From Saprospiraceae bacterium (lineage in GTDB: Bacteria; Bacteroidota; Bacteroidia; Chitinophagales; Saprospiraceae), in the NCBI GenBank assembly GCA_026996805.1, contig JALWKB010000188.1, positions 1 to 38,710 on the forward strand: a stretch of DNA of 38,710 nt, read 5' to 3'. The notes below the pieces were generated by a model. The model saw only the letters and a list, made by a program, of their open reading frames with translations, was not told where the DNA came from and ran no database searches. The position numbers were made by a program, and so were the translations under genes. How positions within the stretch are numbered: the first letter of the stretch is position 1; every line of letters starts with the position of its first letter. Positions 1 through 38,710 of the stretch are shown here, one piece after another.

Positions 1-297
1 GTGCAATTTCTACAGAGCTTCCAACGAGAGGTAGAGCTCGAACGCCTCAAACGCACCATCCAAGCGGCCGAAAAAGAACTCAAGTCCCTACAGCGCAAAC
101 TGCGGAAGCTCGAAAAGCGCGAGCGCAAGCTCCATCGCACCATCCAACAGGCCGAACAAGCTTTGCGAGAAGCCAAAGAAGAACTGCCCATCAACAAAAA
201 ACACCAACGCGAAACCCTTCAAGCCATCCAAGCCCAACAGCAGCGGATAAAGGCCTTACTCCAACAACTTGATTCTGTGAAACAAAACACCCCATAG
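1..297 (+). CDS. Coiled-coil protein, probably the C-terminal part of a longer gene
   Basis: The reading frame is open from the first base of the window to a TAG stop. The first codon is GTG, but no upstream sequence is available, so the true start may lie outside. The 98 visible residues are almost entirely Lys, Arg, Glu, Gln and Leu in heptad-like order with no Gly, and only one Pro before the last residue, which is what a long alpha-helical coiled coil looks like. There is no signal peptide or catalytic motif in the visible part. The next gene has its own promoter, so this gene probably ends its transcription unit. I do not recognise the family and assign no function. Confidence 0.55.
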   Translation: MQFLQSFQREVELERLKRTIQAAEKELKSLQRKLRKLEKRERKLHRTIQQAEQALREAKEELPINKKHQRETLQAIQAQQQRIKALLQQLDSVKQNTP

Positions 298-323
298 CAC
301 GCATCCATTTCATCCGCAATTCC

Positions 324-331
324 TACTTTTG
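324..331 (+). promoter_or_regulatory. Bacteroidota -7 promoter box (TACTTTTG) for the haem lipoprotein gene
   Basis: TACTTTTG fits the Bacteroidota consensus TAnnTTTG. Transcription would begin about 7 bases downstream, near 338. This rules out an upstream in-frame start at 329 and supports the ATG at 365. No convincing -33 TTTG is visible at the usual spacing. Confidence 0.5.
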
Positions 332-364
332 CCCATCGTAGAACTGTCGATTCAATCCTCCTGC

Positions 365-757
365 ATGCGCAGCCTACGGACCCATATCTTTCGCATCATC
401 ATAGGGATCGCTTTTATAAGCACGGCCTCCCTTTTGAGCCATTGCACATTTGACAAGGTTGAGGCAGTGCCCCTCGAATGCGATCACCCGTACACCTTCG
501 AGAGCAACGACAGCTTCAAAGTGCGCCCCATCTTTGAGTTGACCTGCTCCTATCAGGGCTGTCATGAGCGCAACGCTTCCATCGGCGATTTTACCCAGTA
601 CCGCACGCTCAAACCCTTTATCCGCAACGGCAAGATCTTTCGACGCGTCATCGAAAACAAGGACATGCCTCCGCCCTACGCAACGGGGCCAAAGACCTTG
701 ACCACCGAAGAGCTGCAAGCGATCGAATGCTGGCTCGCCGCAGGAGGGCCGCCATAG
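365..757 (+). CDS. Cytochrome c-like lipoprotein with a CX4CH haem motif
   Basis: This is a 130-residue envelope protein. Residues 1-27 form a lipoprotein signal: a basic N-end, a hydrophobic stretch, then LLSHC with Cys27 as the likely lipid-anchored residue. A haem-binding-like motif CSYQGCH lies at residues 61-67. It has four residues between the cysteines instead of the usual two; Bacteroidota cytochrome-like proteins with a CX4CH pattern are known. The later MPPPY (Met101) and the ending resembling W-aa-xGGPP match the C-terminal part of these small haem domains, where Met is the distal ligand. The DUF5777 barrel gene follows after 21 bases and a di-haem cytochrome after that, so an electron-transfer role at the outer envelope is inferred. 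Covalent haem attachment through CX4CH is not proven by sequence. Confidence 0.72.
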   Translation: MRSLRTHIFRIIIGIAFISTASLLSHCTFDKVEAVPLECDHPYTFESNDSFKVRPIFELTCSYQGCHERNASIGDFTQYRTLKPFIRNGKIFRRVIENKDMPPPYATGPKTLTTEELQAIECWLAAGGPP

Positions 758-778
758 ACACAGACAAACTTCATCGTC

Positions 779-1645
779 ATGAAAGGCCTATACATATTGC
801 TCATTCTCATCCTCTCTCTTCCCGCCGCAACGGCGCAAGAAGCCGTCTACCAGACCTTCAAACACGGCCGCATCGTCACCATCCAGTCGACCGAAACCCT
901 CAAGACTTGGGACTGGGACTTCTACGTCATGCACCGCTTCGGAGACCTCCTCGGCCCCAATGGCGGCACGACCAACACCTTCGGTCTCGCCAATGCTGCC
1001 GACGTCATCATCGGTTTTCGCTACGGACTCAACGACAACCTCGAAGTGGGACTCTCGCGCAACAAAGGCGGTAGCCCACTAGCTCTGGACAAAAATTTCA
1101 ACCTCCACCTCAAATACCGCCTCTTGCGCCAAAAACACCACGGCACACCCTTGAGCCTCAGCGTCTTTAGCTTGACCTCGTTTTCTACCGCTCAACGCTC
1201 CCTCAATCCCGCCTCTCTCAAGTACTTCGCCAAGTTTATCCACCGATTTACCTATCACTTTCAGGCTATGGCTGCCCGCAAGTTTTCGCATCGCTTCTCG
1301 CTACAGCTGGGTGCAGGCTATACCCACCGCAACATCGCCTACTCTGGCGAGAGCAACGGCATCGTCTCTGGCCTCATCGGCATGCGCCTCCAGCTGAACA
1401 AAATCTACGGCATCGTGGCCGACGCGGCTTTCCCCTTCGCTCCCCACATCCGCCTCTTCGATACCCATCAGCCCTATCTCGGCATCGCTCTCGAAATCGA
1501 AACAGGTGGCGGACACATCTTTAACATCAGCCTCACCAATGCGCGCGGCACCGTCGAAACCGATTTCATCCCCTACACCATCGAGCGCATCGACCAAGGC
1601 GAATTCCGCCTCGGATTTACACTTTCGCGCTATATGCGTTTTTAA
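779..1645 (+). CDS. DUF5777-type outer-membrane beta-barrel protein
   Basis: The product is 288 residues with a Sec signal peptide ending near LPAATAQ (about residue 20). The rest alternates polar and aromatic/hydrophobic residues, as in outer-membrane beta strands, and finishes with Phe (TLSRYMRF), typical of barrels inserted by the BAM machinery. The segments FYVMHRFGD, NAADVIIGFRYGLNDNLEVGLSR and the later GIALEIETGGHIF-like stretch match the DUF5777 family as I know it, which often sits beside small cytochromes and YceI proteins in Bacteroidota. Here it lies between two cytochrome genes. The molecular function of the family is not established to my knowledge. Confidence 0.75.
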   Translation: MKGLYILLILILSLPAATAQEAVYQTFKHGRIVTIQSTETLKTWDWDFYVMHRFGDLLGPNGGTTNTFGLANAADVIIGFRYGLNDNLEVGLSRNKGGSPLALDKNFNLHLKYRLLRQKHHGTPLSLSVFSLTSFSTAQRSLNPASLKYFAKFIHRFTYHFQAMAARKFSHRFSLQLGAGYTHRNIAYSGESNGIVSGLIGMRLQLNKIYGIVADAAFPFAPHIRLFDTHQPYLGIALEIETGGGHIFNISLTNARGTVETDFIPYTIERIDQGEFRLGFTLSRYMRF

Positions 1646-1650
1646 CTTTG
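1643..1650 (+). promoter_or_regulatory. -7 promoter box (TAACTTTG) for the di-haem cytochrome gene
   Basis: TAACTTTG matches TAnnTTTG and begins just before the stop codon of the barrel gene ends. Transcription from about 1657 would give a very short leader to the ATG at 1669. It argues against using the in-frame TTG at 1648 as start. Its last G is also the first base of a tandem pair of GTATRAAAT repeats. Confidence 0.5.
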
Positions 1651-1683
1651 TATGAAACCGTACGCGGTATGAAATGGTGGTAC
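1650..1683 (+). repeat. Tandem pair of the dispersed GTATRAAAT 17-mer
   Basis: Two 17-base units lie head to tail: GTATGAAACCGTACGCG then GTATGAAATGGTGGTAC. Both resemble the window-wide consensus GTATRAAATNKTRCRCC. The second unit contains the start codon of the cytochrome gene (GT-ATG-AAA-TGG). It is the only tandem arrangement seen in the window. Confidence 0.7.
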
Positions 1684-2748
1684 TTTCTGTTGATCGCCCT
1701 TAGCATAGGCCTCTTCCAGACCAGTTGGCTTCGACCGCTATCCTCCTCATCGGAGTACGTCGCCCCCGTGAACGTCATCGATCCGGATGAGCTGCTCCGC
1801 CAAAACGTCTACACCGTACTCCAAAATCTCGGAGATTCGGCACCACCTCATGTGGTCACCGATTCTAGTGCGACCTATGCCTCCAAGCAGCGCGGTAGAG
1901 ACCTGTTTTTCAAGGGTATGACCATCGGGCCCGATGGCTCTACCACGCCCGTACAGAGCAAGATGTTTAAATGTTGGGCCTGCCACAATACGGTGCGCGA
2001 AGATCCCGACCTGCGCACATACGACCCCGAAGCACGCCTCCAATACGCCATAGAACACGACATCCCTCTCCTGCCGGCTACGACCGTCTACGGCATCGTC
2101 AACCGCCAGAGCTTCTACAACGGCGACTGGAGCAAAAAGTACGGCCCAGACATCGTCGCTAAAGTACGACACAATCTGCGCGAAGCCATTCAGCTCTGCG
2201 CCATCGGCTGTGCCCAGGGCCGCCCCCTAAAAGATTGGGAAATAGAGTCGATCCTCATGTTTTTTTGGGACCTACAGTATAAAATGTCGGACCTCGACTG
2301 GACTGCCGACGAACTGGCATTTGTCCATCGCGCCCTCCAGCGCCCTCACGACCACGCGATGCGCGATAGTGCCATCCACCTGATCAAATCCAAGTACGCC
2401 CCCTTTTCGCCAGCTACCTTCAATCCCCCACCTGCCGATCGAAAAGCCGGCTACGGCCTTCAGGGACGCCCCGAAGTCGGTAGGGATGTCTACCGCATGA
2501 GCTGCCTGCACTGCCACAAAAACGGCCGCTTTGCATACCTCTACCTCGACGAAGACCCCTTCAGCCTCAAATTGCTGCGCAAACACTTCCCGCGCTACTC
2601 GCGCTACTCGGCCTATCAAGTCATCTGCTGGGGCACCGAACCCCTGCCGGGCAAGCGCTTTTACATGCCACAGTACACCAAACAGCGCATGAGCCCCCAA
2701 CAAATCGAAGACCTGCGCGCCTACCTGGAACAACAAGCGCAGCCCTGA
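1669..2748 (+). CDS. Di-haem c-type cytochrome, periplasmic or membrane-anchored
   Basis: Using the ATG that follows the promoter gives 359 residues beginning MKWWYFLLIALSIGLF, a short uncleaved anchor or signal peptide. Two canonical haem c motifs are visible: CWACH at residues 102-106 and CLHCH at 279-283. A third cysteine pair, CAIGC, lies between them but has no His. Met residues suited as distal ligands occur in the region MPQYTKQRMSP near the end, before a helix typical of class I cytochrome domains (SPQQIEDLRAYLEQQ). The two haem domains are separated by about 170 residues. It is third in the cluster with the CX4CH lipoprotein and the DUF5777 barrel. The overall layout recalls di-haem cytochrome/peroxidase relatives, but I see no clear MauG/CcpA signature, so no enzymatic activity is assigned. 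Confidence 0.8.
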   Translation: MKWWYFLLIALSIGLFQTSWLRPLSSSSEYVAPVNVIDPDELLRQNVYTVLQNLGDSAPPHVVTDSSATYASKQRGRDLFFKGMTIGPDGSTTPVQSKMFKCWACHNTVREDPDLRTYDPEARLQYAIEHDIPLLPATTVYGIVNRQSFYNGDWSKKYGPDIVAKVRHNLREAIQLCAIGCAQGRPLKDWEIESILMFFWDLQYKMSDLDWTADELAFVHRALQRPHDHAMRDSAIHLIKSKYAPFSPATFNPPPADRKAGYGLQGRPEVGRDVYRMSCLHCHKNGRFAYLYLDEDPFSLKLLRKHFPRYSRYSAYQVICWGTEPLPGKRFYMPQYTKQRMSPQQIEDLRAYLEQQAQP

Positions 2749-2825
2749 ATCTTGAGGTAATACTATTTCACACTGCACAACACTTTTTCTACCCTCCTTC
2801 CCTCCCCCAATTGAAAATGTTGTCC

Positions 2826-2833
2826 TACCTTTG
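2826..2833 (+). promoter_or_regulatory. -7 promoter box (TACCTTTG) of the vitamin B12 uptake operon
   Basis: TACCTTTG is a good match to TAnnTTTG. The predicted start, near 2840, coincides with the 5' arm of the closing helix of the cobalamin riboswitch, as expected if the riboswitch forms the 5' end of the mRNA. The 77 bases between the cytochrome stop and this box show nothing else apart from a pyrimidine-rich stretch. Confidence 0.65.
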
Positions 2834-2836
2834 CAC

Positions 2837-3070
2837 TTGCGACAGTACCTGTCTTCGGACAGGTGGAGCTCGACCGAAGGGAAGAGCGAAGAGGGAAATC
2901 CGTGAAAATCGGATACTGTACCCGCAGCTGTAAGCCCGCCGACAACTGTCGGTGCGCATGCATACAACCACTGTTCGATCGCGAACGGGAAGGGCATGCC
3001 AAGGGGCAAGTCAGAAGACCTGCTGTCGCAATGCTGTATCACCGCGCTTTCGGGAGTTAAGGCTCGGTGA
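2837..3070 (+). ncRNA. Cobalamin (vitamin B12) riboswitch with expression platform
   Basis: The conserved core is directly readable: GGGAAATCCGTGAAAATCG, then CTGTACCCGCAGCTGTAAGC, and the B12 box AGTCAGAAGACCTGC at 3009-3023. The closing helix is a perfect 9-bp pairing of TTGCGACAG (2837-2845) with CTGTCGCAA (3023-3031). Downstream, TCACCG (3039-3044) can pair with CGGTGA (3065-3070) around a 20-base loop, a likely part of the expression platform. There is no T-tract, so control is probably translational or through a kissing loop rather than by an intrinsic terminator; this part is inference. The switch precedes a TonB receptor and a BtuG-like lipoprotein, which fits repression of B12 uptake by adenosylcobalamin or another corrinoid. 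Confidence 0.95.
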
Positions 3071-3179
3071 GGTACGGGAATACACCACTCGTTGATCGCT
3101 TATCCTTATTAGTCCCTTCCCTACGCTCACCCTTGACTCTCCGACAGGCACAAAAACCGAAGAAAAAACCAGCGCGCAC

Positions 3180-5024
3180 GTGTTGCGACTACCGACATAT
3201 TGGCTGGCTCTATACATCTGCCTTGCTGCACAGCACCTCCCCGCCCAGCAAGCAGATACCACCATATCGCTCCCCCAGGCCGTGGTCAGTGCAGAGCGCA
3301 ACCCACCCCTTGTCGCTAAATATCCCCTCCATCCATCTGCCAGTCTCCAACACGGCCTATCCGAACTCGCATCCAAAGGCCTATTCACCATGCCCAGCTA
3401 CGGCCCCGGCCAGCTCACAGGTCTGCGCGCCTACGGCCTACCCTCCGCACATACCACCGTCCAATGGATGGGGCTCACCCTCAACGACCCGCTCACGGGC
3501 CAAACCGATTTTTCCGAAGTCTATCCCCTGCTCTTCAGCGACGAGCTACAAATCCAGTCCTTCGGCCAACGAGGAGGCATGCAGATCGACCTGACACCAA
3601 GCCTGATGTTTTCAAACTCCTCTATCAAGGGAAGCGGACATCTTACCGAGCGCTTCGGCCTCGGATGCTTCTCCTCTGCCGACATCCGTCACCAGAGTAC
3701 CCGTGGCAGCATTCGACTCCTCAAGCTCACCAACACCAACCGTTACCGCATACCCCACCCGCAAGGCCTGCGCTATCAACAACACGCATCCAAAAACCTC
3801 TTCGGTGTCAGCGCGGCCATCACCACCCCCATCAGCACCCGATCCCACAGTACCGTGGCCGCCTTCTTCAACACCGACTACCGTCAGATTCCTCCCACCA
3901 TCGACCAGCAGGCAAGTTCCGCAACCCTCACCACCTCCCGCAAGGCCATTGCCCTCACCCTTCAACACCATGCCACCAAGGCTGCTACCCTTCTGCTGCA
4001 GACTGGCACCATGCACTACCGCATACGCTACAACGACACACCGCGACAAATCCACTTTCAAGCCCGCACCTTCGAGCAACAGCTTACCCCAGCCGTACGC
4101 ATCCAACTCGGCAAACACACCCACACCCTCATCGAAACACAATGGCATCTCCAACAGGCCCGCTCGACGGGCTTCGTCGATGCAGTCTCGCGATGGATTT
4201 TTCACCCAAAGGCACACTTGACCATCGACCAGAAGGCCTTTACAATGCACATCTCGGCCGGCGGGCTTATTACCGCACCGGAGCGCTTCCAATGGCTGGG
4301 CCAATGGAGCCTATCTCGAACTGTACGCCATTGGTCCATTGCGCTGGGCATCAACCGCATAGCACGCCTGCCGAGCTTCAACGACCTATTCTGGTTCGAA
4401 GGCGGCAATCCCGACCTCCAGACCGAACACGGCTATGGCTCCAATCTCACCATCGGCTACCGCTCCGGGGAGCAATTGCACCTCCAAGTCAACGGCTTCT
4501 TCCGACAAATCAACGATTTCATACAGTGGATCCCCCAAAGGGGCCTCTTCCGCGCCACCCAAATACCGAGCATCCGCTCGTGGGGCGCTACCGCCACTGC
4601 CTCCTCCCAAATACATCCCAACTTGCGAATATCCGCCGTCTGGACCTACACGCGCTCCATTTTTCTCCACAATCGCCTACCCAACGACGACATCCGAGGC
4701 AAACAACTCCTCTACGTGCCCTTGCATCAGGGAAGCATCGAGGCAAAAGCGACGTTTAAGGATTGGACCTTCCAGCTGTTGGTCACTGGTGCCACCAAGC
4801 GATACATCACCACCGACAACAGCCGCGCTCTACCTCCCTACCTGCTGGCGCACGCAACTGCCGAATACGCCTTTCAAAGGTGGAAGATTCCCCTGCGAGC
4901 CATGCTCTCTGTCGAAAACCTCACCGATAGGTACTACGAGCTCTATTCAGGATGGCCCATGCCGGGGCGTCGACTGCATGTTCGATTAACAACTGAGTAC
5001 AATTTTAATCACCAAAAATCTTAA
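3180..5024 (+). CDS. btuB: TonB-dependent outer-membrane cobalamin receptor (BtuB-like)
   Basis: This is a 614-residue TonB-dependent receptor that would import corrinoids through the outer membrane using energy from TonB-ExbBD. It has a signal peptide ending near AAQHLPAQQ, then a TonB-box-like segment (TTISLPQAVVSAER) and a plug domain with GLRAYGLPSAHTTVQWMGLTLNDPLTGQTDFSEV. A long strand-rich barrel follows, ending in SVENLTDRYYELYSGWPMPGRR, the usual C-terminal signature of these receptors. The start is a GTG about 110 bases after the riboswitch; no better ATG lies in frame upstream. Substrate assignment rests on the riboswitch and on the BtuG-like gene three positions downstream. Its stop overlaps the next start by one base (TAATG), which suggests coupled translation. 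Confidence 0.88.
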   Translation: MLRLPTYWLALYICLAAQHLPAQQADTTISLPQAVVSAERNPPLVAKYPLHPSASLQHGLSELASKGLFTMPSYGPGQLTGLRAYGLPSAHTTVQWMGLTLNDPLTGQTDFSEVYPLLFSDELQIQSFGQRGGMQIDLTPSLMFSNSSIKGSGHLTERFGLGCFSSADIRHQSTRGSIRLLKLTNTNRYRIPHPQGLRYQQHASKNLFGVSAAITTPISTRSHSTVAAFFNTDYRQIPPTIDQQASSATLTTSRKAIALTLQHHATKAATLLLQTGTMHYRIRYNDTPRQIHFQARTFEQQLTPAVRIQLGKHTHTLIETQWHLQQARSTGFVDAVSRWIFHPKAHLTIDQKAFTMHISAGGLITAPERFQWLGQWSLSRTVRHWSIALGINRIARLPSFNDLFWFEGGNPDLQTEHGYGSNLTIGYRSGEQLHLQVNGFFRQINDFIQWIPQRGLFRATQIPSIRSWGATATASSQIHPNLRISAVWTYTRSIFLHNRLPNDDIRGKQLLYVPLHQGSIEAKATFKDWTFQLLVTGATKRYITTDNSRALPPYLLAHATAEYAFQRWKIPLRAMLSVENLTDRYYELYSGWPMPGRRLHVRLTTEYNFNHQKS

Positions 5025-6019
5025 TGCGTATGAAATGGTACATTTATTTCCCAATCCTTGCAATTATTACCTCCACCGTGACACTCCGTGCACAGATGGT
5101 GGCCGATTTCGAATCCCACGGGCTCGGTTTAGACACCTTCGCCAATGGAGCGGACAGCAGCAGCGGTTTTTGGGAGCCATCCGAGCAAGACAGCACTTTG
5201 TGGTTTCCAACCAAGTACAACTTTGAATACGGCTACTGGTCTGGAGGATGGGCGCTGTCAACGATGCGCGACGACACCACACGCGGGTATACCAACTTGT
5301 ATTCCGCCATCACAGCCGGCGGTGTGCAGTCCCCCACGTACGCCATCGGCCAGCAAGGCTCAAAAATACACGTGCGCTCCCTCTACGCACTCAAGCCCCT
5401 CTCCGTCTACATCACCAACACGACCTACGCTTACTGGAGCATGAAAGAGGGCGACCAGTTTGCCAAAAAATTTGGCGGTGACGATGGCACCGACCCCGAT
5501 TACTTCGTACTGCGTATCTACGGCTACAAAGACGGCCTAAAAGACACCATCCACTACGTCGAATTTTACCTGGCCGACTATCGCTTCGACGACAGCACCA
5601 AAGATTACATTGTCGACACGTGGACGCGCGTGGATCTGACACCTTTGGGCTATGTCGACAGCCTGGAGTTTGTGCTTAGCTCGTCCGATGTAGGACCCTA
5701 CGGCATCAACACCCCCCTGTTTTTCGCCATCGATAGCCTGACCTTCCAGGTGCAATCGACCTATGCCAGCATGGTGGAAAAGACCTTTGCCCTCCGCAGC
5801 TATCCCAACCCCGTTACGGATCAGCTGCATGTCGAAATACCGCAAACAGGTACCCTGACCATTGTCGATGCACAGGGGCGTCCGGTATGGCATAAAATCG
5901 TTGGCCGCGGAACACATCAGCTCTCCGTCCACCAGTGGACCAACGGGATGTACACCATACGCTATCGCCCACAAGACGGTACCCATATCTACTCGAAGCG
6001 CATAGTAAAATGGAGGTAA
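5024..6019 (+). CDS. DUF4465-family secreted protein with a T9SS sorting domain
   Basis: The 331-residue product starts with a Sec signal peptide (cleavage near LRAQ), followed by a domain that I read as DUF4465: ADFESHGLGLDTFANGAD, then a W-rich segment, then YFVLRIYGYKDG, FYLADYRFDD and DTWTRVDLTPLGYVDSLEFVLSSSD. The last 75 residues are a type A T9SS sorting domain: LRSYPNPVTDQLHVEIP, DAQGRPVWHK, and the ending WTNGMYTIRYRPQDG-KRIVKWR. It should therefore be displayed on the cell surface. DUF4465 proteins recur in Bacteroidota B12 loci, and surface cobalamin-binding proteins of gut Bacteroides (BtuH) are, as far as I recall, of this type; corrinoid binding here is inferred. An alternative start lies at the second Met, inside a GTATGAAAT repeat copy. 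Confidence 0.8.
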   Translation: MRMKWYIYFPILAIITSTVTLRAQMVADFESHGLGLDTFANGADSSSGFWEPSEQDSTLWFPTKYNFEYGYWSGGWALSTMRDDTTRGYTNLYSAITAGGVQSPTYAIGQQGSKIHVRSLYALKPLSVYITNTTYAYWSMKEGDQFAKKFGGDDGTDPDYFVLRIYGYKDGLKDTIHYVEFYLADYRFDDSTKDYIVDTWTRVDLTPLGYVDSLEFVLSSSDVGPYGINTPLFFAIDSLTFQVQSTYASMVEKTFALRSYPNPVTDQLHVEIPQTGTLTIVDAQGRPVWHKIVGRGTHQLSVHQWTNGMYTIRYRPQDGTHIYSKRIVKWR

Positions 6020-6081
6020 TGTTCCACCGCGCCCGAATATCAAACGCCTATCAGGTAGAGGAACTAAGCGCCATTATTGGG

Positions 6082-7134
6082 ATGAATTATCGGCTCGCCT
6101 CCCTCAAAGTGAGGGTGGGCGGGCCATTTTCTTGGTACGGGGCAGTGTGGTGGAACATCCTCCTATTTTTGTTTGGAGCGGGCTCTACGCATGGGCAATA
6201 TCCCCCGCCGGCAGGGCAGCCGGGCAGTACGGCCATCTATAAAGACAGCATCATCATCGAGCGATGGGCCAATGCATGTGTCGTTCAGCGCGGATGGCGC
6301 GACATTCGGACCAAAGTCGACACGACTTCCTTTGGCACGCCTGCCAATGCCGTGGGCCCCGCCGACGGCACCATCGTCTCCTTAGGAGACAGCGGCATTG
6401 CCCTTCTCGTCTTCGACCCGCCCATTAGCGACCGCGACGGACCCGATTTTGCCGTGTTTGAAAACGCCTTTAACGACTCCTTCCTCGAATTGGCCCATGT
6501 AGAGGTCAGTAGCGACGGCATCCACTTTCTGCGCTTTCCCTCCGTGTCGCTGACCGATACCGGCCAGCAGGTGGGTAGTTTTGGTGCCATAGACGCGCGC
6601 AAAATCCACAACCTCGCCGGCAAATACCGCGTCCTTTACGGGACGCCCTTCGACTTAGCCGACCTGCCCGACAGCTCCGTCTGGGATCGATACGCTGTGC
6701 GCTACATCCGCCTCATCGACGTCGTCGGTGTCGTGCGCGGCCCACATGCTACCTTTGATAGCCGAGGCGTACCCATCAACGATCCCTTCCCCACTCCCTA
6801 CCATACAGGCGGCTTCGATCTCGATGCCGTGGCTGTACTCAATCCCGAAATCATCGCGACACACCAGCCCTCTTACACCTACAGCTTCAAGCTATCTTCC
6901 AGCCCCAATGGCTACCTACACATCCACACCCAAAATCTCAACATCCTCAAAATGTTGCTCTGCCATGCAAGTGGATGGACCATCGAAGTCCTCCCCTCCC
7001 GCATTATTGCCACGGAGGATCACACCACCGAATGGCTCGTCGAGAGTCACCACCTGCCTCCAGGACACTATTTCATACTCGCCTTCACCCACGACCATCA
7101 AATCATCCGACAAGCATGGATAAAACTCCGTTAA
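6082..7134 (+). CDS. Surface protein of the B12 locus, T9SS cargo
   Basis: The start is uncertain: in-frame candidates are ATG at 6010 (overlapping the previous stop), ATG at 6082 and GTG at 6145. From 6082 the product is 350 residues, with a hydrophobic stretch WWNILLFLFGAGSTHGQ as signal peptide. The core holds a conserved-looking block, DGPDFAVFENAFNDSFLELA then VEVSSDGIHFLRFP, and RYIRLIDVVG, seen in Bacteroidota 'cell surface proteins' that accompany BtuB operons. The last 80 residues form a divergent T9SS tail: SSPNGYLHIHTQN, a hydrophobic strand, then LPPGHYFILAF and a final basic strand. A strong hairpin lies in the first codons. It overlaps the next gene by 19 bases. The role in corrinoid capture is inferred from context only. 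Confidence 0.68.
   Translation: MNYRLASLKVRVGGPFSWYGAVWWNILLFLFGAGSTHGQYPPPAGQPGSTAIYKDSIIIERWANACVVQRGWRDIRTKVDTTSFGTPANAVGPADGTIVSLGDSGIALLVFDPPISDRDGPDFAVFENAFNDSFLELAHVEVSSDGIHFLRFPSVSLTDTGQQVGSFGAIDARKIHNLAGKYRVLYGTPFDLADLPDSSVWDRYAVRYIRLIDVVGVVRGPHATFDSRGVPINDPFPTPYHTGGFDLDAVAVLNPEIIATHQPSYTYSFKLSSSPNGYLHIHTQNLNILKMLLCHASGWTIEVLPSRIIATEDHTTEWLVESHHLPPGHYFILAFTHDHQIIRQAWIKLR
6092..6125 (+). repeat. GC-rich hairpin inside the start of the third B12-locus gene
   Basis: CCCTC (6101-6105) pairs with GAGGG (6111-6115) around AAAGT. The stem continues outward, after one mismatch and one bulge, through GGCTCGCC and GGGCGGGCC for about 13 pairs in total. It has no T-tract. It resembles the CCCCC-TTTAA-GGGGG element at 8750 and may be a dispersed intergenic element that has become part of the 5' coding region. 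Confidence 0.5.
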
Positions 7135-8195
7135 CTGCCATAGTTTTCCGTCCGTTGGGGGCCGCCATAGTATCCTTGCTCCTCCTCTATGGCTGCATAA
7201 AGCCTAAGCCAAGTCCGCCACAAACAACAGTCGCAGCCGGCATCTTGGTCGGCAATGAGGGGACGTTCCAATTTAACAACGCTTCCATAGGCATATGGGA
7301 TGAGACCACCAACCAATACCTCGCCGATCGCTTCCACCACGCCAACCAAACCCCACTCGGCGATATCCTTCAGGACATGTGGATGGACGGCGATCGACTG
7401 TGGCTGGTGGTCAACAACAGCCAAAAGATCGAAATCGTCGACCGCCGAGACTTTCGACGCATCGCCACTATTCGACCCATCCACTCGCCGCGATACGTCG
7501 CACCAGCTTCCGATACGACGGTATGGGTGTCCCAAATCTGGGAAGACAGCATCGTCGTCGTCCACCGACAGCGCTTCGAAGTTTTGTACAAGCTACCCTT
7601 CCCACCGGGTTGGAGCGAAGACCTCCTCCCTATCGACCACTGGATGTGGATCGCAAGCCCTTCGTTTTATACAGGCCCGGCTCAACACCATCTCTACCGC
7701 ATGCGGATTGATCCACCACATCGCTTAGATAGCATTGCCATAGGTGCATCGCCTACCCACCTACTCCAAAGCGATGATACGACCGTATGGGTGCTCTGTA
7801 GCGGCCACTCCAATTCAAGCATACCCCCTTCCCTCTACGCAGTACATGCCTATACATTTGAGGTGATGCGCGAGCACATCTTACCCGTCCAAACAGGTGC
7901 ATTAGGCTCTGGCATGTGCTTTGACCCCAATAGTCGTAATCTGTACATCCTCTACGGCGATGTCTTCGTTTTAGGCACTTCGGCATTATCACCACAAATA
8001 AAATCGTTGCTACCCGCCCGAGGGAAGACCTATTATAGCATCGGCTGGCTCCCTGATAAGGGGATTCTGCTGCTCGGCGACGCTGTCGATTTCGTCCAGC
8101 GCGGCGTTGTGGAAATGCGCAAGCCCCCCGATACTACAGTCCTCAACAGCTTTAGAGCAGGCATCATACCATCGCTATTCATGCCAATCCAATAA
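7116..8195 (+). CDS. btuG: BtuG-like beta-propeller surface lipoprotein
   Basis: The 359-residue product has a lipoprotein signal with lipobox LLYGC near residue 27, which would anchor it at the outer membrane. After that come repeated blade-like units of a YVTN/YncE-type propeller: ILVGNEGTFQFNNASIGIWD, DMWMDGDRLWLVVNNSQKIEIVD, APASDTTVWVSQIWEDSIVVV and SDDTTVWVLCSG. BtuG proteins of Bacteroidota are surface propeller lipoproteins that bind cobalamin very tightly and cap BtuB, and they begin with the same GNEG-like first blade. Position in a riboswitch-controlled operon with a BtuB homologue makes this the best reading. Unlike the canonical arrangement, it is separated from btuB by two T9SS cargo genes. 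A copy of the GTATGAAAT repeat (minus orientation) lies 37 bases before its start. Confidence 0.78.
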   Translation: MDKTPLTAIVFRPLGAAIVSLLLLYGCIKPKPSPPQTTVAAGILVGNEGTFQFNNASIGIWDETTNQYLADRFHHANQTPLGDILQDMWMDGDRLWLVVNNSQKIEIVDRRDFRRIATIRPIHSPRYVAPASDTTVWVSQIWEDSIVVVHRQRFEVLYKLPFPPGWSEDLLPIDHWMWIASPSFYTGPAQHHLYRMRIDPPHRLDSIAIGASPTHLLQSDDTTVWVLCSGHSNSSIPPSLYAVHAYTFEVMREHILPVQTGALGSGMCFDPNSRNLYILYGDVFVLGTSALSPQIKSLLPARGKTYYSIGWLPDKGILLLGDAVDFVQRGVVEMRKPPDTTVLNSFRAGIIPSLFMPIQ

Positions 8196-8289
8196 CACCG
8201 CAGAGATGTGTGTTATGCCCTTTCACGATGAAGATACACGACAAAAATTTTATACCCCAAACACCGCCAAAACAGACTTAGAAATGCGT

Positions 8290-8297
8290 TATCTTTA
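8290..8297 (+). promoter_or_regulatory. Probable -7 promoter box (TATCTTTA)
   Basis: TATCTTTA differs from TAnnTTTG only in the last base and lies 29 bases ahead of the ATG of the small lipoprotein gene. The 94 bases before it, after the btuG stop, hold one minus-oriented GTATAAAAT repeat copy (8247-8255) and no terminator that I can see. Confidence 0.4.
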
Positions 8298-8325
8298 CAG
8301 TGGAAAAACACCAAAACACTGCAGT

Positions 8326-8715
8326 ATGATGAATAGAAGAGCTACACTTCTCAAAGCTGGTCTGCTATTGATGCTCATGACACCTCTGCTTTACACCTCA
8401 TGCGTAAAAGACAAGTGTATCGAAGAGGTGCTCGGCACGTACAAGGGTACGGAATCCTGTCCGGGGATTAACTCCAACCTGACCTTTATCGTCACGTTAG
8501 GAGCGGAGGAAAATTCCGTCGTCTTCAATGTCCAAGGGTCGAACATCTCATTTAAGGGCACACTCAACGATGACTGTTCGGTCATCAACATTCCGAGCCA
8601 AAACATCCCCGGCATAGGCTCAGTCAACGGCTCTTTTAGTCTGTCGGGCATCAACATGACGGGCAATCTGACGTACCCGCTGGGTACTTGCTCGTACAGC
8701 ATGACCAAGCAGTAA
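8326..8715 (+). CDS. Small secreted lipoprotein of unknown function
   Basis: The ATG-ATG start follows the promoter box and gives 129 residues. Residues 1-25 are a lipoprotein signal: MMNRRATLLKAGLLLMLM, then LLYTSC. The mature part reads as a small beta-sandwich or lipocalin-like fold: EVLGTYKGTESCPGINSN, then LTFIVTLGAEENSVVFNV, then SIKGTL-type strands with alternating Gly, Ser and Asn, and a last Cys near the end (GTCSYSMTKQ) that may form a disulfide. Short Bacteroidota lipoproteins of this layout are common. I do not recognise a named family. An in-frame extension upstream is unlikely because it precedes the promoter. Confidence 0.6.
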   Translation: MMNRRATLLKAGLLLMLMTPLLYTSCVKDKCIEEVLGTYKGTESCPGINSNLTFIVTLGAEENSVVFNVQGSNISFKGTLNDDCSVINIPSQNIPGIGSVNGSFSLSGINMTGNLTYPLGTCSYSMTKQ

Positions 8716-8745
8716 GGCCATCATCCAAACGACACTGCCCTGCGT

Positions 8746-8776
8746 CAGCCCCCCTTTAAGGGGGAGGGGTAGGTCT
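8746..8776 (+). repeat. CCCCC-TTTAA-GGGGG hairpin between lipoprotein and copA
   Basis: Five C and five G flank TTTAA (8750-8764), followed by AGGGGTAGGTCTTT. The hairpin could slow polymerase but lacks a clean T-tract. Similar CCC/GGG elements are familiar between genes in Bacteroidota; the one at 6092 looks related. I cannot tell whether this one is a terminator or a dispersed element. Confidence 0.4.
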
Positions 8777-8863
8777 TTCCTAATTGCTTGAGGATGCAAA
8801 ACAAGTCTCCACTTCCACTCGTTGCTATAGTGGTATGCAGTAGTGGATGACACGTTCAAAGCC

Positions 8864-10945
8864 ATGAAAAATCAATACCAGATTACCGTCGAGGGCATGA
8901 GCTGCACCAGCTGCGCAGCCAGCGTCAAAAAGCAGCTCGAAAAGATGGGACTCCAGCAGATAAAAGTAGATTACCTGACGGGAGACGTCGTGTTCGAATC
9001 GGAGTCCGAACCCGATTACAAACGCATCGAAGAAGGCCTCTCGGCACTGGGATACCGCCTCAAGTCGACCGACAAAGACACCCCCTATCACGAAGTGCTC
9101 AAGCGCTATGCCCTCATCGCGGGCATACTCACCTTGCCGCTCCTGTTGCCGATGTTTGGCATACAAGGCTGGATTACCCACCCTGCTGTACAGGCCGTCT
9201 TGTCGACCATCGTCTTTGGCTTCGGCTGGTACGTCTACGGCAAGGGAGCCTGGGAATCACTGCGCACTGGTAGCCCCAACATGTATGTGCTCATCTTATT
9301 GGGTGCCACCGCTGCTTGGGTTTACAGTCTCATAGGCTGGTACTTAGGTCGCGAAGACATGATCTTTTTTGAGACGACGGCCACCATTATCACCTTGGTA
9401 ATCGTAGGTAGTTGGATCGAAGCATCGGCCGTGTTTAAGACTTCCCAGGCCATCGAAAGTCTCGCCCTACAATCGGTCAAAAAGGTCAAAGTGCTCGTAG
9501 GCGGACGCGTCGAAGAGCGCGACCTCGACGAAGTCCGACCGGGGGATTTGGTCATCGTCGAAACGGGAGAGACCATCCCCGTCGACGGCATCATCGAAAG
9601 CGGTGAAGCCGTAGCCGACGAAAGCCTCCTCACCGGCGAATCGCGTCCCGTTCCCAAACGCAGAGGAGATAAAGTCTACGCCGGCTCCATTCTAAAAAGC
9701 GGTAGCCTACAGGTGACCACTCTCCACACGGGTGAGGGAACGGTACTGTCACAAATCGTACAGAGCCTCCGCCAGGCGCGCCAAAACAAGAGCAAAGTCC
9801 AGAAATTAGCCGATCGCATCAGCGCCATCTTCGTGCCGACCGTGCTCGTCATTGCCGCCCTGACCTGGGCCATTAACTACCTTGCCGTCGGGACAAGCAT
9901 GGAGCAGGCCCTCTTGCGCGCCGTGGCTACCCTCGTCGTCGCCTGCCCCTGTGCACTCGGACTGGCCACCCCTACCGCCGTGGCAGTCGGGCTCGGCAAA
10001 GCAGCCACCAAGGGCATCATCATCAAAAATGGGCTCATCTTCGAACGCATCCCCCACATACGCAAGTGGTTTTTCGACAAAACCGGCACACTGACCATGA
10101 GCTCCGACCAACAAGTCCATATCGAAATCACCCCAGAAAGCCCCGTTGACCAATTGACACTCCTCCAACTGATTTACACCTTAGAATCGCATTCCACCCA
10201 CCCAATTGCACGCGCCATAGCCCAAAGCATCAAAGACGCCACGCTCTTGCGTGACAAAGTACACGACATCCAGGAGATCAAGGGAAAGGGCATCACAGCT
10301 ACCTATGAAGGCACTCCCATCTACATCGGCAAAGCAGAACAAAACGGCACCCTGCCGCCCAATCTCGTCGCCATCGTCAAAATCGGCGACCACGTCGCTG
10401 CAAAGATTTACCTCGACGAAGTTTTGCGCCCCGGAGCAAAGACCCTCATGCGCTACCTCCGTCAAAAGGGCATCGGCGTAGGACTCCTTTCTGGTGATCG
10501 CACCGACCGCGTCGAACATATAGCACGTACCCTCCAGATAGAAGAGTGGAAGGCCGAACTCTCCCCAGACAAAAAGATGGAAATCATCCGCTCCGAACGC
10601 AAACACCACGTCGTAGCCCTCACAGGCGACGGCATCAACGACGCTCCAGCGCTCGCCGAAGCCGATGTCGGTATCTCCTTCGGCCAAGCATCCGAACTGG
10701 CCAAATACGCCGGCGAAGTCGTCATCATCAACGAACGGCTCGACACCCTTATCCACGCCCACCGCATATCGCAAAAGACCTACCGCGTCATTCGCCAAAA
10801 TCTCTTCTGGGCATTCTTTTACAACGTCTTGGCCATACCCATAGCAGCTGCAGGCTATCTGCATCCCATGATGGCTGCTCTGGCCATGGTCTTCTCCGAC
10901 GTCATCGTCGTCGGCAATTCGCTCTTGCTCTACTACCGCAAGTGA
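8864..10945 (+). CDS. copA: Copper-exporting P1B-type ATPase (CopA)
   Basis: This inner-membrane pump would use ATP to move Cu(I) out of the cytoplasm. From the chosen ATG it is 693 residues; an in-frame GTG seven codons upstream is possible, but the N-end MKNQYQITVEGMSCTSC begins a heavy-metal-associated domain cleanly. Visible motifs in order are GMSCTSC with Cys14 and Cys17, TGES in the actuator domain, the intramembrane CPC motif (361-363) in VACPCALGLATP, the phosphorylated Asp405 in DKTGTLT, a histidine-containing HP motif (THPIARAI) in the nucleotide domain, and GDGINDAP with Asp589. It has one metal-binding domain. The CPC motif fits Cu(I) or Ag(I) rather than Zn. No CopZ, CsoR or CueR gene is adjacent. 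Confidence 0.93.
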   Translation: MKNQYQITVEGMSCTSCAASVKKQLEKMGLQQIKVDYLTGDVVFESESEPDYKRIEEGLSALGYRLKSTDKDTPYHEVLKRYALIAGILTLPLLLPMFGIQGWITHPAVQAVLSTIVFGFGWYVYGKGAWESLRTGSPNMYVLILLGATAAWVYSLIGWYLGREDMIFFETTATIITLVIVGSWIEASAVFKTSQAIESLALQSVKKVKVLVGGRVEERDLDEVRPGDLVIVETGETIPVDGIIESGEAVADESLLTGESRPVPKRRGDKVYAGSILKSGSLQVTTLHTGEGTVLSQIVQSLRQARQNKSKVQKLADRISAIFVPTVLVIAALTWAINYLAVGTSMEQALLRAVATLVVACPCALGLATPTAVAVGLGKAATKGIIIKNGLIFERIPHIRKWFFDKTGTLTMSSDQQVHIEITPESPVDQLTLLQLIYTLESHSTHPIARAIAQSIKDATLLRDKVHDIQEIKGKGITATYEGTPIYIGKAEQNGTLPPNLVAIVKIGDHVAAKIYLDEVLRPGAKTLMRYLRQKGIGVGLLSGDRTDRVEHIARTLQIEEWKAELSPDKKMEIIRSERKHHVVALTGDGINDAPALAEADVGISFGQASELAKYAGEVVIINERLDTLIHAHRISQKTYRVIRQNLFWAFFYNVLAIPIAAAGYLHPMMAALAMVFSDVIVVGNSLLLYYRK

Positions 10946-10976
10946 TCATTCCGTGTTGTGTGCTTTGTTTGGATCC

Positions 10977-11002
10977 GTATAAAACGGTGCACTATTTCAT
11001 AC
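10977..11002. repeat. Inverted pair of the dispersed GTATRAAAT repeat between convergent genes
   Basis: GTATAAAAC (10977-10985) and ATTTCATAC (10994-11002) are inverted around GGTGCACT, so two 17-mers face each other and share a GTGCAC centre. The element occupies the gap between the convergent copA and ypdA ends and covers the ypdA stop codon. It can form a hairpin, but neither strand shows a T-tract, so it is at most an atypical bidirectional terminator. Confidence 0.7.
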
Positions 11003-11966
11003 CCTTCATCTTCCGCGTGATATCCTCTACGATGAGCTTGCCGTGATGACGCGTATTCTCGATAAAATAACGAGAAGTGTGCAATCCTCCTAAGACGGAC
11101 CCGGCGAGGTAGAGATTGGCCACATTGCTCTCCAGCGTTTCGGGATCATGTACGGGCACGCGATGTACGCCCTCAAACTGCAGCCCTATGCCCTCCAAAA
11201 AGGCATAGTCGGGACGATAGCCCGTCAGGGCCAAGACGTGATCAGCCTCTATAGCTAAGCTGCGGCCATCTTGGTCGACGATCACAGCTTCGGCGCGTAT
11301 TTCCCGCACCTTTGCATTAAATAAGGCAGCGATGCTCCCCTCCTGAATGCGATTTCGAATGTCGGGCAACAACCAATACTTCACGCTCCTGTGAAAATCT
11401 TCGTCGCGCACTACCATCGTCACCCTGGCTCCGCGCTGCCAGCACTCCAGCGCAGCTTGTACTGCCGAATTTCCACCCCCGACGATGACCACCCTGCGCC
11501 CATAATACGGATACGGCGATCGGTAGTAATGCTGTACGTGAGGAAGCTCTTCGCCCGGCACCTCTAAGAGATTGGGCTGATCGTAAAAGCCCGTCGCTAC
11601 GACCACAAAGCGCGACCGATACCGCTGCTTTTCTGTATCGATATAAAATCGCCCGCCATTTGAATCAATAGCCGTCACGCGCTCGTACGGCCGTATCTTC
11701 AGCTGAAAATACTCCGCTACAAGACGATAGTACTCCAACGCCTCCTGACGCGTCGGCCTTTGCCGCACAGAGGGAAAGGGCAGACCCGCAAGGGTGAGCT
11801 TATCAGCGGTGGAAAAAAACGTCATAAACTCCGGAAACCGATAAATGCTGTGTACGACATTGCCCTTATCTACGATCCAATAATCCAGTCCCGCCTTTGC
11901 CGCTTCGATGCCCACCGTAAGGCCCGCTGGACCAGCCCCTATGACGATGAGTGTGGTGTCTTCCAT
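10992..11966 (-). CDS. ypdA: YpdA-type NAD(P)H flavoprotein disulfide reductase
   Basis: The 324-residue cytoplasmic protein has an N-terminal FAD-binding GAGPAG (residues 10-15), then DYWIVDKGNVVHSIYRFPEFMTFFS, a conserved segment of the YpdA family. A second Rossmann motif follows, VVIVGGGNSAVQAALE, for NAD(P)H. YpdA (Bdr) proteins reduce bacillithiol disulfide in Firmicutes, and Bacteroidota carry many homologues. The CxxC active site of thioredoxin reductases is absent, as in YpdA. No bacillithiol biosynthesis gene is in this window. A -7 box lies 28 bases before its start, with a repeat copy GTATAAAATCTTACACC in between. Confidence 0.8.
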   Translation of the reverse strand: MEDTTLIVIGAGPAGLTVGIEAAKAGLDYWIVDKGNVVHSIYRFPEFMTFFSTADKLTLAGLPFPSVRQRPTRQEALEYYRLVAEYFQLKIRPYERVTAIDSNGGRFYIDTEKQRYRSRFVVVATGFYDQPNLLEVPGEELPHVQHYYRSPYPYYGRRVVIVGGGNSAVQAALECWQRGARVTMVVRDEDFHRSVKYWLLPDIRNRIQEGSIAALFNAKVREIRAEAVIVDQDGRSLAIEADHVLALTGYRPDYAFLEGIGLQFEGVHRVPVHDPETLESNVANLYLAGSVLGGLHTSRYFIENTRHHGKLIVEDITRKMKGMK

Positions 11967-11974
11967 TCGTTTCG

Positions 11975-11991
11975 GTATAAAATCTTACACC
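11975..11991 (+). repeat. Dispersed 17-mer copy in the ypdA leader
   Basis: GTATAAAATCTTACACC matches the window consensus GTATRAAATNKTRCRCC at every defined position. It lies between the ypdA promoter box and start codon, oriented opposite to the gene. It differs by two bases from the copy at the tig start (34279-34295). Confidence 0.7.
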
Positions 11992-11993
11992 TG

Positions 11994-12001
11994 CAAAGTT
12001 A
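11994..12001 (-). promoter_or_regulatory. -7 promoter box (TAACTTTG) of ypdA
   Basis: Read on the minus strand, TAACTTTG matches TAnnTTTG. The predicted transcription start would be near 11987, inside the adjoining 17-mer repeat, giving a leader of about 20 bases. Confidence 0.55.
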
Positions 12002-12100
12002 CACGCCCATTATCGGTACGTCGCCTGGATTACCCCAAAAACAACAACGGCATCGAAGAGAATTTCCTTAGCTTTACTGACCATTTATCAGTCTACGCCT

Positions 12101-13492
12101 ATGGGCAAAAGCAGTCGGCGACCGCCGTTGCCAAGGGTTTTTATCCAGCGCATGGACGCGCTCCTCGGAGCGGAAGCGAGCGATTTCTTCGACGCCCTGG
12201 AGTCTGAACCCCAGGTGGCCGTACGACTACATCCCGAAAAATGGGCACGTACCGGGCTTTCGCCACAGGAGCACTTTCCCATAGCGGAGGACGTCCCCTG
12301 GTGTGCCAACGCCTATCTGTTGGAAGAACGAGTGGCGTTTTGGCAAGACCCCTTGCTCTTTGGCGGAGCCTACTACGTGTCTGAGCCTTCGGGACTGATC
12401 GTCACCGAAATTTTTCGACGCTACGGGCATCCTCAGGCACTTGTAGCCGATACGTGCGCAGCGCCCGGGGGAAAGACCTTGCAGATAGCATCTCTACTCG
12501 ATGGGGGACTCATCGCCGCAGCCGAGGCGGCGCCTTCGCGATACAGTGCATTGGTCGAAAACGTCGAACGTTGGGGGTACTGTCACCAGGTGCTCCTACG
12601 TGCCGACAGTCGCGCCTTCCTGTCGCTGCCCAACACCTTTGATTTCGTCATCGTCGACGCTCCCTGCTCAGGAGAGGGTATGTTCCGCAAAGACCCCCAT
12701 GCGCGTCGACACTGGAGACCACAGCTCTGCCACCAACTGCCCAGAGTGCAGCGCACTATCCTCGCCCATGCCTTGTACACCCTTCGTCCCGGAGGGTATT
12801 TGCTGTATTCGACTTGTACTTTTGCTCCGGAGGAAAACGAGCTCAACATTCAGTGGTTGGTAGATGCATTCCCCGGCGCCGTGGAGAGCGTCGCCATCGA
12901 CTTCCCCACAGAATGGGGCATCGTTGAGGGCCTGAAGCATTACAAAGACACGCGCATGCGGGTACAGACCTACCGCATGTATCCCCATCGCGTGCGGGGA
13001 GAGGGCTTTTTCTTCGCCCTTATGCGCAAGACGGCCTCCATCGCTCTGCCCTCACCGGCCCACAAACAAGGCAAGACTACCTGGTCGGTGGCATCCTGCA
13101 AAGCACCTTATTCCCTGCCGAATCGACCCCTCGTCGCACTTGGCGATCGCTGGTTTGTCGCCGACGACACCCTCATCGAACACATGCCCACCCTTTCCCA
13201 GGCACCGATCCGCCAGGTGGGGCAGCAGTTGGGGATCTGTGCCCAACAAAAGCCGCCGCACGCTCTGGCTCTCCTCTCACCACCCATCGACGCACCACAC
13301 ATCGCCCTCACCTATGACGAAGCTCTGCGCTTCTTACGCGGCGAAACACCTCATTCCATCGATGGCGATTACGTCTTGGCGCAGTACCGCAATATCGCTC
13401 TGGGATGGCTCTACCGCAGTGGCTCTCCGCCGAAGACCAAAAACGCATTACCTCGACCGTACCGTCTGCGGAAAGTGCCTGTGCTCCGCTAA
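12101..13492 (+). CDS. RsmF/RsmB-family rRNA (cytosine-C5) methyltransferase
   Basis: The 463-residue protein would transfer methyl groups from S-adenosylmethionine to C5 of cytosine in rRNA. Recognisable motifs are the SAM-binding DTCAAPGGKTLQIA beginning at residue 117; the motif IV catalytic region IVDAPCSGEGMFRKD, with the Pro-Cys that releases product; and motif VI YSTCTFAPEENE, whose Thr-Cys supplies the nucleophile. The C-terminal third (from about residue 300) contains ALGDRWFVADD and a final AQYRNIALGWLYRSG, like the RNA-binding PUA-like tail of RsmF-type enzymes; GMFRKD favours RsmF over RsmB. The exact target nucleotide cannot be read from sequence. A weak box, TAGCTTTA at 12069, lies upstream. 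It is convergent with pnp, with 72 bases between stops and nothing notable there. Confidence 0.85.
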   Translation: MGKSSRRPPLPRVFIQRMDALLGAEASDFFDALESEPQVAVRLHPEKWARTGLSPQEHFPIAEDVPWCANAYLLEERVAFWQDPLLFGGAYYVSEPSGLIVTEIFRRYGHPQALVADTCAAPGGKTLQIASLLDGGLIAAAEAAPSRYSALVENVERWGYCHQVLLRADSRAFLSLPNTFDFVIVDAPCSGEGMFRKDPHARRHWRPQLCHQLPRVQRTILAHALYTLRPGGYLLYSTCTFAPEENELNIQWLVDAFPGAVESVAIDFPTEWGIVEGLKHYKDTRMRVQTYRMYPHRVRGEGFFFALMRKTASIALPSPAHKQGKTTWSVASCKAPYSLPNRPLVALGDRWFVADDTLIEHMPTLSQAPIRQVGQQLGICAQQKPPHALALLSPPIDAPHIALTYDEALRFLRGETPHSIDGDYVLAQYRNIALGWLYRSGSPPKTKNALPRPYRLRKVPVLR

Positions 13493-13564
13493 GCCCCTGT
13501 AAGGAAGCTGGGCTCGATCGTTTCGACTACAGTGATCAAAGCTGGAGGTACGTGGCGTGTGCAG

Positions 13565-15841
13565 CTATTCCTCGTCTCTCTTGTGATGCGATGGTCGATG
13601 TGGTCGATGGGGCGGCTTGTGCCGGGAGTTTTGCCCACCACGCCTGGGTGGTGCTTGATCCCTGGCCGGCGTACGACGATGGGCATTTCTTGACTCCACC
13701 GCTGCGGGTTTTTTATCCTCTTCCTTAGGGATGAGGGCCTTGGCTGAGAGGCGGTACCTTCCGGTCTTCTCGTCGATATCCAGAATTTTTATCCGCACCG
13801 AGTCGCCTTCTTTGAAGTAATCTTCGATATTTTCGATGCGGTGGTGTGCGATTTCAGAGATGTGGAGAAGTCCACTCTTGCCCATGAAGTTGACAAACAC
13901 GCCGTAGGGCATCACACTGACCACCTTGCCCTCGTAGATATCGCCCACCTCGGGAGTAAAGGCGATTTTGAGGATGAGCTCCTTGGCTTTTTGGATGTTT
14001 TCCTTGTTGGAGCTGGCAATCTGGACGACGCCTTTGTCGTCTTTTTCCTCGATGGAGATGGTCGTGTCCGTATCTGCTTGAATCTCCTGAATGATTTTGC
14101 CACCAGGCCCAATGACAGCACCAATAAAGGACTTGTCGATGGTAAACTCTTCGATGCGCGGTGCGTGTTCTTTGAGGTCCGGACGCGGTTGGGAGATTTC
14201 TCGATCGAGGTGATCGAGTATGTAGAGGCGTCCGCGTCGGGCTTGTTCGAGGGCTTTGGCGAGCAATTCGTACGAGAGGCCTTCGATCTTGATATCCATT
14301 TGGCACGCTGTAATGCCCTCGCGCGTACCCGTGACTTTGAAATCCATGTCTCCCAAGGCGTCTTCATCGCCGAGGATATCGGATAAAATGGCTACCTTAT
14401 CCCCTTCGGTGATGAGTCCCATGGCGATTCCCGAGACGTTTTTCTTCACCGGCACACCGGCATCCATCAAAGCAAGGGAAGAGGCGCAGACGGTAGCCAT
14501 CGACGACGATCCGTTGGAAGACATCACATCGGCCACGATGCGAATGGTATAGGGGAAATCATCGGGTAGCACGGGCAACAATGCCCTTTTTGCAAGGTTG
14601 GCGTGCCCGATTTCACGACGTCCCGGAGCTCGTAACGGCTTGACCTCTCCCACCGAATAGCCGGGGAAGTTGTAGTGGAGAATAAAATCTTCGTACGTCA
14701 TCTCCAGGGCCGTATCCCGCAGAAGTTGGTCCTGCTTCGTGCCCAAAGTCAGCGATGCCAATACCTGCGTCTCTCCACGCGTGAAGACGGCAGAGCCGTG
14801 TGTAGCGGGGAGGTAATCGATTTCGGTCCAGATGGGGCGAATTTCATCGTATTTGCGTCCGTCTAAGCGCACGCCCTCTTCGAGGATCATCTTTCGGATG
14901 AGCTCTTTTTTGATCTTTTCAAACTTGGCGCGGATGTAAGACTCTCGCGAGGCCATCCATTCTTCTCCGCGCTCTGCCTTCCACTGTTCGACGAGCTCGT
15001 CGATGATGCGCTGCCACCCCTGGCGTCGCGGCTTTTTTGGTAGTGCCTTGTGGGCTATGTCCAATATGGGCTCTGCAACGGCATTGTAGATTTCCTCGTC
15101 GAGATGAGGATCGCTCTCTGCTTCGGGCACTTCGCGCTTTTGCAGCGCCTTTTCGCCTACCAGCTGGGCCAACTCATGCTGCGCTTTGATCTGCACTTTG
15201 ATGGCTTCGTGCCCTACCCGCATGGCTTCCATGAGATCTTCCTCGCTGCACTCATTCATCTTGCCCTCCACCATGAGGATGTCCGATTCGGTAGCGGCGA
15301 CGATGATGTCCATGTCTGCATTTTTAAGGGCGCTACGCGTGGGATTGACGACATACGATCCGTCAATACGTGCGACACGCACCTCCGAAATGGGACCACC
15401 CCACGGAATATCGGATACCCAGAGGGCCGCAGAGGCAGCCAAGGCCGCAAAAGCATCGGGGAGGGTTTCCTCATCGCCCGAAATGAGGTTGATGGTGATC
15501 TGCGTCTCATTGCGGTATTCGTCGGGAAAGAGCGGTCGAATCGCTCGGTCGACCAGGCGGCTGACCAATACCTCGTAATCCGAAAGGCGAGCCTCGCGAC
15601 GGAAAAAATTACCCGGGATGCGTCCCGATGCCGCAAATTTCTCCTGATAGTCGACAAACAAGGGGAAAAAGTCCAAGCCCTCCGTGGGCTTCGTCGCCGA
15701 TACTGCAGAGGCAAAGAGCATGGTCTTGCCACACCGCAAAATGACAGCTCCGTCAGCTTGACCCGCTATCTTGCCCGTCTCAAGCACGACTTCACGCCCA
15801 TCGGGCAATTGGAAGGAAGCCTTTAATGGTTCTTTGTTCAT
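13565..15841 (-). CDS. pnp: Polyribonucleotide nucleotidyltransferase (PNPase)
   Basis: The 758-residue enzyme degrades RNA 3'-to-5' by phosphorolysis and forms a trimeric ring in the cytoplasm. The domains run as expected: a first RNase PH fold (GKTMLFASAVSATKP, YQEKFAASGRIPGNFFRRE), a helical linker, a second catalytic RNase PH fold (FTRGETQVLASLTLGT, PGYSVGEVKPLRAPGRREIGH, then GDEDALGDMDFKVTGT with the catalytic Asp residues), a KH domain (FIGAVIGPGGKIIQEI) and an S1 domain (GKVVSVMPYGVFVNFMGKSGLLHISEI). It ends in a basic, Pro/Arg/His-rich tail of about 50 residues, common in Bacteroidota PNPases. It lies 129 bases after rpsO on the same strand, the classical rpsO-pnp order. No separate TAnnTTTG box is visible, so cotranscription is likely. 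Confidence 0.96.
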   Translation of the reverse strand: MNKEPLKASFQLPDGREVVLETGKIAGQADGAVILRCGKTMLFASAVSATKPTEGLDFFPLFVDYQEKFAASGRIPGNFFRREARLSDYEVLVSRLVDRAIRPLFPDEYRNETQITINLISGDEETLPDAFAALAASAALWVSDIPWGGPISEVRVARIDGSYVVNPTRSALKNADMDIIVAATESDILMVEGKMNECSEEDLMEAMRVGHEAIKVQIKAQHELAQLVGEKALQKREVPEAESDPHLDEEIYNAVAEPILDIAHKALPKKPRRQGWQRIIDELVEQWKAERGEEWMASRESYIRAKFEKIKKELIRKMILEEGVRLDGRKYDEIRPIWTEIDYLPATHGSAVFTRGETQVLASLTLGTKQDQLLRDTALEMTYEDFILHYNFPGYSVGEVKPLRAPGRREIGHANLAKRALLPVLPDDFPYTIRIVADVMSSNGSSSMATVCASSLALMDAGVPVKKNVSGIAMGLITEGDKVAILSDILGDEDALGDMDFKVTGTREGITACQMDIKIEGLSYELLAKALEQARRGRLYILDHLDREISQPRPDLKEHAPRIEEFTIDKSFIGAVIGPGGKIIQEIQADTDTTISIEEKDDKGVVQIASSNKENIQKAKELILKIAFTPEVGDIYEGKVVSVMPYGVFVNFMGKSGLLHISEIAHHRIENIEDYFKEGDSVRIKILDIDEKTGRYRLSAKALIPKEEDKKPAAVESRNAHRRTPARDQAPPRRGGQNSRHKPPHRPHRPSHHKRDEE

Positions 15842-15859
15842 GACGAAAAGATTTTAACT

Positions 15860-15888
15860 CATCAAGCAACAACACACTTTGCCTGATG
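15860..15888 (-). promoter_or_regulatory. Hairpin in the rpsO-pnp intergenic RNA
   Basis: On the minus strand, CATCAGGCAA pairs with TTGCTTGATG (10 bp including one G-U) around a 9-base loop, 18 bases before the pnp start codon. In E. coli a hairpin in this same position is cut by RNase III and used by PNPase for autoregulation. A comparable role here is an inference from position and structure. A second small stem, CGCACA/TGTGCG (15954-15970), abuts the rpsO stop codon and could be a weak terminator. Confidence 0.45.
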
Positions 15889-15970
15889 CTTCTCCAATCC
15901 CGGGCTGTTACGGAGCTATGGCTGGGGGTATGCCTATCGACCAAACAAGCAATCGCACAAAAGCTGTGCG

Positions 15971-16234
15971 CTATTTTCTCAATCCCAATTTTTGAACGAT
16001 ATTTCGATATCGCTCGATATCCTTCTTGGCCAGATATCGCAACATGCGCCTGCGCTTACCAACCAGTTGCAATAATGCGCGCTTACAGCTGAAATCCTTT
16101 TTGTGTTGACGCAGGTGCTCGGAGAGCTTTTGTATGCGATAGGTAAACAGTGCTATCTGGCCCTCTATAGAGCCGGTATTCTTCGGATCACCGGCGTACT
16201 CTTTAAAGATTTCCTCTACTTTTTCCTTGCTCAT
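15971..16234 (-). CDS. rpsO: 30S ribosomal protein S15
   Basis: With the start at MSKEK the protein has 87 residues, close to the usual length for S15. An in-frame ATG four codons upstream would give 91. Family landmarks are [23 protein letters not shown], the HKKDF segment, and the ending [28 protein letters not shown]15 binds 16S rRNA at the helix 20-22 junction and nucleates platform assembly. It leads the rpsO-pnp unit, from a -7 box 51 bases upstream. Confidence 0.95.
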
Positions 16235-16284
16235 ATAGACACCCATTCCCGTAACAATATTGACTGCTATTCAAAAAAGCGGTG

Positions 16285-16292
16285 CAAAGGTA
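16285..16292 (-). promoter_or_regulatory. -7 promoter box (TACCTTTG) of rpsO-pnp
   Basis: On the minus strand TACCTTTG precedes the rpsO start by about 50 bases. It lies between the yajC stop and rpsO, so rpsO-pnp can be transcribed separately from the DUF1573-yajC pair upstream. Confidence 0.6.
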
Positions 16293-16335
16293 TGTATTTT
16301 TTCACATTCTTCAAACCGCATTGCCCTCCAATTGT

Positions 16336-16629
16336 TTACGACTTCCCCTTTTCGGCTTCCTTTAAGGCGTCTGTCATTTCCTTGGAGACCGTCGACCGAA
16401 GCACGCGCACAAAGGTCTTATTGTCGATCTGCAGCTCGACGATATGAGGCTCGACTTTGTTGACCTTGCCGATTATACCGCTGGAAGTGACCACCCGGTC
16501 GCCTTTGTTGAGCCCAGAGACAAAACGCTGCTGCTCGCGCTGCCGCTTCGCCTGCGGGCGTATAAAGAAAAAGTAAAAAATCATCAAGATCAATCCAAAA
16601 AACACTACATTGGTCGTAAATGGATCCAT
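16336..16629 (-). CDS. yajC: YajC, Sec translocon accessory subunit
   Basis: The start at MDPFTTN gives 97 residues, typical of YajC. One transmembrane helix (VVFFGLILMIFYFFFIRPQ) is followed by the hallmark RPQAKRQREQQRFVSGLNKGDRV, then a small beta-rich domain (VTSSGIIGKVNKVEPHIVELQID). YajC associates with SecDF-YidC and SecYEG in the inner membrane. A longer in-frame extension upstream overlaps the preceding gene and lacks family similarity. The stop of the DUF1573 gene is 10 bases before it on the same strand, so the two are probably cotranscribed, an order common in Bacteroidota. Confidence 0.93.
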   Translation of the reverse strand: MDPFTTNVVFFGLILMIFYFFFIRPQAKRQREQQRFVSGLNKGDRVVTSSGIIGKVNKVEPHIVELQIDNKTFVRVLRSTVSKEMTDALKEAEKGKS

Positions 16630-16639
16630 TGCTACCGTT

Positions 16640-17122
16640 TTATTCCTTGTACACCCTTCCTCGAAGGTAGAAAAAACGCCGCTTCGGCTTTGCATGCAAA
16701 TATAACTCTACTTTTTTGACAAATGTGCCCGTGTCCAGCATATCGGTGTACAGGTGAATGGGTATGACTCCACCCTCCTGCGGATAAAATACCTCCTTCG
16801 GACATTCCGAAGTCGTACAACCACATTCTGCCTTGCACTGTAAGACGACGATCGGCGCATCCCCCTCCACTGAAAAGGGCACCTCTATGCGCACCTGCTT
16901 ACCAACAGGCACATCACCAATGTCCAGCGTATCTTGCGCCAACACCATTGTCCCCACGGGATCTTCAGCATCGGGATCCGACAGCGTTGCGCGCATCTCT
17001 ACCAGCTCCGACAGTGGGTGTCGATCCGACTTGACGCGTATCCGATATCCCTCACGACATGCCAACAACACACCCATCATCAAAAGACCCAATAATCCCA
17101 AATTACAACACCTTCGCAACAT
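16640..17122 (-). CDS. DUF1573 lipoprotein
   Basis: The 160-residue product begins with a lipoprotein signal (LLMMGVLLAC, Cys22). It contains the DUF1573 pattern: DTLDIGDVPVGKQVRIEVPF, then CKAECGCTTSECPKE with a cluster of cysteines, then a second beta strand set ending FFYLRGRVYKE. DUF1573 is an immunoglobulin-like (ASPM-SPD-2-Hydin related) envelope domain that is abundant in Bacteroidota and of unknown biochemical function. It precedes yajC at close spacing, a recurrent arrangement. No TAnnTTTG box is evident in the 100 bases ahead of it. Confidence 0.85.
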   Translation of the reverse strand: MLRRCCNLGLLGLLMMGVLLACREGYRIRVKSDRHPLSELVEMRATLSDPDAEDPVGTMVLAQDTLDIGDVPVGKQVRIEVPFSVEGDAPIVVLQCKAECGCTTSECPKEVFYPQEGGVIPIHLYTDMLDTGTFVKKVELYLHAKPKRRFFYLRGRVYKE

Positions 17123-17312
17123 CGTATGTCGAAGTTATTCAAACTCTTCAATAGCTCAAAGGGCCCAAAGCCGATTATGTTCACCTACCCTCCAACATTT
17201 CACACATTGCTCTAATATGTATAAAATGGTACGATTTTGGTGATACATTTCTGTGTCAAGGGACAAAGGACATATGAAAAAACCATGAATATAAAAAATC
17301 ATCGCCTATTGC
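17123..17312. other. Intergenic region between divergent units
   Basis: There is no gene I can support here. It contains one plus-oriented repeat copy, GTATAAAATGGTACGAT (17219-17235), followed by ATTTTGGTGATAC, which makes a loose inverted arrangement. Two degenerate ATTTCACAC-like words are also present. A frame beginning near 17237 has no start context and no family features. Confidence 0.4.
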
Positions 17313-17343
17313 TTTGTCAATCTACCCATCCGCCGTACCTTTG
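17313..17343 (+). promoter_or_regulatory. Full Bacteroidota promoter, TTTG-N19-TACCTTTG
   Basis: TTTG at 17313-17316 and TACCTTTG at 17336-17343 are separated by exactly 19 bases, the consensus geometry of the primary Bacteroidota promoter (TTTG, 19-21 bases, TAnnTTTG). Start of transcription is expected near 17350. It is the only promoter in the window where I find both boxes well matched. Confidence 0.75.
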
Positions 17344-17349
17344 CGGTAC

Positions 17350-17412
17350 CCCAGCGAACCGATCGCACAGCATCGAGAGTCTAAAAGGAGCTATGCCTTT
17401 TAGACTTTTTTA
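17350..17412 (+). ncRNA. Candidate short transcript: small RNA or attenuated leader
   Basis: A strong promoter directs transcription into an intrinsic terminator only about 60 bases downstream, and no protein gene lies between. The predicted RNA begins near ACCCCAGCG and ends in the T-tract of the hairpin. It could be a free-standing small RNA, or a leader whose termination controls read-through into the 30-residue ORF and the transhydrogenase genes. I recognise no known RNA family. Ends are predictions from promoter and terminator positions. Confidence 0.5.
17378..17411 (+). terminator. Intrinsic terminator or attenuator, perfect 11-bp stem
   Basis: AGTCTAAAAGG (17378-17388) pairs without mismatch to CCTTTTAGACT (17396-17406) around the loop AGCTATG, followed directly by a T-run and TATTTT. 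No plus-strand gene precedes it within this unit, and the minus-strand gene reads away from it, so it cannot be the terminator of an annotated gene. Confidence 0.8.
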
Positions 17413-17440
17413 TTTTATACCCATTCGGTCTTTTACATAG
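17393..17440 (+). CDS. Possible 15-residue leader peptide overlapping the terminator
   Basis: AAAAGGAG followed by ATG in the hairpin loop looks like a ribosome-binding site and start. The frame encodes MPFRLFYFIPIRSFT and stops at TAG. Four of 15 residues are Phe. If translated, ribosomes would open the terminator stem, allowing translation-dependent attenuation. Shine-Dalgarno use is weak in Bacteroidota and the peptide may be chance, so confidence is low. Confidence 0.25.
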   Translation: MPFRLFYFIPIRSFT

Positions 17441-17464
17441 TGCATTGAATTAATCACAATCGTC

Positions 17465-17557
17465 ATGCTCATTGTATTGATTGTGTTTTTGATACTCGTC
17501 ATCACCTTTCTTCCCCTTGTACTTTGGCCTGGGAAAAAGGGCAGGAGGATTTACTGA
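17465..17557 (+). CDS. Possible 30-residue single-span membrane microprotein
   Basis: An ATG opens a 30-residue frame: a continuous hydrophobic stretch (MLIVLIVFLILVITFLPLVL) followed by WPGKKGRRIY and TGA. A positively charged tail after one helix fits an inner-membrane microprotein with N-out/C-in orientation. It lies after the attenuator-like hairpin and before the transhydrogenase promoter box, on the same strand. I do not recognise the sequence. The composition argues that it is not random, but such a short frame needs conservation or translation evidence. Confidence 0.4.
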   Translation: MLIVLIVFLILVITFLPLVLWPGKKGRRIY

Positions 17558-17600
17558 TGCCCCACTACGAAGCTGAGGTGATCGTTGTCTTAAGTATGCG

Positions 17601-17608
17601 TATCTTTG
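17601..17608 (+). promoter_or_regulatory. -7 promoter box (TATCTTTG) for the transhydrogenase genes
   Basis: TATCTTTG fits TAnnTTTG and lies 30 bases before the ATG of pntA. Transcription from about 17615 would give a leader of roughly 24 bases. The -33 region is not convincing. Confidence 0.55.
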
Positions 17609-17638
17609 CCGTCGTTTTAGAGGCGAATTATCGTGACC

Positions 17639-18769
17639 ATGGTCATAGGAGTATTACACGAACCCTCCCAAGAGACGCGCGTTGCCCTGGTGCCCGATGA
17701 GGTGGAAAAGTTGCGACAACTCGATGTCGAGGCAGTTTGGGTAGAAAGCGGTTCTGGCCAAGGGGCATTTTACAGTGATGAAGACTATCGATTGAAGGGA
17801 GCTGAAATAAAAGGGCGCAGTGAGATTTTGGCGCAGGCCGATATCGTCATTGGCATCTTTCCTCCCAAGCCAGATGAATTGGATGCACTGCGGCCCGAGA
17901 CGGCCCTCATTGCGCAGTTTGACCCCCTGCGCCACAAAGACTGGATCGATATCCTGGTGTCCAAAAACCTGACGAGTTTTAGCATGGATTTGATACCACG
18001 CACCACGCGTGCCCAATCCATGGACGTACTCTCGTCGCAGGCATCGGTAGCGGGATACGTCTCTGTACTTTTGGCGGGGTCGATGCTTCCGCGTTTCATG
18101 CCGTTGATGATGACCGCTGCCGGCACCATCAAACCGGCGAAAGTATTGGTATTGGGCGCTGGCGTAGCGGGGCTACAAGCCATTGCCACGGCTCGGCGCT
18201 TAGGCGCAACAGTGGAGGCGTTTGACGTGCGCAAAGCAGCAAAAGAAGAAGTGCTCAGCCTGGGAGCTAAATTTATCGAAGTGGAGGGTGCACGCGACGA
18301 AGAGACCGCCGGCGGTTATGCCGTCGAACAAAGCGAAGAATTCCTCAGGCGCCAAAAGGCCATGGTCCAGGAACACGCATCCCGTGCCGACATCCTCATC
18401 ACTACCGCCCAGATACCCGGACGCCCGGCACCCAAACTCGTCACCGAAGACACCGTCCGAAACATGCCCAAAGGCGCAGTAATCGTCGACATGGCTGCCG
18501 CCACAGGCGGCAACTGCGCCCTGACCGAAGACGGCAAGACCATCAACGTCGATGGCGTGACACTCATCGGTGATTCCTACCTGCCGCGACGCCTTCCACA
18601 AGACGCATCGCGCATGTACAGCCGCAACATCTTCGCATTTGTAAAACTCCTCATCTCCGAAGGAACGCTGCACCTCAACTTCGAAGACGATATCGTGCAA
18701 GCTACTTGCTTGACACATAGTGGTAAAGTCGTCAGCCAGCGCGTACGTCAATTTCACCAAATCGATTGA
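17639..18769 (+). CDS. pntA: NAD(P) transhydrogenase subunit alpha part 1 (PntAA)
   Basis: The 376-residue cytoplasmic domain I binds NAD(H). The start MVIGVLHEPSQETRVALVPDEV matches the family N-terminus; an in-frame GTG two codons earlier is possible. Family signatures are the RVALVP segment, QASVAGYVSVL, and the Rossmann motif VLGAGVAGLQAIATARRLGATVEAFDVR. The protein stops after domain I, so the alpha subunit is split as in Rhodospirillum-type enzymes rather than fused as in E. coli. The membrane helices are encoded by the next gene, 3 bases downstream. Together the complex couples hydride transfer from NADH to NADP+ with proton entry, supplying NADPH. Confidence 0.94.
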   Translation: MVIGVLHEPSQETRVALVPDEVEKLRQLDVEAVWVESGSGQGAFYSDEDYRLKGAEIKGRSEILAQADIVIGIFPPKPDELDALRPETALIAQFDPLRHKDWIDILVSKNLTSFSMDLIPRTTRAQSMDVLSSQASVAGYVSVLLAGSMLPRFMPLMMTAAGTIKPAKVLVLGAGVAGLQAIATARRLGATVEAFDVRKAAKEEVLSLGAKFIEVEGARDEETAGGYAVEQSEEFLRRQKAMVQEHASRADILITTAQIPGRPAPKLVTEDTVRNMPKGAVIVDMAAATGGNCALTEDGKTINVDGVTLIGDSYLPRRLPQDASRMYSRNIFAFVKLLISEGTLHLNFEDDIVQATCLTHSGKVVSQRVRQFHQID

Positions 18770-18772
18770 GCA

Positions 18773-19087
18773 ATGGATTGGATCATCGACTATTTCATAC
18801 AAAACAGGGATTTTATCTTCCTCCTCATCATGATGATTTTTTTGGGCATAGAGGTCATTTCGCACGTGCCCGCCATCTTGCATACTCCTCTCATGTCAGG
18901 AGCCAATGCCATTCACGGAGTGGTGATCATCGGCTCTATCCTCATCATGGGATACAGTGACAGTGACGATTACCTGTCGTTGGGCTTGGGATTTCTCGCT
19001 GTGGTGCTCGGAACGCTCAATGTGGTCGGTGGCTTTGTCGTCACCAATCGCATGTTGGAGATGTTTAAGAAAAAGCGCTCGAAGTAG
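18773..19087 (+). CDS. pntAB: NAD(P) transhydrogenase subunit alpha part 2 (PntAB)
   Basis: The 104-residue inner-membrane protein has about three to four helices: DFIFLLIMMIFLGIEVISHVP, LMSGANAIHGVVIIGSILIMG and LSLGLGFLAVVLGTLNVVGGFVVTNRMLEMF. The sequence HTPLMSGANAIHGVVI is diagnostic for the alpha-subunit membrane region. It lies between pntA and pntB with 3- and 2-base gaps. A GTATGAAAT repeat copy (minus orientation) lies within its first codons, encoding part of DYFIQN. Confidence 0.93.
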   Translation: MDWIIDYFIQNRDFIFLLIMMIFLGIEVISHVPAILHTPLMSGANAIHGVVIIGSILIMGYSDSDDYLSLGLGFLAVVLGTLNVVGGFVVTNRMLEMFKKKRSK

Positions 19088-19089
19088 TC

Positions 19090-20484
19090 ATGTGGAATAC
19101 ATTTATCGTAGAAGGTGGGTATCTCATTGGGGCAGTGACTTTTGTGCTGGGCCTCAAAATGCTCAGTCATCCTGAGACGGCGCGTCGGGGCAATCTCCTC
19201 GCCGCCTTTGGCATGGCACTGGCTATAGCAGTGACGTTGTTTTTTTACCGCAGAGACGGTCAGCCGGTCGGCAACCTGCCGTGGATATTGTTGGCTATGG
19301 CCATCGGCACCGTCATCGGATGGTGGATGGCCGTCAAAGTCAAAATGACAGCCATGCCCCAGATGGTGTCGTTTTTCAACGGCATGGGCGGCGCCTGCGC
19401 CGCTCTCATCTCATTGGTCGAGTATAAGGCCCATCCCCAACACGAATTGGGCTTCCTGCTGAGCATCTTCCTGGGGCTCGTCATCGGCTCAGTATCGTTT
19501 AGCGGCAGTATGGTGGCCTATCTCAAACTCGAGGGAAAGGTGGGAAACGCCCATCATCCCGTATTGCGCGTGCTCAATGTCCTGGTGTTGATCGGCATCC
19601 TCGCCTTAATCGTCGTCGGTGCCCTTGGTCTGGAGCCCTTCGGAGAGGGCAATTTGCCGTGGGTACTCTTTGTCATTGCCCTCCTCTACGGAGTGATGTT
19701 TGTCATGCCCATTGGGGGTGCCGATATGCCCGTAGTCATCTCGCTGCTCAACTCCTTTACGGGAGTGGCTGCAGCGATGGGGGGATTTTTGTACGACAAT
19801 ATGATCATGCTGACGGGCGGTATTTTGGTCGGCAGCGCCGGTACGATCTTGACCATACTGATGACTCGGGCCATGAACCGCTCACTGCTCAACGTCCTGG
19901 TAGGGGCCTTTGGAGGAGCAGGTGCTGCTGCTGCGGTCAAGGATGGAGATAAAACGATCAAGGAGATTTCCATTCCCGATGCAGCTATTATGCTGGCATA
20001 CTCACAGCGGGTGGCCATCATCCCGGGTTATGGTCTCGCCGTGGCGCAAGCACAACACGCCTGCCATGATCTCGAAAAAGCACTCGAAGAAAAAGGTGTC
20101 GAAGTGTATTACGCCATTCATCCCGTTGCTGGCCGCATGCCCGGCCATATGAACGTGCTCCTCGCCGAAGCCGATGTGCCCTACGACAAGCTCCTCGAAG
20201 CCGAACAGGCCAACGAGCTGCTGCCCCAAACCGACGTGGCCATCGTCGTCGGCGCCAACGACGTGGTCAATCCACTGGCAGAAACCGACCCGACAAGCCC
20301 CATCGCAGGCATGCCCGTCATCCGCGCCTGGGAAGCCAAACGCGTCATCGTCATCAAACGAAGCCTGCGCCCCGGCTACGCCAAAATCGACAACCCACTT
20401 TTCTATATGGACAACACCTACATGTTGTTCAACGATGCAAAAAAAGCACTCTCAGAATTGGTCCTCGAAGTCAAACAGGCTTGA
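19090..20484 (+). CDS. pntB: NAD(P) transhydrogenase subunit beta (PntB)
   Basis: The 464-residue subunit has an N-terminal membrane half of about eight to nine helices and a C-terminal NADP(H)-binding domain III. Landmarks are FFNGMGGACAALISLVEY, VSFSGSMVAYLKLEGK, MPIGGADMPVVISLLNSFTGVAAAMGGF, the domain III loop IIPGYGLAVAQAQHA, HPVAGRMPGHMNVLLAEA and VGANDVVNPLAETDPTSPIAGMPV. The C-terminal KRSLRPGYAKIDNPLFYMDNTYMLFNDAK is highly conserved. It completes the three-gene unit. The pckA promoter box begins 13 bases after its stop. Confidence 0.96.
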   Translation: MWNTFIVEGGYLIGAVTFVLGLKMLSHPETARRGNLLAAFGMALAIAVTLFFYRRDGQPVGNLPWILLAMAIGTVIGWWMAVKVKMTAMPQMVSFFNGMGGACAALISLVEYKAHPQHELGFLLSIFLGLVIGSVSFSGSMVAYLKLEGKVGNAHHPVLRVLNVLVLIGILALIVVGALGLEPFGEGNLPWVLFVIALLYGVMFVMPIGGADMPVVISLLNSFTGVAAAMGGFLYDNMIMLTGGILVGSAGTILTILMTRAMNRSLLNVLVGAFGGAGAAAAVKDGDKTIKEISIPDAAIMLAYSQRVAIIPGYGLAVAQAQHACHDLEKALEEKGVEVYYAIHPVAGRMPGHMNVLLAEADVPYDKLLEAEQANELLPQTDVAIVVGANDVVNPLAETDPTSPIAGMPVIRAWEAKRVIVIKRSLRPGYAKIDNPLFYMDNTYMLFNDAKKALSELVLEVKQA

Positions 20485-20496
20485 TAAAAATACCCG

Positions 20497-20504
20497 TACC
20501 TTTG
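20497..20504 (+). promoter_or_regulatory. -7 promoter box (TACCTTTG) of pckA
   Basis: TACCTTTG fits TAnnTTTG exactly, 32 bases before the pckA ATG. It indicates that pckA is transcribed independently of the transhydrogenase genes even though it follows them closely on the same strand. Confidence 0.6.
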
Positions 20505-20535
20505 CCCCATCGCTATATAACCAAATCACTGAACG

Positions 20536-22161
20536 ATGAAACGTTCTGGGACAAATCCTGCACACGGCTCTTGCCATCTTCCAGACCCTTCCCAAACCAA
20601 CCATTCCTACCACAACCTCCTGCCCGAACAGTGGATAGAACTCACCATCCTCAACCACATGGGGTGCCTCTCCGATACGGGGGCGCTCGTCGTACATACC
20701 GGCAAGTTTACCGGAAGAGCTCCTAAGGACCGCTTTATCGTACGAGATGAAGTGACCCAGGATACAGTAGACTGGAACGACATCAACAAACCTTTAGACC
20801 CATCCCACTTCGATCGACTGGACCAGGACATGCGAGCCTATGCCAGAGAGCGGTCACTCTATATAAAAGACGGCTACGTGTGTGCCAACCCGCGCTACCG
20901 TACCAATGTCCGCCTCATTGCGCAATATCCGTGGAGCGCACTCTTTGCACACAACATGTTTTTGCGCCCTACACCCGAGGAATTGAAAGACTTCCAACCC
21001 GAGTGGGAAATACTCTGTTTGCCAGAGTTTGAAGCAGATAGCTCCGTACACGGCACCCCTAGAGGCAATTTTACCATCATCAACTTTTCCAAACGACGCA
21101 TACTCATTGGAGGGTCGGCCTACACCGGCGAAATCAAGAAGAGCGTCTTTTCGGCGCTCAATTTCATCTTGCCCCAGCAGTACAACGTACTGAGCATGCA
21201 CTGCTCAGCCACCGCGGGCGAAAGTGGCGACGTGGCAATCTACTTTGGCCTCAGCGGTACGGGCAAAACCACGCTTTCGGCCGACCCCAATCGCTACCTC
21301 ATCGGCGATGACGAACACGGCTGGTCCGATGAGGGCGTCTTCAACTTCGAAGGCGGATGCTATGCCAAGGTCATCCACCTCGACCCCGAAAAAGAGCCCT
21401 CGATCTATCAGGCCATACGCCACGGTGCCTTGCTCGAAAACATCGTCTTCAAACCCAACAGCCGCACCCCCGATTACGACAACAGCGCCATTACGGAAAA
21501 CACGCGCGTGTCGTATCCCATCCACTTTATTCCCCGCATCGCTAAAGGTCTACAGGGCGGCCATCCGAAACACATCTTTTTCCTCACTGCCGATGCTTTT
21601 GGCGTGCTGCCCCCCATTGCAAAACTCACTCCCGCCCAAGCCATGTACTATTTCATATCGGGATATACCGCCAAAGTAGCCGGCACCGAACAGGGCATCG
21701 ACGAGCCCCAGGCCACCTTTTCCGCATGCTTTGGCGCACCCTTTATGCCGTTACATCCCACCGTCTACGCCCGTATGCTCCGAGAGCGAATCCAAAAACA
21801 CCACACCCGCGTTTGGCTCGTCAATACCGGGTGGATCCACGGCCCCTACGGCAAGGGTAAGCGCATCGACCTCCCCTACACCCGAGCGCTCATCAACGCC
21901 GCCCTCGACGGCACCTTGGATAAGGTACCCTATGAAAAACTCGACATATTCCACCTCGACATCCCGACGACTTGTCCCGGCATACCCGACCACATCCTCC
22001 ACCCCGTGCGCAGCTGGGGCAATGCATCCGACTACTATGCGCAAGCCAATAAATTGGCCGAAAAATTCGTTGAAAACTTTCGAAAGTACGAAGCACTTGC
22101 CGACAGGGAAGTGCTCGAGGCAGCACCAAAACCCATTGTCTCAAAGAACTCTCATGTATGA
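20536..22161 (+). CDS. pckA: Phosphoenolpyruvate carboxykinase (ATP)
   Basis: The 541-residue cytosolic enzyme converts oxaloacetate and ATP to phosphoenolpyruvate, CO2 and ADP (gluconeogenesis or, in reverse, CO2 fixation). Family motifs in order are TGKFTGRAPKDRFIV, RGNFTIINFSKRRILIGGSAYTGEIKKSVF, the kinase-type ATP loop GLSGTGKTTLS, and the metal-binding region DDEHGWSDEGVFNFEGGCYAK. Then come ENTRVSYPI and FISGYTAKVAGTEQG, the latter specific to ATP-dependent enzymes. Length is normal. Its stop overlaps the start of the thioredoxin-domain gene by four bases (ATGA), suggesting translational coupling. Confidence 0.96.
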   Translation: MKRSGTNPAHGSCHLPDPSQTNHSYHNLLPEQWIELTILNHMGCLSDTGALVVHTGKFTGRAPKDRFIVRDEVTQDTVDWNDINKPLDPSHFDRLDQDMRAYARERSLYIKDGYVCANPRYRTNVRLIAQYPWSALFAHNMFLRPTPEELKDFQPEWEILCLPEFEADSSVHGTPRGNFTIINFSKRRILIGGSAYTGEIKKSVFSALNFILPQQYNVLSMHCSATAGESGDVAIYFGLSGTGKTTLSADPNRYLIGDDEHGWSDEGVFNFEGGCYAKVIHLDPEKEPSIYQAIRHGALLENIVFKPNSRTPDYDNSAITENTRVSYPIHFIPRIAKGLQGGHPKHIFFLTADAFGVLPPIAKLTPAQAMYYFISGYTAKVAGTEQGIDEPQATFSACFGAPFMPLHPTVYARMLRERIQKHHTRVWLVNTGWIHGPYGKGKRIDLPYTRALINAALDGTLDKVPYEKLDIFHLDIPTTCPGIPDHILHPVRSWGNASDYYAQANKLAEKFVENFRKYEALADREVLEAAPKPIVSKNSHV

Positions 22162-23357
22162 AATGGCCACACGTCCGTCCTACTTTAGGTAATACAGCCG
22201 CACAAGTCGCCTTCTTGCTCCTATCCCTCTGGATGCCCATGGCTTTGTCTGCTCAAGGCATCGAATTTATTCACGACTGGGACGAGGCGCTCCGCCTTGC
22301 CAAAAAACACAACAAGCCCATCTTCGTCGATGCCTATGCCAGCTGGTGCGGACCGTGCAAGCGCTTGGCCAAAAGGATTTTTCCCCTCCCCGAAGTCGGA
22401 AGCTACTTCAACCAGCACTTCATAAACGTCAAACTCGACATGGAAAAGCCGGAGGGCAGACCCTTCCGCCAAAAATACCCCGTGCGCGTATTCCCCACCC
22501 TCTATTTCATCGACCCCAACGGCGAAGTACTCCACATGGTACGCGGGGCCCCTCGCACCGCCGAAGCACTCATCAACCAAGCGCGCATCGCCGTTGAACG
22601 CTTCAACCCCGCCGATGACCTGATGAAAAAATTCGAACAGGGCGAAGACGATCCCGACTTTCTCCTCCAACTCGTCCAGGCACTCCGCGAATCCGACCAA
22701 CCCACCGGCAAAGTCGTCTACGCCTACCTCCGTGCCGTTCCCAATATCTCGACCGAACGCGACTACCGCTTCATCTACGAAGCAACCGGCGACTGCGACT
22801 CCAAAGCCTTCGAACTCTATAGCCAACACGCTAAACACATCAAAGCCCTCGTAGGAGAAGAGGCCTTCACACAACGCACCCTCGAAGCGTGTTCAAAAAC
22901 CGTCCGTAAGGCCATAGAATACAAAAGCACCGACCTGCTACACCAAGCCATTACCGCAGCCAAAGACCTCCTCGGAAAAGAAGCAGAACCACACACCTAC
23001 CACTGGCAACTCGACTATTACGCCCAGACCAAAAATACCTCGGAATTTCTCAAAGTAGCCGATGCATACTTCCGCAAATACACCAAAGACAATTTCCATC
23101 GGCAATACCTCCTCGCCAAACGCGTGCACTCGGGGTTTCCCAACGACAAAAACGCCCTTAAAAGCGCCCTCAAATACCTCAAAAATCCTCTCAAAAAAAG
23201 CGGTAGACCCGAATACTTCCTCCTCGCTGCTACAATCTACAAAGAGCTGGGCGACGTACAAAAGGCCAAGGCCCTCGCCCAACAGGCCCTCCAGCTCGCC
23301 AGCGAATACGGAGAAAAAGTCACACCGTATCAACAATTCCTCCAAGGCCTGAAATAG
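22158..23357 (+). CDS. Exported thioredoxin-fold protein with a helical repeat tail
   Basis: The 399-residue product has a long signal peptide, with a hydrophobic core VAFLLLSLWMPMALSAQ (cleavage near residue 33). It is followed by a thioredoxin domain with the redox motif WCGPCK (Cys64 and Cys67) and the cis-Pro region VRVFPTLYFIDPNGEVL. From about residue 150 the chain is alpha-helical with TPR-like periodicity, for example DVQKAKALAQQALQLASEYGEKV near the end. It probably acts in the periplasm as a disulfide reductase or isomerase with a protein-binding tail. The motif is reducing-type CGPC. The start codon lies inside a GTATGAAAT repeat copy and overlaps the pckA stop. Confidence 0.82.
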   Translation: MKWPHVRPTLGNTAAQVAFLLLSLWMPMALSAQGIEFIHDWDEALRLAKKHNKPIFVDAYASWCGPCKRLAKRIFPLPEVGSYFNQHFINVKLDMEKPEGRPFRQKYPVRVFPTLYFIDPNGEVLHMVRGAPRTAEALINQARIAVERFNPADDLMKKFEQGEDDPDFLLQLVQALRESDQPTGKVVYAYLRAVPNISTERDYRFIYEATGDCDSKAFELYSQHAKHIKALVGEEAFTQRTLEACSKTVRKAIEYKSTDLLHQAITAAKDLLGKEAEPHTYHWQLDYYAQTKNTSEFLKVADAYFRKYTKDNFHRQYLLAKRVHSGFPNDKNALKSALKYLKNPLKKSGRPEYFLLAATIYKELGDVQKAKALAQQALQLASEYGEKVTPYQQFLQGLK

Positions 23358-23365
23358 ACAGAGCA

Positions 23366-23641
23366 ATGCGTTACTTTGCCGAGATCATCATCATGCCCAA
23401 GAAAGAACTCCTCGACCCACAGGGCAACACGGTCAAAAACAACCTGCACCTCCTCCAAATTGACAGCGTCATCGAGGTGCGCATCGGCAAATGCATCCAC
23501 ATGCAGCTGGAAGCTAATGACCGTGACGAAGCCACTCACATCGTCGAAAAGGCCTGCTCTGAGCTCCTCGCCAATCCCATCATCGAAGAGTACACCTACC
23601 GCCTACGCGAGCTGTCAAACTCCGAACAGTGCTCTTCGTAG
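23366..23641 (+). CDS. purS: Phosphoribosylformylglycinamidine synthase subunit PurS
   Basis: The 91-residue protein matches PurS through FAEIIIMPKKELLDPQGNTVKNNLHLLQ, then VIEVRIGKCIHMQLEA and LLANPIIEEYTYRL. PurS bridges PurL and PurQ in the fourth step of purine synthesis (FGAR to FGAM). Neither purL nor purQ is in the window, so the complex would be encoded at separate loci. The last 12 bases overlap the start of rsmI; the C-terminus extends about 10 residues beyond the usual family end. Confidence 0.85.
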   Translation: MRYFAEIIIMPKKELLDPQGNTVKNNLHLLQIDSVIEVRIGKCIHMQLEANDRDEATHIVEKACSELLANPIIEEYTYRLRELSNSEQCSS

Positions 23642-24297
23642 TGTCGACGCCCATCGGGCATCTGGAAGACATTACCTTGAGAGCTCTTCATACACTGCGC
23701 CAGGTCGAGCTCATCTTGTGCGAAGACACCCGTACGACGATGAAATTACTTCGCAAATACGATATTCACACGCCTATAAAATCGTACCACGCCTTTAACG
23801 AACACCGCCTCCTGCCTTCCATACTTCGGCGGCTACAAGCGGGTGAGCGCATCGCCTTGGTCACCGACGCTGGGACCCCTGCCGTCTCCGATCCCGGCTA
23901 CCTGCTCCTGCGCACTTGCATCGAACACGACATTCCCATTGATGTCGTGCCGGGGCCATCGGCCTTTCTCGTCGCGCTGTTGGTCTCAGGCTTTCCACCC
24001 CAGCCCTTTCACTTCGAGGGCTTCCTGCCCCGTCGCAAAGGGCGCAAAAAGCGCCTCGAATACCTGTCCGAAGTACCACACACCATCGTTATCTACGAAT
24101 CCCCCCACCGCCTGCAGAAATGCCTGGCAGAACTGATCCAATACCTCGGCCGTGAACGCCGTGCAGCCATCTGTCGCGAACTGACCAAAGTACACCAACA
24201 AGTCGTCCGCAATACGCTTCAAGCACTGTATGAAATGGTTGATCAAGGTGAAATACCCTCAAAAGGCGAATTTACCCTCGTCATCGGTCCGAAGTAA
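23629..24297 (+). CDS. rsmI: 16S rRNA (cytidine-1402-2'-O)-methyltransferase RsmI
   Basis: The 222-residue enzyme uses S-adenosylmethionine to methylate the ribose of C1402 in 16S rRNA. Visible motifs are VSTPIGHLEDITLRAL, CEDTRTTMKLL, IALVTDAGTPAVSDPGYLL, VVPGPSAFLVALLVSGF and FEGFLPRRKGRKKRLEYL, then ICRELTKVHQQVVRNTL. It is shorter than E. coli RsmI because the C-terminal helical extension is absent, as in many Bacteroidota. The start is GTG, overlapping purS by 13 bases; no alternative fits the TPIG motif better. A repeat copy GTATGAAATGG lies in its coding sequence near the end. Confidence 0.92.
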   Translation: MLFVVSTPIGHLEDITLRALHTLRQVELILCEDTRTTMKLLRKYDIHTPIKSYHAFNEHRLLPSILRRLQAGERIALVTDAGTPAVSDPGYLLLRTCIEHDIPIDVVPGPSAFLVALLVSGFPPQPFHFEGFLPRRKGRKKRLEYLSEVPHTIVIYESPHRLQKCLAELIQYLGRERRAAICRELTKVHQQVVRNTLQALYEMVDQGEIPSKGEFTLVIGPK

Positions 24298-24317
24298 ACC
24301 CTTCGCCCTTTAGAAGA

Positions 24318-24334
24318 GGCGTAAAATTTCATAC
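24318..24334 (-). repeat. Dispersed 17-mer copy ahead of the secreted propeller gene
   Basis: Read on the minus strand this is GTATGAAATTTTACGCC, differing in one base from the copy at the tig start (34279-34295). It lies in the 50-base gap between rsmI and the next gene, 14 bases before that gene's ATG, and overlaps a TACCTTAG box (24332-24339). Confidence 0.7.
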
Positions 24335-24347
24335 CTTAGGGAAAAAA

Positions 24348-25922
24348 ATGTACCGCCCGCTCGTCGTTCCCTTACTTGTCGCCTATATCTGCATGGGCCT
24401 CTCCGTACGTAGCCAAAATGCCCTTTTGCGCCTTGGCCACCCCGAGCGCACCGAGACTATTTCGGGTATCACATCCACTCCTCAGGGAGGTTGGGTACTA
24501 TGCGGGTATACCGATGCTTTTGACGATACCCCACAGGGCGATGCCATCCTTATACGGCTCGACAGTCACCTCAGCTTTGAGGACGCGGTGAGCATCGGCA
24601 CCCCCTATGAGGATATGCTTATCGACATCCAACAGGATTTCCACAGAGGGTACTACGCCGTCGGATGGACAAAATCTCCTCGTAGCGATTACGACGGTTG
24701 GATAGTACGGCTGGGCGAGGCCCTCGACACAGTGTGGATGATTCGCATCGGTGGTGCCAGTACTGATCAGCTGTGGACCGTCCTACCTACCTTCAACGGG
24801 TGCATCGCGATCGGCAGTACTCGCTCATGGGGCTCTGGCCAGACCGATGCGTGGGTACTCTTTGTAGACTCCTCTGGTACAGTATACCGCAACTTCACCT
24901 ATGGCTCCACCAGCGACGACGCCCCCGAAAACGATTACGAAGAAGCCGTGGCAAGGGGCATCCTCGATAGTGATGGACGGTTAGTGCTCACCTCGCTGAC
25001 CAATGCATTCGATAACGATCTGTATCACATATGGCTGACCATCATCGACACTGCTACGGGCGATATCCTCTACCAATACGCCTATCCCCATGACGACGAA
25101 TCCTCCGTATGGCACATCGGCGAAATGCCCAACGACCGAGGATATCTCCTCCCCGGCACACTTGTCGATCCCGAAAGCGGTGAAGCACGCCTATGGCTTG
25201 CGCATCTCGACACCAGCGGTCGGCTGCTCCAACAGCAATGGTACGACTTCCCGAATCACTGGGAAGAAGTGTTTTACATCTACACGACCCGGAAGCGGTG
25301 CTATCTCGCCGCCTATCTCGACGACGGCCGTGGCAAATGGCGATCCTTACTGCTGGGACTGCGCAATATCAATGCCATCGATTTTGCCCTCGCCTTTAAA
25401 ATAAATGATCTCGATTGGCTCTCTGTCGTGACTGCAGATGCGGGCGGCAATCCCATCTGGGTCGGTGTCACCACCGATACGGTGCGCTGGAACATGGATG
25501 TGAGCATAGCGCGCATTACAGACGTTGATCCACTGCATTGTACAGCGTTTCAGAGCCAAACACTCTACCGCTCCCCTGCTAATCTCTCCCTTGCACCGCT
25601 ATCCTTCGTCAAAAAAGCCCATCCCATTGCCTATCTGCCCGTGCACTGTACCATCGAGCATGCCGATTTGCCCTCAACATGGTTTTGTCGACCCACGAAG
25701 ACAAAAGATTCCCCCACCGGCACGTCCTGCAACGAGCGGTCTACCCTTTATCACGTGATCCGCACAAACTCTTCCACGCTTGCGATTGATGTAATGGGGC
25801 ATAAAATCAAAGGCGCACCATTTCATACGCCAACTCCTCCCCTTCTATATCTCAGTGGTCTGCGTGGTAGCCTTTGGGGACGCCTGCACAAGCAGAAATC
25901 CATTTGTCCTGAACGCCGTTAA
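24348..25922 (+). CDS. Secreted beta-propeller-like protein
   Basis: The 524-residue product begins with a signal peptide (MYRPLVVPLLVAYICMG, cleavage near VRSQ). Repeating units follow with a shared pattern of Gly-rich turn, strand and D-W-V-x-x-x-D: GGWVLCGYTDAFDD-DAILIRLDS, YYAVGWTKSPRSDYDGWIVRLGE and CIAIGSTRSWGSGQTDAWVLFVDS. These look like propeller blades found in many surface proteins of Bacteroidota. The last 50 residues, NSSTLAIDVMGHKIKGAPF and LYLSGLRGSLWGRLHK, resemble a degraded T9SS tail, but the typical PNP motif is missing. Function is unknown. The end converges on the helicase gene with a four-base overlap of stop codons. Confidence 0.6.
   Translation: MYRPLVVPLLVAYICMGLSVRSQNALLRLGHPERTETISGITSTPQGGWVLCGYTDAFDDTPQGDAILIRLDSHLSFEDAVSIGTPYEDMLIDIQQDFHRGYYAVGWTKSPRSDYDGWIVRLGEALDTVWMIRIGGASTDQLWTVLPTFNGCIAIGSTRSWGSGQTDAWVLFVDSSGTVYRNFTYGSTSDDAPENDYEEAVARGILDSDGRLVLTSLTNAFDNDLYHIWLTIIDTATGDILYQYAYPHDDESSVWHIGEMPNDRGYLLPGTLVDPESGEARLWLAHLDTSGRLLQQQWYDFPNHWEEVFYIYTTRKRCYLAAYLDDGRGKWRSLLLGLRNINAIDFALAFKINDLDWLSVVTADAGGNPIWVGVTTDTVRWNMDVSIARITDVDPLHCTAFQSQTLYRSPANLSLAPLSFVKKAHPIAYLPVHCTIEHADLPSTWFCRPTKTKDSPTGTSCNERSTLYHVIRTNSSTLAIDVMGHKIKGAPFHTPTPPLLYLSGLRGSLWGRLHKQKSICPERR
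25799..25828. repeat. Inverted pair of the dispersed repeat near a convergent gene end
   Basis: GCATAAAAT (25799-25807) and ATTTCATAC (25820-25828) face each other across CAAAGGCGCACC. The right arm is a full consensus copy on the minus strand (GTATGAAATGGTGCGCC) and the left arm has one changed base. Outer bases GGC and GCC extend the stem. It lies in the last codons of the secreted propeller gene, about 100 bases from the convergent stop codons. Confidence 0.6.
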
Positions 25923-27961
25923 TCGGCTTTGGCCATCAGCTGCTCGACCTCTGTCGAGGTAATCCACTTGCCGTGCTGACGTATCCAAGCCATCCATTGC
26001 CGATAGGTGGGATGCGATTGGAGTGTGGCGGCGTTGCCTGTGACGATGAGCTTGGTCTTTGCTCGGGTGATGGCGACGTTCAATCGACGTAAATCGCTCA
26101 AAAAGCCGATCTCACCACGCAGATTGGAGCGCACCAGGCTCAGCAAAATGACTTCTTTTTCGCGTCCCTGAAAGCCGTCGACGGTGTGAATTTCGACATC
26201 GGTGTGTGCGCAGAGACGGCGCAAAAGCGCTACCTGCTCTTCATAGGGGCTGATCACGCCAATATCACGAGGAGCCAGGCCGAGCTGTAGGCCGTCCATC
26301 AAAGCCATGTGTAACCATTGGGCCTCCGCCGCATTGTAGTAGGAGGTCTGTCCACGTCGGCGCTTTTCGCTGTCGGGCGGCGTATCTAGCCAGACGAGCG
26401 GCACTTCGGGATCCCAAAGGGCGTGCGTCAGTGCACTGGGGCTATCGGGCCATCGAAAATCTGGGTAGTCCATCAATGTGCGTTGTGCCACCGACGGAGC
26501 AGCGCGCAGCTTTCCACTGTAAAAGGCCTGCGATGGAAATGCCATGAGGCGTTCGTGCATGCGGTACTGAATGGTCAACATCTGGGATGCTTCGTCTCCA
26601 TAGCGTTCCATGCAGCGTTCAAAGAGCGTGCGACTCAGATGCTCCCATGCTTCGCGGGCCAAAACAGTCGGCGGCAGCTGTCTATGGTCGCCCGCCAGTA
26701 CGTAACGCTTCGACTTGAGCATGGGTATCAGGCAGGCAGGCTCTAAACTCTGTGTCGCCTCATCGATGACCACCACATCGAAGTGCTGACCGTCCAACCA
26801 GTCGTGACCAGCACCGATATTGGTGGCACATACCACCTCCGCCTGGCGGATGATGTCGGCGATGATGCGGCGCTCCAGCTCTTGCCACTGTTGTTGGAGG
26901 GGCTCGATGGTCTGTTGGATTTCGATCCATTGGGCCATCTGGCGAAATACTTCTGGCCGCACGCCGCGGAATGCCCTACCCGACTTTGCCTTCTCGAGTA
27001 TTTGCGCATCGCTCAACCCCCGGCGCCAACGCTGCGTAGGTGCCTGCCACCGATTGCGCTCGTGGTAGAGCGCATCGAGCCTTTCGCGCAATGCGCGAAG
27101 CTCGCCGTAGCGGTCGTGTCTGGTCATCAGATGCGTCAAACTGTGCTCTTCAAGCGCCGGCAACATCTTGGCGGGATGCCCCAGGCGCACTATCCGAAGC
27201 CCTCGCAAGATGAGGCGTTCGGCGAGATTGTCGACCGCTACGTTGGAATCTGCACACGCGAGCACACGCTGCCCGTTGCGACACTGCGCTTCGATCAAAG
27301 CCGCTACTGTGGTAGTCTTACCCGTGCCGGGGGGACCGTGAATGAGATACAAGGGTGCTGTAGCCAACGCCCCATGCACTGCCGATTGTTGCGAAGCATT
27401 TAATTCCGACATAGGGTCTACAAGGGATGCCTCGCTCCGATGGATGCGGGCCTTACCGAGTACAATCTGCCGCAGCGTATCGTGCGACCTTAAAGATTGC
27501 AAGGCCTCGTCCATGCGCTGAAAGGGCAGGTCGTTGACAAACAGATCCAAGCGTATCCCGCGGCCGAAGGCATAGCGCGGCACGACATCGCTGAAGCCCA
27601 CGACGATGACAAACTTGCTCTTTTGCAATACGGTACCCGTCACCTCCTTGCCCGTGGGATTGCCCCTGCTGACCAACACGACGTCACCCACCTTGATCTC
27701 CGTAGGAGGGAGGGGACCCGCTCCGCTGTATTTGACCAGATATAGGCCTAAGGGATCCCTACCTGCTCGGCGCCCCATGAGGTGGAGAATGGCACGCCCG
27801 CGATTGGCACGTTCCTGACCACTTAGCCGACGTATTTCATCGAGGTGAAATCGAATCTGTGCCTCCCGCTCAATCTTCAACCACCTGCGAAAGTATTGCA
27901 CATACTCCCGCACCTCAGACCAAAGCTGCACATCACCGTCTTTTCGCCCATGTAGCTTCAT
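25919..27961 (-). CDS. IGHMBP2/UPF1-like superfamily 1 helicase
   Basis: The 680-residue protein has an N-terminal beta-barrel-like region (GDVVLVSRGNPTGKEVTGTVLQ) and then the full set of SF1 helicase motifs. Motif I is GPPGTGKTTT; it is followed by VLACADSNVAVDNLAERL (Ia), VVVIDEATQSLEP (II, DEAT), LAGDHRQLPPTV (III), TIQYRMHERLMAFPS (IV), and the C-terminal VDGFQGREKEVILLSLVRSN (V) and LNVAITRAK (VI). Eukaryotic relatives IGHMBP2 and UPF1 unwind RNA or DNA 5'-to-3'; bacterial homologues are common in Bacteroidota, with uncharacterised roles. A helical insertion between motifs Ia and II matches the stalk region. It is divergent from the ARPP-1 gene. Confidence 0.88.
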   Translation of the reverse strand: MKLHGRKDGDVQLWSEVREYVQYFRRWLKIEREAQIRFHLDEIRRLSGQERANRGRAILHLMGRRAGRDPLGLYLVKYSGAGPLPPTEIKVGDVVLVSRGNPTGKEVTGTVLQKSKFVIVVGFSDVVPRYAFGRGIRLDLFVNDLPFQRMDEALQSLRSHDTLRQIVLGKARIHRSEASLVDPMSELNASQQSAVHGALATAPLYLIHGPPGTGKTTTVAALIEAQCRNGQRVLACADSNVAVDNLAERLILRGLRIVRLGHPAKMLPALEEHSLTHLMTRHDRYGELRALRERLDALYHERNRWQAPTQRWRRGLSDAQILEKAKSGRAFRGVRPEVFRQMAQWIEIQQTIEPLQQQWQELERRIIADIIRQAEVVCATNIGAGHDWLDGQHFDVVVIDEATQSLEPACLIPMLKSKRYVLAGDHRQLPPTVLAREAWEHLSRTLFERCMERYGDEASQMLTIQYRMHERLMAFPSQAFYSGKLRAAPSVAQRTLMDYPDFRWPDSPSALTHALWDPEVPLVWLDTPPDSEKRRRGQTSYYNAAEAQWLHMALMDGLQLGLAPRDIGVISPYEEQVALLRRLCAHTDVEIHTVDGFQGREKEVILLSLVRSNLRGEIGFLSDLRRLNVAITRAKTKLIVTGNAATLQSHPTYRQWMAWIRQHGKWITSTEVEQLMAKAD

Positions 27962-28147
27962 CTCGACGATTTATGAAATGGTCGAACATCCGTATTTCAA
28001 CCGGCACTCTTATCCTCCGTCCATTGTACACAAGATCCAAACATTGCAGTTGCCTTTCACACTTGAAAAGCAAATCACACTGCGAAGGTGCAACTTTATG
28101 ACAAGCCAAATGGGTTTTGAGGGTAAAATCAAAAATTTTATTGACCC
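27962..28147. other. Divergent intergenic region, helicase and ARPP-1 gene
   Basis: This region must hold promoters for both genes, yet I find no clear TAnnTTTG on either strand. It contains a one-mismatch copy of the repeat, TTATGAAATGGTCGAAC (27971-27987), 10 bases from the helicase start. A small palindrome TAAAAT-CAAAA-ATTTTA lies about 10 bases before the ARPP-1 ATG. Confidence 0.35.
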
Positions 28148-29443
28148 ATGACGACAGTACAAGATGTCAAGCCAGCCGATGTACTTCAAGCCCTCATAGA
28201 TTCACTGCAGTTGGGGCAACCGCAGACCCACCGCAACATGACGGTTATTCCCCTCTTTGGAACGACCTTTGATGCCTTGGACTACGCCTTGGGAGAAAGT
28301 CTGATGAAAAAAGGCCTGCTGAGCTTTACCGAAGTGTCGGAGTCCGGATCGGTGGGACATCTCCTCGCCCACAATACCTCCTCCCAAAAGGCCCTCCTCA
28401 TCGAAGGTGAAGAGCTCCGTGGGGCAAAGCAAAACCGCACCATCAACACGACCGTGCTGCTCAAAGAACAAAGCAAAACTGTCATCCCCGTCACCTGCAC
28501 CGAGCGCAACCGCTGGTCGTATCGACACCGTAGAGCCCCATTCAGAGAAGTTTTCGAACACGACCGACACCAAAGAGATTTACGCACGAGAGCAGCACAG
28601 CGCCAGATTAGGCGTTTGCGATCCACTATCCGACAATTGGAACAAGCTATCCTACAAGCCAGACAAATGCGCGAGCGTCTGATCCATGTAATTGAAGCCG
28701 ATAGCGATTATGACCCTCACGAAGACCAACTCCAGATGATCAACGATTTCATACGCCAAAACGAACAATACCTGCAGACAATTCGGGAACGGTTGCGACA
28801 AATTCAATTGATGCAGACCACTGATGCTGACAATTTCTATGATGACAGATACAGTGAAAGTCGAAGGATGGAATACGACGACTACGTGAGCCATCGCATG
28901 CGCCGTCTCATCAATGAATCTGTCTCGCAAAGTCTGCTCCACTCGAGCATGCCCCGTGCAAACCAACACCGCATGTGGAGGGAAATTGATGACTACATGG
29001 CGGCTTACAAAATGGATATTCCCACAAGCGCATTTTCAGAGGTCAAACACCGAGTGAAATCCAGATATGAGGATTATCTCGATGCCTATCATTGTCAAGA
29101 GGATCAAATCGGTGCCCTCATACTCCTCGACGGAGCGAACATCAGCTTGCAAATACTTCCACACAAGGGCAAGTTTTCACACGTCTTCGATAAGTTTGTC
29201 AGTAGCCATGCTTTGGATGCCTCCCTTCACGCCAAACGCCACCCCACCACCAAAGTCCTCTCGGATGAAGAGGCGCTTGAGCTTGCCAACGACTTTATCC
29301 GCAGCATTTCTCAGTCAAAAATGGTGGCCAATCCAGCGGTAGCACTGGGAGTCGACATACGCTTCATGCATCACCAAGCCGGCGGCTCAGCACTGGTCTA
29401 CGAAGACGAACCCGTCTATCTGTTTTGTTACTCGCGCAATTAA
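28148..29443 (+). CDS. ARPP-1-family protein with a long charged insertion
   Basis: The 431-residue cytoplasmic protein matches the ARPP-1 (PF20208-type) domain in two pieces. The first, residues 30-125, reads NMTVIPLFGTTFDALDYALGE, FTEVSESGSVGHLLAHN, LLIEGEELRGAKQNRTINTT and VIPVTCTERNRWSY. The second, residues 272-431, reads NQHRMWREIDDYMAAY, IPTSAFSEV, QIGALILLDG and LGVDIRFMHH. Between them are about 135 residues that I do not associate with the family: a highly charged, Arg/Gln/Glu-rich helix (residues 140-225), probably coiled coil, then a Tyr/Asp/Arg-rich linker. The family's biochemical function is not established. There is no signal peptide. A two-part terminator follows 85 bases after the stop, so it is probably monocistronic. 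Confidence 0.72.
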   Translation: MTTVQDVKPADVLQALIDSLQLGQPQTHRNMTVIPLFGTTFDALDYALGESLMKKGLLSFTEVSESGSVGHLLAHNTSSQKALLIEGEELRGAKQNRTINTTVLLKEQSKTVIPVTCTERNRWSYRHRRAPFREVFEHDRHQRDLRTRAAQRQIRRLRSTIRQLEQAILQARQMRERLIHVIEADSDYDPHEDQLQMINDFIRQNEQYLQTIRERLRQIQLMQTTDADNFYDDRYSESRRMEYDDYVSHRMRRLINESVSQSLLHSSMPRANQHRMWREIDDYMAAYKMDIPTSAFSEVKHRVKSRYEDYLDAYHCQEDQIGALILLDGANISLQILPHKGKFSHVFDKFVSSHALDASLHAKRHPTTKVLSDEEALELANDFIRSISQSKMVANPAVALGVDIRFMHHQAGGSALVYEDEPVYLFCYSRN

Positions 29444-29527
29444 AATGGTAGGCAAATGCAAATCACCTCAACCCACACCGCTACTTCCACCTCTTAAAAT
29501 CCTTTACACCGACCTCATCCGGCAAGA

Positions 29528-29581
29528 CCAAGGCTGCCCGATCACTCCCCGTGGTCGGGTCAGGCCTTGGCGTTTTTTTTT
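29528..29581 (+). terminator. Two-tier intrinsic terminator after the ARPP-1 gene
   Basis: The outer stem CCAAGGC (29528-29534) pairs with GCCTTGG (29564-29570). The inner stem CCCGATCAC (29537-29545) pairs with GTGGTCGGG (29551-29559) around TCCCC. Nine T residues follow. The tail TTTTCATAC makes it run into a degenerate copy of the window's dispersed repeat. Confidence 0.85.
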
Positions 29582-29626
29582 CATACATTCCTGTCAATTT
29601 CATGGTAGAGAGCCCGCCGATCGGCG

Positions 29627-29634
29627 TATCTTTA
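29627..29634 (+). promoter_or_regulatory. Probable -7 box (TATCTTTA) of the PLP enzyme gene
   Basis: TATCTTTA lies 16 bases before the ATG. The last base differs from the TAnnTTTG consensus. It follows the strong terminator, consistent with a new transcription unit starting here. Confidence 0.4.
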
Positions 29635-29650
29635 TCCCAAACAGCACATC

Positions 29651-30931
29651 ATGGACCGAAGGCAGTTTATTGGCGACAGTCTGAGTGCGGGCATGGCACT
29701 GCTCGGTTGGAGACACATCGAACGCCTGACCGAGGAGCTTACGGGACTATTACCACCCCAACCAATGTCTCTTGAGCCGGAGGAGTCTTTTTGGCGGGAG
29801 GTCAAAGCTGCGTATACGGTGAGTCCGCACATTCTCAATCTCAACAACGGGGGAGTCAGCCCGCAGCCCCGCATTGTCCAGCGCGCCGTAGAGCGCTACC
29901 ATCAGTTTAGCAACGAGCTGCCCTCCCACTACATGTGGCATATATTGGGCAAAGGCCGTGAAACGGTGCGCCAACAGCTGGCGGATTTGGCCGGTTGTGA
30001 TGCCGAGGAGATTGCCATTCAGCGCAATGCTACAGAGGCCTTGGAGACGATCATCTTCGGATTAAAATTGCGAGCTGGTGATGAAATTGTCGCCGCCCGA
30101 CAGGATTATCCCAGCATGATCAATGCTTGGAAACAACGTGCCCACCGCGACGGCATCCGCATACGATGGGTCAACCTCCAACTGCCCTCTACCGATGAAG
30201 ACTATCTCACCCGCGCCTATGTCGACCAGTTTACCGAACGCACCCGAGCCGTCCACCTCACCCATATGATCAACTGGTGTGGACAAATTTTGCCCGTACG
30301 GCGCATTGCCCGCGAGGCCCACCGACGTGGCATAGCAGTCATCGTCGACGGAGCGCAGACCTTTGCGCATATCGATTTCGACATTCCATCGCTTGAGTGC
30401 GATTACTTTGGTACAAGTCTGCACAAATGGCTTTGCGCTCCCTTTGGCACGGGCATGCTCTACGTGCGCAAGTCTAAAATTTCGTCGCTGTATCCTCTCT
30501 TTGGTGCCCCCGATGGGCCGGAGAGCACCGACATCCGAAAGTTCGAACACCTCGGCACGCGCTCCTTTGCGCTCGAGCTGGCCATAGCACAAGCCATCCA
30601 GTTGCAAAATCGCATCGGTACCCGACGCAAACATCGGCGCCTCTACGCATTGACGGACTACTGGGTGCAAGCTGTTCAGGGGCATCCCCGCATACAGATT
30701 CACACTGCGGTAGATCCAAAATGGTGTGGGGCACTGGCGCTCGTACAAGTCGATGGCCTTACCCCCAATGAGCTTTCCGCACGCCTGTTTAACCGCTACC
30801 GCATCCACACCGTGGCCATCCAATGGGAAGACATTCGCGGTGTGCGCTTCTCACCACATGTGTATACCCTTAAGGAAGACTTAGACAGATTGGTCGATGC
30901 GCTGCTCGAGATCGCTGAGCAATCCCAATGA
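29651..30931 (+). CDS. Tat-exported class V aminotransferase-fold PLP enzyme
   Basis: The 426-residue protein opens with a twin-arginine signal: MDRRQFIGDSLSAGMALLG. This suggests export of the folded holoenzyme. The body is a fold-type I PLP domain of the cysteine desulfurase / isopenicillin-N epimerase group: NLNNGGVSPQPRIVQRAV, IAIQRNATEALETII, HLTHMINWCGQILPVRRI, VIVDGAQTFAHIDFDI, and DYFGTSLHKWLCAPFGTGMLYV with the PLP-binding Lys. The C-terminal part has VRFSPHVYTLKEDLDRLVDALLEI. Bacteroidota and other phyla carry such Tat-signal PLP enzymes whose substrates are mostly unknown. The conserved Cys loop of NifS/SufS is not evident, so desulfurase activity is not supported. It ends 5 bases from the convergent clpX stop. 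Confidence 0.83.
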   Translation: MDRRQFIGDSLSAGMALLGWRHIERLTEELTGLLPPQPMSLEPEESFWREVKAAYTVSPHILNLNNGGVSPQPRIVQRAVERYHQFSNELPSHYMWHILGKGRETVRQQLADLAGCDAEEIAIQRNATEALETIIFGLKLRAGDEIVAARQDYPSMINAWKQRAHRDGIRIRWVNLQLPSTDEDYLTRAYVDQFTERTRAVHLTHMINWCGQILPVRRIAREAHRRGIAVIVDGAQTFAHIDFDIPSLECDYFGTSLHKWLCAPFGTGMLYVRKSKISSLYPLFGAPDGPESTDIRKFEHLGTRSFALELAIAQAIQLQNRIGTRRKHRRLYALTDYWVQAVQGHPRIQIHTAVDPKWCGALALVQVDGLTPNELSARLFNRYRIHTVAIQWEDIRGVRFSPHVYTLKEDLDRLVDALLEIAEQSQ

Positions 30932-30936
30932 GCCAT

Positions 30937-32172
30937 TTAGGCTGCCTTATCGGCGAGCAGCTGACTCCTTTCGAGCTGTCGCTGCGCGTACTCTACCGTG
31001 AGCACAAAGGTGTCGGGGCGATTTGAGCCGTTGGAGGGTATTTCATACATCGCCTCTGTCATGATGGCTTCGCAGATGGAGCGCAGGCCACGTGCGCCGA
31101 GCTTGTACTCCATAGCCGTCCGCGCTATAAATCGCAAGGTCTCGTCGGGCACTTCTAAGCGCACGCCGTCGAGCTCAAACAGGTATTGGTATTGCTTGAT
31201 CAGCGCATTGCGCGGTTCGGTCAATATGCGCATGAGCTCTTCTTCGCCCAGTGGATCCAGGTAGGTCAACACGGGCAATCGGCCGAGCAGTTCGGGTATG
31301 AGCCCGTACTTCTTCAAGTCTTGGTGGGTGACGTATTTGAAGAGGTTTTCCTTGTCGATGGGTGCCCGATGCTTTCCGTTATAGCCGATGACGCTGGTGT
31401 TGAGCCTTCGGGCAATGATCTTATCCAGGCCGTCAAAGGCCCCACCGCAGATGAAGAGGATGTTTTCGGTATTGATGTCGATCATGTGTTGCTCGGGGTG
31501 TTTGCGTCCTCCCTGGGGAGGCACTTTGACGACACTGCCTTCGAGGATTTTCAGGAGGGCCTGCTGGACGCCTTCGCCCGACACATCGCGCGTGATGGAG
31601 GGATTGTCGGATTTGCGAGCGATCTTGTCGATTTCGTCGATGTAGACGATGCCCTTTTCGGCCGCTTTGACATTGTAATCGCATGCCTGGAGCAGCCGTA
31701 CGAGCATGCTCTCCACGTCTTCTCCCACGTAGCCGGCTTCGGTAAAGACCGTGGCATCGACTATGGCAAAGGGCACGTCTAAAAACTTGGCAATGGTCTT
31801 GGCCAATAGGGTCTTTCCCGTGCCCGTCTCGCCAACCATTAAAATGTTGGACTTCTCAAGCTCGACATCGGACTCCGATCGCTGACGGATGCGCTTGTAG
31901 TGGTTGTATACCGCTACGGCCAAATAGCGCTTGGCCTTATCCTGACCGATGACGTATTGATTGAGAAACTCGTAGATATCTCGCGGTGAAAACTCCTGGG
32001 GTTCGCGCGGTGAAAAAACGGACTCGTCGCGATTTTTTTCGGATTCGGTTACGATTTCATACGCATGCCGCACACAGCTATCGCATATATGGGCGTCGAT
32101 GCCTGCGACGAGCATAGCTGTTTCATCTTGCTCTTTGCCGCAAAAAGAACAATATAAATCTTCGTCAAACAT
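30937..32172 (-). CDS. clpX: ATP-dependent Clp protease ATP-binding subunit ClpX
   Basis: The 411-residue AAA+ unfoldase recognises substrates and feeds them into ClpP. The N-terminal zinc-binding domain has four cysteines (8, 11, 30, 33). Then come Walker [16 protein letters not shown], Walker [14 protein letters not shown], the pore-loop segment near [12 protein letters not shown], sensor region [18 protein letters not shown], the IGF-like loop region for ClpP docking (here [11 protein letters not shown] rather than IGF) and the C-terminal [13 protein letters not shown]. The clpP stop lies 8 bases upstream. Two GTATGAAAT copies (31040 and 32054) lie in its coding sequence. Confidence 0.96.
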
Positions 32173-32180
32173 GGCTGCAC

Positions 32181-32870
32181 TTACTCTTCGATTTCGTACT
32201 TGAGCACTTCGTCGATGATGCCGTAAGCGAGGGCTTCTTCGGCGCTCATCCAGTTGTCGCGATCGCAGTCTTCTTCGATTTTTTCGACCGTCTGACCCGT
32301 GTGGCGACTCAAGATGGCGTAGAGCTCATCGCGCATGCGCTTGATGAGGTTGTAACTGATTTCCATGTCTTTAAATTGGCCTTGCATGCCCCCAGAGGGT
32401 TGGTGAATCATCACTTTGGAATGGGGCAAGGCGGTACGCTTGCCTTTCTTGCCGGCAGCTAAGAGCACAGCACCCATCGAAGCTGCCAATCCCGTACAAA
32501 TCGTCGCCACGTCGGGAGAGACGTATTGCATCGTGTCGTAGATGCCCATGCCTGCAATGACGCTCCCACCCGGACTGTTGATGTACATGTAAATATCGCG
32601 CTTGGGATCCGTCGAGTCGAGAAAGAGCAACTGCGCCTGAACGACATTGGCCACGTAGTCGTTGACGGGCACGCCTAAGAAGATGATGCGGTCCATCATC
32701 AGTCGGCTGAACACATCCATCCCCACAACATTGAGCTGGCGCTCTTCGATGACCTGTGGTGTAAATCCCCACAGCGCCGGTATCGATGCCGTCATGTATC
32801 GCTCCAGGTGCATCGACGATAACCCCAAGTGCTTGGTAGCATACTTAAAAAACTCCTTGCCGTCGCTCAT
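32181..32870 (-). CDS. clpP: ATP-dependent Clp protease proteolytic subunit ClpP
   Basis: The start at [16 protein letters not shown] gives 229 residues; an in-frame ATG further upstream would overlap the tig stop region and adds residues with no family similarity. The serine-protease triad is visible: Ser131 in [14 protein letters not shown], His156 in [12 protein letters not shown], and Asp in [15 protein letters not shown] (about residue 201). ClpP forms a double heptameric chamber and works with ClpX. The N-terminal extension before the body (about 35 residues) is longer than in E. coli and typical of Bacteroidota. It is the middle gene of tig-clpP-clpX. Confidence 0.95.
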
Positions 32871-32922
32871 TGCCTTTAATTGTATTTTTAAAACCAGCGA
32901 GCATTGAAGTGGTTCACAACGG

Positions 32923-34278
32923 TTACTCTTCCTCCTGTGTAGTGGGAGGCGATTGAAGTAGTGCTTCAAATTCCTGGGCCGTGATGGGCTGTTCGACCAC
33001 CTTGACCTCGGCCAAGGCCTGCTTCAGTGCCTTGCGCACCATCACGGGACGGACGATGTAGCGCACCGCTTCCCGATCTTGTATGATTTTATTAAAGATG
33101 CTCATAAACTCTTCGTTGCTGAACACCAGGTATTTGGATAAAATGTGTTGTTCGACCGCTTTGAATACTTCTTCTTTAGTGAGGTCGACCTTGTACTTCG
33201 TCAAGAGAAGGTGGAGGAAATACTCCTCTACAAATTTTTTCAAAAACTCCTCCCGCCGTTTTGCTTCTTCCTCATTGGCAGGTGGATTTTCAAACACGGG
33301 CCGCGGCAGGTCGCTGTTGGCCTGGCGCAAGATTTTATACAGCTCCTCTATAGCAAGGCCCTCGGCCTTTGACTGGAAGTGTTGTTCGTAGCGCGCTCTC
33401 AATGTCTGGAGCGCTTCTTCTTCGGTGGCGATGGATTCTTCTTCACCAAAGACCGCTTTAAACAGTTCCTCGTCGACTGCAGCGGGCTGTCGCTGGGTCA
33501 CTTCTGTGATCTCCGCACGAAACCACTTGCCCACCTCCTTGGCCTTTGAATCGTCCTTGATGTTGAGGACGAAGTAGCGTACACCGTCTTCGGAGAGATT
33601 GCGGAAGATGTGATACACGTCGACTCGGTCGAGCACATCGCCCTTGCGCTTGCCGAAGATGCGCTTCTTAAATTCGTCTGTGACGTTGTCCCAGGAGACG
33701 ATGCGCATTTCACTGGTGTGGGGTGAGCGCTCTTCATTCGGTTCGACGATTTCGGTCAGGGCAAGACGCACCTTGCAGGTGGCATCGATGGGGATATCTA
33801 CCTCTACGTCTTGGCCGTGTTCTATGCGGAGGGCTTCCCACTTCTTGGCGATATAATCATCGCCGATTTCCACCTTGTACATGGGCACTTCTGTCGAAGC
33901 ATCCAGGCCCTTGAGCGGGCGCTGGGGCATGTACCACATCAAATACCGAAACGAGTAATCCTGACTCTGGTCGAGGTCGAGTTGTTCGGGTGTGATGCCC
34001 GCGAGTATGGGATCGCCGTAGAGGGGAATTTGCTCCTGCTGGAGGAAGCTGGTGAGTGCCTCGGAGCTCTTTTTGTAGATGATATCCCAGAGGATATTCT
34101 TGCCGTACCACTTTTTGATGAGCCGCATCGGCACGCGTCCTTTGCGAAAGCCCTTGATTTGTGCATTGCGCTGACTCTGTAGGAGCTTGTCTTGGTATTC
34201 GTCCCAAAAATCTTCCGGCTGGAGGGTCACCTCGACTTGGAGATCCACTGGTGACTTTTCGGTTTTTTCAATTTTCAT
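32923..34278 (-). CDS. tig: Trigger factor, ribosome-associated chaperone
   Basis: With start [10 protein letters not shown] the product is 451 residues. The N-terminal ribosome-binding domain has [18 protein letters not shown] and the signature [19 protein letters not shown], which docks at the exit tunnel beside L23. A divergent PPIase domain and a long helical C-terminal chaperone domain follow. The end is acidic and Gln/Glu rich. An in-frame extension upstream would read through the tRNA and is rejected. The start codon abuts a repeat copy (34279-34295). The order tig-clpP-clpX is a standard unit. A tRNA-Leu gene ends 30 bases upstream on the same strand, and no promoter box is seen between. 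Confidence 0.92.
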
Positions 34279-34295
34279 GTATGAAATTTTACACC
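34279..34295 (+). repeat. Dispersed 17-mer copy abutting the tig start codon
   Basis: GTATGAAATTTTACACC matches the window consensus and begins on the base next to the tig start codon, in opposite orientation to the gene. It fills most of the 30-base gap between tig and the tRNA. Confidence 0.7.
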
Positions 34296-34308
34296 GATCT
34301 GCCATCGT

Positions 34309-34393
34309 TGGTGCGGGCGGAGGGACTCGAACCCCCACGCCTTTCGGCACCAGATCCTAAGTCTGGCGCGTCTACCAATTCCGCCACGCCCGC
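34309..34393 (-). tRNA. tRNA-Leu (anticodon UAG)
   Basis: On the minus strand, the acceptor arm GCGGGCG pairs with CGCCCGC. The D-arm region is GCGGAATTGGTAGACGC, and the anticodon arm CCAGA-CTTAGGA-TCTGG has TAG as anticodon. A long variable arm (GCCGAAAGGC) marks a class II tRNA, followed by the T-arm GGGGGTTCGAGTCCC. The 3' ACCA is encoded. Another GTATAAAAT repeat copy (34395-34403, minus) sits immediately upstream of the mature 5' end. Confidence 0.97.
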
Positions 34394-34406
34394 AATTTTA
34401 TACGCA

Positions 34407-34414
34407 CAAAGATA
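34407..34414 (-). promoter_or_regulatory. -7 promoter box (TATCTTTG) for tRNA-Leu and probably tig-clpP-clpX
   Basis: On the minus strand, TATCTTTG lies 13 bases before the mature tRNA 5' end. As no other TAnnTTTG box or terminator appears before tig, this promoter may also serve the tig-clpP-clpX genes. Confidence 0.6.
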
Positions 34415-34521
34415 CAGCGCTTTTTGAGCTACAATGCCCTCATCCCTCACACTCCAACGCCACCGCTCTTCTCCCCTATCACCTCCAAAAGGGGATTGCC
34501 CTCCCTCATGGGAATGCACTA

Positions 34522-34529
34522 TCTTTGTG
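34522..34529 (+). promoter_or_regulatory. -7 promoter box (TATCTTTG) of pheT
   Basis: TATCTTTG fits the consensus and lies 40 bases before the pheT ATG. The leader carries no Phe-rich peptide and no terminator hairpin. The preceding 100 bases contain pyrimidine-rich sequence with short CCTCC/GGGG and CCC/GGG complementarities. Confidence 0.55.
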
Positions 34530-34569
34530 CGATGATTTTTCACACAATAAAGGATAACGTAGCTCTTAG

Positions 34570-37026
34570 ATGAAAGTTTCCTACCAGTGGTTAAAAGCCC
34601 TGTTGCCCAAACTGCGGCGTCGTCCTGATCAACTTGCCGAAATACTCACAGACCTCGGCCTGGAAGTAGAAAAAGTCGAAACCTTTACGTCCATCCCGGG
34701 GCGCCTTGAGGGCGTCGTGGTGGGAAAGGTGTTGGAGTGTACGCCGCATCCCAATGCGGATAAGTTGCGGCTCACGCGCGTCGACATCGGTACCGAGAGC
34801 CCCGTGCAAATCGTCTGTGGGGCTCCCAACGTCGATGCAGGACAGACCGTCTTAGTAGCCACTACAGGTACGACCCTCTACGACGACGAAGGCCAACCGC
34901 GAAAAATCAAACGCGTCAAAATACGCGGCGAGGTATCCGAAGGCATGATCTGCTCGGAAAAAGAGCTCCACCTCGGCGACGATGAGGAAGGCATCATGGT
35001 ATTGGAGCATGAACTGCCTCCGGGTACGCCAGCAGCCCAGCTTTTTGACATCGAAGAAGATCACATCTACGACATAGCTCTGACGCCCAACCGCTCTGAT
35101 GCCACCGGCCACCTCGGCATCGCCCGCGATGTCAATGCCCGCCTGTGCATCGACTATCCCGAAGAGGCCACACTACAGCCGCCTGCCGTCGACGATTCCC
35201 TCACCGTCGACAATAACCGCTCCCCCGTACAGGTGGAAATACGCGACACCCATCGCTGTAAGCGGTATTCAGGTCTCTACATACACGGCATACGAGTGGG
35301 GCCCTCCCCCAGATGGCTGCAAAATCGCCTTCGCGCACTGGGCATGCGACCCATTAACAACATCGTCGACCTGACCAATTTTATCCTCGCCGAATACGGC
35401 CAGCCTCTCCATGCCTTTGATGCCGACAAAATCCGAGGCAATACCATCGTCGTCACCACCTTGCCCAAAGGCACGAGTTTCACCACCCTCGACGGCATAG
35501 AGCGCACACTCTCCGATGAGGATTTGATGATCTGCGATGCTGAACTGCGTCCGCTGTGCATAGCCGGAGTCTTCGGGGGGCAAGATTCGGGCGTGACAGA
35601 ATCGACTACCAATGTGTTTTTAGAGTCGGCGTACTTCGACCCCATCTCTGTGCGCAAGACAGCTCAGCGTCATCAGCTGCGTACCGAAGCAGCCCAGCGC
35701 TTCGAAAAAGGCGCCGACCCCAATTGTACCGTCGACAGCCTCCGCCGTGCCGCATACCTCCTCCAACACATTGCGTCTTTCGAAAAAATCTATCCCATCG
35801 TCGACAACTATCCTTCCCCTATCCCACCTGCACGCATCACCCTCACACTCGATTACCTCCAGCGCCTCTCGGGCATCCAATGGGACAGCGCACGCGTGCG
35901 CGAAATCTTGCAAGCCCTTCAAATGTCCATCGTCGACGAAGATGACAAACAGTTCGTAGTAGAAGTGCCTACAAATAAGGCCGATGTAACGCGCCCCGCT
36001 GATCTGGTCGAAGAAATCTTGCGCATATACAGCTACAACCGCATACCCGTACCATCGACCATCGCTTTTTCCCTACCCAAAGCTCCGGCCGACCCTTCAA
36101 CACTCAAATCCCAAGTCGCTTCATATCTTATCGGGCTGGGCTTTCATGAAATCATGGGTCTCTCCCTATTGCCCGAAAAAATCATCCTTCAAACTATCCC
36201 GGCACACACCCAGCAGTCACTCGTCAAAATCCACAACACCTCTAACGTCGGTCTCAACGTCATGCGTCCTGATCTCATCCTCAGCGGCCTCGAAACAGTA
36301 GCGTTTAACATCCGACGCCAGCAGCGCGACCTCAAGCTCTTCGAATTTGGAAAAGTATACACTCTGCGCTCATCGGAAGAGCTCCCCCACGAAGAAGAAC
36401 AGCTCTCTATCCTCATCAGTGGTGCGTTCCGTCACGAACACTGGAAAGAGCGCAACCAACTCGAAGCTGACTTCTACGACATCAAAGCCGTCGTACAATC
36501 CCTCCTGCACCACCTACAGCTCACCGAAGTAGAAGAAAAACCGCTTGATGGCACTACGCGCTGGTCCTTTGCCATCCAATACACCGCCCCGCATGGACTG
36601 GTAGCTGAACTCGGCCAAGTCCATCCACGCTACACCGATGCCTGGGACATCGCACAGCCCGTCTATGGAGCAATTCTCTATTGGGACCGCATACTCCAAC
36701 ATGTCGAAGCCCATCATACCCTCTTCCAAAGCCTGCCCAAGGCTCCCCATACCCGCAGGGACCTCGCCATCGTCGTCGATGAGCAGGTGTTGTACCGCGA
36801 CATCGAGCACATCATTCGCAAGACGGCAGGCAAACTCCTGCGACAATTGCAGGTCTTCGACGTCTTCAGAAGCGAAAAACACTTGGGGCCCAATAAAAAA
36901 TCCTATGCCGTCAAGATGATCTTCCAACACCAAACCAAAACCCTCGCCGATGCCCAAGTGGATGCCATCATACAGCAAATCATCGACCGACTCCAACGCG
37001 AACTTCACGCTTTCATTCGCAAATAA
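34570..37026 (+). CDS. pheT: Phenylalanine-tRNA ligase beta subunit
   Basis: The 818-residue beta subunit pairs with PheS to charge tRNA-Phe. Domains are the N-terminal KVSYQWLKALLP; an OB-fold tRNA-binding domain at about 40-150 (VVVGKVLECTPHPNADKLRLTRVDIG, IVCGAPNV, EVSEGMICSEKELHLGDD); the B3/B4 editing domain (MRPINNIVDLTNFILAEYGQPLHAFDADKI, ESAYFDPISVRKTAQRHQLRTEAAQRFEKG); the B5 domain (PTNKADVTRPADLVEEILRIYSYNRIP); a class II synthetase-like core; and the C-terminal anticodon-binding FDX-ACB domain (LPKAPHTRRDLAIVVDE ... KSYAVKMIFQ). Length is normal. pheS is not adjacent, as is common in Bacteroidota. Confidence 0.96.
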   Translation: MKVSYQWLKALLPKLRRRPDQLAEILTDLGLEVEKVETFTSIPGRLEGVVVGKVLECTPHPNADKLRLTRVDIGTESPVQIVCGAPNVDAGQTVLVATTGTTLYDDEGQPRKIKRVKIRGEVSEGMICSEKELHLGDDEEGIMVLEHELPPGTPAAQLFDIEEDHIYDIALTPNRSDATGHLGIARDVNARLCIDYPEEATLQPPAVDDSLTVDNNRSPVQVEIRDTHRCKRYSGLYIHGIRVGPSPRWLQNRLRALGMRPINNIVDLTNFILAEYGQPLHAFDADKIRGNTIVVTTLPKGTSFTTLDGIERTLSDEDLMICDAELRPLCIAGVFGGQDSGVTESTTNVFLESAYFDPISVRKTAQRHQLRTEAAQRFEKGADPNCTVDSLRRAAYLLQHIASFEKIYPIVDNYPSPIPPARITLTLDYLQRLSGIQWDSARVREILQALQMSIVDEDDKQFVVEVPTNKADVTRPADLVEEILRIYSYNRIPVPSTIAFSLPKAPADPSTLKSQVASYLIGLGFHEIMGLSLLPEKIILQTIPAHTQQSLVKIHNTSNVGLNVMRPDLILSGLETVAFNIRRQQRDLKLFEFGKVYTLRSSEELPHEEEQLSILISGAFRHEHWKERNQLEADFYDIKAVVQSLLHHLQLTEVEEKPLDGTTRWSFAIQYTAPHGLVAELGQVHPRYTDAWDIAQPVYGAILYWDRILQHVEAHHTLFQSLPKAPHTRRDLAIVVDEQVLYRDIEHIIRKTAGKLLRQLQVFDVFRSEKHLGPNKKSYAVKMIFQHQTKTLADAQVDAIIQQIIDRLQRELHAFIRK

Positions 37027-37039
37027 AATCGTACGTGCC

Positions 37040-37681
37040 ATGTTAAAACACTTACTTGCACTTGCCGTAATCCTCACACCTTTGAGCTGTAAAGAGAAGC
37101 ACACTTACGTGTTGATCAAAACCGATTACGGCACCATGAAGGTCAAGCTGTACAACGACACGCCCAAACACCGTGACAACTTCGTCAAGCTCGTGCGCGA
37201 GGGCTTTTACGATAGCTTGCTCTTCCACCGCGTCATAACCAACTTCGTCATCCAGGGAGGAGATCCGCAATCGCGCAATGCTCCCTTTGGTCAGCGCCTC
37301 GGCATGGGTGGTCCGGGCTACCGCATCCCCGCTGAGATCAAACACTTCCACTTCCGCGGAGCCGTTGCTGCAGCCCGACAGGCCGACAACGTCAACCCGA
37401 AAAAGGAATCCTCAGGCTCGCAGTTTTACATCGTCCACGGTCGTCCCGTCACTCGACAAGAACTCCAACAAATCGCTCGTGCAAAAAATATCCACTACTC
37501 CGAAGAAGACATCCAGCGCTATCTCAAAGTCGGTGGCACGCCCCATCTCGATGGCGACTACACCGTATTCGGCGAAGTAGTGGAAGGCCTCGATGTGATC
37601 GACCGCATCGCGCAGATTCCCACGGATCAAAACAAGCGCCCCATCAAAGACGTACCCATGGTGATTGAAATCGTACAGTAA
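37040..37681 (+). CDS. Cyclophilin-type peptidyl-prolyl isomerase lipoprotein
   Basis: The 213-residue product starts at the ATG 13 bases after the pheT stop. Residues 1-17 form a lipoprotein signal (LLALAVILTPLSC). The cyclophilin domain shows LYNDTPKHRDNFVKLVREGFYDSLLFHRVITNFVIQGGDPQ, containing the catalytic Arg of the FHR motif. GSQFYIVHGR and DGDYTVFGEVVEGLDVIDRIAQ follow. An insertion (RQELQQIARAKNIHYSEEDIQRYLKVGG) is shared with the next gene, showing that the pair arose by duplication. It would catalyse proline isomerisation on the periplasmic face of a membrane. A degenerate repeat copy (AAATAAAATCGTACGTG) lies just before it. Confidence 0.9.
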   Translation: MLKHLLALAVILTPLSCKEKHTYVLIKTDYGTMKVKLYNDTPKHRDNFVKLVREGFYDSLLFHRVITNFVIQGGDPQSRNAPFGQRLGMGGPGYRIPAEIKHFHFRGAVAAARQADNVNPKKESSGSQFYIVHGRPVTRQELQQIARAKNIHYSEEDIQRYLKVGGTPHLDGDYTVFGEVVEGLDVIDRIAQIPTDQNKRPIKDVPMVIEIVQ

Positions 37682-38568
37682 TGCCCAAACCCTCGCTATT
37701 CGGCCTCGTAGGCCTGTTGACCAGTGTGACCTTGATCCACAGCTGTAACCGACCCATTGCAGAATTTACACATACGACGGATACCGATCGCGTCCCCACA
37801 CAAGTCCATTTTACTAACCACTCGCGCCACGCAAGTGATTTCCTCTGGGATTTTGGCGATGGCTCACAGAGTGATCATCTCCACCCCCAAAAGACCTACT
37901 ACCTTTCGGGCACTTACGTCGTACGCCTGATAGCACGTCGTGGTATGCGAGCCGACACGGCTTTCGATACGCTCCAGCTCTTCCCACCTGCGCACTGCAT
38001 GGTGCGTATCCACACTCCGCTGGGTGACATGCTCGCCGAGCTATCGGATGAGACGCCCCTTCACCGCGACAATTTTACCCGGCTGGTCGAGTTGGGATAC
38101 TATCGGGACGCCATCTTCCATCGAGTGGTGCCGGGTTTTGTCATTCAGGGAGGTGTACATCCCGTTGACAGTAGCGTGGGCTTTCGCGACGAACCCGATT
38201 CAACCATTGCTGCAGAGATACACCCGCAATTGATACACTTGCGCGGTGCCCTTGGAGCCGCCCGCCTCTCCGATCAGATGAATCCCCAGCGCGCATCTTC
38301 GCCGACGCAATTTTACATCGTCCAGGGACATCGCGTCACCGAGGCCCTCCTCGACCGCATCGAAGCCGAAAACGGCATACTCTACACCGACCAACAGCGC
38401 CAGCTCTACCTCCGTTACGGAGGCACACCCGAGCTGGACGGCAAATACACGGTCTTCGGATACGTGCGCCACGGCTTCGAAGTCATCGACAGCATCGCCG
38501 CAGTGCCACGCGACGAACGCGATCGTCCCCTCCGCGACATTCCCATGCAAATCACCCTCATACGGTGA
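37681..38568 (+). CDS. PKD domain-cyclophilin fusion lipoprotein
   Basis: The 295-residue product has a lipoprotein signal (LLTSVTLIHSC, Cys22). Next is a PKD domain at about 25-100 with the classic WDFGDGSQSDHLHPQKTYYLSGTYVVRL, then a cyclophilin domain (HTPLGDMLAELSDETPLHRDNFTRLVELGYYRDAIFHRVVPGFVIQGG, SPTQFYIVQGH, DGKYTVFGYVRHGFEVIDSIAAVP). The catalytic FHR is kept. PKD domains usually occur in surface proteins and mediate binding, so this isomerase may be tethered to extracellular or polysaccharide-associated substrates; that is inference. It overlaps the preceding stop by one base (TAATG) and is a paralogue of that gene. Confidence 0.88.
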   Translation: MPKPSLFGLVGLLTSVTLIHSCNRPIAEFTHTTDTDRVPTQVHFTNHSRHASDFLWDFGDGSQSDHLHPQKTYYLSGTYVVRLIARRGMRADTAFDTLQLFPPAHCMVRIHTPLGDMLAELSDETPLHRDNFTRLVELGYYRDAIFHRVVPGFVIQGGVHPVDSSVGFRDEPDSTIAAEIHPQLIHLRGALGAARLSDQMNPQRASSPTQFYIVQGHRVTEALLDRIEAENGILYTDQQRQLYLRYGGTPELDGKYTVFGYVRHGFEVIDSIAAVPRDERDRPLRDIPMQITLIR

Positions 38569-38710
38569 GCCGACACACCGCCTTAGCACACGCTGCTCTC
38601 CTCACAACAGCCCTCATCTACGGGGCCAATTACCTCATCGCCAAAAACGTCATGACGGGACAATACCTCAATCCCGACGCCTTCATCTGGCTACGCGTCA
38701 GCTTTGCTCT
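38565..38710 (+). CDS. EamA/DMT-family transporter, N-terminal fragment
   Basis: A GTG overlapping the preceding stop opens a frame that runs off the window. The 48 visible residues include a first membrane helix, ALLTTALIYGANYLIAKNV, followed by PDAFIWLRVSFA, the start of a second helix containing the conserved W-x-R of EamA-family drug/metabolite exporters. The substrate cannot be predicted. It is truncated by the end of the window, not by mutation. Confidence 0.65.
   Translation, partial: MSRHTALAHAALLTTALIYGANYLIAKNVMTGQYLNPDAFIWLRVSFA

Follow-up and report, generated by a model that had tools for sequence, protein, structure and literature searches.

A promoter that runs straight into an intrinsic terminator, with no gene between the two, raises the question of whether such a locus makes an RNA of its own or controls the genes that follow it. 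We examined a case of this kind in a Saprospiraceae bacterium, upstream of the transhydrogenase gene pntA. An earlier reading made from the DNA letters alone (the sequence-only reading) had named two possible outcomes, a short RNA of about 60 nt or a leader attenuator of a 30-residue ORF and possibly of the transhydrogenase genes. The window, meaning the whole stretch of DNA that was analysed, is a contig (C188) of 38,710 nt from a genome of 2.45 Mb in 244 contigs, labelled G000 here; G001 is the sole other genome of the genus that was compared. The features of the locus, by window position, are as follows.

16640 to 17122, minus strand: DUF1573 protein gene, the divergent left neighbour of RNA A
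17313 to 17316, plus strand: TTTG, the -33 element of the RNA A promoter, a sequence match conserved in G001
17336 to 17343, plus strand: TACCTTTG, the -7 element of the RNA A promoter, a sequence match conserved in G001
17348 to 17414, plus strand: RNA A, a predicted small RNA of ~67 nt, with +1 set at A17348 by the -12 to -5 rule and the 3' end in the T-run
17354 to 17366, plus strand: weak 4-bp hairpin (GCGA/UCGC) in the 5' part of RNA A, from the fold
17375 to 17409, plus strand: intrinsic terminator stem-loop of RNA A, 11 perfect pairs, 14 with flanking pairs
17406 to 17418, plus strand: T-rich terminator tail, directly after which conservation with G001 ends
17639 to 18769, plus strand: pntA (AlaDh_PNT domains), the next large plus-strand gene

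The signals described in the sequence-only reading are present as it gave them. TTTG, a 19-base spacer and the TACCTTTG box were verified base for base; 3' of them lie the 11-bp perfect stem (17378-17388 with 17396-17406) and its T-run, no plus-strand gene occupies the interval, and the left neighbour is on the opposite strand. Its start near 17350 was about right, since the position reported for the TAnnTTTG box in Flavobacterium, -12 to -5 (PMC9723704), would place +1 at A17348, in which case predicted RNA A starts with ACCCCAGCGAACCGAUCG. The full promoter pattern, allowing a spacer of 17-21, occurs twice in the window, where shuffled sequence leads one to expect 0.34 (3 of 100 shuffles reach two), and the second copy stands immediately 5' of rpsO. 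As other TAnnTTTG boxes of the window precede a cobalamin riboswitch and a tRNA gene, we regard the box as a good promoter signal in this DNA. (The riboswitch, RF00174, and the TACCTTTG box before it occupy 2826-3040.)

The terminator stem, paired in 11 of 11 positions around a 7-nt loop, is with its flanking pairs (14) the longest among 13 terminator-like sites between 15500 and 19500, where 3.9 sites are expected, and the fold of 17350-17418 reaches -21.1 kcal/mol (z -4.8), a value equalled by 1 of 200 shuffles. Predicted RNA A contains no ORF and has no ATG 5' of the stem; a short ATG frame that starts in the loop is lost in G001, where, judged by eye, ATG becomes TTG and the frame diverges past the tail. 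The sequence-only reading had recognised no RNA family, and Rfam likewise gave no convincing match at the A locus: over the window only the cobalamin riboswitch and tRNA exceeded the gathering threshold, and a lax threshold applied to 17120-17660 returned two matches, both far under their cut-offs.

How selective this arrangement is can be judged from a sample of 243,987 bases of the genome (20 stretches plus the window), which holds 7 full promoters with 18-20 spacing and 37 terminators of at least 8 pairs. Full promoter and terminator (at least 8 pairs) fall within 110 nt of each other in two cases, unit A and a tRNA-Asp gene, and a third promoter-terminator pair has the -7 box only. The tRNA-Asp unit (L106, 9978-9831, minus strand; ARAGORN) carries full promoter, tRNA and terminator and serves as the positive control. 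Within this sample, the rule of a full promoter and then a terminator selects stable-RNA units.

Comparison with G001 gave the locus sharp edges. The promoter is identical at 29/31 positions, 17344-17374 at 30/31, the stem-loop at 34/35 and the tail at 9/10; taken together, 64 of 66 bases are identical over 17344-17409 and 70 of 71 over predicted RNA A plus tail (17348-17418). The flanks have diverged, with 22/45 (49%) identical in the spacer 17420-17464 and 24/43 in 17558-17600, and the third codon positions of pntA are identical at 286/376 (76%). The conserved block begins near the -33 element and ends at the end of the T-tail, and because promoter, RNA body and T-tail form one sharp-ended block, A is in shape an independent transcription unit. 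Since coding sequence and the pnp-rpsO region contain equally conserved windows, the weight of this evidence lies in how sharply the block differs from its flanks. The sole change within RNA A lies in the loop (A to T) and leaves the stem intact. Stem conservation in close relatives had been proposed as a check on the RNA; the 35 bases of the stem-loop show a single substitution, located in the loop, so the RNA is not refuted by this weak test with a single relative, and since A is carried by two genomes only, no covariation is visible in its stem.

The short RNA that the sequence-only reading predicted is thus supported by a sharp-ended conserved block of promoter, body and tail, at a predicted ~67 nt. 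In our judgement 17313-17418 is very probably a free-standing small-RNA gene, RNA A, which appears to combine its own primary-sigma promoter, an intrinsic terminator and a conserved body between diverged flanks, as a Bacteroidota-type small RNA gene should. Conserved sequence also occurs in two other spacers of the window. Upstream of DUF1573, 28 bases at 17219-17246 are identical in G001 (by eye) within an otherwise diverged spacer, a possible regulatory site of the DUF1573 operon; the rpsO-pnp spacer (15842-15970) is identical at 119/129 positions and has at its end a short, perfectly paired hairpin, CGCACAAAAGCTGTGCG, a possible processing or control site.

RNA A has a narrow distribution. 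A DNA search of 298 family genomes gave, among the matches listed, a best E of 5.6e-4 outside the genus, and the listed non-genus matches were short and mostly over the terminator; those to the 5' part of A in G165 and G065 turned out to be the complement of a second RNA, B, described below. One exact match (G002) to an A-like string occurred outside the genus among the 298 genomes. With a covariance model of A, the two genus members among 199 family genomes scored 107 and 106.6 bits and all others at most 35 bits. Eighteen non-genus loci of this search were opened and 15 positioned (L076, L077 and L089 were dropped, their flanks being cut); none of the 15 had a promoter box at the right position or, by eye, the 5' part of A. 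Within the genomes sampled, A appears to be found only in the genus.

With what might such an RNA pair? A complement search of both genus genomes found an exact 16-nt partner of its 5' end, GATCGGTTCGCTGGGG, located at G000:C169:5955-5970 and in the corresponding position of G001; this match had first appeared at E 0.19 in the DNA search with A. The target site lies outside genes, in the terminator hairpin of B, where it takes in the 5' arm and the loop; the corresponding segment of A is the following.

17349 to 17364, plus strand: predicted pairing segment CCCCAGCGAACCGATC, +2 to +17 of RNA A, fully complementary to B over its loop and 5' arm (G000:C169:5955-5970)

Under an order-3 Markov model from 264 kb, the exact 16-mer sites expected per genome number 0.015 for any 16-mer in the first 27 nt of A and 0.0007 for the pairing segment itself. 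For the 20 remaining TAnnTTTG boxes in the window, the start regions have runs of complementarity to B of at most 8 nt. The duplex energy of the whole RNAs, -50.3, was matched by 1/500 shuffles of A and 0/500 of B. After the cost of opening both RNAs, the net energy is -13.9 kcal/mol, a value reached by 12/400 dinucleotide and 13/400 mononucleotide shuffles of the 5' 27 nt of A and by 9/800 random genome segments; this test is modest, and we count it against the interaction. We also count against it that the match came out of a scan and was assessed after the fact, that pairing is costly in that the 12-bp terminator hairpin of B must open, and that the entire 5' part of A is conserved in G001, beyond the pairing segment alone. 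The complementarity has the extent to be looked for in a sponge, 16 exact nt in both genomes against what is a putative RNA. Complements of the A linker, GCACAGCATCGAGAG, gave no string shared by both genomes except A's own, pairing with the pnt leader was equalled by 196/200 shuffles (5' part) and 81/200 (whole RNA), and pairing with the DUF1573 leader by 46/200 and 14/200, respectively.

B, in the window's genome, is an orphan unit of ~90 nt (L111, on G000:C169, 5877-5998) whose terminator hairpin reads CGAGATCGGTTC GCTGGGGGGCT GAACCGGTCTCG and is followed by T9. Upstream stands TTGGCACGGTATTGGCA, a GG-N10-GC arrangement that we take to be the -24/-12 form of a sigma54 promoter. Sigma54 promoters are present in Bacteroidota (PMC9723704), and rpoN scored above cut-off in both genus genomes. 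From promoter to T-run the B block is near-identical in G000 and G001, and its flanks differ. Its neighbours in G000 are a cas9-like gene on one side and a DPP IV-like peptidase gene on the other. The cas9-like gene (1431-5645 of L111, minus strand) encodes 1404 aa with RuvC_III and HNH_4 domains; divergent from it, at ~5655-5780 on the plus strand, is a promoter-terminator unit that looks tracrRNA-like by eye, and the first 20 kb of this contig held no direct repeats of at least 24 nt and no visible array. At G000:C38, 23 nt match B exactly, inside a long opposite-strand ORF; this site was set aside.

Matches to B at E <= 0.05 occurred in 27 of 199 family genomes, many of them weak or not B. 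We built a model from nine full-hairpin sequences among the best matches (E up to 2.9e-4, genus members included) and dropped the rest. At E <= 0.01 this model found B in at least 33 of 348 order-sampled genomes, all 33 in the window's family, a lower bound in that at most 10 first-look candidates were scored per genome, and with the out-of-family share of the 348 unstated; G170 had three matches and G234 two. The alignment (A6) holds 34 copies (33 distinct), namely 25 new loci and the original nine, five loci being duplicates and six matches having no locus. The -24 TGGC is present in 34/34 copies and the -12 GC in 22/34, in a sample that leans towards these elements as they lie inside the model. 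In the loop, the longest run of G measures 6 in 22 copies, 5 in 7 and 4 in 5. In the stem, 98.8% of cells are paired and 8 of 11 pairs have changed on both sides; none of 500 shuffles was as high in paired share or covariation score, 2/500 reached the number of both-side-changed pairs and 48/500 the number of further pair types, and slid versions of the alignment scored far lower, all in an alignment fitted to the structure, which bears on the test.

No Rfam family reached the gathering threshold in B loci L125, L133, L111 and L167-L177, and a lax threshold at L212, L218, L219 and L230 returned one tRNA and weak matches away from B. The neighbours of B vary across the 16 loci inspected. An HSP90-type gene stands on its left in six (five with the Pfam HSP90-like ATPase domain, L215 by eye), a SurA-like gene on its right in four (SurA domain matches in L214, L215 and L219, above cut-off only in L219, and none in L212), a PpiC-type rotamase gene beside it in one, and an Lnt-like gene on its left in three, two of which were tested and both confirmed. 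Before htpG itself, a search for the sigma54 pattern in six loci gave one poor match and otherwise nothing. Since its neighbours differ among genera, B looks free-standing rather than the leader of one gene. We infer that B is a Saprospiraceae small-RNA family with a sigma54-like promoter and a G4-G6 terminator loop, with no Rfam match in the loci scanned; within the genomes sampled it appears only in this family.

Promoter and terminator signals, conservation, complementarity, the B family with its stem covariation and the presence of rpoN were all computed; from them we infer transcription, pairing in the cell, and the direction and outcome of that pairing. RNA polymerase with the primary sigma factor would start near A17348 and halt in the T-run, yielding an RNA of ~67 nt whose 5' end (ACCCCAG...) is exposed and which carries a terminator hairpin. 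CCCCAGC of A would then contact the exposed loop of B, GCUGGGG, through seven pairs that require no stem to open. The next nine bases of A, GAACCGAUC, equal the 3' arm of B, GAACCGGUC, except for one base, and would let the helix move into the B stem. B would be captured or destroyed, and A would act as a sponge that lowers its activity. Possibly B is a stress RNA that A restrains, a role suggested by the htpG-like and surA-like genes that adjoin B in several genera and by the sigma54 regulon of Flavobacterium.

On balance we favour an interaction of A with B in which A antagonises, or sponges, B. More tentatively, and as a possibility that we would not call likely, A might be a genus-specific decoy of the terminator 3' arm that silences an undescribed, family-wide, sigma54-driven small RNA with a G-run loop, the noncoding arm of the Bacteroidota sigma54 envelope and chaperone stress response. 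The sigmaE-driven small RNAs of enterobacteria have a role comparable to that proposed here for a sigma54 noncoding arm.

Beyond the genus, net energies of A with the B of genera lacking a found A range from -15.0 to -15.4 in four of seven and are weaker in three, and as A is predicted to pair equally well with the B of such genera, no co-evolution of A and B is shown. Among 32 non-genus copies of B, the stretch complementary to A is 14-16 nt in 6, 11 nt in 1 and 4-9 nt in 25 (at most 6 nt in a reversed control); in the subset of these genomes searched for A it was not found, so these complements reflect the conservation of B itself. A could instead be an ordinary intergenic small RNA whose 5' end acts on unspecified mRNAs, with the complement in B a product of chance. 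This is the most serious competitor, though on present evidence rather an unlikely one. All the evidence for an RNA gene holds without B, the control on the A:B energy is modest, and any G-rich loop will pair with C-rich 5' ends. Other near-complements of A exist, with 9 and 11 sites within 3 mismatches in the two genomes (A and B included, neighbourhoods roughly read) versus 1 and 4 for the reversed sequence, an excess that may stem from base composition. What chance explains poorly is that 16 exact bases, with 0.015 expected per genome, should, in each of the two genomes, coincide with the loop and arm of a conserved RNA.

Regulation of the genes downstream comes next. RNA from the promoter at 17313 would mostly stop at ~17411, and regulated read-through would yield the mRNA of a 30-residue membrane peptide, possibly with pntA. 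We consider this improbable. The argument turns on two features that lie beyond the A terminator.

17465 to 17557, plus strand: 30-residue hydrophobic ORF, a neighbour of RNA A and outside it, conserved in G001
17601 to 17608, plus strand: separate -7 box TATCTTTG before the transhydrogenase operon, conserved in G001

The ORF speaks for read-through. It is identical to its G001 counterpart at 86/93 bases, with 4 synonymous changes on 21.7 sites and 3 nonsynonymous on 68.3 (pN/pS 0.24 on 7 changes), and is probably coding. Between the terminator and its ATG there is no TAnnTTTG box; the sole E. coli-type promoter match in that interval, 17432-17460, is of a kind that occurs at background frequency. 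As the ORF has no visible promoter of the local type, leaky read-through into it is possible. The peptide is hydrophobic with a basic end (MLIVLIVFLILVITFLPLVLWPGKKGRRIY) and has no Pfam match; in 100 genomes its best match outside the genus had E 0.07, and it was found only in the genus.

The evidence around pntA points the other way. The TATCTTTG box ends 30 bases before pntA, and 17601-17638 is identical to G001 at 38/38 positions; a TAnnTTTG box also stands 34-63 nt before the match start in 6 of 37 other pntA loci. The sequence-only reading had called for pntA upstream regions to be aligned among relatives. In a scan of 38 loci, G001 included, an orphan promoter-terminator unit like A was present in 0 of the 37 other upstream regions, among which some may represent one species twice and a few have fewer than 1500 bases upstream. 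L037/L038, a candidate for a second such unit before pntA, was rejected, as its box lies inside coding sequence and its terminator belongs to an upstream plus-strand gene. The alternative antiterminator pairing that had been envisaged was sought in the 5' part of A, and none that opens the terminator was found; when the terminator helix is disallowed, the fold of the leader to 17560 loses 10 kcal/mol of stability. Nor does a leader peptide precede the stem, and the spacer from terminator to ORF is the unconserved one noted above (22/45). Of the outcomes first proposed, then, the short RNA stands, and attenuation of pntA by the A promoter and terminator is not supported by these comparisons: pntA has a conserved promoter box of its own, no opening pairing is seen, and no other pntA locus carries the unit.

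Less probable by a little, A could act on the B gene by mimicking the 3' arm of its terminator, thereby blocking termination and sending transcription into the peptidase gene (G000:C169:6067-8259). The geometry allows it, since the pairing segment spans the 5' arm and loop of the B terminator and the peptidase ORF starts ~70 nt beyond. Against this, other genera have different genes after B, often on the opposite strand, B looks free-standing, and invasion of the nascent RNA must beat an intramolecular hairpin. A type I toxin-antitoxin pair of A and the 30-residue peptide, suggested by a small hydrophobic, basic-ended peptide adjoining a small RNA, is scarcely credible, given that A and the ORF share a strand with no antisense overlap, that their pairing is matched by 102/200 shuffles (5' part) and 114/200 (whole RNA), and that the ORF has no further copy in the genome at E <= 0.2. 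We return to the proposed sponging of B by A in comparing the two RNAs with known systems.

In the open-licence literature on Saprospiraceae small RNAs, sigma54-dependent small RNAs, Bacteroides sponges, RNAs with G-rich terminator loops and pntA leaders, as far as our partial coverage of it extends, we found no description of A or B. RepG of Helicobacter pylori reportedly acts through its terminator loop. Its targets are G-repeats in an mRNA leader (PMC8295292); B would resemble it in a homopolymer-type RNA recognition and differ in carrying the G-run in its own loop. The pntA motif WRC-36-2, known from Streptomyces only with 11 representatives, covers the Shine-Dalgarno region (PMC11109978). 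Like it, A is a structured RNA 5' of pntA; unlike it, A ends well before the pntA promoter box. The sigma54 regulon of Flavobacterium psychrophilum comprises chaperone genes, HtpG among them, and envelope-stress genes (PMC9723704), and B, with its sigma54-like promoter and its htpG-like and surA-like neighbours in several genera, recalls that regulon, whose account, in the portions consulted, names no sigma54-driven small RNA like B (PMC9723704). As a conserved small-RNA class with a sigma54-like promoter, B would make an RNA arm of the sigma54 stress response testable.

A parallel to the proposed pairing is that of CjNC140 and CjNC110 of Campylobacter jejuni, which bind each other through CU-rich and GA-rich elements, as seen by gel shift, in what is proposed to be a sponge (PMC10470494). 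A and B are likewise two small RNAs with complementary elements and a proposed sponge relation; the Campylobacter contact joins hairpin to hairpin, whereas that of A and B is computed and joins a linear 5' end to a terminator loop, and we claim no relation in sequence (PMC10470494). Few trans-acting RNAs with known partners have been reported in Bacteroides (PMC7366714). If the interaction is real, A and B would be a naturally occurring case of one small RNA sponging another in Bacteroidota, one in which the two RNAs and the bases that pair are specified. GibS of Bacteroides thetaiotaomicron, of 145 nt, has a PM2-type promoter and experimentally supported mRNA targets (PMC7366714). A differs from it in its length of ~67 nt, its canonical promoter and a candidate partner that is itself a small RNA. 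By description rather than by sequence, A would resemble GibS as an intergenic Bacteroidota small RNA with a transcription start of its own, an intrinsic terminator and a conserved, exposed 5' end for pairing (PMC7366714).
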